From the NCBI GenBank assembly GCA_021775875.1, contig JAJFHA010000011.1:382297-446296 (forward strand): a DNA stretch of 64,000 nt. Reading direction: 5' to 3'. The notes under the pieces were generated by a model, which did no database searches, was not told where the DNA came from, and worked only from the letters and a program-made list of their open reading frames with translations. Numbering within the stretch: position 1 is the first letter of the stretch; the number at the start of each line of letters is the position of its first letter. This document shows positions 1-64,000 of the stretch, piece after piece. The DNA comes from Hyphomicrobiales bacterium (GTDB taxonomy: Bacteria > Pseudomonadota > Alphaproteobacteria > Rhizobiales > NORP267). The position numbers and the translations under genes were made by a program.

Positions 1-1
1 A

Positions 2-1453
2 GTTGTCGCTCACCTGATCACCGGCGAATTGAATGCGGGAAAAACACCCTCAGACGCTGTTGGAGCCGTCCTGGCGCGGCTCGAAGGTGCGTTTGCATTC
101 GCAATCATGTTTGAAGGCGAAGACGATCTTTTGATCGGCGCGCGCAAAGGGAGTCCTCTGGCAATTGGCATCGGCAAAGGTGAAATGTTTCTTGGGTCAG
201 ATGCCACAGCGCTCGCCCCGTTCACAAATCAGGTCATCTATCTGGAAGACGGTGACTGGGCCACAATTACCCGCGATCAAGTTGAAATTTTCGACAGTTC
301 GGGAAACAGGGTAGGGCGCAAAATCCAAACATCAGTTGCTTCTGCACTGATGGTGGACAAGGGCAACCACCGCCATTTCATGGCAAAAGAAATTTACGAA
401 CAACCCGAAGTCGTCGGTCATACACTGGCACATTATATCGATCTGGCAGAAGGCAAAATATCCCTGCCAGAGGCGTTGCCGTTTAATTTCGCGGATCTGG
501 ACCGGATCACCATTACAGCCTGTGGCACGGCTTATTATGCCGGTTTGGTCGCCAAATACTGGTTTGAGAAATTTGCCCGCTTGCCGGTGGAAATTGATGT
601 CGCTTCTGAAATGCGTTACCGCGAAGCACCTTTGCCGGAAAATGGTTTGGCTATTGTTATTTCCCAATCCGGTGAAACCGCAGATACATTGGCGACGTTG
701 CGCTATTGCGCCGAAAACGGCCAGCATATCGCATCTGTCGTGAATGTACGGGATTCTTCAATCGCCCGTGAATCTGATCTGGTTTTGCCAACAATGGCCG
801 GGCCGGAAATTGGTGTCGCTTCAACCAAGGCGTTTACCTGCCAGCTAACCGTATTGGCGTGTATCGCATTGGCGGCAGCCCGCGACCGAAAAACCATCAC
901 GGAGGAAGAAGAACGAAATCTGGTCCATGCCCTGATCGAATTACCGCGCTTGATGTCGACAGCGCTCAAACTGGAATCGGATATTGATGCCATTGCCGGA
1001 GATATCATGAAGGCGAAGGATATTTTGTATCTGGGGCGGGGGTCGTTATTCCCGCTAGCGCTCGAAGGGGCGTTGAAACTGAAAGAAATTTCATACCTTC
1101 ACGCCGAAGGGTATGCGGCCGGAGAATTGAAACATGGCCCCATCGCGCTGATCGATGAGAATGTCCCGGTCATCGCAATTGCCCCAAAAGATGAACTTTT
1201 CGAAAAAAACGTCTCAAATATTCAAGAAGTCGCCGCGCGTGGCGGAAAAATTGTTTTGCTGACGGACGAAGCCGGGGCGCGTGACATTTCTCTGGATACC
1301 ATGGCAACAATTGTGCTTCCAGATGCCAATCCGTTCATAAATCCGCTTCTCTTCGCGTTGCCGGTCCAGATGTTGGCCTATCATACCGCTGTTCGTCTTG
1401 GTACAGATGTTGACCAGCCACGCAACCTCGCAAAATCCGTCACTGTTGAATAG
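2..1453 (+). CDS. glmS: Glutamine--fructose-6-phosphate aminotransferase (isomerizing), 3' part, truncated by window start
   Basis: Frame is open from base 2; two SIS domains (ITACGTAYYAGLVAKYWFE, SQSGETADTLATLRY, ALEGALKLKEISYLHAEGYAAGELKHGPIALI) and C-terminal DVDQPRNLAKSVTVE are diagnostic. Confidence 0.97.
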   Translation, partial: VVAHLITGELNAGKTPSDAVGAVLARLEGAFAFAIMFEGEDDLLIGARKGSPLAIGIGKGEMFLGSDATALAPFTNQVIYLEDGDWATITRDQVEIFDSSGNRVGRKIQTSVASALMVDKGNHRHFMAKEIYEQPEVVGHTLAHYIDLAEGKISLPEALPFNFADLDRITITACGTAYYAGLVAKYWFEKFARLPVEIDVASEMRYREAPLPENGLAIVISQSGETADTLATLRYCAENGQHIASVVNVRDSSIARESDLVLPTMAGPEIGVASTKAFTCQLTVLACIALAAARDRKTITEEEERNLVHALIELPRLMSTALKLESDIDAIAGDIMKAKDILYLGRGSLFPLALEGALKLKEISYLHAEGYAAGELKHGPIALIDENVPVIAIAPKDELFEKNVSNIQEVAARGGKIVLLTDEAGARDISLDTMATIVLPDANPFINPLLFALPVQMLAYHTAVRLGTDVDQPRNLAKSVTVE

Positions 1454-1526
1454 CAAGTATTGACCTGCGCCGCACCGCCAGCAACACTTTCCGGAGCGAT
1501 TCGTTGGCGGAACGGCGGCAAACTCA

Positions 1527-2486
1527 ATGGAAAACACATCATCTTCATCTGTAAATAAGGCCCGAAACAGAAGCCTTTTGCGAGGCTTTTTTACAGGCAT
1601 TGGCCTTGTCTTCCTGATTGCTTTCAATCCGTCTTCATTCGCGCAAACAGCCAATGAAGCAGCCACAGCGGCGCGAGAACAAATCGAGCAGGGCCGCAAG
1701 TATTTGCAGGAGAATAATTATCCGATCGCAAGGACTACGCTGACCCAGGTCATTCGCAACGAACATACGCCACCTGACTGGATGGCGATTGCATTTTTCT
1801 ACCGGGGTATCTCCAACCGGATGAGTGGTCAGAATAACGCCGCTATCGCGGATTTCATAAACGCACTTTGGCTGAAAACTTTGCCTGCACCTATTCAAGC
1901 GCAAACCTATTATCATCGTGCACACTCATATGCAGCTCTTAATAAAGTTGATCAAGCTCTTGCTGATTTGGATCAGGCCGCGATTTTGGCACCGCATGAA
2001 GAACGCATTGTACAGGCCCGCACTGAATTGATGGAGGCATCTGGCCGAGAAGTGACAGCTTCGACTGCACCACAAATTTCCCCTACTGATGAAGAGCTGG
2101 CTGCCAATGCGGTACGCCATTCATTAGGTGACACCCTGTATTCCCGACCTCAGACTGGTAGCAGTCCCATGTCGTCGCAAGCACCTGTGGTATCTTCAGC
2201 TCCAGCAAGGCAAATATCTCTGCAGCCGGAATCTGGCCCGGAAGGCATCCATATCCAGCTCGGTGCATTGGGGTCGCAAGAAATTGCTGAAGCTGAATGG
2301 CAACGCATATCGCAGATGCACAGGGATGTGCTTAGCGGTCTGGCGCCAAGCTACGAAGTTGTGACGCGGGACGGCAGAAGATTAGTAAGATTGCAGGCCG
2401 GTCCGGCTGCATCTTTGTCTTCAGCTCGCAATTTGTGTTCTTTGTTGCAAGGCCGCGGGCAGGACTGCATTACAATTTCTCGTTAA
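1527..2486 (+). CDS. TPR-repeat and SPOR-domain periplasmic protein
   Basis: N-terminal hydrophobic segment, TPR-like helices, C-terminal SPOR-like domain (IHIQLGALGSQEIAEAEWQRI...RLVRLQAGP). Confidence 0.75.
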   Translation: MENTSSSSVNKARNRSLLRGFFTGIGLVFLIAFNPSSFAQTANEAATAAREQIEQGRKYLQENNYPIARTTLTQVIRNEHTPPDWMAIAFFYRGISNRMSGQNNAAIADFINALWLKTLPAPIQAQTYYHRAHSYAALNKVDQALADLDQAAILAPHEERIVQARTELMEASGREVTASTAPQISPTDEELAANAVRHSLGDTLYSRPQTGSSPMSSQAPVVSSAPARQISLQPESGPEGIHIQLGALGSQEIAEAEWQRISQMHRDVLSGLAPSYEVVTRDGRRLVRLQAGPAASLSSARNLCSLLQGRGQDCITISR

Positions 2487-2647
2487 GCACACCAGATTAT
2501 TTGCTGTATTTTTCGTGCAAATTAAAGACAATCCCCCATATTCAGGACATAATGCGCCGATCCAATAGGGATATCGGTATGGAATAGTATGCTGAGCGGA
2601 TAATTTGTCCGTGAAATTGATGTAGTCTATCGGGCAAATTAAATTTA

Positions 2648-3415
2648 ATGGCAAGACGCAATAAAAAAACGGATGAGCCTGTAGAGCTGACATCATTGAC
2701 CACACCGACAAAGAGCGAGGTGCGGTTTCGCACGCGTCTTCGGAACTATTTCCTGACCGGCCTGGTGATAGCCGCCCCGATCAGCATTACAGTCTATCTA
2801 ACGTGGTCGTTTGTTAATCTGGTGGATGGCTGGATCAAGCCATTGGTGCCTGCAGCTTATAATCCGGAAAATTACCTGCCATTCTCGCTTCCAGGCGTTG
2901 GATTGATTTTCGCTTTTATTTTCATAACGATACTTGGCGCGTTAACGGCAAATCTGTTTGGCCGCACGATCATCAGTTACGGCGAAATGATGCTCAATCG
3001 CATGCCGATAGTGCGAAATCTTTATAGCGCTCTCAAACAGATTTTTGAGACGGTAGTCTCCCAAAGCAATACTTCGTTTCGCGATGTTGGCATTATCGAA
3101 TATCCTCGAAAAGGCTTGTACGCGATTGTGTTCATATCAACTGCAACGGAAGGCGAGATCAAAACCCGGATCGACGATGGCGGTGGCATGTTGAGCGTTT
3201 TCCTGCCAACGACGCCAAACCCGACGTCGGGTTTTTTGCTATTTGTTCCTAAGGCCGATGTAACCATTTTGGATATGTCGGTAGAGGAGGCTGCAAAACT
3301 GGTTATTTCAGCCGGATTGGTTACGCCTGAACACCCTTTGGGTGCCGCAGCGGCGGAAGATGATGACGGTTTGGAAACGGAAAACTCAACCGAACCTGCT
3401 ATTGGTTCGAAATAA
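2648..3415 (+). CDS. DUF502 family membrane protein
   Basis: RTRLRNYFLTGLVIAAPISITVYLTW, RMPIVRNLYSALKQI, TPNPTSGFLLFVP motifs. Confidence 0.9.
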   Translation: MARRNKKTDEPVELTSLTTPTKSEVRFRTRLRNYFLTGLVIAAPISITVYLTWSFVNLVDGWIKPLVPAAYNPENYLPFSLPGVGLIFAFIFITILGALTANLFGRTIISYGEMMLNRMPIVRNLYSALKQIFETVVSQSNTSFRDVGIIEYPRKGLYAIVFISTATEGEIKTRIDDGGGMLSVFLPTTPNPTSGFLLFVPKADVTILDMSVEEAAKLVISAGLVTPEHPLGAAAAEDDDGLETENSTEPAIGSK

Positions 3416-3417
3416 CC

Positions 3418-5517
3418 CTATCCTGACGCCAATAGCCGGATCGCCTCACCACGTTCAAACAGATGCAGCAAAATTCTGAGCGCTTTCCCGCGCTCGGATT
3501 GAAGCAGTCTGTCTTGGCTCAAAGTGTGACGGGCGTCCTGTCTCGCTGTTTCCAGCAAGCCTGCATGATGCTCCAGTTGCACCAGTCTAAATCCCGGAAC
3601 GCCGCTTTGCTGGGTTCCGAGAATATCACCTTCACCGCGAAGCCGTAAATCTTCTTCCGCTATTCTGAACCCGTCTTCGGTTTCCCGCATAATTGCCAGT
3701 CGCGCTTCGGCATTTTTTGATAAAGGTCCGCGATACAGCAGGATACAACTGGATTTTGTGGTGCCACGGCCAACACGACCACGCAATTGATGCAATTGGG
3801 CCAACCCAAAACGTTCCGCATTTTCAATCACCATGATTGTTGCGTCGGAAACATCCACACCCACTTCAATGACAGTTGTCGCAACGAGGATACCAATAAC
3901 ACCATTGGTAAAGTCGCTCATGACTTTGTTCTTGTCGGCCGCTTTCATACGCCCATGGACAAGACCAACCCGGCTACCAAACCGGCTTTGCAATGCGTCA
4001 AACCGGTCTTCGGCAGATTTGGCGTCGATCAACTCAGACTCTTCAACCAACGGGCACACCCAGTAAACCCGCGCCCCGGATTTCACAGCGACATCAAGTC
4101 GCAACAACAAATCCGCTTCCCGGTCCAGCGGAATAATACGCGTGTCGACAGGTTTCCGCCCAGCAGGTTTTTCCAACAATCGGGAAACATCCATGTCGCC
4201 GAATGCGGCCAGGACGAGGCTGCGCGGGATCGGCGTTGCCGTCATAACAAGCAGATCGGCATTGTTCCCTTTTTCAGCGAGTGCGAGCCGTTGATGGACA
4301 CCAAACCGGTGTTGCTCATCAATCACCGCAAGACCAAGTTCGCGGAACTGTACGTCTTCCTGAAATCCAGCATGGGTAGAAATCAGAATATCGATTTTGC
4401 CAATTTTTAGATCTTCGAGCAATTCGGTCCGGGCTTTGCCTTTTATCCGTCCGGTTAGCACACCAAGTCTGATACCACTTGCTTTACATAAGGGGGACAG
4501 GGTTTCGTAATGCTGCTGAACCAGAATTTCGGTTGGTGCCATGATCGCTGCCTGAGATCCGGATTCAACCGCTATCGCCATTGCCAACAAGGCCACAATG
4601 GTTTTACCGCTACCGACATCGCCTTGCAGAAGACGCAACATCCGATCTGGCCGCCCCAGATCATCGGCGATTTCTTCCAGCGACCGTTCCTGCGATGTTG
4701 TGAGGGTGAAGGGCAGGGCTTCCAGAATGCGCCGCCGCTTGCTCCCGTCTCCTCGCCGCCGACGGCCAAGGGCACGGCGCAGCCTTTGGCGCACCAGATT
4801 AAGCGCCAATTGCCCAGCCAATAGTTCATCATACGCAAGGCGGCTACGGCCTGGCCCGTCAGGTTCAAGCGCCGCGAAATCTTGTGGGTGATGCACTTCT
4901 GAAAGCGCAACCTTCAACGAAGGCCAGCGATGTTCGAGCAGCAGGTTGGGTTCAATCCATTCAGGAAGAGCGGGGAGGGTGTTCAGGCTTTCTGTGATCA
5001 ATGGTGCCAATATCTTGCCGGAAAGGCCAGCAGTGAGCGCATATACCGGTTCTATCTGCGGGATTGTATCCACGCGATCCAGCGCCGCGATATATTGCGG
5101 ATGGGCCATCTGGAAGCTATCACGATAAGCTGTAATTTCACCGCTGATCCGCCGAATTTCGCCTTCAGGTAGTTGTTTTTTCAAATAGTCCGAATGCGCC
5201 GAGAAAAAAACAAGTGTCAATTCTCCGGAATCATCAAACACATTGATTGTGTAGGGCAAGCCCTTTCGCCGCGACGGGGTATGCGCACCAACCGTGACAT
5301 CCAGCGTAGCGGTCTTGCCGGATTCAATTGCGGCCATATTTGGCAGCAGTCTTCGGTCGATCACCTGCCAGGGCAAATGAAACAACAAATCCAGAACTCG
5401 CGCTTCCTCTTCCATGGGCCTGTTCAAGAGTTTTACCAACAGAGCGGCACGACGATGCCCAACCCCTTTCAGATTGCTCACAGTGGCGAATAACGGATTT
5501 AGTATTTCTGGCCGCAT
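3418..5517 (-). CDS. recG: ATP-dependent DNA helicase RecG
   Basis: LLQGDVGSGKTIVALLAM, helicase motifs, HQLRGRVGRG, GEGDILGTQQSG. ORF extends to 5547; likely start MRPEIL at 5517. Confidence 0.96.
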   Translation of the reverse strand: MRPEILNPLFATVSNLKGVGHRRAALLVKLLNRPMEEEARVLDLLFHLPWQVIDRRLLPNMAAIESGKTATLDVTVGAHTPSRRKGLPYTINVFDDSGELTLVFFSAHSDYLKKQLPEGEIRRISGEITAYRDSFQMAHPQYIAALDRVDTIPQIEPVYALTAGLSGKILAPLITESLNTLPALPEWIEPNLLLEHRWPSLKVALSEVHHPQDFAALEPDGPGRSRLAYDELLAGQLALNLVRQRLRRALGRRRRGDGSKRRRILEALPFTLTTSQERSLEEIADDLGRPDRMLRLLQGDVGSGKTIVALLAMAIAVESGSQAAIMAPTEILVQQHYETLSPLCKASGIRLGVLTGRIKGKARTELLEDLKIGKIDILISTHAGFQEDVQFRELGLAVIDEQHRFGVHQRLALAEKGNNADLLVMTATPIPRSLVLAAFGDMDVSRLLEKPAGRKPVDTRIIPLDREADLLLRLDVAVKSGARVYWVCPLVEESELIDAKSAEDRFDALQSRFGSRVGLVHGRMKAADKNKVMSDFTNGVIGILVATTVIEVGVDVSDATIMVIENAERFGLAQLHQLRGRVGRGTTKSSCILLYRGPLSKNAEARLAIMRETEDGFRIAEEDLRLRGEGDILGTQQSGVPGFRLVQLEHHAGLLETARQDARHTLSQDRLLQSERGKALRILLHLFERGEAIRLLASG

Positions 5518-5625
5518 AATGAGGCAGTTTAGCCTGAAATTCGACAAAAATCCCTATAGGATACGCTATCGCGAATTTATGGGTATAAACCCTCATTGAA
5601 TCTGTTACATCGACCCTCTTAGTTA

Positions 5626-5919
5626 TTGAAAGACCGAGCCGTGAGTGAGCAGCTAGACATTCGAAAACGCAGATTGAAATTTCGTGCCTGTCATCGCGGC
5701 ATCCGCGAGATGGATATCCTGTTCACTGTTTTTGTCAGGGAACATCTTGACGGTCTGAGCGCCGAAGAATGCGACCAATTGGAAATCCTTCTTGAAGAAT
5801 CCGATCACGATATTCTGCCATGGATTTCTGGCGGCAAACAAATACCAGAAGCATTTGAGACCAGTATCATGGAAAAACTGCGCACCATCGCTTTGAAGCC
5901 TGGTGATTACGGGCAATGA
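5626..5919 (+). CDS. sdhE: FAD assembly factor SdhE (succinate dehydrogenase assembly factor 2 family)
   Basis: RACHRGIREMDILFTVF (RGxxE motif), short protein between recG and mfd. Confidence 0.9.
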   Translation: MKDRAVSEQLDIRKRRLKFRACHRGIREMDILFTVFVREHLDGLSAEECDQLEILLEESDHDILPWISGGKQIPEAFETSIMEKLRTIALKPGDYGQ

Positions 5920-8900
5920 ACAGGTCCACACTTTGACATCGCACGCCATTCTCACCGGATTAAGTATTGATCGGCCGGGGACCACCGAACTAACCGGTGT
6001 CCCTGAAGGCATCGATGCCATGGTTTTGTCGGATTTGGTACGGGTCCGGGCGGGTGCAGCAGCGTCTCCGGTATTATTGCATGTGGCGAGGGATGAGCAA
6101 CGGCTGGTGGCGTTGCGGGATGCTCTCGCGTTTTTCGCACCAGAACTGAGCGTCGTATATTTCCCGGCCTGGGATTGTCTTCCTTATGACCGGGCATCGC
6201 CCAGCCAGGAAATTTCTGCGATCAGGATCGCTACTTTGGCTGCTTTGTCCGGCGAGGGACCAAAACCAGACCTGGTTCTGACAACTATAAATGCAGCGCT
6301 CCAAAAGACCCTGTCACCTGAAACAATAGCAGCTCATATCCGCCATCTCGCACCGGGGCAGATTGTCGACATGAGTGACCTTGCCGATTGGCTGGTTCAG
6401 CACGGGTATGAGCGTACTGCGACTGTGCGCGACCCGGCGTCTTTTGCTGTACGCGGCGGTATCCTGGATGTTTTCCCGGCGGCAAGTGATGAACCTGTTA
6501 GACTGGATTTTTTCGGCGATACCCTTGAATCTATTCGCCAATTTGACGCTGAAAACCAGCGCACGACGACGCAGCGCACCGAAATAACACTTCTTCCTGT
6601 CACTGAAGCTTTGCTGACACCTGAAAGTATCCAGTCATTCAGAGCAGGATACCGCCAGAAATTCGGCACCGTTTCAGGCCACGATCCGGTCTATGAGGCC
6701 GTTAGCGAAGGCCGCAGGGCATCCGGCATGGAACATTGGCTGCCTTTGTTCCATGATCATTTGACGACGCTGCTAGATTATCTGCCGGACGTCGCAATTT
6801 CACTGGATCATCAGGTAAACGACGCACGCAAAAACCGTCTTGAACAAATCACTGATTATTTTGAAGCACGCAAACATCCGGCAGAATTGGCCAGTGGTGA
6901 ATTTGCACCGTATCGGGCGCTGGAACCCAAAAGGCTCTATCTGGACGAAGCAGAATGGCTGGAACAACTGGAAGGTAAATCTGTTTTCAACCTGTCGCCA
7001 TTCGCCAGCGAAGGATCAGAAACAAGACAGACAATAACCGTTGGTGGACGGTCTGGCCGGACATTCGCGGCAGAGCGTACAACAACCGAAAAAAACGTAT
7101 TTGATGCCGTCGTCACCTGCATCAAAGAGGCGCAGGACCAAAAACGCCGCGTCGTTATTGCCTGTTGGTCCGAAGGCTCTTGCCAGCGCATGTTGCAATT
7201 GCTGGGCGACCATGGCCAATCAAGCCAATCCCAGGTTGCCACCTGGCAAGACGTACAATCACTACCACATGATGTGACAGCTTTTGCCGTTTTCGGTCTG
7301 GACACCGGGTTTGAAACAGACGAAATCGTGTTCCTGAGCGAGCAGGATATTCTTGGCGATCGCTTGTCCAGACCGACCCGCAGTCGCAAACGCGACACAG
7401 ATTTCCTGACCCATGCGTCTGGCCTTTCGGTTGGTGATTTTATCGTCCATGTGGAACATGGCGTAGGCAAATTTGAAGGTTTGCAAACAGTCGAAGCCGC
7501 GGGCGCACCGCATGATTGTCTGGTGCTTACCTATGCTGGTGGCGACCGGTTATTTGTCCCCGTCGAGAATATCGAATTATTGTCCAGATATGGGTCCGAC
7601 GATAGCGGCGCGCAGTTGGATAGATTGGGCGGTGCCGCCTGGCAGGCGCGCAAGGCCAAACTCAAAGACAAAATTCGGGAAATTGCCGGCGAGTTAATTA
7701 AAACGGCTGCGGCCCGTGCCATGCGGAAAGCCCCGGTCATGACGCCACCGGACGGAATTTATGACGAATTTTGCGCTCGTTTTCAATTTATCGAGACGGA
7801 AGATCAGCTAACCGCGATTGAAGACGTTCTTGATGATCTTGCAAAAGGCCGCCCAATGGACCGGCTGATATGCGGCGATGTGGGGTTTGGTAAAACCGAA
7901 ATCGCGCTTCGCTCAGCTTTTGTTTCGGTCATGGCAGGCCATCAGGTGGCCATTGTGGTTCCAACCACATTGCTCGCCCGGCAACATTATAAAACCTTCA
8001 CGGAACGGTTCGCAGGCTTACCAGTAAATATCGCGCAAGCTTCGCGATTGGCAGGGGCCGGGGAGTTAACAAAAACCCGCGAAGGTCTCACGTCCGGCCA
8101 GGTGGATATCGTGATCGGCACCCATGCTCTACTGGCAAAATCAATCAAATTTCGCGATCTTGGTCTGTTGATCGTTGATGAGGAACAGCATTTTGGGGTC
8201 ACTCACAAAGAACGCCTGAAGCAATTCCGGGCGGAGGTTCACGTGCTGACCCTGACCGCGACACCTATCCCGCGCACATTGCAACTGGCGCTGACAGGGA
8301 TCCGGGATTTGTCAATTATTGCGACACCGCCTGTGGACCGGCTGGCGGTCAGAACTTTCATCATGCCGTTCGATCCGATCAGCGTTCGCGAAGCGATTTT
8401 GCGCGAATATTTCCGGGGCGGGCAGATATTTTACGTCTGTCCGCGCATTTCTGATTTGCACGCGGCAGAAGAATTTCTCCGTGAAAATGTGCCCGAAGTA
8501 AAACTCGCTGTCGCCCATGGGCAAATGGCGCCGGGCCAGTTGGACGATATCATGACGGCATTTTATGACGGCAAATTTGATGTCTTGATCTCTACTACAA
8601 TTGTTGAATCCGGTCTCGATGTCCCTACCGCCAATACTCTGATCGTGCACCGCGCCGACATGTTTGGCCTGGCCCAGCTTTACCAGTTGCGAGGCCGCGT
8701 CGGGCGTTCAAAACTTCGCGCTTATGCTTTGATGACTGTACCAGCAACCAGACGATTAACTGCTAATGCAGAAAAACGACTTAAAGTACTGCAATCACTA
8801 GATCAATTAGGGGCCGGGTTCATGCTTGCAAGCCACGACCTGGATATTCGTGGCGGCGGTAATTTGCTGGGCGAAGAGCAATCTGGACATATCCGAGAGG

Positions 8901-9445
8901 TCGGATTCGAATTGTACCAGAACATGCTTGAAGAAGCTGTCGCCCAATTGACCGACCATGACGGTGCGCAGGATAGTGAAAAATGGTCACCGCAAATCGC
9001 TGTCGGTGCGGCAATTCTATTGCCGGAAGGTTATATCCGCGACTTGGATCTTCGTCTCGGTCTCTATCGACGTCTTTCGTCACTTGAAAGTGCCGGCGAA
9101 CTGGATGCTTTTGCTGTCGAGATGGTCGACCGGTTCGGCAATCTCCCGGTTGAGGCAGATCAGCTGTTGCGCGTTGTCGGGATCAAAATCCTGTGTCGCC
9201 AGGCGAGCATTGAAAAATTCGACGCAGGGCCGGGCGGCGCAACAATCGCATTCAGGGAAAATACATTTTCGAACCCAGTCGGACTGGTGGAATTCATCGC
9301 CCAGGAAGGCAAAAATGCAAAATTGCGAACCGATCACCGGCTGGTCATCAGGCGCAAGTGGGACGGCGTGGAAGAACGCCTTGAAGGTTCGGCCACATTG
9401 TTGCGCCGTGTTGCGGCACTGGCAAAAGTTACGCCAAAAAAATGA
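5903..9445 (+). CDS. mfd: Transcription-repair coupling factor Mfd
   Basis: 1180 aa; CarD-like domain (GDFIVHVEHGVGKFEGLQ), RecG-like helicase (LICGDVGFGKTEIALRSAF), YQLRGRVGRSKLRAYALM. GTG start overlaps the sdhE end. Confidence 0.97.
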   Translation: MITGNEQVHTLTSHAILTGLSIDRPGTTELTGVPEGIDAMVLSDLVRVRAGAAASPVLLHVARDEQRLVALRDALAFFAPELSVVYFPAWDCLPYDRASPSQEISAIRIATLAALSGEGPKPDLVLTTINAALQKTLSPETIAAHIRHLAPGQIVDMSDLADWLVQHGYERTATVRDPASFAVRGGILDVFPAASDEPVRLDFFGDTLESIRQFDAENQRTTTQRTEITLLPVTEALLTPESIQSFRAGYRQKFGTVSGHDPVYEAVSEGRRASGMEHWLPLFHDHLTTLLDYLPDVAISLDHQVNDARKNRLEQITDYFEARKHPAELASGEFAPYRALEPKRLYLDEAEWLEQLEGKSVFNLSPFASEGSETRQTITVGGRSGRTFAAERTTTEKNVFDAVVTCIKEAQDQKRRVVIACWSEGSCQRMLQLLGDHGQSSQSQVATWQDVQSLPHDVTAFAVFGLDTGFETDEIVFLSEQDILGDRLSRPTRSRKRDTDFLTHASGLSVGDFIVHVEHGVGKFEGLQTVEAAGAPHDCLVLTYAGGDRLFVPVENIELLSRYGSDDSGAQLDRLGGAAWQARKAKLKDKIREIAGELIKTAAARAMRKAPVMTPPDGIYDEFCARFQFIETEDQLTAIEDVLDDLAKGRPMDRLICGDVGFGKTEIALRSAFVSVMAGHQVAIVVPTTLLARQHYKTFTERFAGLPVNIAQASRLAGAGELTKTREGLTSGQVDIVIGTHALLAKSIKFRDLGLLIVDEEQHFGVTHKERLKQFRAEVHVLTLTATPIPRTLQLALTGIRDLSIIATPPVDRLAVRTFIMPFDPISVREAILREYFRGGQIFYVCPRISDLHAAEEFLRENVPEVKLAVAHGQMAPGQLDDIMTAFYDGKFDVLISTTIVESGLDVPTANTLIVHRADMFGLAQLYQLRGRVGRSKLRAYALMTVPATRRLTANAEKRLKVLQSLDQLGAGFMLASHDLDIRGGGNLLGEEQSGHIREVGFELYQNMLEEAVAQLTDHDGAQDSEKWSPQIAVGAAILLPEGYIRDLDLRLGLYRRLSSLESAGELDAFAVEMVDRFGNLPVEADQLLRVVGIKILCRQASIEKFDAGPGGATIAFRENTFSNPVGLVEFIAQEGKNAKLRTDHRLVIRRKWDGVEERLEGSATLLRRVAALAKVTPKK

Positions 9446-9458
9446 ACGTCCGGTTTGG

Positions 9459-10133
9459 CTAATTGGATTCCGGTTGGTCCGGTTTTTCCATCTCAACAAT
9501 GGCCTGATCAATCGCTTCCACGAGTCTGTCCGGGTCTTGAGCACCCATCGCGACAACGCGGTTGGCGAAAATAAAACAGGGCACACCAGTAACGCCCATC
9601 CGTTGCGCCAGCGCGATCTCTTCCTGAACAAGTTCAAGATCAGCGTCACCGGACAAAAGCTTGTCGATGACCTCACGTTCCATGCCTGCAGCCACAGCGA
9701 TATCCACCAGACAATCATTGTCCGTGAGGTTCGCTCCATTGACGAAATAGGCATCGAACAAAGCTTCAACAACCTGGTCCTGCACACCTGCGGTCGCCGC
9801 CCATTTGATCAGGCGATGGGCATTGAGGGTATTGGGAGAAAATTCTATGTCACTGAACGCAAAAGGAATGCCTTCGCCATTCCCGGCTTCAAGAAGGGCT
9901 TTGTACATATCGCCGCCAGCAGTATCGCCAAATTTCTTCTGGAGATAGGCTTTGCGCTCAACCCCTTCAGGAGGAATTGTCGGGTCCAGTTGAAACGGTC
10001 GCCAGCGAATATCAAATTTGATATCCGGGCGCTGCGCCATGGCATTTTCCAAACGGCGTTTACCCACAAAGCACCAGGGGCACATAACGTCTGAAACAAC
10101 ATCGATTTCCATGATTTGATTGGGTGGGGTCAT
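9459..10133 (-). CDS. DsbA family oxidoreductase (FrnE-like)
   Basis: VVSDVMCPWCFVGKRRLENA (CPWC), LDPTIPPEG, GVTGVPCFIFANRVVAMGAQ. Confidence 0.92.
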   Translation of the reverse strand: MTPPNQIMEIDVVSDVMCPWCFVGKRRLENAMAQRPDIKFDIRWRPFQLDPTIPPEGVERKAYLQKKFGDTAGGDMYKALLEAGNGEGIPFAFSDIEFSPNTLNAHRLIKWAATAGVQDQVVEALFDAYFVNGANLTDNDCLVDIAVAAGMEREVIDKLLSGDADLELVQEEIALAQRMGVTGVPCFIFANRVVAMGAQDPDRLVEAIDQAIVEMEKPDQPESN

Positions 10134-10206
10134 ACCGGTATCACGAATCCACAAATAATTTGAATATTTGCGATAGTATGAAGGAATATCAGGATCAGTG
10201 CAAAAT

Positions 10207-11607
10207 TCAGGTTTGCAACCAGGATAGTGCGCGTGAGACCAAAGCTTCAGGATTTTCACCAGGTAAATAACCGGCAACACCGGATGCTATATCGATCCGT
10301 ACAGGTCCTTCGACTTCGGGAACTGAGAATTCTGTAAACCGCACAACGCTTGTGATGCGCTTTGTAGCAGCAAGCGCGGAGTCTGGATCGGTATCTGGCA
10401 GGATAGCGACAAAGATCGCACCCGAATAGCGAGCTGCCATATCTTCGCCACGCAAAAGGTAAGTCATCACCTCGCCAACCTGACGTATCATGCGGTCACC
10501 AACGGCGTAATCGTAGGCTTCGTTCAGCCCGGCCATATCACGGATGCCGAATGCGACAACCGAAAATTCGTTTTTATTGGACCCGGCTTCGTTCATCATC
10601 GTGCGTAAATGCTCGAACAAAAACCCACGGCTGAAAAGCCCGGTCAACCCGTCACTGGTGCTCATATGACGCGCTTCACGGTAGATGGCGCGTAAAGACT
10701 CCCTGAACCTGGATTCCAGCACATGGGCCATGACCCGGCGTTCCAGATCATCATCCAGAACCCTGTCACCCAATATTTCTGTATATCCGGCTCCAATAGC
10801 CGTATCGCACCAATCATCCTTATCGGTGTCACCGAGGGCAATCAAAGGCACATTGAAAAAACGGGAATGGCGGCGCACAAGTGTGGCGAAATCAAGCGCA
10901 GTTATGCCGTCTTCCTGAACTTCTACAACGACTGCATCGAAATCCCGACGTTGCATATATTCAACGGCCGTATCTAGTGTGAACGCGCCCGTCAGCGTTG
11001 CATGAGGAGACAAAACCCGCTCGATAGAAGCAAATTTTTTCCCGGTTCCAACGATAAGAATTGTGGCATCATCAAACTCTACCGGCATGCTGATTTGTTT
11101 CGGCGCATCAATGCCATACCGCTGGGAGGTAGTGATACGCCGCGTCAATTCCGATTGCATGGTCCCCAACCGGTTGAGGGATGAAATTCGGTTGATGATT
11201 TGTTGCACCGATACCGGCCGAATGAGAATATCATCCCATGGTGCAGCGGGAAGAAACCCTTCCATCTGCTCTCCCTCACCAGCAAGGAGGATCATAGGGA
11301 TATGCTCTTCTGCCGCTAATTGCGACAATTTGGCCAGGTTTTGCATGAGTTGGTTTGCCTCGGCATCGGAACCCTTATTCTCGGATCCAAAACTGCTGCT
11401 ATCAACAAGAATAGCCTGTGACCGTTTGCTGGTATTCGGCAAAACATCGCCCAAGCCATTGCTCGGATTTATATTAAGGCAATTAATGCCCGTATCCGAT
11501 AGCAGGTTGGTCATAGAATTTTCTGAACCAGCTATATCTTCTACAATCAAAATCTGTTCGGAATTGCCCATAAATCTTGCCTCTAACCCGCGCATAACTA
11601 CAAACAC
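10207..11607 (-). CDS. PopA/PleD-like protein: two degenerate receiver domains plus degenerate GGDEF domain
   Basis: ILIVEDIAGSENSM... and TILIVGTGKKFASIERVL... receiver-like folds; DGLTGLFSRGFLFEHL then RGED-x5-SGAIF in place of GGDEF, with RxxD I-site position kept. Confidence 0.8.
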   Translation of the reverse strand: MFVVMRGLEARFMGNSEQILIVEDIAGSENSMTNLLSDTGINCLNINPSNGLGDVLPNTSKRSQAILVDSSSFGSENKGSDAEANQLMQNLAKLSQLAAEEHIPMILLAGEGEQMEGFLPAAPWDDILIRPVSVQQIINRISSLNRLGTMQSELTRRITTSQRYGIDAPKQISMPVEFDDATILIVGTGKKFASIERVLSPHATLTGAFTLDTAVEYMQRRDFDAVVVEVQEDGITALDFATLVRRHSRFFNVPLIALGDTDKDDWCDTAIGAGYTEILGDRVLDDDLERRVMAHVLESRFRESLRAIYREARHMSTSDGLTGLFSRGFLFEHLRTMMNEAGSNKNEFSVVAFGIRDMAGLNEAYDYAVGDRMIRQVGEVMTYLLRGEDMAARYSGAIFVAILPDTDPDSALAATKRITSVVRFTEFSVPEVEGPVRIDIASGVAGYLPGENPEALVSRALSWLQT

Positions 11608-11646
11608 AATGCCATGAACAGGGTAAAAATATCATGAAGGTTGACG

Positions 11647-13215
11647 TCATACCCGGGCTTGGGTGGGGTCTGGCAAAACCAGATCACTGCGCTTGAGTTT
11701 TCCATTTGCGGTGCGGGGAAGAGCATTCAAGAAAATAATTTCATGTGGACGCTTGTATTCAGCCAATTCCTGTTGGGCATAATTGATAATATCGTCACGC
11801 AATTTCTGTTCTGCCTGATCACCAGAAATCGTCGCGTCGGGCACAACGAATGCGACAATTAGACGTACATTTGTACGTACTTCGCGTTCAGCAACAGCAA
11901 TTTCCCCAACACCAGAAACCATCGACAGAACGGATTCCACTTCAAACGGTGAAACCCGGTAGCCGAAAGCGTTCATCATGTCGTCGCTGCGACCATCGAG
12001 CCAGATATATCCATCCTCATCCATTGACGCGCGGTCGCCTGTCAAAAACCAGTCACCTCGCATGACCGCAGCTTCTTCTTCTGGGCGGTCCCAATAGCCA
12101 ATCATCAAACCAGGGTCTGAGCGATGAATTGCAATGACCCCTATTTCATTCGCGGGGAGGGGCATCTCACCACCATCCACATCCAGAATAGCAACTTTCC
12201 GCCCGTCTTGCGGTTTTCCGGGTGTCCCGGATCGCGGCGAAATCAAGCCGGGAGACGAGGAAATATAGGTGGAAATTTCGCTCATGCCGAAAGCCTCATA
12301 AAGCACAAGCCCCGTTTGCTCCAACCATGAGGAAGCGACATCATCGGGCAACGGCTCCCCGGCGGTAAGCCCGTGACGCAAAGTTCCGAATTGGCCAGAA
12401 TTTAAATTGCAATATTTCAATATCTGGCGATAAATCGTTGGGACAGCTGCGAAAATCGTCGCCCCGGCTCGCTCAATGATGGTAGGCCAAATGGTGGCAT
12501 CGCGGGCACCCGTATAGACTACGGCCGTCGCGCAATTTGCCCACGGATCAGTCAACCCTACGCCAAGCGTGTAGGTCCAGTTGAACGCGCCCGCATGGAG
12601 CATCGCGTCGTCTGAGGTGAGACCGTACCAACCCTGATACATGGGCCTTCGCCCCCAAGCCGCACGATGGGCATGTAATACGCCTTTGGGACGCGAGGTG
12701 GTCCCGGATGTGTATATCAAGTAGGCTGGATCATCTGCTTTGCTGTCCTGCCAATTAGTCAATCGGCCTTGCGCAGCGAAATTAGCGATCTGATGCTCGG
12801 TAAAACAAAGCATCTCTTCACCGTGATCACTCGTATCCAGATTTGCAGATAATACAATCGCGCGAGCGCCACTGTCTTTTGCAATAAAATCGACTTCGTG
12901 CGCCGATAATTGGCTGGAAGCTGGAATCGGGATAATGCCTGCTGCAATCGCACCAAAAAACAACAAAGCATATTCCGGGCAATTATCCATTCGGATTAAA
13001 ATCCGGTCGCCTGCGTTCAATCCGTTGTCGCGAAGGGCGCCCCCAATCCTGCGGACTTGCTGTTCCAGTTCGCGATATGTCCAACTGTGTATGACGGACT
13101 CTTCCTCCAGCCCAGTAATGACTTTAAGCGCAATTTTTTCAGGAAAATCCATCGCGCCACGCTCAATGCAATAGCGCGCCATGTTCAATTTTTCAGGAAT
13201 ATCGGACCCGGACAA
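11647..13215 (-). CDS. AMP-forming acyl-CoA synthetase (ANL superfamily, benzoate-CoA ligase-like)
   Basis: LIYTSGTTSRPKG, GMSEISTYI, DWFLTGDRASMDEDGYIWLDGRSDDMMNAFGYRVSPFEVE, TANGKLKRSDL. Confidence 0.92.
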   Translation of the reverse strand: MSGSDIPEKLNMARYCIERGAMDFPEKIALKVITGLEEESVIHSWTYRELEQQVRRIGGALRDNGLNAGDRILIRMDNCPEYALLFFGAIAAGIIPIPASSQLSAHEVDFIAKDSGARAIVLSANLDTSDHGEEMLCFTEHQIANFAAQGRLTNWQDSKADDPAYLIYTSGTTSRPKGVLHAHRAAWGRRPMYQGWYGLTSDDAMLHAGAFNWTYTLGVGLTDPWANCATAVVYTGARDATIWPTIIERAGATIFAAVPTIYRQILKYCNLNSGQFGTLRHGLTAGEPLPDDVASSWLEQTGLVLYEAFGMSEISTYISSSPGLISPRSGTPGKPQDGRKVAILDVDGGEMPLPANEIGVIAIHRSDPGLMIGYWDRPEEEAAVMRGDWFLTGDRASMDEDGYIWLDGRSDDMMNAFGYRVSPFEVESVLSMVSGVGEIAVAEREVRTNVRLIVAFVVPDATISGDQAEQKLRDDIINYAQQELAEYKRPHEIIFLNALPRTANGKLKRSDLVLPDPTQARV

Positions 13216-13221
13216 TTTAAA

Positions 13222-14916
13222 TTATCCTGTCATGCGAGTGCTTTGAGGCTGCACATCGGACAAATCGAGTGATCCGTCCTCAATCCGCATGATTTTCGGA
13301 ACAATATCAATTTTGATCGGGATTTTATGAACCGCAAGTCCGGTCTCAATAAATAAATCGCGAAGCGACTCCGCGTTGAGATTTAGCTCCGGGTCAACAA
13401 CTACAAAAACACCAATGCGTTGACCAAATAATGGGTCGTCAATTCCATAAGCCGCAATATCGAGAACAAATGCAAATTCCCGGTACCTTGTCTCAAGACC
13501 CGCTATTGAGAGATTGATCCCGCCAAGGGATATAACCCCCTTGCACCAAGAGACGGGTTCCAGAAATACCGGGTATTCTGCGCTCGCACGACATTGAATA
13601 TTGGTCCCGATAAATCCTTCTGCATACCTGTAGGTCTCTTGTTCTAGTGTCGCCGTCCGTTGTTGTACGTTACCAATCATACGAGGGGGCACCATCGGAC
13701 CAGAAACTTGTATCTCGCCGCCTAAAAGTGTTTCCGTACTGCCAGCTTTAACGCTTCTACCTTTGATACGAATTTCCAAAAGACAGGGCGGATCTTCCAC
13801 GCCACTGGGAAGTGGTATTTTCCCGGTCGGGACTTTCCCGAATTGCTGGTTCATTGCCCTTTTTTTGGTAAAAATTGCAGCCTCGCCCAGCGCAAAAACA
13901 TCTATAATGACAGTCGATTGGGTGTCTGAACTCGATAATTTCCCGAGGCCCGATCCATACAAATCTGGCCAGATATTTATAAGTCGCGAAACCTGAAAAA
14001 CCTGTTCATTGACAGCAAGAAGATTAGCTACATTTCCAGGAAGCACCGCAATCGTGACGCCTTCTTTTTCGGATTGCTGGAGAAAAATTTCGTAATCAAA
14101 GGCTTGATGCAACACCAGCTTGGAACCAGACAACAACCACGGCACCAGAATGGTTGAAATACTGGCAATTCCAGTCAGGTAGCTGGCGGAAAGAATGACG
14201 TCTTGTTCCGTGATCTGGGCTTCCATGACCGGACCAAGCGCGGCGGCAATCCAGTGATTATGACTCCGTGCCATTATTTGGGGCAATTCTTCTTCCCCAA
14301 TCCACCAGCCCATAGTGGCAACATGTTCCGCTTTGTTTTCGCGGTCATCTTCGGGTCTGTCGCCAGATTGTGCATCAAAAATATCATCAATATCCAATAC
14401 CCCGTCAGGGATATCCGAACCAAATCCAAGCACATGCCTGATCGAGAAAACTTCTACGGCTGCATCTCTGGCTACAAGTGCAAAATCGCGATCCACATTT
14501 GGCGACCCAGCGATAATCGCTTTTGGTGAAATTTGGTCAAGCGCTAGCGCGATGTCGGTGCTTGACCAAAGCGGGGGTAAGGGCACCGCGATCATTTTAG
14601 CCCGCATGATGCCAAGCATCACAATTGGTGCCTCAATTCTGTTTTCGCCCTGCCAAGCAATAACATCGTCTTGCTTCAAACCCAAAGAAAGCAGCTTCTC
14701 AGCAACCGCATTAACAGCATTTTCAACGCCTCTCCAATCAAGCCTGCGCGGCTCACTGCCGCTGTCAAAACCAGAGTTTGAGGAGTCAACTAACGCGATT
14801 TTTTCCGGGTTTGCCTTGGCCCCCTTTGCAACGAGTTCATCCAGTGTGATCTGGCCCCAAAGACCAGCCGTTATATAGGGGCTGCGGAGAATTTCATCAG
14901 TTAAGAGCATAATCAC
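13222..14916 (-). CDS. Divergent ANL/AMP-binding enzyme homologue, apparently lacking canonical adenylation motifs
   Basis: N-terminal AMP-binding-like fold (ALVDSSNSG...RRLDWRGVENAVNAVAEKLLSLGLKQDDVIAWQGENRIEAPIVMLGIMRAKMIAVPLPPLWS) but no TSGTTGxPKG and no C-terminal NGK. Confidence 0.7.
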   Translation of the reverse strand: MIMLLTDEILRSPYITAGLWGQITLDELVAKGAKANPEKIALVDSSNSGFDSGSEPRRLDWRGVENAVNAVAEKLLSLGLKQDDVIAWQGENRIEAPIVMLGIMRAKMIAVPLPPLWSSTDIALALDQISPKAIIAGSPNVDRDFALVARDAAVEVFSIRHVLGFGSDIPDGVLDIDDIFDAQSGDRPEDDRENKAEHVATMGWWIGEEELPQIMARSHNHWIAAALGPVMEAQITEQDVILSASYLTGIASISTILVPWLLSGSKLVLHQAFDYEIFLQQSEKEGVTIAVLPGNVANLLAVNEQVFQVSRLINIWPDLYGSGLGKLSSSDTQSTVIIDVFALGEAAIFTKKRAMNQQFGKVPTGKIPLPSGVEDPPCLLEIRIKGRSVKAGSTETLLGGEIQVSGPMVPPRMIGNVQQRTATLEQETYRYAEGFIGTNIQCRASAEYPVFLEPVSWCKGVISLGGINLSIAGLETRYREFAFVLDIAAYGIDDPLFGQRIGVFVVVDPELNLNAESLRDLFIETGLAVHKIPIKIDIVPKIMRIEDGSLDLSDVQPQSTRMTG

Positions 14917-14970
14917 GTTTCCGGCTTGTGAGAATAAAAGACCCTAGACTTCTGTCTCAAAGACAAAAGC

Positions 14971-16878
14971 TTACTGCGATTCGCCCGTATCGGTCTCTTC
15001 ATACCACCAGGCATCAGTTTTATAACCATAGAGGGATGGTACATCTGGGCGTTGAATGAACGACCAGCGGGCCACCCATTGCTGAGGCAAATGATAGAGC
15101 GGAATGACATAATTTCCTGACATCAACACCCGGTCCAGGGCGCGCACGGCATAGACAAAGTCTTCTCGAGAACGCGCTGCCAATATAGCTGCGATCACAA
15201 CGTCAACCGCTGGGTCCGAAACCCCCATATAATTACGGGTACCATCTGTGTTGGCCGAATTCCCGCCCCAATAAAAACTTTGTTCGTTGCCTGGAGACAG
15301 CGAGGCATACCAGAAATTCTGGATCATATCGAAATCATAAACCTGACGGCGGCGCTGATATTGAGCAGAATCTACTAACCGGATTTGAATATCCAGTCCG
15401 GCATTTCTGAGTGGACGGGCAAAACTCAGAGCCAGGCGTTCCTGATCTCTGGTGACAACCAGTAATTCAAAGGAAAATTGTACACCCGTTTCAGCGTTTA
15501 CAAGCTTGCTGTCTTCTAGATTCCATCCGGCTTCCGCCAATAGACGTAACGCAGATCGCAAACTCTGGCGGTTGCGGCCAGACGCGTCGCTGGTCGGTAA
15601 ATTGAATGTGCCGTCCATTATTTCTGGCGAAATTTGATCCAGATATGGATCCAGCATAGTGCGCTCTTGCTCGGATGAAGGCTGTCCATGAAAGGACAGT
15701 TCAGATTTGCCGAAGAAACTCTGAGTCCTGGAGTAGGTATCAAAAAACAGGTTCTTGTTGATCCATTCAAAATCAAACAAAAGCGTAAGGGCCTGGCGAA
15801 CACGAATATCCGAAAATATCTCGCGACGGGTATTGAATACGAAAGCCGACATGCCAGACGGAACACCGGTATCGAAAGTCTCCATGATAACACGGCCATC
15901 TGCCGCTGCCGGGAAATCATACCCTCGTGACCAGCGTCCCGGATCGCTCTCAGAGCGAACGTGATAGAGCCCTTTTTTGAAGGCTTCAAACAGGCTACTG
16001 CCATCTCGGTAATAATCGATCGTAATTGAATCAAAATTGTGCCGACCATTATTCACGGCTAGTTGCCAACCCCAATAATCCTGATTGCGCCGATATACGA
16101 TCCGAGACCCGGCATCGACGGTTTCAATAATATATGGACCGCTCCCAACCGGCGGTGTGAGACTGGTTTGTTCAAATGTTTCTGGATCATAAATATGGGC
16201 TGGCAATATGGGCATCAGCCCCATTATCAAGGCCAATTCCCGGTCGCTGCCCGGATCAAAAACAAAGCGCACATTATGGTCATCAATACGCTCCACAGAA
16301 GCGACGCGGGAATAATAATACCGGTGGTTGGGTCTGCCGTGATCCCGGAGCAGGGCGTGGGTAAAAATCACATCGTCGACGGTGATGGGCATTCCATCAG
16401 AAAACCGTGCTTCATCACGTAATCTGAATGTGACTGAAGAGCGGTTGTCTGGAACATCAATTGATTCAGCGATCAAACCGTACAAGCTGAATGGCTCGTC
16501 GAAACTCCGCGCCATCAGGCTTTCAAAAACATAATCCCTCAAGCCGGATGCCGGGACACCGCGCACGATCAACGGGTTGAGGTTATCAAAAAAACCAATC
16601 GTTCCAAAGGTGATATTCCCACCCGTCGGCGCGTCTGGATTTGTATAATTGAAATGTTCAAATTCCGGTCCGTGAAGGGGGGCGCCATGCATCGCTATGC
16701 CATGCATGGGTTCAGCGTGGGCTGTGCGGAATCCTGACAAAAGGGAGATTGGTGAGCAGAATAATAGCAACAAAAAAAGAGAAACAGGTAAGGCGAAGTA
16801 GCGCGTTTTGGCGCTTGATTTATATTGCATTATCTTTCCCGCAACAAAAAACCGGTTTTTGAATCGAATCTCCTCCAT
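14971..16878 (-). CDS. Extracellular solute-binding protein family 5 (YejA-like peptide/microcin C ABC transporter)
   Basis: Signal sequence; HGAPLHGPEFEHFNYTNPDAPTGGNITFGTIGFFDNLNPLIVRG, FRLRDEARFSDGMPITVDDVIFT. Confidence 0.92.
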   Translation of the reverse strand: MEEIRFKNRFFVAGKIMQYKSSAKTRYFALPVSLFLLLLFCSPISLLSGFRTAHAEPMHGIAMHGAPLHGPEFEHFNYTNPDAPTGGNITFGTIGFFDNLNPLIVRGVPASGLRDYVFESLMARSFDEPFSLYGLIAESIDVPDNRSSVTFRLRDEARFSDGMPITVDDVIFTHALLRDHGRPNHRYYYSRVASVERIDDHNVRFVFDPGSDRELALIMGLMPILPAHIYDPETFEQTSLTPPVGSGPYIIETVDAGSRIVYRRNQDYWGWQLAVNNGRHNFDSITIDYYRDGSSLFEAFKKGLYHVRSESDPGRWSRGYDFPAAADGRVIMETFDTGVPSGMSAFVFNTRREIFSDIRVRQALTLLFDFEWINKNLFFDTYSRTQSFFGKSELSFHGQPSSEQERTMLDPYLDQISPEIMDGTFNLPTSDASGRNRQSLRSALRLLAEAGWNLEDSKLVNAETGVQFSFELLVVTRDQERLALSFARPLRNAGLDIQIRLVDSAQYQRRRQVYDFDMIQNFWYASLSPGNEQSFYWGGNSANTDGTRNYMGVSDPAVDVVIAAILAARSREDFVYAVRALDRVLMSGNYVIPLYHLPQQWVARWSFIQRPDVPSLYGYKTDAWWYEETDTGESQ

Positions 16879-17083
16879 TTTCTAGCACGCATGTGCGGCC
16901 AGTTGTCGCTAACCTTGACTGAACAACCCTGTTTCCTATCCGTGCTATCTTTGCTAGAACCCTCAGAATTGTTGATCAGGACATGGTCTTGCCGCAATTT
17001 ATGCCGAGGGATTGGCAAGAGACATTCAGGTTTGTTGCTTGGTAAAGCGCGCTTGGAACGCCGAGAGATTTTAAGACACGAAA

Positions 17084-17788
17084 GTGAAAAAAATGAAATT
17101 CAAGTCGAAACGCCTAGTCAAGGGTTTGAATGCATCAGTTGCTGCAATCGGTCTTCTTGCCGGCGCTGTTTTAATGGTACCGATGGTTGCCAACGCGCAG
17201 CAAACCACCCCAGCTGAACCTGCTGCAGAAGCAACTCCTCCCTCGTCCCCTGGCGGGTCTTGGGTTAAGCTCTGCAATACGGAAGAAACATCAGGAACCG
17301 AGGTTTGTGTTATTTCGCAAGAATTGCGTGACCCGAATACAGGTCAGTTGGTTGCGTCAGTGACCATTCGTGAAATTCCAGACCAGCCAAAAGTAATGAT
17401 TGTGGCAGTGCCTACAGGTGTATTGTTACCGCCTGGAATGCGTATTCAAATTGATCAGGCTGAACCAAAACCGGCAGAATATGCCATTTGCTTCCCAAAT
17501 GCCTGTGTGGCCAGGATGAATGTTGATGACGGTTACATCAACTCGCTGAAGGCGGGCGGATTGTTGGGTATCACTGTCATGGGTGGTGATCGCCAGCAAG
17601 TTGGGTTCCCGGTATCTTTGGTTGGTTTCACCAAAGCGTATGATGATCCGGCAACGGCGCAGGAAGATTACGAGCAGACCCAGCGTCAATTGTCTGATAT
17701 CATTCGCCAGCGCGCTGAAGCAGCCCGCGCTGCGCAGGAAGCGCAGAGCAGCGAAGAAACACCAGCAACACCGGCTCCTGCTGAATAA
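17084..17788 (+). CDS. Invasion-associated locus B (IalB) family protein
   Basis: WVKLCNTEETSGTEVCVISQELRD, VPTGVLLPPGMRIQIDQ, CFPNACVARMNVDDGYINSLKAGG. Confidence 0.9.
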   Translation: MKKMKFKSKRLVKGLNASVAAIGLLAGAVLMVPMVANAQQTTPAEPAAEATPPSSPGGSWVKLCNTEETSGTEVCVISQELRDPNTGQLVASVTIREIPDQPKVMIVAVPTGVLLPPGMRIQIDQAEPKPAEYAICFPNACVARMNVDDGYINSLKAGGLLGITVMGGDRQQVGFPVSLVGFTKAYDDPATAQEDYEQTQRQLSDIIRQRAEAARAAQEAQSSEETPATPAPAE

Positions 17789-17810
17789 ATATATAATTCC
17801 GGAACCAGAT

Positions 17811-17843
17811 AAAAAAGGCGCCTCACGAGGGCGCCTTTTTTTA
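17811..17843 (+). terminator. Rho-independent terminator, probably bidirectional between convergent genes
   Basis: aaaaaaggcgcc-tcacgag-ggcgcctttttttatt hairpin plus T-tract directly after IalB. Confidence 0.92.
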
Positions 17844-17872
17844 TTCAACTTTACGAAATATCGAATATCAAC

Positions 17873-18205
17873 TCAGTGAGCCATGATCCCCAAAGGTTGA
17901 TAGATACCAGAATCCAACTTGCCAAATATTTCTGGAACCTGGGTATGACGAACCGGTTCGCCAGTATTATCCGGTAACAGGTTCTGTTCAGACACATAAG
18001 CCACATATTCCGTTTCGGAATTCTCCGCAAACAGGTGATAATAAGGTTGGTCCTTGATCGGCCTGATTTCCTCAGGAATCGAATTCCACCACTCTTCGGT
18101 GTTGCTGAATGTGGGATCCACATCAAAAACAACGCCGCGAAACGGGTAAACCCGGTGCTTCACAACCTGTCCGATTTGAAATTTGGCGTTGCGTTCTTCG
18201 TTCAT
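17873..18205 (-). CDS. hspQ: Heat shock protein HspQ / hemimethylated DNA-binding YccV-like
   Basis: KFQIGQVVKHRVYPFRGVVFDVDPTFSNTEEWWNSIPEEIRPIKDQPYYHL. Confidence 0.93.
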   Translation of the reverse strand: MNEERNAKFQIGQVVKHRVYPFRGVVFDVDPTFSNTEEWWNSIPEEIRPIKDQPYYHLFAENSETEYVAYVSEQNLLPDNTGEPVRHTQVPEIFGKLDSGIYQPLGIMAH

Positions 18206-18316
18206 CGCGCTGTTACCTGTCTATTACTCAAAAACATATCTCTATGATCTAGGTCTGCATAACCAATGTGCAACAGGTGACCGGCATAATACAAGCGTGA
18301 CGGCCAAAGAAACCTG

Positions 18317-19366
18317 TTAAAGACCATAAGCTGCAGCCAATTCAGGATCACGTTTCGCAACCTGGCGTGCCAACGCCACAATCACGCTGGCCTGTTTCCA
18401 GGTGGCATCATCCTGCATTTTACCGTCCAGCATAACAGCGCCTGTACCGTCCGGCATGGCTTCCAGAATACGAAGCGCAAATTTGACTTCGTCAATTTCA
18501 GGACTGAACACCGTTTTGGCGATATCAACTTGAGACGGGTGCAAAGACCAAGCACCAACGCACCCTAGCAAAAATGCATTCCGGAATTGCGATTCACACG
18601 CAAGCTGATCGGAAAAGTCCCCAAACGGGCCATAAAATGGTTTAATGCCGTTGGCAGCGCAGGCGTCTACCATCTTACTGACGGTATAATGCCAAAGGTC
18701 CTGCTGGAAGAAACTGCGCGGTGCGGTCTCATCTTCCATCATATCGGCGACGATGCCGTATCCCGGGTGACCACCACCAACCCGCGTGGTTTTCATGCGT
18801 CGGGACGCCGCTAAATCAGCCGGACCAAGGCTCATTCCGTGCATGCGGGGACTGGCCGCGGCGATATCATCAACATTCTTGACCCCTTCCGCTGTCTCCA
18901 GAATGGCATGCAACAGGATGGGTTTGGTCACATTGTGTTTTGCTTCGAGCTGCGCCAGCAATTGGTCCATATAATGAATGTCCCAGGGACCATCCACCTT
19001 TGGCACCATGATCACATCAAGTTTGTCGCCGATCGCCCCGACAATCTCCATGACATCATCCAGCATCCACGGGCTGTTTAATGCGTTGATCCGGGTCCAG
19101 AGGCCGGTAGCACCAAAGTCATGCTCTTTTGCCATCTGGATGAAACCATCACGGGCGGCTTCTTTGGCGTCAGCCGGAATGGCATCCTCCAGATTGCCAA
19201 GCACTACATCAACCTTACCAGCGATATCACCTGCCTTGTTTCTGATTTTCTCGATATGCGGTGGCACAAAATGTATCATTCGCTCTAGCGTTACCGGCAA
19301 TTCCCGGTACGGTGCAGCGGCACCGATTGCCAGCGGTTTGTGGAAATTGACAGGAAGTTTGTTCAT
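18317..19366 (-). CDS. mcl1: L-malyl-CoA/beta-methylmalyl-CoA lyase (HpcH/HpaI family)
   Basis: [65 protein letters not shown]-type core, [26 protein letters not shown]. Confidence 0.9.
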
Positions 19367-19478
19367 TGGGAGACCTCAGTCTGTCATATTTTGAATTCGA
19401 TCGGGATGATTCCCGGTGCCTCAAACTTTTGACAAAGTTTTTAATTTCAGCACAAGCTTCAACTGCACCGGGACATAA

Positions 19479-20441
19479 TTGAGAATGGCGCTTCTGTCAC
19501 TGGTATTTCCATTTTTCGGTCTAATTTTTCTGGGATATTTCGCTGGAAAAAGAAATCGCTCCGCGTCGTCGCTTGGATGGTTACATACATTCGTATTCTA
19601 TTTCGCCTTGCCTTCATTGTTTTTCCAACTCGTATCCAGAACCCCGATTGAAGAACTGGCCAATTGGCGGTTTATCGCCAGCACCACATTCGCAACCTAT
19701 TGCGCTTTCGTGGTTGCCTTTGTGGTTGGCATTATCTCCACCCGGGGCAATATCGCCCATTCAACTATCCAGGGCGCGATCGGCAGCTATTCCAATGTCG
19801 GTTATTTGGGACCGGGCCTGACGCTGGCAGCACTTGGCCCGGCGGCAGCGGTGCCAACCGCGCTTATTTTCACCTTCGACAACATCCTCCTGTTCACGAT
19901 TGTCCCGCTATTGATGACGCTTGGAAACACAACAGGTCAGGGCGACAAATCTCTGATTACGATATTGGTTGGCGTGGTGAAAAAGGTTCTGTTTCATCCT
20001 TTCATTGTCGCTACTATTTTGGGCGTGATCGCTGCCTATTTTCAATTTGTACCGCCAGATCCGGTTGAGCGACTTTTAGCTATGTTGGGGCAGGCGGCAG
20101 CGCCATGTGCGTTATTTGCCCTCGGCATCACCATGGCACAGCGGCCCATGAAGCGCGTACCTTCGGAATTACCATTCCTGATTGCTGCAAAATTGATGAT
20201 TCATCCAGGTTTGATGGTAGTGATTTTAACGCTCGCAGGCGGGTTCAGCCCGGAATGGTTTTATACAGCCATCCTGATGGCGTCGCTCCCAACGGCCGCC
20301 AATGTTTTCGTGATGGCAGAAGAATATAAATCCTATGTTGAGCGGACATCAGCTACAATTTTCATCGCAACCGTTTCTTCCGTCATAACCGTGTCAACGA
20401 TATTGTATCTCGTCACCAACAACCTCATCCCCGTAAAATAA
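19479..20441 (+). CDS. AEC family transporter (auxin efflux carrier-like)
   Basis: About 10 TM segments; SYSNVGYLGPGLTLAALGPAAAVPTALIFTFDN, LPTAANVFVMAEEYKSYVERTSATIFIATVSSVITVS. Confidence 0.9.
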   Translation: MRMALLSLVFPFFGLIFLGYFAGKRNRSASSLGWLHTFVFYFALPSLFFQLVSRTPIEELANWRFIASTTFATYCAFVVAFVVGIISTRGNIAHSTIQGAIGSYSNVGYLGPGLTLAALGPAAAVPTALIFTFDNILLFTIVPLLMTLGNTTGQGDKSLITILVGVVKKVLFHPFIVATILGVIAAYFQFVPPDPVERLLAMLGQAAAPCALFALGITMAQRPMKRVPSELPFLIAAKLMIHPGLMVVILTLAGGFSPEWFYTAILMASLPTAANVFVMAEEYKSYVERTSATIFIATVSSVITVSTILYLVTNNLIPVK

Positions 20442-20459
20442 TCCAGACAGGAAACGAAT

Positions 20460-21587
20460 ATGGAAACCAATAATCAACCTCTTAAAGGCATCCGTGTTTT
20501 GGATTTTTCTACTTTGCTGCCTGGCCCGCTTGCCGGTTTGATATTGGCGGAGGCGGGAGCAGAAGTGGTCAAGATTGAGCGGCCCCAAGGCGAAGATATG
20601 CGTAATTTTTTGCCCATGTGGGGACAGGCCAGCGTATTGTTCGAACTTCTCAACCGGGGCAAGAAAAGCTTGGCGATCGATCTGAAAAACGAAGAGCACC
20701 TTGCCGCCGTGAAGAAACTCATCGCGGAAGCTGACGTGGTTTTAGAGCAATTTCGCCCGGGCGTTATGGATCGCCTTGGTCTCGGTTATGAAGCCTGCAA
20801 GGCGATCAATCCAAAAATCATCTATTGCGCGATTACGGGATACGGCCAGGAAGGCCCCAAAGCCAACGCCGCCGGTCATGATCTGAATTATATCGGCGAC
20901 GCCGGTTTGCTGTCGCTCTCGCATGGCGACCCAGCGCGCCCAACCTTACCTCCGGCATTGATCGCCGATATCGCCGGTGGCTCGTTTCCGGCGGTCATAA
21001 ATATCCTGCTGGCAATCATCCATCGCGACAAGGCCGGCGAGGGCAGTATGATCGATATCGCCATGACCGACGCAATGTTCACATTTTCTTATTGGGCACT
21101 TGCAGAAGGACAAACCCAGGACAAATGGCCCGAAAGCGGTAAGGGATTGCTGACCGGCTGCTCGCCACGATATCAGGTCTACAAAACGGCGGATGGACGC
21201 CATGTCACTGCAGCACCGCTGGAGCAACGGTTCTGGATGGTGTTTTGCGACCTGATCCAGTTACCTGAGGAATTCAGGAACGATCTCGACGACCCGGAGA
21301 GAACCATCCAGGCCGTCTCTAAAATTATCGCGACTGAATCAGCAGCCCATTGGGCCAACGTGTTTGAAGGCAAGGATTGTTGCTGCTCGATTGTGGCCAA
21401 TCCTGAAGAAGCCTTCAACGCGGCACAGTTTGTTGAGCGCGGGCTTTTTGCTCCTAAAAGCGAGAGCAGCGAAGGCGACGTAATTTCAGCCGCCGTCGTC
21501 CCGGTATCACCGACCTTTCGGTCTGACCCTGAAACACCCGGTAAGGCGCCGTCATTGGGTGCCAACAACAAGGAATTTGGATTTTAG
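20460..21587 (+). CDS. CaiB/BaiF family CoA-transferase / alpha-methylacyl-CoA racemase-like
   Basis: PLKGIRVLDFSTLLPGPLAGLILAEAGAEVVKIERPQGED, NRGKKSLAIDLKN, AITGYGQEGP. Confidence 0.92.
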   Translation: METNNQPLKGIRVLDFSTLLPGPLAGLILAEAGAEVVKIERPQGEDMRNFLPMWGQASVLFELLNRGKKSLAIDLKNEEHLAAVKKLIAEADVVLEQFRPGVMDRLGLGYEACKAINPKIIYCAITGYGQEGPKANAAGHDLNYIGDAGLLSLSHGDPARPTLPPALIADIAGGSFPAVINILLAIIHRDKAGEGSMIDIAMTDAMFTFSYWALAEGQTQDKWPESGKGLLTGCSPRYQVYKTADGRHVTAAPLEQRFWMVFCDLIQLPEEFRNDLDDPERTIQAVSKIIATESAAHWANVFEGKDCCCSIVANPEEAFNAAQFVERGLFAPKSESSEGDVISAAVVPVSPTFRSDPETPGKAPSLGANNKEFGF

Positions 21588-21595
21588 AATCAGAT

Positions 21596-22765
21596 CTAAA
21601 CTTGGGGTCCGATACCTGTTTTCATGGCGATTTTTCGTAATGGGGCGATCTTCGCCAACGCTGCCAAGCCTGAACTCCGCAATATCTGAACCGGGACAAG
21701 GTCGCTGAGCAATGACCTGTTCAACAAATTGACAAATCCGCTCCGGGTAACGATATCGCGCCGCCGGGATCGGGAATATTCATCAACGCATTGCTTTAAG
21801 TCCGTACCTGATTTTGTAGCCTTTGAAACCAGGTCAGCAATTGTTGCCGCGTCCCGGATACCAAGGTTTAGCCCTTGCGCCCCGATCGGGGGCACAACGT
21901 GGGCTGCTTCACCGACAAGAGCGATCCGTCCGCGGCCGACATTCGAAACAGAAAGATTGGAGAGAGGGAATATCGCCCTTGGGCTCGTTTCCGAAATTTT
22001 ACCCAGAACACCAAATGACTGGTCGCTCAGAAAATCTTTAAAATCATCTGTATCAAGCTTATTCAGACGCGCTGCTTCGTCATGGGTCTCCACCCAAACG
22101 ACGCTAGAATTATCACCGGGCAGGGGCACCAATGTGAGCGGCCCGGCGTTACGGTGAAATTCCGTTGATACATTTTCGTGAGGGCGAGAATGTTCCACGT
22201 TAAAGACCAAAGCAGATTGTGGCAATTTTGATATCTTTGCCGAAATGCCCGCAGCTTTGCGACACGGCGACATACGGCCATCGGCACCGACAACAAGTTT
22301 GACGGAGACAGTCAGACCGGATTCTGTATCAAGTTTCACACAATCGTCTTCGGGGTGAATATCAACGACCGCGTCATCGCAAATGGTAAGGTTTTTGATG
22401 CTCCTGGCTTTTTCATGAAACACCTTCACCAGATCAGTATTATGGAAATTGCGGGCAAATGGATCTCCACCAATCTCGGCGCTGTCAAATTCAACTTGTG
22501 GCCCCCGGAAAACGTGACTGGTATTGTCTATTATCCGGATCACATCAAGTGTCGCGGATAGGGAAAGTAAGGTTTCAAGCACATTGGCATCCGACAGAAT
22601 GTCAAGCGAACCACGCATCAACGCACTGGTTCTCCGGTCTATGCTTTTTGGTCGAGGCGCCAAACAAATGGTTTTGACACCGGTTTTTGCAACAAGAATA
22701 GCCGCTAGTAGGCCCGCAGGTCCGCCGCCAACAATCGCTACTTCAAATGATTTTCTTGTTGCCAT
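21596..22765 (-). CDS. UbiH/UbiF/Coq6-type FAD-dependent monooxygenase
   Basis: EVAIVGGGPAGLLAAILVAKTG, VGADGRMSPCRKAAGI, GRIALVGEAAHVVPPIGAQGLNLGIRDAATIADLV. Confidence 0.9.
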   Translation of the reverse strand: MATRKSFEVAIVGGGPAGLLAAILVAKTGVKTICLAPRPKSIDRRTSALMRGSLDILSDANVLETLLSLSATLDVIRIIDNTSHVFRGPQVEFDSAEIGGDPFARNFHNTDLVKVFHEKARSIKNLTICDDAVVDIHPEDDCVKLDTESGLTVSVKLVVGADGRMSPCRKAAGISAKISKLPQSALVFNVEHSRPHENVSTEFHRNAGPLTLVPLPGDNSSVVWVETHDEAARLNKLDTDDFKDFLSDQSFGVLGKISETSPRAIFPLSNLSVSNVGRGRIALVGEAAHVVPPIGAQGLNLGIRDAATIADLVSKATKSGTDLKQCVDEYSRSRRRDIVTRSGFVNLLNRSLLSDLVPVQILRSSGLAALAKIAPLRKIAMKTGIGPQV

Positions 22766-22943
22766 TGCTCACATTCGAAAATTCAAACCCGTATGAGATT
22801 TCGAGCGGGTTTGGTAAAAATTACAAACCAATAAAGCCTGGAAACAATGACTCAGGTCAAGGTTGTCACGTTTTTTAACAGGCAGATATTGTGCAACCAT
22901 ACTGTGCCACAATAAACACGTGTGAACATAAAGATTTCTGTCA

Positions 22944-23195
22944 ATGGCCACCTCGATAAAACAACAGATCGGCGAAGTGTTGGGCGGAGTTTCGTCTGTA
23001 CTGGCATGTTTGTCCGGCCCGCTAGCCTTGGTTTTTACCCTGATCCTTTTCTTGGCAGCATTAGGCTGGATATGGCTCATATTGAGGGCTGGCATCATAA
23101 CAGGACCATCTGGCGCCTTGTATTGGCCCGGGCATGGATCTGCTTGCCGCCATGATGTTCCAAACTGGACTGGACTAGATTGGGGTGGCCCGTAA
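22944..23195 (+). CDS. Possible small membrane protein, uncertain
   Basis: 83-aa ORF with one hydrophobic helix (LALVFTLILFLAALGWIWLILRAGII) in an otherwise empty interval; no convincing RBS. Confidence 0.25.
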   Translation: MATSIKQQIGEVLGGVSSVLACLSGPLALVFTLILFLAALGWIWLILRAGIITGPSGALYWPGHGSACRHDVPNWTGLDWGGP

Positions 23196-23455
23196 ACCGG
23201 TCCGTATTAAGTGGTAGTCAGTCCGTAAATGCTAAGCCACTACTTGCTATTGCAAATCGTTTGCAATAGCATAAGGTAGTTCTACATGTGTAATATAGAG
23301 GGGCAAAATGAAGCAAATTGGTGCGTATTCCACCAATTTCGCAATCAAAAACCACCAAACAGTTCAAAATTTGTACTACAGATCCGTGGACGGTCACAAT
23401 TTCACCGGTGCCCGTTTGCTCCGGTATTTTGCATCGGATTTTCATTGACAGTTGA

Positions 23456-23484
23456 CTGTCATGTGACTGTCACGGCAACGTCAT
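23456..23484 (+). promoter_or_regulatory. PHO-box-like direct repeats upstream of porin
   Basis: CTGTCAT-gtga-CTGTCAC-ggca-ACGTCAT: three heptamers at exact 11-bp period, followed by a -10-like TATCAT at 23506. Confidence 0.6.
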
Positions 23485-23583
23485 CAGGAACCTGTAGCGC
23501 AGGAATATCATTGATCTATGCGTAACGTAGGCACAATTTAAAAAAGCTCAAATGAACTAAGTAACTGAAAATAGGACAGAAAA

Positions 23584-24918
23584 ATGAACAAAGAAAAACA
23601 GAGATTGGCATTAGGAAAATTTCTGCAGACAAGTGTTTCAGCCATGGCGCTGGTAGTCGCTGCTACACAGGTTCAGGCAGGAAACACACCACATTATGCG
23701 ATTGATGACCGGATCGACCAGATCGAACTGGAATTGCAGCGACTCCGCGAAGAACGGGCTCAAACTGGTAATCGCCAAGTTGACCTAAAAGTTTATGGCC
23801 AGGTCAATCGCGGGGTGCTTGCAGCAGATGATGGCATCGACAGCGAAGTAATCCATGTCGATAACGATCATTCCTCAACGCGGGTAGGGTGGACTGGCAC
23901 TGCCAGTATCAACGAATATTGGACGGCGGGCGCAAAAATTGAAGTTCAGTTCGAGTCTAACTCAACGGGCGATGTCAATCTTGCTGGTGACACCAACGGT
24001 ATCGGCGGCACGGAACGAGTGGGTACAAACACATTCACCGAACGCAAGTTGGAATTCTGGCTCGATTATATGATCAACGAAAATGCCAGAGCGCGAGTAA
24101 CAGTGGGTCAAGGTGACACTGCGTCCAATGGCACATCCGAGATGGATGTCTCTGGAACTAACGTAATTGCCTATGCAGGCGTCGCTAATACAGCTGGCGG
24201 CCTTGAATTTCGTCAACCGGGTGTCGGCAACACTTTTAGCGGCGTCAACATCAAGGATGTTTTCAACCAGCTCGATGGATTTAGCCGTGATGACCGCATC
24301 CGGTTCGACGTGACAATGGGTCCGGTCATGGTGTCATACTCGAACGTTGCCAATGGCAGAAACGATATTGCGCTTCGCTATCAGAACACGTTCAACGACA
24401 TTGTCAAAGTTGCAGCGGCAATCGCTTATGGACATGACGCAGATGGTAGCCGGAACAACGAGTTCCCGGCTGATCCGAGCGCAACCGAACAGAATGGAGA
24501 AACCGACACCATCAACGGATCGTTGTCTGTTCGTCATATCCCGACCGGTTTGAGCCTGACCGCTGCCGCCGGGAACCGTGAACGCTCCAACCCTGTTCCG
24601 GGCTTTGACTTCAATGGAACTCTTGCTGGAGTCCAGGGACCAGAAGATCGCATGTTTTATTATGGCAAGGTTGCATGGCAAGGTGATCTGTTCGGTGAAG
24701 TTGGGGATACAGCTTTTGCGGTTGATTTTTTCCAGACCGAAAATGCCGTGGTTCCCGGCGACGAAGGTAATGTCTTTGGTGTAGCGATGGTCCAGGAAAT
24801 CGACGCAGCCGCACTGGACTTGTATGTCGGCTATCGCCATCACGAATATGAAGCGCCAGGATTCGCACCGTTCAACGACATTGACGTGGTGCTTGCCGGT
24901 GGCCGGGTCAAATTTTAG
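23584..24918 (+). CDS. Outer-membrane porin
   Basis: Signal peptide ending VQA, short coiled coil IDQIELELQRLREE, beta-strand pattern, C-terminal ...VVLAGGRVKF ending in Phe. Confidence 0.85.
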   Translation: MNKEKQRLALGKFLQTSVSAMALVVAATQVQAGNTPHYAIDDRIDQIELELQRLREERAQTGNRQVDLKVYGQVNRGVLAADDGIDSEVIHVDNDHSSTRVGWTGTASINEYWTAGAKIEVQFESNSTGDVNLAGDTNGIGGTERVGTNTFTERKLEFWLDYMINENARARVTVGQGDTASNGTSEMDVSGTNVIAYAGVANTAGGLEFRQPGVGNTFSGVNIKDVFNQLDGFSRDDRIRFDVTMGPVMVSYSNVANGRNDIALRYQNTFNDIVKVAAAIAYGHDADGSRNNEFPADPSATEQNGETDTINGSLSVRHIPTGLSLTAAAGNRERSNPVPGFDFNGTLAGVQGPEDRMFYYGKVAWQGDLFGEVGDTAFAVDFFQTENAVVPGDEGNVFGVAMVQEIDAAALDLYVGYRHHEYEAPGFAPFNDIDVVLAGGRVKF

Positions 24919-24927
24919 GAACGTACC

Positions 24928-25107
24928 ATGTTAAAAATTCTTCCAGAAACACTGGTAAAATTGTGCGTTGTAATGGTGATCGGCGCAGGCCTTGGTGCCT
25001 GTTCCCATCTCCAGCAACCGCCGACGGAATTTGCCGAACCCGAAGCCATGCGTGAAGGACCGGGAATTTTCACCGGTAATCGCGGCACCATTGTTCTCAA
25101 CTATTAA
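24928..25107 (+). CDS. Small lipoprotein (59 aa), absent from the ORF track
   Basis: MLKILPETLVKLCVVMVIGAGLGACSHLQQPPTEFAEPEAMREGPGIFTGNRGTIVLNY*; lipobox L-G-A-C; 9 bp after the porin stop. Confidence 0.75.
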   Translation: MLKILPETLVKLCVVMVIGAGLGACSHLQQPPTEFAEPEAMREGPGIFTGNRGTIVLNY

Positions 25108-25194
25108 TTTGATGTCATGGCGAAACTAACCAAGAGGTGAAACGGCAAATATCCTGCCTATATGTTGGTTTATGAACCGTTGGCAGAAACGTCT

Positions 25195-25216
25195 AATGTT
25201 GCTCCAACATTTTTCA
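25195..25216 (+). terminator. Possible intrinsic terminator of the porin-lipoprotein unit
   Basis: AATGTTG-ctc-CAACATT hairpin followed by TTT. Confidence 0.5.
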
Positions 25217-25289
25217 TTCCAGATGGACAGTCCACATTTCTGTGATGCGGGAATTCCGGTTGCTCAAACTTGGATTATGTTCTGAATCG

Positions 25290-25838
25290 TCAATCTGTGA
25301 GACACCCATTTTCATCACAAACGATATCCTCAGCCATTTGATCTTTATCAGATGAATATGGATCACCATTGTGAACCAGTTCAGCAATTTGATATGCGAC
25401 CTGCATATCCGTTACCTGACCGAAATGCTGTACACGCAGACGTCCAATTTGATCGATGATTATAAGGGATGGCGTGCCTCGCAAGGCATAGGCTTCCATG
25501 GTTTTGGGAAGGGTATTTACACCGGCTTGATCGACGCCAATAGGAAACGAGAGGCGATATTCATGGATGAATGCCTCCAATGAGACCGGTGTCATCGCTG
25601 CGTGATGTTCAAACACCGTATGCAGGCCCAACACCACAACTTTGTCCCTCGGAAACAGATCGTGGATCTGTTGGGCTTGCGGCAAACCATGAGACACACA
25701 ACCAGGGCATAACATCTGAAATGCTTCGATAACGACGACTTTGCCACGGAGATCAGCAAGCGAGATTGGCGTGTCGGTATTGAACCACTGACTTGTGATT
25801 AGCTCCGATGCAGTGGGGAATGTCTGGACAGAATCCAT
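25290..25838 (-). CDS. Peroxiredoxin/TlpA-like thioredoxin-fold protein
   Basis: LADLRGKVVVIEAFQMLCPGCVSHGLPQAQQIHDLFPRDKVVVLGLHTVFEHHAAM; CPGC motif. Confidence 0.85.
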   Translation of the reverse strand: MDSVQTFPTASELITSQWFNTDTPISLADLRGKVVVIEAFQMLCPGCVSHGLPQAQQIHDLFPRDKVVVLGLHTVFEHHAAMTPVSLEAFIHEYRLSFPIGVDQAGVNTLPKTMEAYALRGTPSLIIIDQIGRLRVQHFGQVTDMQVAYQIAELVHNGDPYSSDKDQMAEDIVCDENGCLTD

Positions 25839-26071
25839 CAGGTATTACTCCAATATTTATTAGCGGCGACAACAGTATGAAAATTAGCAGCGACAACAGC
25901 CGATACGTCAATCAACACGGAGGCATCTTTTTCATAATCTGAACGCAGTTTGCGGCGTATCTCTGCATCTGGCCGGGTTAGCTTGACCTCCATGCGGGAA
26001 AACATGATTGCCCGGTCGTACCCTGACTGTAGATCGGGATTTTTGAGAGTAGGAAGCCAGGTATTGGCCAT
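25838..26071 (-). CDS. Conserved small hypothetical protein
   Basis: 77 aa (MANTWLPTLKNPDLQSGYDRAIMFSRMEVKLTRPDAEIRRKL...); its TGA overlaps the ATG of the downstream thioredoxin-like gene (TGATG). Confidence 0.6.
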   Translation of the reverse strand: MANTWLPTLKNPDLQSGYDRAIMFSRMEVKLTRPDAEIRRKLRSDYEKDASVLIDVSAVVAANFHTVVAANKYWSNT

Positions 26072-26125
26072 CGAATTTCTCCGGAAATCAGGGCGGAGCA
26101 ATCGCTCCGCCCTTGTTGTCAACGG

Positions 26126-26875
26126 TTAATTAATCTTGCCCGGTAGGCTCAGATCGCCAGACGCAATATCAAAAACGTCTGTGACGCAGAGCAGCGGCGC
26201 GTGGACATTGGCATTGACCTTAAGGGCTGCTGTCACACCGTCGTAAGACGCACCCACTATGGTATCGGCATCAGCGAATGAAACATTGATTTTCACTTCG
26301 GCACCATCGAATAACGGCGTGAAGCCCGGGCTGTCGATGAAGATCGGAAGACCCGGCCACGTAGCTGGCATCGCCGGGATATCGCCATCAGGGATATCGC
26401 GGACACCAAGCGCCCCTGGGCCACAGGCTTCTGTCGGCGTCAGAACCACCCAATGGCTATGCCATTTTGTGCCATCATTAGCCGGGTCGCCGTCACCGTT
26501 TTCATCGAAAAGCGGCGTATCGTCAAAGTCCGGATGGCTGGTTGCGGCGAGCGCTAGAATTCCGGTCTTGCCCTCAAAGCCAACCGCTGCAGGATCCAGA
26601 GACGTCGGCCAGACATAGGACAGTACGGGTGCTCCAGCCAATTGTCCGGCCGGCTCTGGTATGTTCGTACCAGCCACACCATTGGTGGTCATGTGGAAGG
26701 TCACGACGCGGCCTTCACGATGAATGTGCGCCGCAAGAATATCAAAAGACGCTGTCTTGGATTGGTCTGCAGCAGACATGATCGCATCATTTTGGTGAAT
26801 GGCATGGTTACTGTCAGCAACCGCAGTTCCTGCAGCGAGCGTCAATGCGAGCGCTGAGAGAGTTAGGTTTTTCAT
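26126..26875 (-). CDS. Secreted protein of unknown function
   Basis: MKNLTLSALALTLAAGTAVA signal peptide; HIHREGRVVTFHM and KWHSHWVVLTPTEACGPG His-rich motifs. Confidence 0.75.
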   Translation of the reverse strand: MKNLTLSALALTLAAGTAVADSNHAIHQNDAIMSAADQSKTASFDILAAHIHREGRVVTFHMTTNGVAGTNIPEPAGQLAGAPVLSYVWPTSLDPAAVGFEGKTGILALAATSHPDFDDTPLFDENGDGDPANDGTKWHSHWVVLTPTEACGPGALGVRDIPDGDIPAMPATWPGLPIFIDSPGFTPLFDGAEVKINVSFADADTIVGASYDGVTAALKVNANVHAPLLCVTDVFDIASGDLSLPGKIN

Positions 26876-26912
26876 GGGTAGCTCCAAATAATGGGTGATC
26901 GATATCACTTCT

Positions 26913-26963
26913 TATAATAGCGACTCACTATTGTTGCAATCATAATTTTGAGTCGCTATTATA
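26913..26963. promoter_or_regulatory. Divergent operator: 15-bp perfect inverted repeat
   Basis: TATAATAGCGACTCA (26913-26927) and TGAGTCGCTATTATA (26949-26963) between divergent secreted-protein and MarR genes. Confidence 0.8.
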
Positions 26964-26967
26964 CAGC

Positions 26968-27513
26968 ATGACCAAAACTCACCATATACGCGACCTCATC
27001 GAGCGCATCGCACGAATTAATGCGGCAGACGAATGGACCGACAACCTCAACCCCACCCAATTGACGGCCTTGTCGTATCTTGTCCGCGCTAACCGTTTCT
27101 CACGGTCGCCTTCTCAGGTGGCTGAATACATGTCCGCGACGCGTGGCACTGTTTCACAGACGTTGAAGGTTTTAGCCCGTAAGGAATTGATTGAAGAAAA
27201 GCGTTCTGAGGCTGACCATCGCCGGATATCTTATGATGTCAGCCTGAAGGGGCGGCAGGTTTTTATCCGGTCTACGGTGATTGATGAGGCCATCGAGACT
27301 TTGGAATTTTCAAAAATTCAGCCTTTGACTGAAGGGCTCGAACTTCTTGTTCGCGGTGTGCTCAAAGCGCGAGACAAAAGGCCGTTTGGGCGGTGCAAAA
27401 CCTGTCCACAGCATAAATCCCGGCGGGGTGGCGGCTATTGCATGCTTTTGAACGAAGAGCTGACTCTCAAGGAAGCCAATCAAATCTGTTATGAGCATCA
27501 AGAAGCGATCTAA
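26968..27513 (+). CDS. MarR family transcriptional regulator with C-terminal Cys4 motif
   Basis: winged helix (LTALSYLVRANRFSRSPSQVAEYMSATRGTVSQTLKVLARKELIEEKRSEADHRRISYDVSLKGRQ) plus C-terminal CKTCPQH...GYCMLLNEEL...QICYEH. Confidence 0.87.
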   Translation: MTKTHHIRDLIERIARINAADEWTDNLNPTQLTALSYLVRANRFSRSPSQVAEYMSATRGTVSQTLKVLARKELIEEKRSEADHRRISYDVSLKGRQVFIRSTVIDEAIETLEFSKIQPLTEGLELLVRGVLKARDKRPFGRCKTCPQHKSRRGGGYCMLLNEELTLKEANQICYEHQEAI

Positions 27514-27583
27514 AGTATCACCCCCAGAATTTCCGAGGACAAAAATAGCGCTGTTTGCCGACAATAGTTTAAAGAATTTCGGT

Positions 27584-29548
27584 TTATTCCACGTTGATCG
27601 ATGGGTTTGAATCAAAGAAATTATAGGGCCTGATTGTGATGCTGAACCACATAGTGGATAGGATCGGCCAATCTTCGGTACGCGTTACGTGTCTGAATCC
27701 GATCGTCGGCCAAACCACGATATCCGCATTATCCAGAGATTGCTGATCCGCCACAAATTGTGGCAATCCGGTATCGTGGGCCTGGATAGGATATTCGCCG
27801 GAGGCGTACCGCTCATTCGGGTCACGAATGGTTGCCCACATACGATAACTCGAAAAAGCGGCCCGCCGCTGCGGATCATCATCTGCAGATAACATCGAAG
27901 TTGCCATTGTATGCGGACCGATTTCATACCCGACAGGGTGGCCAAGCGCCGAATGCTGATTGTTATTGAGCACACTCCACATGGCGTTCGGTGGCCCGCC
28001 CGTAAGCGGCCCTTCATTCGTCACCATTCCAGGTTCGAGCCGCCAAAGACTGCGCCGGGCACCACCATTTTCAATCTGCTGGCGTACAATATTTTGCTGA
28101 TCAAAGCTGTTATTGATTCCGTCCACATCCAGATCCACATAGAAGGAATAATAATGATCATGGAACGGTGCGACAGTATGGGGTGCGATCAGATTGCCGT
28201 ATGTTGTATCGCTTTCGGCTTCGGGTGAATTCAAATCCTGCGAACGCACGGTTTTAACGGCGTCAAATCCCGTAGCTCCAACCCGAATATTGATAGAGCC
28301 ATTGTTAGTGAACACATAATCAACCGGGTAATCGTAATTCCCCACCGTCGGGATCATCCGCACCACAAGCAATGTGGAAGCGCGGCTATTTTGTTCCGGC
28401 TGAACCTCTGTGCCGTGACGCCAAATCGGATCGCCGGTCGCCCGTTCAAAAATGCAGATAGCATTTTGAACGGGCGTCATGCCGCCTACATCGTTCGGGA
28501 TACCGACGCTGATATAAGCTGCACCATGGGGACAATCACTACCCGGCACCAGGCTTGATACCATTGAGCCTAATCCAAATTCAGCGCTATCAAGAAACGC
28601 TCTATACCGCCAATTAGTCCCCGGATCATTATACGGGACATACATTTCACTGAGGAACATTTGATAAGCGACATCACGCTGTTCACCATGATCATTATAC
28701 TTGACCAGAGAAATAACCGGACCTTCGCGCCGCTCAACCCGCATATGGAAAGACCAGTTATTCCATTCAACCTGCAATGAACCCGACAATTTGAAATTCA
28801 CGCCTTCAGGGCTGAACTGAACCACAGGATTTTGACCTGTAACCGGGGCAGGGGGCCATACAATATGCAAGTTATCTGTATCCGGCATAGCGAACGGCTC
28901 GTCTTCAATCATGTCGATCACTTCGCCTGTCGGTGCATCAACGACAAAGTGCAATCCGGGAACGGGCAAACCATAAGGATGCGTAGCCGCAGACATGCTG
29001 TAGCAATTCACCCGCAGAATACGTTTGTCGCCATATATTTCCGGCTCCGCCAACCCGGAACTTTGGGGAGAACAGAAAATTCCCGCTGGATCATTGATGC
29101 CACGGCGTGCCAGAGCGGGCGCTAATCGCGGATCAGACATGACGGCTTGGCGGGCGCGGTGCCACTCAACAGTCATAATTGCCGGCTGGGCACCTGCAAC
29201 GTTGATCTGGCGAACAATTGCATTCGCTTCCAGATCGATATCCAGTTCAAATGTCTGCCCATCGACATACGCGACTACAAAGGCCGCACGGGGAATTGGG
29301 TCACCAGTTTGCCACGAATAGACATCATCTTTTGGCCATTCCTTCAGCCGAATGACCGGAAAAATCGCGTCGGTTCCGATTGTCTGGGACGCTCTAGCTA
29401 TTTGTGTTGCGCGAAACACTTCTTCGCTGGTCAAAGCATCCATCGGGTTTGTGGCAGCCGCGAAGGTCGGAGATTGCGAAAAAAATTGAAGCAGGAAAAC
29501 AACTGCCAAAAGTATACTCACTACGTAACTACGACTGAACACAAACAT
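27584..29548 (-). CDS. Copper-containing primary amine oxidase
   Basis: TVGNYDY topaquinone-precursor motif, FHDHYYSFYVDLDVDG (HxH copper ligands), FLSEMYVPYNDP. Likely start MFVFSRSYVV. Confidence 0.93.
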   Translation of the reverse strand: MFVFSRSYVVSILLAVVFLLQFFSQSPTFAAATNPMDALTSEEVFRATQIARASQTIGTDAIFPVIRLKEWPKDDVYSWQTGDPIPRAAFVVAYVDGQTFELDIDLEANAIVRQINVAGAQPAIMTVEWHRARQAVMSDPRLAPALARRGINDPAGIFCSPQSSGLAEPEIYGDKRILRVNCYSMSAATHPYGLPVPGLHFVVDAPTGEVIDMIEDEPFAMPDTDNLHIVWPPAPVTGQNPVVQFSPEGVNFKLSGSLQVEWNNWSFHMRVERREGPVISLVKYNDHGEQRDVAYQMFLSEMYVPYNDPGTNWRYRAFLDSAEFGLGSMVSSLVPGSDCPHGAAYISVGIPNDVGGMTPVQNAICIFERATGDPIWRHGTEVQPEQNSRASTLLVVRMIPTVGNYDYPVDYVFTNNGSINIRVGATGFDAVKTVRSQDLNSPEAESDTTYGNLIAPHTVAPFHDHYYSFYVDLDVDGINNSFDQQNIVRQQIENGGARRSLWRLEPGMVTNEGPLTGGPPNAMWSVLNNNQHSALGHPVGYEIGPHTMATSMLSADDDPQRRAAFSSYRMWATIRDPNERYASGEYPIQAHDTGLPQFVADQQSLDNADIVVWPTIGFRHVTRTEDWPILSTMWFSITIRPYNFFDSNPSINVE

Positions 29549-29722
29549 TTCCGATCTCCGTATCTTGCAATCATAACGCCAGAATGAACGGTGAAACCCC
29601 GTGATGCAAAACGTAAATTGTCGCAGCAATGTGGATATGTTTGCAGCATTCCCTTATGAGCCTTTTCGAAACCCGGTAAAAGTCTGTATGGTTCCTTTCT
29701 GCATTGAGGGAGATTTTCCGGC

Positions 29723-30448
29723 ATGTCGTTGATTTCATATTTGAGTTCGCCGGAAATCTGGTTGAGCTTCATCAGCCTCACGATGCTGGAAATTATATTG
29801 GGGATAGACAATATCGTCTTCATTTCCCTGATCGTGGCACGGGTTCCTGAAGACAAACAAGTCTCCGCTAGGCGCGTTGGCCTTTTGCTGGCGATGGCCT
29901 TGCGAATTTTGATGTTGTTGGCATTGACCTGGATCATCAGCCTATCAGCTCCCGTCTTCCAAATATTCGAACATGACGTCTCATGGCGCGACATGATATT
30001 ACTTGCGGGAGGGCTATTCCTGTTCGTTAAAGCAACCCAGGAAATTCATCAGGATATTGAAGGCGGCCTGTCTCAGGTTGAAGGCAAAGCACTGACCGGG
30101 TTTACAGCAATCGTCGTGCAGATTGTGATCATCGATATAATTTTCTCGATCGATTCTGTTGTGACCGCCATTGGTATCGCAGAACATGTAGAAGTGATGA
30201 TCGCCGCCATGGTGGTGGCAGTTACAGTTATGTATTACGCATCGGGTGTCATCTCCACATTCATTATAACTCATCCGACTACAAAAATGCTGGCTCTCAG
30301 CTTTTTGATACTGATCGGCGTAGCTTTAGTGGCAGATGGTTCAGGCTTTCATATACCGCGTGGCTATATCTACTTCGCAATGGCGTTTGCGACTGGTGTA
30401 GAAATTTTCAATATTATTGCTGTACGTCGGCGAGAAAAACGGGACTAG
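29723..30448 (+). CDS. TerC family integral membrane protein
   Basis: LEIILGIDNIVFISLIVARVP, IVIIDIIFSIDSVVTAIGIAEH. Confidence 0.93.
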   Translation: MSLISYLSSPEIWLSFISLTMLEIILGIDNIVFISLIVARVPEDKQVSARRVGLLLAMALRILMLLALTWIISLSAPVFQIFEHDVSWRDMILLAGGLFLFVKATQEIHQDIEGGLSQVEGKALTGFTAIVVQIVIIDIIFSIDSVVTAIGIAEHVEVMIAAMVVAVTVMYYASGVISTFIITHPTTKMLALSFLILIGVALVADGSGFHIPRGYIYFAMAFATGVEIFNIIAVRRREKRD

Positions 30449-30533
30449 TATTCTCAACGTAAATAACTCAAAACAGTGCGATCAAATGAATCGGGCACTG
30501 ATCCCATCACCTTTTTTAGAAAGAAGCAAAAAT

Positions 30534-31508
30534 ATGCCAAAAGCCATTGTCGTACGTGAAACCGGTAAAGCCTCAAACATGAAGTTTGAAGAGGTGAAAG
30601 TAGGCAAACCCAAAAAAGGTGAGGTATTGATCAGCCAAAAAGCAATCGGGCTAAATTATATCGACGTTTATTTCCGTACCGGCCTGTATCCTGCACCACA
30701 AATGCCACTCACACCGGGCATGGAAGCGGCCGGTGATGTTATTGCGGTTGGCGCAGGTGTGACGGATTTCAAAGCTGGAGATCGCGTCGCTTATGGCAGT
30801 GTGCTCGGAGCTTATGCTGAAGAGCGAATTGTTCCGGCAGACCGTGTTGTCAAAATCCCCAAGGGAATTTCCTATGAACTGGCGGCATCTGTAATGTTGA
30901 AAGGCATGACGACTGAGTATCTGCTGCGCCGTACATGGAAAGTCAAAAAGGGTGACACGATCCTGTTCCACGCAGCCGCTGGTGGCGTCGGTTCCATGGC
31001 AACCCAATGGGCAAACGAGCTTGGCGCAACCGTAATTGGCACCGTTGGTTCCAAAGAAAAGGTCAAAATCGCGAAAGCGCAAGGTTGCCACCATGTCATC
31101 AATTACCGGGAAAAAGATTTCGTGTCTGAAGTGATGCGGATCACCAAAAACAAGGGCGTCGATGTTGTTTATGACGGTGTCGGCAAAGATACATTCCCTG
31201 GATCTCTTGATTGCATCAGACCGCTCGGCATGTGGGTAACCTTCGGACAGGCTTCCGGCTCAATCCCTGATATGAACCTGGGTTTGCTGTCCCAGAAAGG
31301 CTCGCTGTTCGTCACCAGACCAACGCTCATGACATACATAGCCAAACGGGAAGATCTCGTAATGTCAACCAAGGCCATGTTTGGCGCGATCAACAAGGGG
31401 ATCATCGATGTTTCTGTCAATCAGACCTATCCCCTGAAAGATGCCGCCAAAGCGCACCGCGATCTGGAAGGCCGGAAAACGACGGGCGCTACCGTTCTTT
31501 TGGTCTGA
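30534..31508 (+). CDS. NADPH:quinone oxidoreductase (zinc-independent MDR family)
   Basis: NYIDVYFRTGLYPAP, TPGMEAAGDVIAVGAGV, ILFHAAAGGVGSMATQWA. Confidence 0.92.
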   Translation: MPKAIVVRETGKASNMKFEEVKVGKPKKGEVLISQKAIGLNYIDVYFRTGLYPAPQMPLTPGMEAAGDVIAVGAGVTDFKAGDRVAYGSVLGAYAEERIVPADRVVKIPKGISYELAASVMLKGMTTEYLLRRTWKVKKGDTILFHAAAGGVGSMATQWANELGATVIGTVGSKEKVKIAKAQGCHHVINYREKDFVSEVMRITKNKGVDVVYDGVGKDTFPGSLDCIRPLGMWVTFGQASGSIPDMNLGLLSQKGSLFVTRPTLMTYIAKREDLVMSTKAMFGAINKGIIDVSVNQTYPLKDAAKAHRDLEGRKTTGATVLLV

Positions 31509-31577
31509 CAATTAAAGAATAGAAGAGGCTCGCATTCTGGTTTGCACGTCGCAATACTGGATTGTGAGCCTTATTTT

Positions 31578-32471
31578 TCAGGTGACAATTTGAGGGCGGC
31601 GTCCCTCAAATAAATCACGGTCATCAATAATTCTTTTTGCAATAAAATCCATAAATGCCCGCACCCTTGCGACGTTTTTGCTATCCGGGTGTGACAACAA
31701 CCAAAGGTCCGGGGCATTCTCGATCATTAGCTCTGCAGTTGCACGATGCAAACCTTTGTCCGTATCGCCCATATAGCAGGGTAAAATAGCGACGCCCAAT
31801 CCTGCCCGAACCATGGCGCACATGGTTTGCATATCGTCGACACGATGCCTAATTTTCGCGTCCGGGAAGGGGCCTGTAATCAACATACGGTTATAGGCTT
31901 CGTCCTGCCAACCAATCCAATCCCACGAGGCGTGCCCCGGTTTCCCACCCGGATGTTCAAATTTATCAGCGGATGAATAGATCGCCATTGCAGCATTCGC
32001 CAATCGTCGTCCTGTCAAAGTATCAGGTGGCTGGTTAGTCATGCGAATTGCAACATCCGCCTCACGACGACTAAGGCTTAGATGCTGAAATGTGCAGATG
32101 ACACTCAAATCAATTTGCGGGTGTTCTTCCAGAAAAGCAGCTAAATGCGGTGTCAGGTAAAGGTTAGCCATAACTTCAGTGCAGGTAACGCGCAACGACC
32201 CGGCAAGCCGCCAGTCTTGTCCAAACACTCTACGGTCAATGCTATTTAATTCCTGTTCGATATTTTGAACTGTATCGAATATCTCAGCACCCGGTACGGA
32301 TAATTCATATCCCGCCCGGGTACGCTCAAAAAGTGTGACACCAAACTGTGCTTCCATAGCTGCCAATCGTCGAGACACAGTTGGTTGGCTAACGTTTAAA
32401 GCGCGTCCCGCCGCCGACAATGAATTATTGCGGGCAATGGCAAGAAAATACCGAAGATCATCCCAATTCAT
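31578..32471 (-). CDS. LysR family transcriptional regulator
   Basis: MNWDDLRYFLAIARNNSLSAAGRALNVSQPTVSRRLAAMEAQFGVTLFERT. Confidence 0.94.
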   Translation of the reverse strand: MNWDDLRYFLAIARNNSLSAAGRALNVSQPTVSRRLAAMEAQFGVTLFERTRAGYELSVPGAEIFDTVQNIEQELNSIDRRVFGQDWRLAGSLRVTCTEVMANLYLTPHLAAFLEEHPQIDLSVICTFQHLSLSRREADVAIRMTNQPPDTLTGRRLANAAMAIYSSADKFEHPGGKPGHASWDWIGWQDEAYNRMLITGPFPDAKIRHRVDDMQTMCAMVRAGLGVAILPCYMGDTDKGLHRATAELMIENAPDLWLLSHPDSKNVARVRAFMDFIAKRIIDDRDLFEGRRPQIVT

Positions 32472-32585
32472 CTCTATTCAATCCTGAATAGTTAAGTTGC
32501 AATATAATCTATATCGCTTCATTTGCATTCAGGGCTAGTGTGAAACCAGAGGAATTTTTTTGTTGATCAAAACGGGAGCAAGGCT

Positions 32586-33719
32586 GTGAAGACATATGAT
32601 GTGATTGTCATCGGCCTTGGCGCGATGGGAAGCGCGGCGGCATATCATTGTGCGAAACGCGGAGCGAACGTGCTTGGTCTGGACGCTAATGCACCCAATC
32701 ACACCCTTGGGTCGTCTCATGGAGCGACACGAGCCATCCGGGAGACATATTTTGAGTCACCAGAATACGTGCCTTTGTGCCAACGGTCATATAATTTATG
32801 GCGAGAACTGGAGCAAGATTCAGGAAAATCATTGCTGGCCACAAACGGCGCCATTTACGTAGGCCCCAAAGAACACCCTATGCTGAAAGGCGTTGCATCG
32901 GCTGCCGAACAACATTCTCTCCCGATCGAGCGACTTTCCCGAGATGAGGTAAAGACCCGTTTTACCGGGTTCGTCTTGCCAGATGGCTGGGAAGGAATAT
33001 TCGAACAACGTGGTGGCGTATTGCAATCTGAAATGTGCCTTCATGCCCATACCGAACTAGCCAGGAAACATGGAGCGGAACTCAAATTCGGGGTTGGAGA
33101 AACCACCTGGCATAAAAACAAAGCTGGGCATTTTGTCGTAAAAACAGAAAACGACGAATTCGAATCTGCTTCCGCTATCCTGACACTGGGGCCGTGGGCA
33201 TGTAACGCGTTGCGCGACCTCAACCTTCCTATTAACGGACGACGTATCACCATAGTACATTTTGATACTGCTGAACCTGCACGTTATAGCCAAGCAGATT
33301 TTTCGGTACAGTTTTGGGCAACACCGGAAGGGGTATATGGGGGTTTTCCGCACATTGAAGGTGAGGGACTGAAGATAATGCGTCACGACACCGGCGATGT
33401 TTGCACGCCACAAACAGCAAGACGGGATGTAACCGAAGCGGACAGGGCCGACGTTGTCGACTTTGCAAAGAAATACATGCCTTATGCGAATGGTGGAATC
33501 ACAAAATCATTGGTGGGTCTCTATACAATGACACCTGACAATCATTTCATCATTGATCGTCATCCCGAATTTGAAAATGTGGCCTATGCAACCGGATTTA
33601 GCGGCCATGGCTTCAAATTTGCCCCGGTAATTGGCGAAGTTCTCGCAGATATGGTTCTTGATGGCTCGACACGACATCCGACGAATTTTCTAAAAGCCGC
33701 AAGATTTGGCAAATCCTGA
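32586..33719 (+). CDS. N-methyl-L-tryptophan oxidase / monomeric sarcosine oxidase family
   Basis: YDVIVIGLGAMGSAAAYHCAKRGANVLGLD, GSSHGATRAIRETYFE, CMYTMTPDNHFIIDRHP-type C-term (LYTMTPDNHFIIDRHPEFENVAYATGFSGHGFKFAPVIGEVLADM). Confidence 0.92.
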   Translation: MKTYDVIVIGLGAMGSAAAYHCAKRGANVLGLDANAPNHTLGSSHGATRAIRETYFESPEYVPLCQRSYNLWRELEQDSGKSLLATNGAIYVGPKEHPMLKGVASAAEQHSLPIERLSRDEVKTRFTGFVLPDGWEGIFEQRGGVLQSEMCLHAHTELARKHGAELKFGVGETTWHKNKAGHFVVKTENDEFESASAILTLGPWACNALRDLNLPINGRRITIVHFDTAEPARYSQADFSVQFWATPEGVYGGFPHIEGEGLKIMRHDTGDVCTPQTARRDVTEADRADVVDFAKKYMPYANGGITKSLVGLYTMTPDNHFIIDRHPEFENVAYATGFSGHGFKFAPVIGEVLADMVLDGSTRHPTNFLKAARFGKS

Positions 33720-33813
33720 AATTTCCTTCAGCGTACAGAGAGTTACTTGCTTATTTCCATTAACTGAGCCTATATTTAGGTTATCGGGGGCGATAGCGAA
33801 GGGAAACACGGGT

Positions 33814-36800
33814 ATGTCGCGTTGTACCTTAATCGAAGCTGTCGGTAAAACCGGCACAGCCGCCATTTTTCAGACTTTCCTATTCGCTTTTCTGTTCCTT
33901 TTTTTGCTGCCTCTTGGGCAGGCCCGGGCGCAGCGCACGAATCTTGTCGATGGTGCTGCCATCGTTTCAGCCTTTTCAGGACTTTCTTCAGCGCAGCAAG
34001 GCACTATGCTTGATGCTGCTGGTATCTCGCTAAAAATATTTGATCTTTCCAGTCCGGGCAGGGAAGCTGATGGGACTCTTGTGTCTATGGATGAGCTTCT
34101 GGCGCTCCGGGCAGAAGATATCGGACAGGTTTTTGCAATCGCGATTGATCAGGATGAACGCCCAAGTATTTTTATTGGCGCAACCTCTCTCTACGGCCTT
34201 TACCGAACTAGCGACAATAATGATTGGGATCCGGTCATGTGGGGTCGCAGCGGTGGCCCTGGCACAATCTACAGATTGCACCCAGATAACGGTTATCAAC
34301 CGGAACCACTCACCGAAATTCTCAGTGGTCAGCGGGAAAATTCGGGAGCCGGTCTCGGCGATATCGTATTCGATGCGCGCAACCGCCAATTGATCGTATC
34401 CAATCTTGAAACTGGAATGATCCACCGGGTCGACCTGAATACCGGTGACTCTGTTGAAATCTATGACCACGGGATTGATGGCAGATCATATTTTTTCGAT
34501 GCAAATACTGAAACATACGAAATTCTTGATGTTGCACCGTGGAATGAAGCAAGCGCGGATATGTCGAATTGTGGCGCAGGCCCTGAGAGTAGGGCGGCCG
34601 AACGTTTTATGTCCGATCCGGCATGCTGGGGCTATGCATCCTACCTGAGGCGAACATTCGCCCTTGCCATCAATTTTGATGCAAGCACTGGCGATACCCG
34701 GTTATATTATTCGGTTTGGAGCTCAACTCCGTTTGGTGACCCGTCATGGGAGCCTCAGAGTGCCGAAGCACAGAATACAATCTGGTCGGTATTGCTGGAT
34801 GAGAGCGGGGCATTTGACCTGACAGACGTGCGTCGTGAAATCATCATGCCACCATTCTATGTTACCCGACAGGACCGTACCCAGTTTGGCGAGAGCCAGC
34901 CTGTGGCTAGCATCACCTTTGGCGAAGATGGAGCGATGATTGTTGCTGAACGCGGTATTCCATTGGGATTGATTGCAGACGGAAACGTAAACCCGATTGT
35001 AGCTCAAGGCGCAGGCCGCGTGATTAAATTCGTACGCGATGACAGTGGCAAATGGGTTAATGATTCCCGCTACGATGTTGGCTTTGGTGAACGGGAATTT
35101 GACGATCCGCCGCATTTGCGCGCAGCCGGGTCCGGCGGTGCAGCTCTTGGATATGGATATGCTCCTCCCGGACAAATTGACCCTGAAAAATGGGGCGAGA
35201 CGGTATGGATTACCGGTAATATTCTTTGCGGACCTGGCGCAACTTGTGGTGATGAAAATGTTGACGGCATTCAAGGCACGCCGATAACCAGTAATGTTGA
35301 ATTAGCGCCTGTCGCCAGTTTTATCCCATTCCCGTCTCCGGGTCCTGCAACGCCTGCAACCGGGCCCAATGCGTCTTATTTTCTGAATTTCAACGGCCCT
35401 GGCAGCACTACATTATCACTGGGTGATATTGCCATAGTCCGCACTGTTGGCAACGAACAATTCCCGCCACCAATTCAGGAAGATGTGGATCTTGCTCTGT
35501 TCAAACGGTCTGATATAAATCTCTGCCGTCCAAACGGCATTTGCCTGTTTGTCATCGAGATCCGCAATGTCGGCGGCGAAGCTTTTACCGGCCCGCTTTC
35601 AATCTCCGATACAATCAACGCTAATTTCAGGCTGGATACGGTTTCACCGAGTGGGTGGAGTTGCACGAATGTTGCCGGGACTTATTATTGCCAGATACCG
35701 GAAGTTTCACTCCTTCCTGGCCAATCAACCGAGATAAATATCTCTTTCTTCGTCCGGCCTGGCATTACCCAATCCCGCGTCAGAAATTGCGCCGTCATAA
35801 ACTGGCCAGGTCAAAGCGGCCGAGGACAGATATTGTCAGTCCAGATTGCCCTCCTGCACTTAGGCTTTGATCCCGGAACCCCGGACGGAATTTCAGGTCC
35901 ACGTACACGCCGCGCCATCAGGGAAGCAGAACGTGCCTACGGGTTACCGCGGACAGGCGAAATTTCCGTGGAATTATTGGATATCCTGTTTGGCACTGAT
36001 GGAGGCGTATCACCCGACCATAATGTTGATAATGATCGCGACTGCGCGCGTGTTACTGTGGATATTCCGCCACCACCAGCGCATATCGCGCAAATTTCTG
36101 CCTTCCATCGCAGGTTCCAGTCCAGCGCCCACAATCCCAGAACAAGTGCGCCAATTCAGATTCATGTTCCTGCAATATCCTCGTTCCATGTGCGGTACCG
36201 TTCTTCAATGCACGACGGCGCAACCACCCGGCCGATCCCAATTCACCGTCGCCCGATTTCCCGGTTTCACCAAACCTTCCGCTCGAACAGGCATGATGGT
36301 TTTGTTTCAAGCGCGTTACCAATCCATAACGCGCTGATTTCCACGTTCCACAACAGGTTCAATTCGGTAGCGCATAATATTTTGACGAGCAACCAATTGC
36401 CAATCCATAGACCAGGTATTTCGAACTTCCACCAGAACTGGCAATCCCGCTGGCATGCCCGCGCAACGTCACGCCACAATTCCGGCTTGTCACAATTCCA
36501 TGGCCGGTTCAATTCAAACCAGCATCTGGTGGGAACATCGAACCAGGGGCCTGTTCATTTGCCGATTCTGTCGACATTCCATGGCCGTTTCAATTCAAAC
36601 CAGCATAATCTGCCTACAAGTCGACAGCTGCCGGTGCATCTACCACGAGTATCACGCGCCCAGAACCCACCGATTCATATTCCACGGGTATCCAGAGCCC
36701 AAAACCCACCGGTTCATATTCCACGTGTGTCCAGAGCCCAGAACCCACCGGTTCATATTCCACGTGTGTCCAGAGCCCAGAACCCTGCGCCCGTGCCTAT

Positions 36801-37317
36801 CCCGCCAGTGCATTTGAGACGCTTGTCCCGGGCTCAAAACCCACCGGTTCATATTCCACGCGTGTCCCGGGCTCAAAACCCTGCGCCCGTGCCTAACCCG
36901 CCAGCGCATTTGAGACGCTTGTCGCGGGCTCAAAACCCACCGGTTCATATTCCACGTGTGTCCAGAGCCCAGAACCCGGTTCCTGTGCCAAACCCACCGG
37001 TTCACCGGAGAAGCAGGTCTCAGGCCCAGCAAGCACCAGTACCGGCACCAGTTGCACCGGTTCACCGGAGAAGCAGGTCCCAGGCTCAGCAAGCACCAGT
37101 ACCGGCACCAGTTGCACCGGTTCACCGGAGAAGCAGGTCTCAGGCTCAGCAAGCACCAGTACCGGCTCCAGTTGCACCGGTTCACCAGAGAAACAGGTCT
37201 CAGGCTCAGCAGGCTCCAGCCCCAGCTCCTGTAGCGCCTGGAAGGGTGCACACCATCCCGTTGTCACGACAACAGCAGGCGCCTGGCAGCACGCTGCAAC
37301 AAGAGGGGTCGCGTTGA
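33814..37317 (+). CDS. Large secreted protein: propeller-like N-terminus, DUF11-like segment, peptidoglycan-binding-like domain, long His/Pro/Arg repeat tail
   Basis: Signal peptide (FQTFLFAFLFLFLLPLGQARAQ); LSVQIALLHLGFDPGTPDGISGPRTRRAIREAERAYGLPRTG resembles PG_binding_1; C-terminal 7x A, 8x B, 4x C repeats. Confidence 0.85.
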   Translation: MSRCTLIEAVGKTGTAAIFQTFLFAFLFLFLLPLGQARAQRTNLVDGAAIVSAFSGLSSAQQGTMLDAAGISLKIFDLSSPGREADGTLVSMDELLALRAEDIGQVFAIAIDQDERPSIFIGATSLYGLYRTSDNNDWDPVMWGRSGGPGTIYRLHPDNGYQPEPLTEILSGQRENSGAGLGDIVFDARNRQLIVSNLETGMIHRVDLNTGDSVEIYDHGIDGRSYFFDANTETYEILDVAPWNEASADMSNCGAGPESRAAERFMSDPACWGYASYLRRTFALAINFDASTGDTRLYYSVWSSTPFGDPSWEPQSAEAQNTIWSVLLDESGAFDLTDVRREIIMPPFYVTRQDRTQFGESQPVASITFGEDGAMIVAERGIPLGLIADGNVNPIVAQGAGRVIKFVRDDSGKWVNDSRYDVGFGEREFDDPPHLRAAGSGGAALGYGYAPPGQIDPEKWGETVWITGNILCGPGATCGDENVDGIQGTPITSNVELAPVASFIPFPSPGPATPATGPNASYFLNFNGPGSTTLSLGDIAIVRTVGNEQFPPPIQEDVDLALFKRSDINLCRPNGICLFVIEIRNVGGEAFTGPLSISDTINANFRLDTVSPSGWSCTNVAGTYYCQIPEVSLLPGQSTEINISFFVRPGITQSRVRNCAVINWPGQSGRGQILSVQIALLHLGFDPGTPDGISGPRTRRAIREAERAYGLPRTGEISVELLDILFGTDGGVSPDHNVDNDRDCARVTVDIPPPPAHIAQISAFHRRFQSSAHNPRTSAPIQIHVPAISSFHVRYRSSMHDGATTRPIPIHRRPISRFHQTFRSNRHDGFVSSALPIHNALISTFHNRFNSVAHNILTSNQLPIHRPGISNFHQNWQSRWHARATSRHNSGLSQFHGRFNSNQHLVGTSNQGPVHLPILSTFHGRFNSNQHNLPTSRQLPVHLPRVSRAQNPPIHIPRVSRAQNPPVHIPRVSRAQNPPVHIPRVSRAQNPAPVPIPPVHLRRLSRAQNPPVHIPRVSRAQNPAPVPNPPAHLRRLSRAQNPPVHIPRVSRAQNPVPVPNPPVHRRSRSQAQQAPVPAPVAPVHRRSRSQAQQAPVPAPVAPVHRRSRSQAQQAPVPAPVAPVHQRNRSQAQQAPAPAPVAPGRVHTIPLSRQQQAPGSTLQQEGSR
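36079..36633 (+). repeat. Type A protein repeats: 7 units of 24-27 aa
   Basis: Units such as IHVPAISSFHVRYRSSMHDGATTRPIP, VHLPILSTFHGRFNSNQHNLPTSRQLP; His at positions 2, 10, 18 in every unit. Confidence 0.9.
36634..36999 (+). repeat. Type B repeats: 8 units of 13 or 19 aa (39/57 bp)
   Basis: VHIPRVSRAQNPP and VHLRRLSRAQNPP, some extended with APVPNPP; near-identical DNA copies. Confidence 0.95.
37000..37239 (+). repeat. Type C repeats: 4 units of 20 aa (60 bp)
   Basis: VHRRSRSQAQQAPVPAPVAP x3 then VHQRNRSQAQQAPAPAPVAP. Confidence 0.97.
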
Positions 37318-37343
37318 GTAAACGTGCTCCGGAAGTGAATATC

Positions 37344-38369
37344 ATGCGACTTCCAGCAATGGTTTTCGTGGCGACGATCTTGATCGCTGCAATTCCAGCA
37401 AGCACAGCCGCAGCCGAGAATCGTGCGAAAAACGGGGTCTCCCTGAACCAAACCTATCTGGAGAGCGTTCTTGATAGCCGGAACATCGATATTGCTAACA
37501 TCATGGATGTATTCCAGCATGTTTTCAGTTCACTGCCGGATGAAGTGACGGTCTATCCGACCGAGAATTATTTTTATTTTCAGTTCGGCTATCGAGGGCT
37601 GCTTTATGCGGGAAACATGCGGCTCGATGTCGGTGACCGGGACGAAGGTGTCCTGCATTTCGCCTATTTCAATTTGTTCGAGGACTGGAACGCGGAATTA
37701 CAAACAGACTACCGACCTCTGAATGCCAGCGACGGGGTTGTTGTCGAAAAGCTTGAAGACCTGAAATACCAAATCAGTTTTCGCGGAAAGCGCGTTGAAT
37801 TCAATCTAAACGATTTGAGCAATGTACAACCGCCCGCTAATGCATTGGCTGAGGGTGAAACCTATCTTGGGCCAGTTTTCGACGAATCCGGTATTCAGTT
37901 TTATCTGATCTTCAACGAGCAGGAAAAATACGTCACCTTCATCCTCAACGAGGATGGCCCGCCTCCTGACCGGCTAATTCCGTATAACGAAGCCGAACCT
38001 GATATTTTGCTGGGAATGCGGACAGGATTTGCCTTTTTCCAGGACCCTTTTCGAAACCGGAAAATCCTGATCGGGGTCTATCAAGGCAATGTTCAGAACA
38101 ATAATTATTTTGACGGGCCGTTTGATCAATTGCCGGACAATTTCATCGAAGGAAATGAACTTCAAGATGCTTTGTTGACCCTTTATCCCGGACTGGAAGG
38201 CGAGATTGACCGGTTGGGGAATTTTGCAGGCCAACAGGGCAGAGTGTTGGTCAATCCATATATCAACTATAATTACCTCACCGAACTTGATGTATTTCTT
38301 GAGTGCAAGGAGGCATCAGCTGACGATGCTGCTCTAATTCAATGCATTTTGCCGCAGGCCCCGGAATAG
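37344..38369 (+). CDS. Secreted protein of unknown function
   Basis: Signal peptide MRLPAMVFVATILIAAIPASTAAAE; immediately downstream of the repeat protein (frame open from TTG 37314). Confidence 0.75.
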   Translation: MRLPAMVFVATILIAAIPASTAAAENRAKNGVSLNQTYLESVLDSRNIDIANIMDVFQHVFSSLPDEVTVYPTENYFYFQFGYRGLLYAGNMRLDVGDRDEGVLHFAYFNLFEDWNAELQTDYRPLNASDGVVVEKLEDLKYQISFRGKRVEFNLNDLSNVQPPANALAEGETYLGPVFDESGIQFYLIFNEQEKYVTFILNEDGPPPDRLIPYNEAEPDILLGMRTGFAFFQDPFRNRKILIGVYQGNVQNNNYFDGPFDQLPDNFIEGNELQDALLTLYPGLEGEIDRLGNFAGQQGRVLVNPYINYNYLTELDVFLECKEASADDAALIQCILPQAPE

Positions 38370-38525
38370 CAATGGCTGCATAATTCAGTATATCGCATTT
38401 TTTGATAAACCTTTTAATTTACATGATTTGCATTGAAAATGGATTCCGGTTGATATTGTGAAATCGACAGGCAAAGCGACAATTATAAGCCGCACCCTGT
38501 ATGGCACCGTTCCAAGGGAGGGACT

Positions 38526-40076
38526 TTGACGGTGAAGGATAACTTGCGCGGAACAGGCGACGACACGGAACGTACCACGACGTCCAGGCTTAGTTTCCTG
38601 TGGCGCGGCGAACTCGTTGAACTCGACGATTTTGAACCGACCACGACAATCCTTGAATTTTTGCGCGAACATCATTTTGCTACTGGCACCAAGGAGGGCT
38701 GTAACGAAGGCGATTGCGGTGCCTGCACAATTGTTCTAGGACGACCGGAAAACGGCAAGCTGCGTTACAGGGCAATCAACGCCTGTATCCAATTTCTTGG
38801 CACTCTTCACGGCGCACAACTCTTAACGGTTGAAGACCTGCAAGGGGACAATTGTGAATTACATCCCGCACAAGCGACGATAGCTGAAAAACACGCCGCG
38901 CAATGCGGGTTTTGCACGCCCGGATTTGTCATGTCGTTATTCGCTTTGACCCATCGCGATAATCAAAATGCAGTGTCCAGACAAATAATCACCGATGCAG
39001 TAGCTGGAAATTTATGCCGATGCACCGGTTACCGCCCCATCATCGACGCAGCATTTGCAGCCTGCGCAAAACCGGTAAATGACCAATTTTCAAAAAACGA
39101 AAACGATGTGCTGGTAAAACTGGCCTCGATTGACACTGATCAACATCTATATGTTGGTAACAATCAAAAGTTTTTCGCAAGCCCCGCATCGGAAGACGAG
39201 CTTGCTAACCTCTATCTAAAGCACCCGGATGCGTTGTTGGTAGCGGGTGCGACCGATATCGGTTTGTGGGTCACAAAGCAGTTGCGGGAATTCGAAAAAA
39301 TTATTTATCTGGGTCGCGTAAATTCGCTCAATTCTTGCTTCAAATCAGAAACCGGACTTGAGATCGGAGCCGCAGTCACCTTCGCCAATGCCCATGCTGA
39401 ACTGGCAGAAATTGACCCTGATCTTGGCGAATTGGTGCGCCGGATCGGGTCTGAACAAATTCGCAATTCTGGGACCGTTGGCGGCAATATTGCGAATGGA
39501 TCTCCAATCGGCGATAGCCCTCCGGCCTTGATCGCGTTGGATGCGGAAATTGAATTGCGAGAAGGAAAGACCACACGCCAAATCCCTTTGGAGACTTTCT
39601 TCATCGAATACGGCGAACAGGACCGCGCGGAAGGAGAATTTGTCCGTGCGATCAATATTCCCAAACTTGGGGGGGATGAACATTTCAGATGTTTCAAAAT
39701 CGCCAAACGCTTTGATCAGGATATCAGCTCGGTTCTTGGCGCTATGCGTTTAAAAATCGTTGACGGCACAATACTGGAGGCCAGGATTGCATTTGGCGGC
39801 ATGGCAGGCACGCCAAAACGCGCTTCAAATACAGAGGCAGCACTCATCAATATCAATCTGAGCGATCAATCTAATTGGCGGCGGGCGGTCGATAATCTTG
39901 GTTTGGATTTTCAACCCATGTCAGACCAACGCGCCAGTCAATTCTATCGTATGCAAGCAGCCAAAGGTTTGCTCACCAAAGCATTGATTGAATTGGCCGA
40001 ACCAAGCGCTGCAACCCGGCTCATCGCCCTTCGCCCGGAACAGAGGCCAGAAAAACGGGATGCCACCAATGGGTGA
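38526..40076 (+). CDS. xdhA: Xanthine dehydrogenase small subunit (2Fe-2S/FAD)
   Basis: GTKEGCNEGDCGACTIVL, QCGFCTPGFVMSL, GNLCRCTGYRPIIDA, GGNIANGSPIGDSPPALIALDA. Confidence 0.95.
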   Translation: MTVKDNLRGTGDDTERTTTSRLSFLWRGELVELDDFEPTTTILEFLREHHFATGTKEGCNEGDCGACTIVLGRPENGKLRYRAINACIQFLGTLHGAQLLTVEDLQGDNCELHPAQATIAEKHAAQCGFCTPGFVMSLFALTHRDNQNAVSRQIITDAVAGNLCRCTGYRPIIDAAFAACAKPVNDQFSKNENDVLVKLASIDTDQHLYVGNNQKFFASPASEDELANLYLKHPDALLVAGATDIGLWVTKQLREFEKIIYLGRVNSLNSCFKSETGLEIGAAVTFANAHAELAEIDPDLGELVRRIGSEQIRNSGTVGGNIANGSPIGDSPPALIALDAEIELREGKTTRQIPLETFFIEYGEQDRAEGEFVRAINIPKLGGDEHFRCFKIAKRFDQDISSVLGAMRLKIVDGTILEARIAFGGMAGTPKRASNTEAALININLSDQSNWRRAVDNLGLDFQPMSDQRASQFYRMQAAKGLLTKALIELAEPSAATRLIALRPEQRPEKRDATNG

Positions 40077-42396
40077 ATTCCTGACATTATCTGAACCAAA
40101 ACTCCGCTCTGTCCGTGAGCCGATAGCGCATGATAGTGCAAACCTTCATGTGTCAGGTGCAGCGCGTTATATTGACGACCTGCCAGAACCACAGGGGTTA
40201 CTGCATCTGGCGGTTTATGGCGCCGATATTTCATGTGGTGAAATCACCAATATCGACATTTCTGCGGTGAGAAATGTGCCCGGAGTGGTGGCTGTCTTAA
40301 TGGCCGACGATATTCCTGGCGGCAATGATGTCGCGCCTGTCAAAGACGACGACCCGGTCTTTACTGACAAAGAAATCAAGTTTCACGGTCAGGTCATTTT
40401 TGCTGTCGTCGCCGAGACCAGAATGCAGGCCCGCAAGGCGGCGAAGCGGGCAAAAATCTCTTACAAGGAAGAAACCCCGGTCCTGACGATTGATGATGCG
40501 ATTGCTGCGAATTCCAAAATATTGCCGGATTACACGATGACACGCGGCAATGCAGAACCAGCTCTTGAAGCTGGTCCGCATCGCCTCAAAGGGCAAATCG
40601 AGATTGGCGGCCAGGAGCAATTCTATCTTGAGGGCCAGATATCGCTGGCAATCCCTGGTGAAGCCGGCGAAATCACGATCCATTGCTCAACCCAGCATCC
40701 GAGCGAAGTTCAGCATGGGGTTTCCCATGTTCTGGGATGCGCCAATCATCTGGTGACGGTTGAATGCCGCCGCATGGGTGGCGGGTTTGGCGGCAAGGAA
40801 TCCCAGTCCGGCCAATGGGCGGCAATTGCGGCGTTAGCTGCTCTCAAGACCGGCAAAGCCTGTAAAATCAGGTTGGACCGCGACGATGACATGATAATGA
40901 CCGGCAAACGCCACCCCATGCGGTGCGATTATGATGTCGCCTTTGATGATAACGGCGTCATTCAGGCGATTGTCATGAATTACGATGCCGATTGCGGTTG
41001 TTCTGCCGACCTGAGTGGCGGGATCGTCGACCGCACCATGTTCCACGCCGATAATTGCTATTATCTCGACCAATCACTGATTAATTCGCGCCGCTTGATG
41101 ACCAACAAGGTTTCCAATACCGCTTTTCGCGGTTTTGGCGGACCTCAGGGCATGATTGGAATAGAAACAGTTATTGACGCCATTGCCCGAAATTTGGGCC
41201 GTGATCCGCTGGATATTCGGCTTGCCAATTTGTACGGCGATGAAGAACGGAATGTGACGCCATATCACATGACCGTTGAAGACAATATCGCCCCCGAAAT
41301 TATCAAAGACCTTGAAGCCAGTTCGGATTATCGGGTGCGGCGGAAAGATATTGCCGCCTTCAACAAAGCTAACCCCATTCTGAAAAAAGGCCTTGCGCTG
41401 ACACCAATCAAATTCGGTATTTCCTTCACCGTGATGCATCTCAATCAGGCTGGCGCTCTGGTCAATGTTTACCGCGATGGGTCCATCACCATCAATCATG
41501 GGGGCACCGAAATGGGGCAGGGACTTTACATAAAAGTCGCCCAGGTTGTGGCCGACGAATTTGGGGTTGATCTCGACCGGGTCAAAATCACCGCCACCAC
41601 AACGGATAAAGTTCCAAACACATCACCAACGGCCGCATCATCCGGCACAGATTTGAACGCGATGGCAGCTTTGGCAGCGGCCAGAAAGATTCGCAAAAAA
41701 CTCTCGGAATTTTCAGCAGAGCTATTCAAAGTCCCGGCTTCGGAAATTTCGTTCCAGGACAATATTATTCGCGGTGGCAATCAGCAATTGTCATTTGATG
41801 ATCTGGTGCACAAAGCCTATTTCGCCCGGATCGGACTATCGGATACAGGTTTTTATAAAACTCCGAAAATCCATTACGATCAGGAAGCGGCGCGGGGGCG
41901 GCCTTTCTATTATTTCTCCTATGGCGCGGCCTGTAGCGAAGTCACCATAGATACCCTGACCGGTGAAATGCGCGTCGATAGGGTCGATATCCTGCACGAT
42001 GTGGGACATTCGATAAATCCGGCCATGGATATCGGCCAGATCGAAGGCGGATTTGTCCAGGGTATGGGCTGGGTCACCAACGAAGAATTGTGGTGGGACG
42101 ATAAAGGCGCATTGAGGACACACGCGCCGTCCACTTATAAAATTCCTACAGCGTTTGATGTTCCGGAAGATTTCCGCGTTGCACTTCACAATGGTGCAGG
42201 CAATGTAGAACAAGCCATCTACCGTTCAAAAGCGGTGGGAGAACCGCCACTAATGTTGGCGATCTCGGTGTTTGCAGCTATTTCAGACGCCGTTGCCTCG
42301 CTCGCTGATTATAAATCGTTACCGCCACTTCAACTGCCAGCGACCCCGGAAAATATTTTGAACGCGGTCAACGCCATGCAAGGAGAGGTGTCATGA
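40060..42396 (+). CDS. xdhB: Xanthine dehydrogenase large (molybdopterin) subunit
   Basis: YIDDLPEPQGLLHLAV, GGGFGGKESQ, NTAFRGFGGPQG, HGGTEMGQGLYIKVAQV, SKAVGEPPLML. Overlaps the xdhA end. Confidence 0.95.
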   Translation: MPPMGEFLTLSEPKLRSVREPIAHDSANLHVSGAARYIDDLPEPQGLLHLAVYGADISCGEITNIDISAVRNVPGVVAVLMADDIPGGNDVAPVKDDDPVFTDKEIKFHGQVIFAVVAETRMQARKAAKRAKISYKEETPVLTIDDAIAANSKILPDYTMTRGNAEPALEAGPHRLKGQIEIGGQEQFYLEGQISLAIPGEAGEITIHCSTQHPSEVQHGVSHVLGCANHLVTVECRRMGGGFGGKESQSGQWAAIAALAALKTGKACKIRLDRDDDMIMTGKRHPMRCDYDVAFDDNGVIQAIVMNYDADCGCSADLSGGIVDRTMFHADNCYYLDQSLINSRRLMTNKVSNTAFRGFGGPQGMIGIETVIDAIARNLGRDPLDIRLANLYGDEERNVTPYHMTVEDNIAPEIIKDLEASSDYRVRRKDIAAFNKANPILKKGLALTPIKFGISFTVMHLNQAGALVNVYRDGSITINHGGTEMGQGLYIKVAQVVADEFGVDLDRVKITATTTDKVPNTSPTAASSGTDLNAMAALAAARKIRKKLSEFSAELFKVPASEISFQDNIIRGGNQQLSFDDLVHKAYFARIGLSDTGFYKTPKIHYDQEAARGRPFYYFSYGAACSEVTIDTLTGEMRVDRVDILHDVGHSINPAMDIGQIEGGFVQGMGWVTNEELWWDDKGALRTHAPSTYKIPTAFDVPEDFRVALHNGAGNVEQAIYRSKAVGEPPLMLAISVFAAISDAVASLADYKSLPPLQLPATPENILNAVNAMQGEVS

Positions 42397-43394
42397 ACGC
42401 ACCCTGGTCCAGTTTGGCAAAAACGATCAAAAATGACGGCATTGCCGCCATACTGACAGTTGCTGAATTATTGGGGTCTGGCCCGCGCGAAGTAGGTGCC
42501 CGCATGATGATAAATGCGTCTGGCAAGATACAAGGCACAATCGGCGGCGGCAGGTTGGAATGGCAGGCATTGGCGCAAGCCCAACGCATGATCAGGAAGA
42601 TTGAGAAAGTGCCCACAAGCACTTTCTATTCCCTCGGTCCGGAACTCGGACAATGTTGCGGCGGCGCGGTGACAGTCCTGTTTGAAGTTTTTGATCTTGA
42701 CGATCTGGAATTTGTTGAACAAGCGGCAGCACTGGAAGAAGAGAGTGCCGTCTTTTTCGTTGAGACAAACCCGACTGCATCAGGTGCGATGCGTACAATT
42801 CAAGGTAGCATAATTAGTCAAATTCATGACTTTGAGTTGTTCGAAGACAGCAGCAGTTTGGCACGCTATTCAAATACCAATACGCCGCTTTGGCTTTACG
42901 GAGCAGGAAATGTTGGGGCAGCATTGATAGCCGCACTTTCCCCGTTGCCCTTCGATGTTAACTGGATTGACCAGCGACCAGATCAACTTTTACCGCACCA
43001 ACATTCGGACATTCGATACCAAATCAGCAACGATCCGGTTGTAACATTGAATGATTGCCCGGAAGGCGCGTTCGTCATTGTCTTGACCCATAGCCATAGT
43101 CTCGATTTTGACCTTTGCGAAAAGGCATTGAAATTAAACAAATTCCCTTATGTCGGCGTCATTGGCAGCAAGACGAAAGCTGCCAGATTTAGATCGCGTC
43201 TAAAATCAAACGGGTTGGACGAGCTTGAAATTGCGCAACTGATTTCACCTCTGGGTGTTCCGTCAATCAAAGGCAAGGAACCGACAATTGTTGCTGCAAG
43301 TATTGTCGCGCAATTATTGGAATACCGTGAGTGCCTCGTGGCCAAAAACCCAGAAACAAATTTCGAGCAACGGGAAAATATCGCCCATGGCTAA
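42393..43394 (+). CDS. xdhC: Xanthine dehydrogenase accessory protein XdhC
   Basis: SLGPELGQCCGGAVTVLFE, LYGAGNVGAALIAALSPLPFDVNWIDQR, GVIGSKTKAARFRSRL. Confidence 0.94.
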   Translation: MNAPWSSLAKTIKNDGIAAILTVAELLGSGPREVGARMMINASGKIQGTIGGGRLEWQALAQAQRMIRKIEKVPTSTFYSLGPELGQCCGGAVTVLFEVFDLDDLEFVEQAAALEEESAVFFVETNPTASGAMRTIQGSIISQIHDFELFEDSSSLARYSNTNTPLWLYGAGNVGAALIAALSPLPFDVNWIDQRPDQLLPHQHSDIRYQISNDPVVTLNDCPEGAFVIVLTHSHSLDFDLCEKALKLNKFPYVGVIGSKTKAARFRSRLKSNGLDELEIAQLISPLGVPSIKGKEPTIVAASIVAQLLEYRECLVAKNPETNFEQRENIAHG

Positions 43395-43857
43395 TCCAAA
43401 TTTCATGCGCCGCGCAATCGCGATCAGTCGCGAAAAAATGGAAGCTAATATAGGTGGACCTTTCGGTGCGGTGATCGTGCGCGATGGTATAATAATAGCT
43501 GAAGGCTTCAACAAGGTCACATCTACAAACGACCCGACCGCCCACGCCGAAGTGGTTGCGATCCGCGAGGCCTGTCAAAATGTCGGAGACTTTTCGTTGA
43601 AAGGCGCTGAAATATACACATCCTGCGAACCATGTCCGCTTTGCCTTGCGGCAATTTTCTGGGCGCGGATAGAAACAATTTATTACGCCAATACCCGAGC
43701 GGATGCTGCCGAAATCGGATTTGATGATGCAATATTGTACGAAGAAATTGCCAGACCGCTGGAGAAACGGGTTTTGCCTATCCACAGGCTAGAGCTTGCG
43801 GAAGCGAGTAAAGTGTTTGACGACTGGATGAATAAAGAAGACCGGATCGAATATTGA
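43387..43857 (+). CDS. Guanine deaminase-like nucleobase deaminase (CDA fold)
   Basis: GGPFGAVIVRDGIIIAEGFNKV, DPTAHAEVVAIREAC, YTSCEPCPLCLAAIFWARI zinc motifs. Confidence 0.92.
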   Translation: MANPNFMRRAIAISREKMEANIGGPFGAVIVRDGIIIAEGFNKVTSTNDPTAHAEVVAIREACQNVGDFSLKGAEIYTSCEPCPLCLAAIFWARIETIYYANTRADAAEIGFDDAILYEEIARPLEKRVLPIHRLELAEASKVFDDWMNKEDRIEY

Positions 43858-43872
43858 GGGGAGGGTGCTGCT

Positions 43873-45456
43873 ATGAGCGCCAATGGAAATTCAGAGGCTA
43901 AAACACCTCCCACCAAGGGTAATCCCTCGCTTCTGGAAGCACGGGATATCACCAAGGCGTTTGGTGATTTATACGCCAATGATCACGTCAGTTTGTCGAT
44001 TATGCCCGGTGAAATTCACGCTTTGCTCGGTGAAAACGGAGCTGGCAAATCCACCCTCGTAAAAATGATGTACGGCGTCCTTAACCCCACATCCGGTCAA
44101 TTGTTTTGGGAAGGTGAACCTGTAGATATTGCAAGCCCGGCTCATGCGCGTGCGCTGGGTATTGGTATGGTATTCCAGCATTTTTCCCTGTTTGAAGCGC
44201 TGACAGTTGCTGAAAACATTTCCCTTGCATTACCGGGCGACCGGAGTGTCGCTGATATTGCGAGCGAAGTCGCCGAAGTTTCCGCCAGTTATGGCTTGCC
44301 GCTCGAGCCGGACAGGGCCGTTCATACACTCTCTGTCGGGGAACGCCAGCGTATCGAGATTGTTCGCTGTCTCCTACAACACCCGCGTCTTCTGGTCATG
44401 GATGAACCAACTTCAGTGCTAACTCCGCAAGAAGCCGATAAACTGTTCCTGACCCTCGAACGCCTGTCCGGGGAAGGGGTAGCGATCCTTTATATCAGTC
44501 ACCGTCTTGAAGAAGTGAAACGGCTTTGCTCTGCCGCCACAATTCTGCGCATGGGCAAAAATGTTGGCGATTGCGATCCACGAAATGAAACACCGGCCAG
44601 TCTGGCACGCATGATGGTGGGCGAGGAAATTGAAGAAATCAAAGCAAGCGATCGGGCCATCGGTCCTGTGCGTTTTCAGGTGGAAAACCTCACCCGCAAA
44701 GCTGATGACATATTTGGTGTGGATTTGAACGATATTTCCCTCGCGGTCCATTCCGGCCAGATACTCGGGATCGCCGGAATTGCTGGTAACGGCCAGGACG
44801 AATTGTTCGCATTGTTGAGCGGCGAACAAAAAGCACCGAAGTCGGCTCTCATCGAAATTGACCAGCAAACCGTGACGGGTCTTGATATTAATGAGCGCCG
44901 AAATTTGGGTGCGGCATTCGTTCCGGAAGAACGAATGGGCCACGGGGCGGTCCCGCATTTGATCCTTTCAGAAAACACGCTGTTGTCGACCCACGCTATT
45001 GGCATCCATGTCAGTAGCGGGTTGGTGGATCGCAAGAAAACTGGCGCCTATAGTACCAAAGTTGTTGAGCGATTTGACGTGCGTATTCCGCGCCCGGACC
45101 CGGTAGCTGGAAATCTGTCCGGCGGCAATCTGCAAAAATTCATGGTGGGACGTGAAATCTCCCTCAATCCTGGTGTTCTGATCGTCAATCAACCAACCTG
45201 GGGCGTAGATGCCGGCGCCGCCGCCACCATCCGGCAGGCAATCATTGATCTTGCCAGTAACGGTTCAGCGGTCATCATTATCTCGCAGGATCTGGATGAG
45301 ATTTTTGAAATTTGTGACAGCGTCAGCGTCATTTCCGACGGCACCCTTTCACCGCCGGTTCCCATAGATAAAACCGATTACGAAGGCATTGGTTTGCTGA
45401 TGGGTGGCATGGGAAAATCGGAGACCGGTAAAGGTGGAGACAGCCATGCGCATTGA
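43873..45456 (+). CDS. ABC transporter ATP-binding protein (BMP/nucleoside uptake type, two NBDs)
   Basis: GENGAGKSTLVKMMYGV, LSVGERQRIEIVRCLL, NLSGGNLQKFMVGREISLNPGVLIVNQPTWGVDAGA. Confidence 0.95.
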   Translation: MSANGNSEAKTPPTKGNPSLLEARDITKAFGDLYANDHVSLSIMPGEIHALLGENGAGKSTLVKMMYGVLNPTSGQLFWEGEPVDIASPAHARALGIGMVFQHFSLFEALTVAENISLALPGDRSVADIASEVAEVSASYGLPLEPDRAVHTLSVGERQRIEIVRCLLQHPRLLVMDEPTSVLTPQEADKLFLTLERLSGEGVAILYISHRLEEVKRLCSAATILRMGKNVGDCDPRNETPASLARMMVGEEIEEIKASDRAIGPVRFQVENLTRKADDIFGVDLNDISLAVHSGQILGIAGIAGNGQDELFALLSGEQKAPKSALIEIDQQTVTGLDINERRNLGAAFVPEERMGHGAVPHLILSENTLLSTHAIGIHVSSGLVDRKKTGAYSTKVVERFDVRIPRPDPVAGNLSGGNLQKFMVGREISLNPGVLIVNQPTWGVDAGAAATIRQAIIDLASNGSAVIIISQDLDEIFEICDSVSVISDGTLSPPVPIDKTDYEGIGLLMGGMGKSETGKGGDSHAH

Positions 45457-46537
45457 GCTTGAAGCAAGAGGCCAGCCTTCAGTCCTGATGACATGGTTGT
45501 CGCCGGTCATCGCGATCTTGTTGACTTTGTTGTTTGGCGTTTTGATGTTTGTGCTGATGGGCCAGGACCCGATCAACGCGCTATACATTTATTTCGTTCA
45601 ACCTTTGACCAGCGCCTATCAAATACAGGAATTAATAGTCATCGCGACACCGCTAATCCTGATCGGGATCGGCCTTTCGATCTGTTTCTTATCGAACAAC
45701 TGGAACATTGGTGCCGAGGGCCAGTTTGTCATGGGTGGTGTTGCGGGGTCATGGGTGGCGCTGACTTTCCACGGCGTCGATGGATGGTGGATTTTACCTT
45801 TAATGATGGTTGCCGGAATTATCGGTGGCCTTTTATGGGCGCTCATTCCGGCATTTTTCAAGGCGCGCTACAATACTAATGAAATTTTGACCAGCCTGAT
45901 GCTGACCTATGTGGCGTTGCAATTTCTTGATTATCTGGCACGCGGCCCATTCCGCGACCCGGACGGGTTCAATTTTCCGGAAAGCAAGATTTTTTCACCC
46001 TCCGCCACCATGCCGCTTTTATCAGATGGCGGGCGTATGCATCTCGGCGCGATATTCGCGGTCGTTGCCGCAATCGTTATAGCCATTATGCTATGGCGGA
46101 CTATTAAGGGGTTTGAAGTGAAAATTTCAGGCGAGGCCCCACGTGCAGCGCGTTTTGCCGGGTTCAATGAAAAAAGCATGATCTATTTTTCATTCCTTCT
46201 GTCCGGTAGCCTAGCCGGATTGGCGGGGATATCTGAAGTGGCTGGTCCGATCGGCCAGGTGTTGCCGGTAATTTCGCCCGGATACGGCTTTACCGCGATT
46301 ATCGTTGCGTTCCTTGGCCGCCTGAATCCGATCGGCGTGATTTTCGCGGGATTACTCTTGGCGCTGACCTATATTGGCGGCGAAAACGCGCAGATTATGC
46401 TGCAAATTCCCGACGATGCTACGAGCGTATTTCAGGGTATTTTACTGTTCTTGATTTTGGCCTGCGATACCCTTGTTCGCTACAAAGTCAAAATTACAGG
46501 TTTTAGTTCAAGACAAACTACTGGTGGGGAGGGCTAA
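45446..46537 (+). CDS. ABC transporter permease (nucleoside uptake type)
   Basis: Hydrophobic; NNWNIGAEGQFVMGGVAGS, NTNEILTSLMLTYVALQFLDYL. Confidence 0.93.
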   Translation: MRIELEARGQPSVLMTWLSPVIAILLTLLFGVLMFVLMGQDPINALYIYFVQPLTSAYQIQELIVIATPLILIGIGLSICFLSNNWNIGAEGQFVMGGVAGSWVALTFHGVDGWWILPLMMVAGIIGGLLWALIPAFFKARYNTNEILTSLMLTYVALQFLDYLARGPFRDPDGFNFPESKIFSPSATMPLLSDGGRMHLGAIFAVVAAIVIAIMLWRTIKGFEVKISGEAPRAARFAGFNEKSMIYFSFLLSGSLAGLAGISEVAGPIGQVLPVISPGYGFTAIIVAFLGRLNPIGVIFAGLLLALTYIGGENAQIMLQIPDDATSVFQGILLFLILACDTLVRYKVKITGFSSRQTTGGEG

Positions 46538-46540
46538 TCG

Positions 46541-47461
46541 ATGGAAACTTTTATTGCCATTTTGCTGACAATTGTCTCGGCGTCCACACCACTTTTAATC
46601 GCTGCCATGGGGGAACTGGTTGTTGAACGCTCCGGCGTTCTAAATCTTGGCATAGAAGGCATGATGATCATTGGCGCTGCCTGCGGGTTTGCTGGTGCGG
46701 TCATGTCCGGCAGCGTATTTATCGGGTTCCTGATAGGGATCATTGGCGGCGCAATATTATCCTATTTCTTTGCAATCCTGGTCTTGAATTTTGCCACCAA
46801 TCAGGTTGCAACCGGGCTTGCGTTGACCCTGGCCGGGCTTGGTATTTCCGGCCTGATCGGAAAACCATTCGCCGGGATTACCATTCAAAGAGAACCAATT
46901 GAGTTTCTCTCTTTCGTAAATGATATTCCGGTTGTCGGACCAATGCTGAATGGCATCGACGCCATTGCCTATTTTGGCTTCGCTCTGTTGCTTGCCGTTG
47001 CCTGGTTCTTGAACCGTACCCGTGCCGGACTTATCCTCCGAGCAGTCGGGGATAACCCGGTTTCTGCCCATACACTTGGGTATAATGTGTTGCGGGTGCG
47101 CCTCTATGCGATTCTGTTTGGCGGCGCCTGTGCTGGGCTCGCGGGAGCTTATTTGTCGCTATATTATACCCCATTCTGGGCACGGGAAATGACGGCAGGG
47201 CGCGGGTGGATCGCGCTTGCCTTGGTAGTGTTCGCGTCCTGGTTGCCGTATCGGCTTCTTATTGGGGCATATTTGTTTGGCGCTGTTACAATTTTGCAAT
47301 TTCATGCTCAAGGAGCGCAGATCAATATTCCGCAGCAATTCATGGCATCTTTGCCCTACCTCGCCACGATCATCGTGTTGATTGCAATTTCAGCAAAACA
47401 AACAGGGCGCGCAATTCATACGCCAGCCAGTCTGGGACGAATATTTGTACCGGATCGCTAA
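46541..47461 (+). CDS. ABC transporter permease (nucleoside uptake type)
   Basis: GELVVERSGVLNLGIEGMMIIGAACGF, NQVATGLALTLAGLGISGLIG. Confidence 0.93.
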   Translation: METFIAILLTIVSASTPLLIAAMGELVVERSGVLNLGIEGMMIIGAACGFAGAVMSGSVFIGFLIGIIGGAILSYFFAILVLNFATNQVATGLALTLAGLGISGLIGKPFAGITIQREPIEFLSFVNDIPVVGPMLNGIDAIAYFGFALLLAVAWFLNRTRAGLILRAVGDNPVSAHTLGYNVLRVRLYAILFGGACAGLAGAYLSLYYTPFWAREMTAGRGWIALALVVFASWLPYRLLIGAYLFGAVTILQFHAQGAQINIPQQFMASLPYLATIIVLIAISAKQTGRAIHTPASLGRIFVPDR

Positions 47462-47525
47462 AACTGGACAATTCAAAATACCGGTTTTTGCGGGACGTTA
47501 AATTTGGAAGAAAAGGGAGAGTAGA

Positions 47526-48602
47526 ATGACTAGATATCTGAAATACATTACTGCGGCATTTCTCGCGGTAATGCTGGGGGCGGGTGCAAATGCCGCCGAT
47601 CCCCTAAAAGCTGCATTCGTATATGTAGGTCCGGTTAGCGATCACGGCTGGACCTACCAGCATGATCAGGGCCGGTTGGCCGTGGAAGCCGCATTTGGTG
47701 ATGCTGTGGAAACAACTTTTGTCGAAAATGTTGCTGAAGGCCCGGACGCCGAACGCGTTATCCGCCAATTAGCAGCGACCGGTCAGGACGTTATTTTCAC
47801 AACGTCTTTCGGGTTCATGAACCCAACTGTGAAAGTATCTGAGCGGTTTCCAGACGTAACCTTTGCTCATGCAACAGGCTATAAACGGACCGATAATCTG
47901 ACCACATATAGCTCGCGTTTCTATGAAGGACGTTACGTTCTTGGCCAGATCGCAGCACGTATGAGCCAATCCGGTATTGTTGGGTATGTTGCTTCATTCC
48001 CGATCCCCGAAGTGGTTCGTGGCATCAACGCTTTCATGCTTGGTATGCAGTCAGTTCGTCCCGACGCACAAATCAAGGTTGTGTGGGTGAGCAGCTGGTT
48101 TGACCCGGGCAAGGAAGGCGATGCAGCAAAAGCCATGATCGACCAGGGCGCTGACGTTATTACGCAGCATACCGATTCCCCGGCACCATTGCGTGTTGCA
48201 GAAGAACGCGGCGTATTCGCATTCGGTCAGGCATCTGACATGATTGCTTACGCACCAAACGCGCAACTGACCGCCATCATCGACGATTGGTCCGGCTATT
48301 ATGTAAGCCAGGTCCAGGCTGTCATCGACGGCACCTGGGAATCCCAGGACATCTGGGGTGGCTTCAACACCGGCATGGTTGCAATGGCACCATTCACCAA
48401 CATGCCTGACGACGTTGCAGCCGAAGCGCAGGCAACCGTCGACAAGATCAGTTCTGGCGAATTGCACCCGTTCCAGGGACCGCTATTCAACCAGGCTGGC
48501 GAAGAAGTTGTTGCCGAAGGCGAAGTGCTGGATGACGGCGCTTTGGCCGGTATGAGCTGGTACGTGAAAGGTATCGAAGATACGCTGCCAAGCAGCAATT
48601 AA
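47526..48602 (+). CDS. BMP family ABC transporter substrate-binding protein
   Basis: Signal peptide; AAFVYVGPVSDHGWTYQHDQGRLAVE, DVITQHTDSPAPLRVAEERGVFAFGQASDM. Confidence 0.94.
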   Translation: MTRYLKYITAAFLAVMLGAGANAADPLKAAFVYVGPVSDHGWTYQHDQGRLAVEAAFGDAVETTFVENVAEGPDAERVIRQLAATGQDVIFTTSFGFMNPTVKVSERFPDVTFAHATGYKRTDNLTTYSSRFYEGRYVLGQIAARMSQSGIVGYVASFPIPEVVRGINAFMLGMQSVRPDAQIKVVWVSSWFDPGKEGDAAKAMIDQGADVITQHTDSPAPLRVAEERGVFAFGQASDMIAYAPNAQLTAIIDDWSGYYVSQVQAVIDGTWESQDIWGGFNTGMVAMAPFTNMPDDVAAEAQATVDKISSGELHPFQGPLFNQAGEEVVAEGEVLDDGALAGMSWYVKGIEDTLPSSN

Positions 48603-48628
48603 TCGAACCTGATCACAACAAACAATTT

Positions 48629-48658
48629 GCCGCGGATGGAAACGTCCGCGGCTTTTTT
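48629..48658 (+). terminator. Rho-independent terminator
   Basis: GCCGCGGA-tggaaacg-TCCGCGGC + TTTTTT after the BMP-family gene. Confidence 0.9.
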
Positions 48659-49559
48659 AGCTTGCAAGATCGCGAAATTTTTCCACCAGAAAATCCAGCG
48701 TCGTTCTTAATCGTAATGGCATATGCCGTCGCTGCGGATAAATTGCATATATCCGATGGCCATCGGCTTCATAATTTTGCAACACGGGCACAAGAGTGCC
48801 GGACTTAAGTTCCCCAGCCACATCAATTTCGTTCTGCATGGTCAAGCCATAACCGGATAGCGCCCAATTTTTGAGAACAACCGTTTGATCGCTATCCAGC
48901 GGCCCCCTGATCGGGAGGTTATGCACGTGACCGTCAGGCCCGGTGAGCCGCCACTGATATTGCTCTGAACCCGGAAACCTGAGCAACAAACATCGATGCT
49001 GTTGCAAATCCTGAGGGGTGAGAGGGATGCCTGCTTCTTCAAGGTATTTTGGAGACGCACAGATGACGCGAACATTGTCGGCAAGTTTGCGAACGATCAA
49101 ACCGGATTCGCGCAATTCAGACACCCGGATTGCAAGATCGTATTTTTCTTCAACCAGATTGGACAATCGATCCGTCAAGTGAAGCTGAATATTGATTTCC
49201 GGGTAAAGCAAAGAAAATTCAGCAAAGGCCGGTGTCAAAATACTGGCACCAATCCCGGTCGGGGCAGATATCCTCACAGGCCCCGAAGGCTGGCTATCTT
49301 CGTGCGTGAGTAAAACTTCGGCGCGCGAAACCGCCCGCATGATCTCGCCGCAATGCTCCAGAAAAATCTCGCCCTCTGGCGTCAATTTGACCTGACGTGT
49401 CGTACGCCATAGCAGCGAAACCCCGGTTGCTGCTTCAAGCCGCGCAATCCTGCTGGAAACGACGGCGGGGGTCTTGCGAAGATCTCGCCCGGCGGCAGAG
49501 AGATTTTCAAGTTCGGCCACACGCATGAAAACGCGGATATCATCAAGATGGTTCAACAT
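48657..49559 (-). CDS. LysR family transcriptional regulator
   Basis: MLNHLDDIRVFMRVAELENLSAAGRDLRKTPAVVSSRIARLEAATGVSLLWRTTRQ. Confidence 0.94.
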   Translation of the reverse strand: MLNHLDDIRVFMRVAELENLSAAGRDLRKTPAVVSSRIARLEAATGVSLLWRTTRQVKLTPEGEIFLEHCGEIMRAVSRAEVLLTHEDSQPSGPVRISAPTGIGASILTPAFAEFSLLYPEINIQLHLTDRLSNLVEEKYDLAIRVSELRESGLIVRKLADNVRVICASPKYLEEAGIPLTPQDLQQHRCLLLRFPGSEQYQWRLTGPDGHVHNLPIRGPLDSDQTVVLKNWALSGYGLTMQNEIDVAGELKSGTLVPVLQNYEADGHRIYAIYPQRRHMPLRLRTTLDFLVEKFRDLAS

Positions 49560-49666
49560 ATTATTTTCAATTCATTTTTGAAATTCTTTGAGATTATATA
49601 AAAACGCAATATTCTCGCTGTCGCAAGCCATCACTGCTAGTCTGATTTGAAACTCGGGGGGAAATT

Positions 49667-50860
49667 ATGAGCAATATTGCCTTACTCAGTGAATGGCTCA
49701 ATCTGTTGCTGCGTTGGTCGCATATCATTATCGGTATCGGATGGATCGGTGCGTCATTTTATTTTGTCTGGTTGGATATTGCCCTGCGGGCCAGAGAAAA
49801 AATGAACCCCGGTGTTTCCGGCACCGTATGGATGGTCCATGGTGGTGGCTTTTATCACGTCGAAAAATATGCTGTTGCCCCTGACACATTACCTCCCGAC
49901 TTGCACTGGTTCAAATGGGAAGCTTATCTGACCTGGGTCACCGGGTTTGGCCTCCTCATCCTGCAATATTACGTGAATGCAAAATCCTACCTGATCGACC
50001 CGGCGGTCATGGCGATTGAGCCCTGGCAGGCAATTTCAATAAGCCTCGCATCTTTGTTGTTCGGTTGGTTGATTTATGACGGCCTGTGCCGCTCACCAAT
50101 CGGAAAAAAACCAATGCTGCTGGCGGCTATCCTGTTCGGGATCATTCTTGCGGCGACGGCATTTTACTCGGAAGTTTTTTCGGGCCGTGGTGCGCTCATT
50201 CATGTGGGCGCGTTGATAGGCACCTGGATGGCTGCCAACGTTTTCATGGTCATCATTCCACGCCAAAACCTGGCTGCGAAATCTCTGTTGGCCGGCGAAG
50301 CACCTGATCCATCACATGGCCAGATCGCCAAGCAACGCTCACTGCATAATAATTATCTCACATTGCCTGTTCTTTTGATGATGGTGTCCAGCCATTATCC
50401 GGGCCTGATCAGCCATCATTGGAAATGGGTGATTGTCGGCCTGATCGTCATTTCAGGCGGCATGGTACGCCATTTTATCAATGGCCACGATGCTGGCAAA
50501 AAATTCGGAGCCATTGCATGGTCGCTGGGTTTGGCAATCCTGGCATTTGTCGCTGCCGTTACGGTCTCTGGCCTTCGCTTGAATTCAGGAACTGATGTTA
50601 CCGGAGTGAGCGATCAGGAAATCCAGTCGATTGTGGATCGCCATTGTGTAGCCTGTCACGCGGCGGCACCAACCCACGAATTTTTTGAAGAAGCACCGGC
50701 TGGTATCCAGTTTGATGATCTGGCGGAATTGGTTCGCTTTGCCGAACAAGTGAAGGTGCAATCCGTCACTGGCCAGACCATGCCGCTCGGCAACGAAAAT
50801 GCTATGACCTCGGAAGAAAGAGAAAAACTGGGCATTTGGCTGGATCAACAAGCAGATTAA
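49667..50860 (+). CDS. puuD: Urate hydroxylase PuuD (membrane protein with C-terminal cytochrome c domain)
   Basis: LLRWSHIIIGIGWIGASFYFVWLD, GGGFYHVEKY, C-terminal VDRHCVACHAAAPTHEFFEEAPAGIQFDDLAELVRFAEQV...TMPLGNENAMTSEERE. Confidence 0.94.
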   Translation: MSNIALLSEWLNLLLRWSHIIIGIGWIGASFYFVWLDIALRAREKMNPGVSGTVWMVHGGGFYHVEKYAVAPDTLPPDLHWFKWEAYLTWVTGFGLLILQYYVNAKSYLIDPAVMAIEPWQAISISLASLLFGWLIYDGLCRSPIGKKPMLLAAILFGIILAATAFYSEVFSGRGALIHVGALIGTWMAANVFMVIIPRQNLAAKSLLAGEAPDPSHGQIAKQRSLHNNYLTLPVLLMMVSSHYPGLISHHWKWVIVGLIVISGGMVRHFINGHDAGKKFGAIAWSLGLAILAFVAAVTVSGLRLNSGTDVTGVSDQEIQSIVDRHCVACHAAAPTHEFFEEAPAGIQFDDLAELVRFAEQVKVQSVTGQTMPLGNENAMTSEEREKLGIWLDQQAD

Positions 50861-52204
50861 CTACCCAGCCTTGGCAACCAGTTTTCTGGCAGCTTCTGTA
50901 TGATCGGCAATCAAGCCTTGTATATCAAGGCCCGGAATCGCACCTTTTTCAACAATCCATTTGCCGCCGATCATCACATATTCAGCCCGCGACGCTCCGC
51001 ATATTACCAACGTAGCCAGCGGATCGTGGCCGCCGGAATGGCGCATTTCATCCAGCTTGAACATGGCCAGATCGGCATTTGCGCCAACCTCAATACGTCC
51101 CAAGTCCGGACGACGGATGCAATCAGCAGACCCCTCCGTCGCCCAGCGCAAAGCGTCAAGATGCGACACCTTCGCAGCACCATAGTTCAACCGCTGCAAC
51201 AAAAATGCCTGACGTACCTCTTCGATCATGTTCGAGGCGTCATTTGAAGCCGACCCGTCAATACCAAGACCAACCCTGGCGCCCACCATCTCAAGGTCAC
51301 AAACCGGACACATGCCCGATGCCAAATGCATATTAGAGCAGGAACAGGTGGAAACCGCGACATCAGCTTTGCCAAGCTTTTTGATATCCTGCTTTGAAAA
51401 ATGAATACCATGTGCCAGCCATGTGCGCGGCCCGAGCCAACCGGTCTCTTCCAGATATTCAACCGGTGTGCAGCCAAATCGCTCGCGACAAAAAGCGGTT
51501 TCGTCTTCGGTTTCCGCTAAATGGGTATGCAATAAAACATCTTTTTGCTCTGCCAGCCGGGCTGTTTCCTGCATCAATTCGCGCGTAACAGAAAATGGAG
51601 AGCAGGGCGCAAGTCCGATCTGAATAAAGGCATCCGCTCCTGTCTCATGATATTTTGTGACTAAGCGTTTGCTATCCGCCAGAATGACATCCATATCCTG
51701 CACGACGCTATCGGGTGGCAATCCACCATCTTTCTCACTCAAATTCATCGAGCCGCGCGTCAATACCGCACGCATTCCCATATCTCTGACTTCAGAAACC
51801 TGGATATCAATCGCATCCTCCGCACCGGGCGGGAAAATGTAATGATGATCCGTTGTCGTCGTGCAACCGGATAAAACAAGCTCGGCCAACACAAGGCGCG
51901 TTGCCAGTCTTATGAATTCCGGCTCAAGATTGGCCCAAACCGGATATAACGCTTTCAACCAACCAAACAATTCCTGGTTCAACGCTGCCGGCAAGGTTCG
52001 TGTCAGAGATTGATAAAAATGGTGGTGGGTATTGATTAACCCCGGCACTATTACCAAATCACGGGCATCAAACACCTCATCCAGCACAGCAACCGGGCTT
52101 AGGCCAGAAGGTACCAGCTCGATAATCCGGCCCTTATCCACCACAATTCCACCGTCAGCATTTTCAGCCAATATGGCACGTGGATTTTTAATCCAGATCG
52201 CCAT
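50861..52204 (-). CDS. 8-oxoguanine deaminase-like amidohydrolase
   Basis: VPGLINTHHHFYQSLTRTLPAALNQELFGWLKALYPVWA, HTHLAETEDETAFC, LGIDGSASNDASNMIEEVRQAFLLQR. Confidence 0.9.
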   Translation of the reverse strand: MAIWIKNPRAILAENADGGIVVDKGRIIELVPSGLSPVAVLDEVFDARDLVIVPGLINTHHHFYQSLTRTLPAALNQELFGWLKALYPVWANLEPEFIRLATRLVLAELVLSGCTTTTDHHYIFPPGAEDAIDIQVSEVRDMGMRAVLTRGSMNLSEKDGGLPPDSVVQDMDVILADSKRLVTKYHETGADAFIQIGLAPCSPFSVTRELMQETARLAEQKDVLLHTHLAETEDETAFCRERFGCTPVEYLEETGWLGPRTWLAHGIHFSKQDIKKLGKADVAVSTCSCSNMHLASGMCPVCDLEMVGARVGLGIDGSASNDASNMIEEVRQAFLLQRLNYGAAKVSHLDALRWATEGSADCIRRPDLGRIEVGANADLAMFKLDEMRHSGGHDPLATLVICGASRAEYVMIGGKWIVEKGAIPGLDIQGLIADHTEAARKLVAKAG

Positions 52205-52457
52205 TGTAGATCACCTGTTCCATTTTTCTGATTGAGCCACTATAAACGCTTTTTGAATCGATCCGCTTTATGTTGTGTGGCGGTAAATAACGACTGTGGA
52301 AACGAAATCACGCCAATGATCATCTTTTGTTGATTGGCAAACTGGAAAGAATTTTCACACAAATAGTCATGCCATGCTAAAAGGCTGCAACGCTATAACA
52401 AATCGGCACCAGACAGGTCTTGGACAAACTGGTTTGCCCTATTAAACAGGTCTATAA

Positions 52458-52739
52458 ATGTCATCTACATTTGAAGCTCTCGTTGAGATTATCGCTGATA
52501 CAAGCGATATCCCGGCCGAAGAAATAACACCCGATAAAAATGCCTTTACCGATCTTGGAATCGATAGTCTTGATTTCCTTGATATCGCGTTTGCAATCGA
52601 CAAGCATTTCGGCATCAAAATTCCGATCGAAGCCTGGACCGAAGAAATGAACGACGGCAAAGCGTCCGTCGATGATTATTTTCTTCTCAGCCGTCTGAGC
52701 GAGCGGATTGACGAACTGGTTGCTGCAAAAAATTCCTGA
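52458..52739 (+). CDS. acpXL: Acyl carrier protein, AcpXL type
   Basis: DLGIDSLDFLDIAFAIDKHFGIKIPIEAW (DSL phosphopantetheine site); first gene of an xl-type cluster. Confidence 0.88.
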   Translation: MSSTFEALVEIIADTSDIPAEEITPDKNAFTDLGIDSLDFLDIAFAIDKHFGIKIPIEAWTEEMNDGKASVDDYFLLSRLSERIDELVAAKNS

Positions 52740-52807
52740 GGAACTTGTAATCAGGACAGGTGTTTGAGTAGAATTTTGATCAAACAACAATCCTGACTGG
52801 TATCGCC

Positions 52808-53272
52808 ATGCGCCTCGCTTATTTTCAAATGATTGATACGATCTCCAAACTGGATTGTGAAAACGGTTCAGTGGAAGCGATCGCCAATGTGCCGACTGAA
52901 AGCACCATTTTCGAGGGGCATTTTCCTGGTATGCCGTTATTGCCGGGCGTATTGTTGATTGAGACGATGGCGCAAACCAGCGGCTATTTGCTGCTTGCAT
53001 CAAGAAAATTTGAAGCCATGCCTTTTTTGGCCAGTGTAAAAAATGCAAAGTTACGCACGTTTGTAGAGCCGGATACCAAATTATCGGTCACAGCGACGCT
53101 GGAGCATTCCGGGTCCGGATTTGACGTAACAACAGCCGAAATAAAATTCGACGGCAAACGCATCTGCAACGCACAATTGACGTTTCGGGTTATGCCATTT
53201 CCCGAAGAGCGATTGCGGCAGGAAATGTTGACCCGATTCAGTGAAATTCACCCAACAGGTTTACCGTCATGA
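52808..53272 (+). CDS. 3-hydroxyacyl-ACP dehydratase (FabZ-like, FabZXL)
   Basis: GHFPGMPLLPGVLLIETMAQTSGYLLL hot-dog motif. Confidence 0.9.
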   Translation: MRLAYFQMIDTISKLDCENGSVEAIANVPTESTIFEGHFPGMPLLPGVLLIETMAQTSGYLLLASRKFEAMPFLASVKNAKLRTFVEPDTKLSVTATLEHSGSGFDVTTAEIKFDGKRICNAQLTFRVMPFPEERLRQEMLTRFSEIHPTGLPS

Positions 53273-54516
53273 CTATGGAAAGCGTTCCTGATGAAGTCTG
53301 GGTTACGGGAATTGGCCTTGTCAGTTCTATTGGCGAAGGCACGGAGGCCCATTGGCAACATTTGAACACCGGGAAGCCGCCTATTGTAAATGTTGACGAA
53401 GAAACACTGGCACCTTTTGCAATTCACCCTCAGGTCGAAATTGATTTAGGGACACAAATTCCCAAACGAGGCGATCAGCGCCAAATGGGGAGTTGGCAAA
53501 GACTTGGCACCTATGCCGCGGGATTGGCGCTTACTGACGCTGATCTGGCACACAAGCCTGAATTCCTGTCGGAAATGAATCTTGTCGTCGCCGCAGGCGC
53601 AGGACGGCGCGATGAAGCCGTAGACACGGAAATTCTTGAAGGCTACGAAAATGCTGATAACCCAGCGGCATTTCTCAATGAATCGCTCTCCAATGAATTG
53701 CGTCCAACTCTTTTCCTGGCCCAACTTACAAATTTACTCGCGGGGAATATTTCCATAGTTCACGGTGTCACTGGCACCTCTAGGACGGTAATGGGAGAGG
53801 AAATTGGTGGGATTACTGCGCTGCAGACCGCAACCCGCCAAATTCAGGGCGGTCAAGGTAATTTATTCCTGGTAGGTGGTGCCTATTTTTCTGAACGCCT
53901 GGACATGATTCTAACCTTGGAGATGAACGACGCGATTTGGAAACATCCATACGCACCCGTATGGGCGCGAGATGAGGGAGCAGGCGGCACGATATTGGGA
54001 GCGGCAGGTGCATTTTTAGTGCTCGAATCCCGCCAACATGCTGAAGCACGCGGAGCTAAACCCTACGCTCGTATCAATTCTATTTTGGGCGACAGATGTC
54101 CGCGAAATGTTGGTGAATCAACTGCAATAGCGAAAACGCAATTTGAAGAATTGCGTAAAAATATTCCCGCTGGTCCTCTAGCTATATTAACAGGGGCCAG
54201 TGGTATCCAACCTGCTACAAATGAGGAACGATTGTTTTTGGAAGCCCTCATCGAAGAAGGGTTTGAACCAGCCTATCGTGCCTATGGCAGTATTTTCGGT
54301 CAATCCGTGGAAGCGCACTTCCCGGTTGGTGTTGCGCTGGCCGCGATGGCTCTTTCAAAGGGCAAATTCTATCAGCCTTTTGACACATCCGGGTATGAGA
54401 AAACATATACAGGCGACAGCCGCCAAATATTGCTCAATTGTTGGGGTGGTTGGCGAGGTGAGGGCATGGCCCTCATCGATACACCTTCAAACACCAATTT
54501 GCGTGGGGCGCAATAA
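53269..54516 (+). CDS. Beta-ketoacyl-ACP synthase homologue lacking the catalytic triad (FabF2XL position)
   Basis: KS fold (VWVTGIGLVSSIGEGTEAHWQHLNTGKPP, GGTILGAAGAFLVLESRQHAEARGAKPYARI) but no Cys in GVTGTSRTVMG and neither catalytic His. Confidence 0.85.
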   Translation: MTMESVPDEVWVTGIGLVSSIGEGTEAHWQHLNTGKPPIVNVDEETLAPFAIHPQVEIDLGTQIPKRGDQRQMGSWQRLGTYAAGLALTDADLAHKPEFLSEMNLVVAAGAGRRDEAVDTEILEGYENADNPAAFLNESLSNELRPTLFLAQLTNLLAGNISIVHGVTGTSRTVMGEEIGGITALQTATRQIQGGQGNLFLVGGAYFSERLDMILTLEMNDAIWKHPYAPVWARDEGAGGTILGAAGAFLVLESRQHAEARGAKPYARINSILGDRCPRNVGESTAIAKTQFEELRKNIPAGPLAILTGASGIQPATNEERLFLEALIEEGFEPAYRAYGSIFGQSVEAHFPVGVALAAMALSKGKFYQPFDTSGYEKTYTGDSRQILLNCWGGWRGEGMALIDTPSNTNLRGAQ

Positions 54517-54518
54517 TT

Positions 54519-55802
54519 ATGAGCCAGGCACTGAAAGATCACAAAAATCGTCCAGTGGTGGTTGTTACAGGCATTGGAATTGTGTCATCTCTTGGTGAAG
54601 GCTGTGACGACAATTGGAGTGCTTTGACTAGTGGTCAATCCGGTATTCGCAAAATTACCAGATTTCCAACGGACGGTCTTCGCACGCAAATTGCTGGCTT
54701 GGTTCAATCAAATAATAGCGAACATCATCTTGCTCCTGTCCATTCTTTGGATATGGCAACTCGCTCGGCGACCGAAGCTTTGGCCCAATCAGGAATAGGC
54801 AGCAAAGGAAATTTTCCAGGGCCGCTATTTCTGGCAGTTCCACCAAGCGATTTGGATTGGACTGCACGCACAAACTTAAACAAAGAGCCTGCAAAGACCA
54901 ATTTGGTGGGATACCACCATATGATTGAAGTAGCCCAAATAGGTAAATACCCGGAATATCATCCGTTATATTTGTTCGGTAACGCTGGCGAGGTGTTAGC
55001 TGAAAAGTTTGGAACCCGTGGATTACCTGTTTCCCTCTCGACAGCTTGTGCTACCGGCGCTACGGCCATTCAGCTTGGTGTAGAAGCAATATTGAGAGGC
55101 GATACCGACGCGGCTCTATGCATCGCGACTGATGGTTCCACCACCGAAGAAATGGTGGTGCGTTTCTCGCTTTTATCTGCGCTGACGACCCAGAATGAAA
55201 TACCGGAAAAAGCATCAAAACCTTTTTCGAAAAACCGGGACGGCTTTGTTATGGCCGAAGGGTCGGCAACACTGGTTTTGGAAACTTACGAATCTGCAAA
55301 AGCACGAGGCGCGGAAATTCTGGGGATTGTTCGTGGTCGTGGCGAAAGGGCGGATAATTTTCACCGAACCCGATCAAAACCGGATGGCTCCGCTATCATT
55401 GGCGCGATCAATAACGCGCTAAATGATGCCGGTGTCGAACCAGAACAAATTGATTACATCAACGCTCATGGAACCAGCACGTCGGAAAATGATAAAATGG
55501 AGCATTTTTCTCTCAACGCAGCCTTCGGACAATGTTTGCAGGAGATTCCAATAAGTTCCAACAAATCCATGATTGGGCATACCCTGATCGCGGCAGGCGC
55601 CATAGAAGCCGCATTTTCAATGATGACAATTCAAACCGGAATAATCCCCCCAACTATCAATTGGGAAATTCCAGACCCTGATATTTCTCTTGATGTTGTG
55701 CCTAACGTGAAACGGGAAAAGACGGTGCGGACTATATTGTCGAATTCCTTTGGCTTTGGCGGACAAAATGTTTGCCTGGTATTCTCCGGTGAACCTTCCT
55801 GA
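54519..55802 (+). CDS. Beta-ketoacyl-ACP synthase II (FabF1XL position)
   Basis: LSTACATGATAIQLG, INAHGTSTSENDKME, SNKSMIGHTLIAAGAIEAAFS, NSFGFGGQNVCLVF. Confidence 0.93.
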   Translation: MSQALKDHKNRPVVVVTGIGIVSSLGEGCDDNWSALTSGQSGIRKITRFPTDGLRTQIAGLVQSNNSEHHLAPVHSLDMATRSATEALAQSGIGSKGNFPGPLFLAVPPSDLDWTARTNLNKEPAKTNLVGYHHMIEVAQIGKYPEYHPLYLFGNAGEVLAEKFGTRGLPVSLSTACATGATAIQLGVEAILRGDTDAALCIATDGSTTEEMVVRFSLLSALTTQNEIPEKASKPFSKNRDGFVMAEGSATLVLETYESAKARGAEILGIVRGRGERADNFHRTRSKPDGSAIIGAINNALNDAGVEPEQIDYINAHGTSTSENDKMEHFSLNAAFGQCLQEIPISSNKSMIGHTLIAAGAIEAAFSMMTIQTGIIPPTINWEIPDPDISLDVVPNVKREKTVRTILSNSFGFGGQNVCLVFSGEPS

Positions 55803-55942
55803 AAATTCCACATATTCAACAAGCAAAAGCGCGTGATGAGTTATATCAACAGTCTGGCGGTGATGTTGCGAAACGTGGTGTTTGCACTAATTATGATGGT
55901 AGTTTGGATGCCATTTTGTCAGTTCAAAAATAGGAAAAAACT

Positions 55943-56968
55943 TTGAAGGCTTTGAGAAATACCGCTGAGCGGTCGTTGGAATTGTGCGATATGGCTGCGC
56001 CGGACGCTCCTGATGAAGATGAAGTTCAAGTCAGGATGCGTGCTGTAGCCCTCAACCATATTGATGTATGGGGATGGCGCGGCATGGCCTTCGCTAAACG
56101 CACACTTCCAATCACTGTTGGTGCAGAAGGCGCTGGCGAAATCGTCGCATTAGGTGCGAATGTCAAGAATCTGAAAATTGGAGACGTTGTTGCGCTCTAT
56201 GGTGCAGCAACCTGCGGCATATGCACGCCTTGCATGGAAGGTCGTGACAATTTCTGTGAAAATGTTGGCGGCGTCTACGGATTTCATATCGATGGCTTTG
56301 CTAGAGAATTATTGAATATTCCAGCCCGGCTTGTTGTCGCCGCGCCGCCGGGCGTCGACGCCATCACAGCCGCATGTGCCCCAGTCACCTATGGCACCGT
56401 TCAACATATGTTGTTTGACAATGCCAAATTGAAAGAGGGTGAGACCATCCTCGTACATGCCGGTGGAAGCGGGATTGGAAGCGCTGCGATCCAATTGGCA
56501 AAAGCCATTGGCGCAACCGTAATCACCACCGCCGGGACGGACGAAAAAGTCGCCAAGGCACTGGCGCTCGGGGCGGATCATGCGATTAATTATCAAACCG
56601 ACAGGTTCGAAGGCGTTGTCCGCAAATTGACCAAGAAAAAAGGCGTCGATGTGGTTTTCGAGCATGTTGGGGTGGATACCTGGGCTGGAAGTATGTTTTG
56701 CCTGAAAAAAGGAGGGCGCTTGGTCACCTGCGGTTCCACAACCGGTATTTCAACGAGCATCAATCTGTATCAATTGTTCCAGCAACAATTACGTCTGATC
56801 GGCAGTTTTGGTTGTAATATCCGTAATATTGCTGAGTCTCTGGAAAAAATGGCAACAGGAATTGCCAAACCGGTTATCGACACCAAGATCACGACGGAAG
56901 AAATAGGTGTCGGCCTGGAGCGTCTTGAATCACGAAAAGTGTTTGGAAAAATCATTGTCACCTTATAG
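55943..56968 (+). CDS. Zinc-type alcohol dehydrogenase / MDR reductase (Adh2XL position)
   Basis: LNHIDVWGWRGMAFAKRTLPITVGAEGAGEIVALG, CGICTPCMEGRDNFCENVGGVYGF, VHAGGSGIGSAAIQLAKAIGATVI. Confidence 0.9.
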   Translation: MKALRNTAERSLELCDMAAPDAPDEDEVQVRMRAVALNHIDVWGWRGMAFAKRTLPITVGAEGAGEIVALGANVKNLKIGDVVALYGAATCGICTPCMEGRDNFCENVGGVYGFHIDGFARELLNIPARLVVAAPPGVDAITAACAPVTYGTVQHMLFDNAKLKEGETILVHAGGSGIGSAAIQLAKAIGATVITTAGTDEKVAKALALGADHAINYQTDRFEGVVRKLTKKKGVDVVFEHVGVDTWAGSMFCLKKGGRLVTCGSTTGISTSINLYQLFQQQLRLIGSFGCNIRNIAESLEKMATGIAKPVIDTKITTEEIGVGLERLESRKVFGKIIVTL

Positions 56969-57004
56969 GCATGTACCAAATTCCGCGTAATCGGGCACAA
57001 TAAT

Positions 57005-57934
57005 TTGCGTTCTTCACTTCTCCGACAATTGAAATATGCCTTTATCCAGTCTCGTGACTGGATAATCGCGCAATTTGCATTTTCTGTGATTGGATTGGTA
57101 CGCCTTTTACCCGCAGAAACCGCCTTGAATTTTGTGGAAAAAGCTTCCGGATTTATCGGGCCATTGATCCCGCGCAACCGCCACGGTCTCGAAAACCTAA
57201 GAATGGCGTTTCCTGAAAAAAGCGAAACTGAACGCCGCAAAATTCTGAAAGAAAGCTGGCAAAATCTGGGACGCACATCAGCAGAATATATCTATCTGGA
57301 TCAGATATTTGATTTAAAAAATCCAGGTTCAGATTTTGAACGTGTACAATTTTCGAATATCGAGATATTTGAAAAATTGCGCGACGATGGAAAACCCGCT
57401 CTGATTTTTGCCGCCCATCTTGCCAATTGGGAATTGCTCCCGGTATGCGCCGCAAAATATGGCCTCAAGGTGCAAGCCCTGTTTCGCGCACCAAACAACA
57501 AGTTCATAGCAAAAAAATTGGCCAACATGCGTGGCGGTGTTATGGATGGCCTTGTGTCATCTGGACCTGGATCCGCTTTCCAATTGTCCGCCAGCTTGAA
57601 AAACGGCGAACATGTAGGCCTGCTCGTAGATCAAAAATTTTTCAGAGGGATCCGGGTTGATTATTTTGGGCGGCCGGCATTGACCAACCCGTTGCTTGCA
57701 AAACTGCTACGCTCGTGCGATTGCCCTGTTCATGGCGCACGAACAATACGTATGCCGAACGGCAGGTTTCATTTGGAAATTACAGATGAAATTTCCATAC
57801 CAAAAGACAGCAATGGGGAAGTCGATATTCATGCGACTACCCAAAAAATTACAAATATTGTGGAAGGCTGGGTTCGCGAATACCCGGAGCAGTGGCTCTG
57901 GGTGCACAAACGATGGCAAGGTGGAAAATCCTGA
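57005..57934 (+). CDS. lpxXL: Lipid A acyltransferase, LpxL/LpxXL family
   Basis: HGLENLRMAFPEKSETERRKILKESWQNLGRTSAEYI, ALIFAAHLANWELLPV (HxxxxE/D-type), VDQKFFRGIRVDYFGRPALTNPLLAKL, EQWLWVHKRW. Confidence 0.9.
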   Translation: MRSSLLRQLKYAFIQSRDWIIAQFAFSVIGLVRLLPAETALNFVEKASGFIGPLIPRNRHGLENLRMAFPEKSETERRKILKESWQNLGRTSAEYIYLDQIFDLKNPGSDFERVQFSNIEIFEKLRDDGKPALIFAAHLANWELLPVCAAKYGLKVQALFRAPNNKFIAKKLANMRGGVMDGLVSSGPGSAFQLSASLKNGEHVGLLVDQKFFRGIRVDYFGRPALTNPLLAKLLRSCDCPVHGARTIRMPNGRFHLEITDEISIPKDSNGEVDIHATTQKITNIVEGWVREYPEQWLWVHKRWQGGKS

Positions 57935-58054
57935 GCCAACATCACCCATGAAAAAGGCAGTTTCCCTCGCGAAACACCGCTTCATGTTTATCATCCTGAA
58001 ACCAGCACCTCTGGCTCATTGATACTACGCCTCGTCAAAGATAGCCCATGGCAT

Positions 58055-58071
58055 ATGTTATAATATAACAT
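58055..58071. promoter_or_regulatory. Zur-box-like perfect palindrome
   Basis: ATGTTATA-A-TATAACAT, intergenic between lpxXL and the histidine kinase. Confidence 0.4.
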
Positions 58072-58253
58072 CTACGTGCCCGCAAACACCTAACCGTCAC
58101 GTGCCGCCCGACCGCTTCACTGACGGTTGTCCAGCTCACCTTCTCTATTTGTTAACTGACATTGATCAAAATCAAGTTTGGTTATGAGGGATTGAGGCAT
58201 GTACTGGTTCTTGGTGCGGTCCTCCTTCACTGCAATCGTGAGGGGAAACTGAA

Positions 58254-61154
58254 ATGTGGCGATTGCCATCCTTGGATCAGATCGGGCCTGAACAATTCAC
58301 GGATTTGTTCAAAAGCACCCCAATTGCAACAATCGGCCAATTGGTAAATGCCACAATTGTGGCCATTGCCCTCTATTCCGTCACCGATATCTACACGATA
58401 ACAGTCTGGTGGACGATCAATCTGGCTATGTGCTCGTGGACGATGTGGCGATGGCATCAAAACCGCAACCGCATTATTACAAGAATATCCAGCAAAGCCA
58501 TCCCGCGCGCAATTTTGTCCGGCTTCCTGTATGCATTGCCCTGGTCCATGCTTGTCATTCTCTTTCTGGGCGAAATTCCTCACTTTGAGGAACTTCTCAT
58601 GGGTATAGCTGTCATCGGTATGGCAGCCGCAGGAAGCGTTCAGCTTGCTCGAGTATATCCAGCCGCGCTGACTTATTTGGCTACTATTTTGGTACCAATC
58701 ATTGTCAAAAGTATAGCTCTTGGCGGATTGCAATATTACCTTTTAGCGGGCTTGAGCATTTCCTATATTTTCTATTTATTTTCCGTCGTCATCAATAGCG
58801 CAATTACCTTGATTGAGCGTTCCACCGCGCTCAATGAGCTTTCTTCCCACAAACTGGCTCTGGATGAGCATTCTATCGTCACTGTGATGGACACCAAGGG
58901 CACTATTATTTATGCGAATGACAAATTCTGCGATATCTCAGGGTATGATCGTGAAGAACTGATTGGCGCGAGCCACAGGATATTGAGGTCTGGGCACCAT
59001 TCAGTGGAATTCTACAAAAAAATATACAGGACTATTACAAAAGGAAAGTCCTGGCATGGCGAAATCCAGAACCGTGCCAAAGACGGTTCTTATTATTGGG
59101 TTGATACAACCATCACACCATTCAGGGATGGCGAAGGAAAAATTGTCCAGTACATTGTCATCCGGACGGATATCACCGATCAGAAAAAAGTAACTGAAAC
59201 TCTGATTACGCAGAATAAACAATTCAATGCTGCATTGGTAAACATGACTCAAGGGTTATGTGTATTTGATGGTGATCAACGCCTCATTATCGCCAATGAG
59301 CGCTATGCCGATTTATATGATTTACCCGCTGAAATTTTGAAACCCGGCACGACGCTACGTCGGATCCTGGAATACCGGTTTGCGAAAGGCGTGTATCTCG
59401 ACACCACCTTTGAAGACTATTATCAAGAAATGATGAAGTGGGTATCCAATGGTGTTTCAGAGAATAAAATACAACAACTCAGCGATGGACGCTCAATAGA
59501 TATCAAGCATTCTCCCATGGAAAATGGCGGCTGGCTAACCTCCCATGAAGATATTACTGAGAAGGTTACGGCTGGTGAAGAAATTCATGCAAGCCAGGAG
59601 TTATTCTCCAAGGCCTTCGAACTGAGCCCTGTCCCCCTCTCGATAGCCAACGCCGATAGCGGGGCCTTTTACAATGTGAACAAGGCGTGGACTAAAACTT
59701 TCGGTTACAGCCATGCGGAAGCGATGGCGAGTTCTGTTGCAAAGCTCGAACTTTGGATCAACCCCGATGACCGGTTGGCTTTTCTTGATAAAATTAGGAA
59801 CAATGATCTCCCCACACATGGTTTTGAAGCCAAAATCAGATGCAAAAATAGCCAGGAAATCGATGTTTTAGCCTATGGGGAATTTGTCGAGGTCAACGAC
59901 GAGGAATTGCTGTTCATAGTCATCCACGATATCAACGAACGCAAAAAGGCCGAGGCCACCAATCTCAGGCTCTCACGCATTGTCGAAGACTCTGTCAACG
60001 AGGTTTTTGTATTTGACGCCGAAACCCTCAAATTCGTTCAGGTCAACGCAGCCGCATGCAAAAACACCGGTTACACTGTTGAGGAATTAACAAAGCTAAC
60101 TCCTGTTGATCTGAAGCCTGAATTCACGTTTGAGCAATTCGAGGCAGCAATCACCCCCTTGAGGTGTGGAGAGCTAAAGCATATCAAATTTCAGACAACA
60201 CACTGCCGCAAGGACGGATCACACTATGATGCAGATATCGTACTTCAACAGATCAATACCGGAAACCGCCCCGTATTCGCTGCGATCATAGAAGACATTA
60301 CGGACCAAAAATTGGCGGAGAAAGAACTAGCCGCCCATCGGGATCATTTGCAAAATTTGGTCGATACGGCGACCAAGGATTTACAGATCAACGCTGCCGA
60401 GTTGAAATTGGCCCTCGCCAAGGAGCAGGAACTCAATCGGCTGCAACGCGAGTTTGTATCCATGGCAAGCCACGAGTTTCGCACACCACTGGCCATTATT
60501 GACACGACCGCACAGCGGATAAAAAGGCAGGCAGGCAATAATAATCTGACGCCTGAAGATGCAATTCAGCGGGTTGCCAAGATCCGGGATGCGGTCGAAC
60601 GGATGGCGCGTCTGATGGAGAGCACCCTTGATGCAACCCGCATGGAAGAGGGAATCATCAAGGTCGAGATTGGTGTATGCGACATTCGCGATGTTGTTCT
60701 GGACGCCATGACGGACCAGATTGAGCTAACTCCCAGCCACAATATCACGAGCGAATTGCGGGCGTTACCCGATGAAATCCTTGGGGACAGCGGGGCTCTC
60801 AACCAAGTATTTACCAATTTGCTCTCCAATGCAGTGAAGTATGCGCCGGATGCTCCCGATATCGAAATTATGGGGCATACGGAGGGTGATCAGGCGGTAA
60901 TCGCGGTACGAGATTATGGCATGGGAATTGATGAGGATGAATTAGGCCGGATTGGGGAACGCTTTTTCCGGGCCACGACTTCGACAGGCATCGAAGGGAC
61001 CGGTATCGGCCTTAATCTGGTGCAGATGTTGCTCAAACAGCATGGCGGTGCTTTGAGCGTCGAAAGTACCAAAGGTGAAGGAAGCACGTTTACAGTTCGA
61101 CTGCCAATTGCCGGGCCGGATCAGAAAATGCTTGCAGACAATGAAGCTGCTTAG
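58254..61154 (+). CDS. Membrane-bound sensor histidine kinase with about four PAS domains
   Basis: N-terminal TM block; PAS motifs (IIYANDKFCDISGYDREELIGASHRILRSGHH etc.); FVSMASHEFRTPLAIIDT H-box; ILGDSGALNQVFTNLLSNAVKYAP N-box. Confidence 0.95.
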   Translation: MWRLPSLDQIGPEQFTDLFKSTPIATIGQLVNATIVAIALYSVTDIYTITVWWTINLAMCSWTMWRWHQNRNRIITRISSKAIPRAILSGFLYALPWSMLVILFLGEIPHFEELLMGIAVIGMAAAGSVQLARVYPAALTYLATILVPIIVKSIALGGLQYYLLAGLSISYIFYLFSVVINSAITLIERSTALNELSSHKLALDEHSIVTVMDTKGTIIYANDKFCDISGYDREELIGASHRILRSGHHSVEFYKKIYRTITKGKSWHGEIQNRAKDGSYYWVDTTITPFRDGEGKIVQYIVIRTDITDQKKVTETLITQNKQFNAALVNMTQGLCVFDGDQRLIIANERYADLYDLPAEILKPGTTLRRILEYRFAKGVYLDTTFEDYYQEMMKWVSNGVSENKIQQLSDGRSIDIKHSPMENGGWLTSHEDITEKVTAGEEIHASQELFSKAFELSPVPLSIANADSGAFYNVNKAWTKTFGYSHAEAMASSVAKLELWINPDDRLAFLDKIRNNDLPTHGFEAKIRCKNSQEIDVLAYGEFVEVNDEELLFIVIHDINERKKAEATNLRLSRIVEDSVNEVFVFDAETLKFVQVNAAACKNTGYTVEELTKLTPVDLKPEFTFEQFEAAITPLRCGELKHIKFQTTHCRKDGSHYDADIVLQQINTGNRPVFAAIIEDITDQKLAEKELAAHRDHLQNLVDTATKDLQINAAELKLALAKEQELNRLQREFVSMASHEFRTPLAIIDTTAQRIKRQAGNNNLTPEDAIQRVAKIRDAVERMARLMESTLDATRMEEGIIKVEIGVCDIRDVVLDAMTDQIELTPSHNITSELRALPDEILGDSGALNQVFTNLLSNAVKYAPDAPDIEIMGHTEGDQAVIAVRDYGMGIDEDELGRIGERFFRATTSTGIEGTGIGLNLVQMLLKQHGGALSVESTKGEGSTFTVRLPIAGPDQKMLADNEAA

Positions 61155-61184
61155 AAAGTTCGAATAGAAAGAAAAGAGCTTAAC

Positions 61185-61601
61185 ATGACCACGATTGTTT
61201 GTATCGAAGACGAAGCTGATCTTCGTGAAAATCTTGTCGAAGAGTTGGAAGACGAAGGTTATGATGTTTATCAGGCGCGTGATGGAGAGGAAGGCCTTGA
61301 GGTAATCCTCAATCATAAGCCCGACCTCGTGCTCAGCGATATAACCATGCCGCGCAAGGACGGTTATGAACTGCTGAAAGAGCTTCGCGAAAATTACCCA
61401 TTAATGGCCGAGATGCCTTTCATCTTTGTATCCGCCCTGGCTGACAAGGATCGGGTACTGGCGGGCTTGAAAATCGGGGCGGATGGGTATTTGACCAAGC
61501 CGATTGATTTTGAATTGCTGCACGCCACAATCCACACGAGTTTACGCCAAATGGCGAGAATAAAGAAAAAGCAGGAAGAGGTTTTTGAGTTGGATATATA
61601 G
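61185..61601 (+). CDS. Single-domain response regulator with C-terminal helix
   Basis: IVCIEDEADLREN, DLVLSDITMPRKDGYELLKEL, FIFVSALADK, GADGYLTKPID. Confidence 0.95.
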   Translation: MTTIVCIEDEADLRENLVEELEDEGYDVYQARDGEEGLEVILNHKPDLVLSDITMPRKDGYELLKELRENYPLMAEMPFIFVSALADKDRVLAGLKIGADGYLTKPIDFELLHATIHTSLRQMARIKKKQEEVFELDI

Positions 61602-61651
61602 CTCGCGGCTAGGCTGTAACCTAACGAAATCAGGGATAATGCGAAGGTTCC

Positions 61652-61954
61652 GTGAAAAAAAAGAAGAAAAAATTTTCAGAAAAACGCGACATGACCCGCA
61701 GAAAGACCGTGATCAAAGCAACGGCAAATCACGATCGGTCATCGCTTGGTGAACGCTGTATTATTAGAGATGCCAGCAATGATGGAGCCATGATTTACTG
61801 CGCTGGTCTCGACGTACTTCCAAATTTGATCGTTTTGGATATTGAAGGTTATAGCGCCCCCGTACAAGCAGAGATTGTTTGGCGTGAAAAAAAACTTGCA
61901 GGTATTAAAATTGACTGGGCCAATACCCAATCTCTTCAATCTGATGCCGACTAA
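61652..61954 (+). CDS. PilZ domain protein
   Basis: RDMTRR (RxxxR) and RDASNDGAMI (DxSxxG) c-di-GMP-binding motifs in a 100-aa protein. Confidence 0.75.
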   Translation: MKKKKKKFSEKRDMTRRKTVIKATANHDRSSLGERCIIRDASNDGAMIYCAGLDVLPNLIVLDIEGYSAPVQAEIVWREKKLAGIKIDWANTQSLQSDAD

Positions 61955-62099
61955 GACATAACGGCAGTGTTCACAATCAAGGTTCGTTTTCTGGGTGAAG
62001 ATCAGCAGACGGCTTGGACTACCATCACGTTCAGCTTATTCGACTCAACCATGGGTCATCAGCATTCTGGACTTGTCACAGTCTGTGGAATGTACCTTA

Positions 62100-63152
62100 T
62101 TATGCTGCATGAATTTCTGTCTGAGAGCCGGTATCGCACACGATACGATTGCGACCTGCTTTTTTGGCCCTGTAAAGACACGCGTCGGCCCGTTCAATAA
62201 GGCTCTCGGCGCTATCTCCAGGCGTGTATATCCCAACGCCTATAGAAATTGTAACTCTGCCCATGCTTTGTCCGGTTGATCTAACAACCAGTTCTTTTTT
62301 CATAAGTGCCTGACGCATCCTGTCAGCAACTAATGTGGCCGCTTCCGGACCGGTATTTGACGAAATTAGAGAGAATTCTTCACCGCCGTAACGCGCGATA
62401 AAGTCGTTATCCCTGATTTTACTCTTGAACATACTCGCGACCATCTTGAGAACCATGTCACCAGCCTGGTGGCCGAACGTATCATTAAACTTTTTGAAGT
62501 GATCTATATCAATCATACAAAGACACAAAGATTGACCCGTGTTTTTAGCAAGGGCTATCTCCTGGTCTAGTGTTTGGTCATAAGACTTGCGGTTAGCAAT
62601 CCCTGTCAGAGCATCCGTTTTTGCTTCCTTCTGAACCGCTTCCAGCTCTCTCTTGACTTGATCAACCTGCTTAGCGGAATCCACCAAACGCTCTTTGAGA
62701 TCAAGGTTGCTCTGCCCCATTTCCTTGGTTGCCTGAACGAGGGAAGCCACAATTTCCTTCACCTGATCAGGGTCAGAACCATCGTCGATGTTCGCGTTGA
62801 TTTCGCTAAGAGACGCGTCAAACGTATCCGTTGAATTGGCCGCCTCCATAACAATTTTCATAACCTGCTTAATCTCACCATTAAGCTTGCCACCAATGTC
62901 AAGGATATCTTTCTCTTCACTCTTGGGAGCCAGATAGGTTTCGTAGATAGTGTCGAGCTCAAATGAGGTGATTATGTTCGGTTCTGACAGCCTTAGCTCA
63001 ACCGCCTCGCTCAATGCCTCGTTGTTTCCTTGAGCATGGGTATAAAAAAGCTCAAAGTTGGCAGGATTGGGAAGCGCACCGCTTTGATTAATCAATTCGA
63101 GGGCGCGATGACACAAGCTGGTGACTTGTTTGCTGCTATGTGATTTTGTCAT
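62100..63152 (-). CDS. Diguanylate cyclase (GGDEF domain)
   Basis: DALTGIANRKSYDQTL, DIDHFKKFNDTFGHQAGDMVLK, RDNDFIARYGGEEFSLI (intact GGEEF, RxxD I-site). Confidence 0.95.
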   Translation of the reverse strand: MTKSHSSKQVTSLCHRALELINQSGALPNPANFELFYTHAQGNNEALSEAVELRLSEPNIITSFELDTIYETYLAPKSEEKDILDIGGKLNGEIKQVMKIVMEAANSTDTFDASLSEINANIDDGSDPDQVKEIVASLVQATKEMGQSNLDLKERLVDSAKQVDQVKRELEAVQKEAKTDALTGIANRKSYDQTLDQEIALAKNTGQSLCLCMIDIDHFKKFNDTFGHQAGDMVLKMVASMFKSKIRDNDFIARYGGEEFSLISSNTGPEAATLVADRMRQALMKKELVVRSTGQSMGRVTISIGVGIYTPGDSAESLIERADACLYRAKKAGRNRIVCDTGSQTEIHAA

Positions 63153-63860
63153 GAGGTCCCATTTAGCTCTGACTTGGGCATCGGAATGCTACCAGTTAAT
63201 CTGGTTCTTAGTTGCCGCCAGCTTACCGACTTTGGGTTTCCCTCAAGTTAATGCGCATCATTTAATCTGTATCATACTGATTTGCTGCATATTTTACCGG
63301 TGACAACAATCAAAATAAAAGGAAACTGGTGCGTCAAAAATGGGAAATGGACACCATTGAACCGGGTCCATGCGGGAAATGGTTACTTCTGGCACTTAGG
63401 TGCCGTGCATGAGTTTCAAATTGATGTCTGTATTAAGCCCAAAAACAGCGATAACGATACCGCAGATCATGTCCGCTTGCAGGGGGATGTTTTGCTCGTT
63501 CGTGAATTGATCGCACATTCAAGAATAACTGATTGCTCCGTCGTGTCATCTGTCAGAAATGGCAAACACTTCAAAAAATACACGCGGTTTTTCCGAACAG
63601 GCAATAGAGGTATATCGCGCCGCGTCGGGGCAGGGTGGGCTAGGGGTCCCGGGGCTGGTCCACAAGTCCGATCCAGCGACCGACCAACCCAGCATTTCAA
63701 GCGCTCTGCTGAAAGTGTTCCCCCTCCACTGTCACATTTACGGCGGGGTCAAAGAACACTGGAGAAGCGTCTCACCAGATCAGAATGGCAAAGCGCGGCC
63801 TTAAGCGCAGAACGCACCTGCCGGGGCGTCCCTAGCAATTCATATTTAGGGGCGCAGGTC

Positions 63861-64000
63861 TGAATAGCCCCTAGAATTGTAGACACCTTGTCACCTAAAA
63901 ATGAGGACAAGGAGAACGACATGGGCAAGCCACGATTTACAGAAGAATTCAAGATTGATGCCATCAAGCAGATTACCGAACGGGGTTATTCTGTAGCGGA
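63861..64000 (+). mobile_element. Left end of an IS3-family-like insertion sequence, truncated by window end
   Basis: TGAATAGCCCCTAGAATTGTAGACACC terminus-like sequence, then start of an OrfA-type transposase. Confidence 0.6.
63921..64000 (+). CDS. IS3-family OrfA transposase, partial
   Basis: ATG at 63921: MGKPRFTEEFKIDAIKQITERGYSVA..., typical HTH start of IS3 OrfA; GAGG-AC-AAGGAGAAC RBS-like upstream. Confidence 0.8.
   Translation, partial: MGKPRFTEEFKIDAIKQITERGYSVA

Follow-up and report, generated by a model that had tools for sequence, protein, structure and literature searches.

Histidines that recur at regular places along a flexible chain are familiar from the prion-type octarepeats and other His-rich metal-binding repeats. 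Surface proteins of Hyphomicrobiales that carry DUF11, propeller and PG_binding_1 domains form a second point of reference; they share their N-terminal architecture with the protein discussed here. The nearest idea among known systems is HxsA (TIGR03979) of the Hxs radical-SAM system, which is encoded together with dedicated partners (PMC9062424). Our array protein is encoded in a window of 64,000 nucleotides (the whole stretch of DNA that was analysed) from a Hyphomicrobiales bacterium. Like HxsA, it appears to be exported, and it combines His/Ser repeats with a peptidoglycan-binding domain and a dedicated co-encoded partner.

The likeness to HxsA goes no further. The NCBIfam model TIGR03979 gives the array protein 27.4 bits against a cut-off of 121.65, and the match is confined to the peptidoglycan-binding (PG) domain. 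In the HxsA proteins of this order a short HSS/H-x-S tract precedes the PG domain, whereas in the array protein H-x4-S motifs follow it. The serine or threonine stands at position +5 from the histidine and not at +2, as tandem His-Xaa-Ser repeats would demand. An HxsB-type radical SAM protein (TIGR03978) was not matched above the cut-off in this genome. Since every defining feature that we tested fails (score, repeat spacing and HxsB), we rejected membership in HxsA. Nor was a relative of the partner found in the short flanks of three HxsA loci. The array is also unlike prion-type octarepeats: it has no fixed octad, and its constant second residue is the Ser/Thr at +5. A search for H-x4-S in the open-licence literature returned no match. 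We found no described family or system with the features of array and partner, and it is there that the novelty lies, not in a proven new chemistry.

The array-bearing gene is an open reading frame (33706..37317; 1203 amino acids counted from the first TTG) on the forward strand, as are all features of the window given below. The likely true start is the ATG at 33814, followed by a stretch that by eye resembles a signal peptide and ends in ARAQ. The product is thus probably a large exported protein, in agreement with the first-pass annotation, which had called it large and secreted. Its N-terminal part (33934..35400) is a beta-propeller-like domain outside the Pfam families, recognised with AlphaFold and Foldseek and kept in relatives. 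The Foldseek matches are sialidase and integrin-alpha heads, with E-values down to 4e-10 and low TM-scores; in these proteins an Ig-like domain follows the propeller. Residues 595-698 of the array protein (35488..35799) match DUF11 (PF01345) weakly (E 0.01), with 16.6 bits against a gathering score of 24.6. Given the Ig-like beta strands that AlphaFold predicts here, the domain is DUF11-like only. PG_binding_1 (PF01471; 35830..35988, residues 709-761) is above threshold with 43.3 bits against a gathering score of 23 (E 4.3e-11), and the region also matches the PG-binding domains of lytic transglycosylases. The repeats make up the C-terminal tail, which starts near residue 792. The AlphaFold model is fair for the folded part, and its pLDDT is about 30 in the repeats (model residues 714-908), which is weak proof of disorder for a repetitive sequence and an alignment of 12 rows. 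The chain is probably flexible, if not floppy.

Three types of repeat unit had been described in this tail, and all seven units of type A, eight of type B and four of type C are present. The type A stretch (36079..36633) holds 21 H-x4-[S/T] motifs in seven triplets spaced 8-8-11 or 8-8-7; the first histidines of the units lie at 36082, 36163, 36244, 36325, 36406, 36475 and 36556, 27 or 23 amino acids apart. The type B stretch (36634..36999) contributes eight H-x4-S motifs, with units starting at 36637-36946, two of which are HLRRLSRAQNP variants of HIPRVSRAQNP. Type C (37000..37314) adds four H-x4-S motifs (HRRSRSQAQQAPVPAPVAP) in units starting at 37003-37183, and a last motif, HTIPLS, at 37249. 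Hence, the array begins at 36079 as first proposed and runs beyond its proposed end at 37239. Tandem Repeats Finder independently recovers the B and C arrays with periods of 39, 96 and 60.

The spacing H-x7-H-x7-H, previously taken as invariant, does occur in all seven A units, but it is confined to them and many relatives lack it. H-x4-[S/T] is the feature that all three types share. What looked like three separate repeat families is therefore one motif on different linkers. All 34 histidines in the 411 residues encoded by 36079-37314 have a Ser/Thr at +5. In 500 shuffled versions of the same residues 4.4 ± 1.9 histidines had one, and the maximum was 10. The repeats are confirmed to be real, beyond chance. 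At the DNA level, the units in B and C are almost identical copies. The serines at +5 are encoded by TCA, TCC, TCG, TCT, AGT and AGC, and the single threonine by ACC. Such a mixture of TCN, AGY and threonine codons indicates that the residue itself is kept by selection, beyond mere copying of DNA.

A genome search returned homologues from within the genus, the family and the order, although a scan of the contig collection with the N-terminal part gave no match. H-x4-[S/T] is obeyed by 76-100% of the histidines in the C-terminal part of each of 28 related proteins. The first-pass annotation had staked its reading on a histidine spacing that is conserved in orthologues; we found that H-x7-H is lost in many relatives while H-x4-S is kept. 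Spacing varies between and within proteins (6, 7, 8, 11, 14 and others, also 8-8-11), and some relatives have pure spacings of 6 (HNKKRSHLRTGS), 7 (HRPVGSV) or 8 (HLPVGSKV), or a mixture of 6 and 8. A rule that is kept with such variable linkers points to a linear motif and not to a fixed period. In a set of 58 arrays the residues between H and S show no more than a loose preference, for P/K/R at +2 and for G at +4; membership in the set was decided by the motif, so that its H and S values hold by construction. Proteins chosen by propeller homology are free of this selection bias. The repeat belongs to no named family according to Pfam, NCBIfam and PDB sequence searches, as had been supposed. 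In relatives the contig often breaks off within the array or next to it (G002, G003, G017, G138, and L035, which is G002:C99 at a contig end). Hence, draft assemblies probably hide or truncate array genes.

Immediately downstream lies the partner gene (37314..38369), whose start codon overlaps the stop of the array gene (an alternative ATG is found at 37344). It encodes a probably exported protein of about 320 amino acids, with strongly conserved blocks (YPTENYxYF and NNYxDGPFDQLPDNF) and a conserved pair of cysteines. Pfam and NCBIfam searches with ten members gave no significant match, and a PDB sequence search gave none. The predicted fold (AlphaFold pLDDT 78, pTM 0.71) also has no match in the PDB (best Foldseek E 0.02, TM 0.1). 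A fold unlike anything solved means that no catalytic site can be named. A search by name turned up partner relatives in at least 161 stretches of contigs from sequenced species. The best 80 of these 161 are mostly from Hyphomicrobiales, with outliers in Actibacterium and Legionella gresilensis that suggest transfer. A sample of 385 genomes from the class added a single genome with a partner relative. No partner was found on plasmids, and the viral-contig collection holds a single partial partner with no array seen beside it.

Wherever an array has flanking sequence, the partner gene adjoins it in the same orientation, with either gene first; arrays without a partner sit at contig ends (e.g., G138:C46 and G003:C50). 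Of 80 scored partner rows, 44 are paired with an array, and these are spread across the partner tree. A survey of the order, with 297 genomes, gave 39 with a partner and 14 with an octad-type array, and all 14 are within the 39 (p 4e-14, a value uncorrected for kinship and inflated by the relatedness of the genomes). Three array profiles detected no array in 13 genomes without a partner. The pairing persists whether the array is found on a propeller-PGB protein, on a DUF11-type protein without a propeller (L030 6099-8603) or on a small protein of about 220 amino acids (L120, L123). Arrays without a propeller (L030, L120, L123, L114) are still paired, whereas array-less homologues with DUF11, propeller and PG_binding_1 domains (G009, G059) and other propeller proteins without arrays have no partner. 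The exception is G030, where a propeller protein without an array coexists with a solo partner. Hence, the presence of the partner goes with the array, not with the propeller. In one genome (G041, L030:6099-13186) two different array proteins, with 54 and 23 motifs, flank a single partner gene.

We recognised no third neighbour that is common to most pairs. In Legionella gresilensis (L114:5905-9798) the order is reversed, and a small array of almost pure hexads follows the partner with no gap. Next to this apparent operon, on its downstream side, is a gene identified by eye as SagB/nitroreductase-like with a membrane N-terminus; we rejected it as a modifying enzyme because it is absent from all other loci. 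Downstream of the partner in our window (38526-43394) are genes for a molybdenum hydroxylase of the xanthine-dehydrogenase type (a fused FeS/FAD subunit, a Mo subunit and XdhC). Genes for Mo-hydroxylases (of xanthine-dehydrogenase and CO-dehydrogenase type), XdhC or MocA recur near partners in several other lineages, with and without arrays (L024, L068, L069, L073, L079, L072, L120, L123, L155, L172, L181).

The remaining 36 of the 80 scored partners lack an adjacent array. Their scatter over the tree forces at least five changes, and they often lie beside era, recO or parC (identities by eye). Such solo partners occur in a housekeeping region with pdxJ/era/recO/parC-like genes in Xanthobacteraceae-like genomes (L117, L122, L124, L126, L139, L140 and others). 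A search of 13 solo-partner genomes, with profiles that each miss array types outside their building set, gave no array elsewhere. The invariant partner residues are identical in paired and solo forms, and a search for pair-specific residues found none. Judging from these shared residues, the core activity of the partner would work without an adjacent array, and the partner appears to have a role for which one is not strictly required.

We think that array and partner form one two-gene system, in which a flexible basic chain tethered to peptidoglycan presents H-x4-[S/T] motifs as sites where the partner docks or which it modifies, and we give this reading a probability of roughly 50%. The array protein would be an exported protein of the cell envelope held to peptidoglycan, with a C-terminal third that would serve as the flexible chain and carry the 34 motif copies. 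The acidic partner, likewise exported, would dock on or modify these motifs. If the motifs are sites for the product of the next gene, then the two proteins act as one system and probably build a multivalent assembly in the envelope or at the surface. This reading draws on the motif, its conservation, the pairing, the co-occurrence, the PG-binding domain and the complementary charges; export, disorder of the chain and physical contact between array and partner are what we infer. Arrays are net positive in 44 of 45 cases and partners net negative in 44 of 45, which fits mutual contact. Irregular linkers with a constant two-residue rule give the array the appearance of a string of short linear motifs. 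Whether the partner binds the His/Ser pairs or modifies them chemically is a guess, with about equal chances, and so is the purpose of the assembly, which could be adhesion or wall organisation. More specifically, and only tentatively, array and partner may be an undescribed post-translational system, in which the partner, either in the periplasm or at the cell surface, acts on every His/Ser pair of the array (e.g., by cross-linking or cyclising it), thereby making a modified envelope polymer.

One could also argue that the tail is a polycationic adhesive or wall filler that sticks to acidic polymers (LPS, polysaccharide or DNA), and that the partner is merely a co-expressed envelope protein. 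The basic charge of nearly all arrays fits this idea, as does a propeller-Ig-PGB architecture similar to that of adhesion proteins. We nevertheless consider it unlikely, since charge by itself requires no H-x4-S rule and the partner follows the array, not the propeller. Rather improbable is a metal-binding chain, in which the histidines would take up Zn, Ni, Cu or Fe to store or buffer the metal or to cross-link the envelope through it. With 34 histidines in 411 residues, and histidines kept in every array, this suggestion is a natural one. It leaves the Ser/Thr at +5 (76-100%) and the dedicated acidic partner unexplained; the usual co-ligands Cys, Asp and Glu are scarce in many arrays, and among the recurring neighbours, annotated unsystematically, we recognised no metal transporter or regulator. 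The regular solenoid or fibre that the octad had suggested is very improbable: exact runs of 6, 7 or 8 residues do occur in several relatives, but spacing varies along a single protein and from one relative to the next, and the low pLDDT of the array in the model (residues 714-908) does not favour such a structure. Drift of recent tandem duplications, with a motif under no selection, would account for the near-identical B and C copies and is hardly credible, as divergent A units retain H and S with mixed codons and the rule is kept in relatives whose linkers have nothing in common.

A rule of two residues that survives in dozens of linkers with nothing else in common, and a conserved partner to go with it, point to a single, specific interaction or chemistry. 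If our reading of a docking or modification system is true, a family with members in at least 161 contig stretches, mostly of Hyphomicrobiales, would gain a function.
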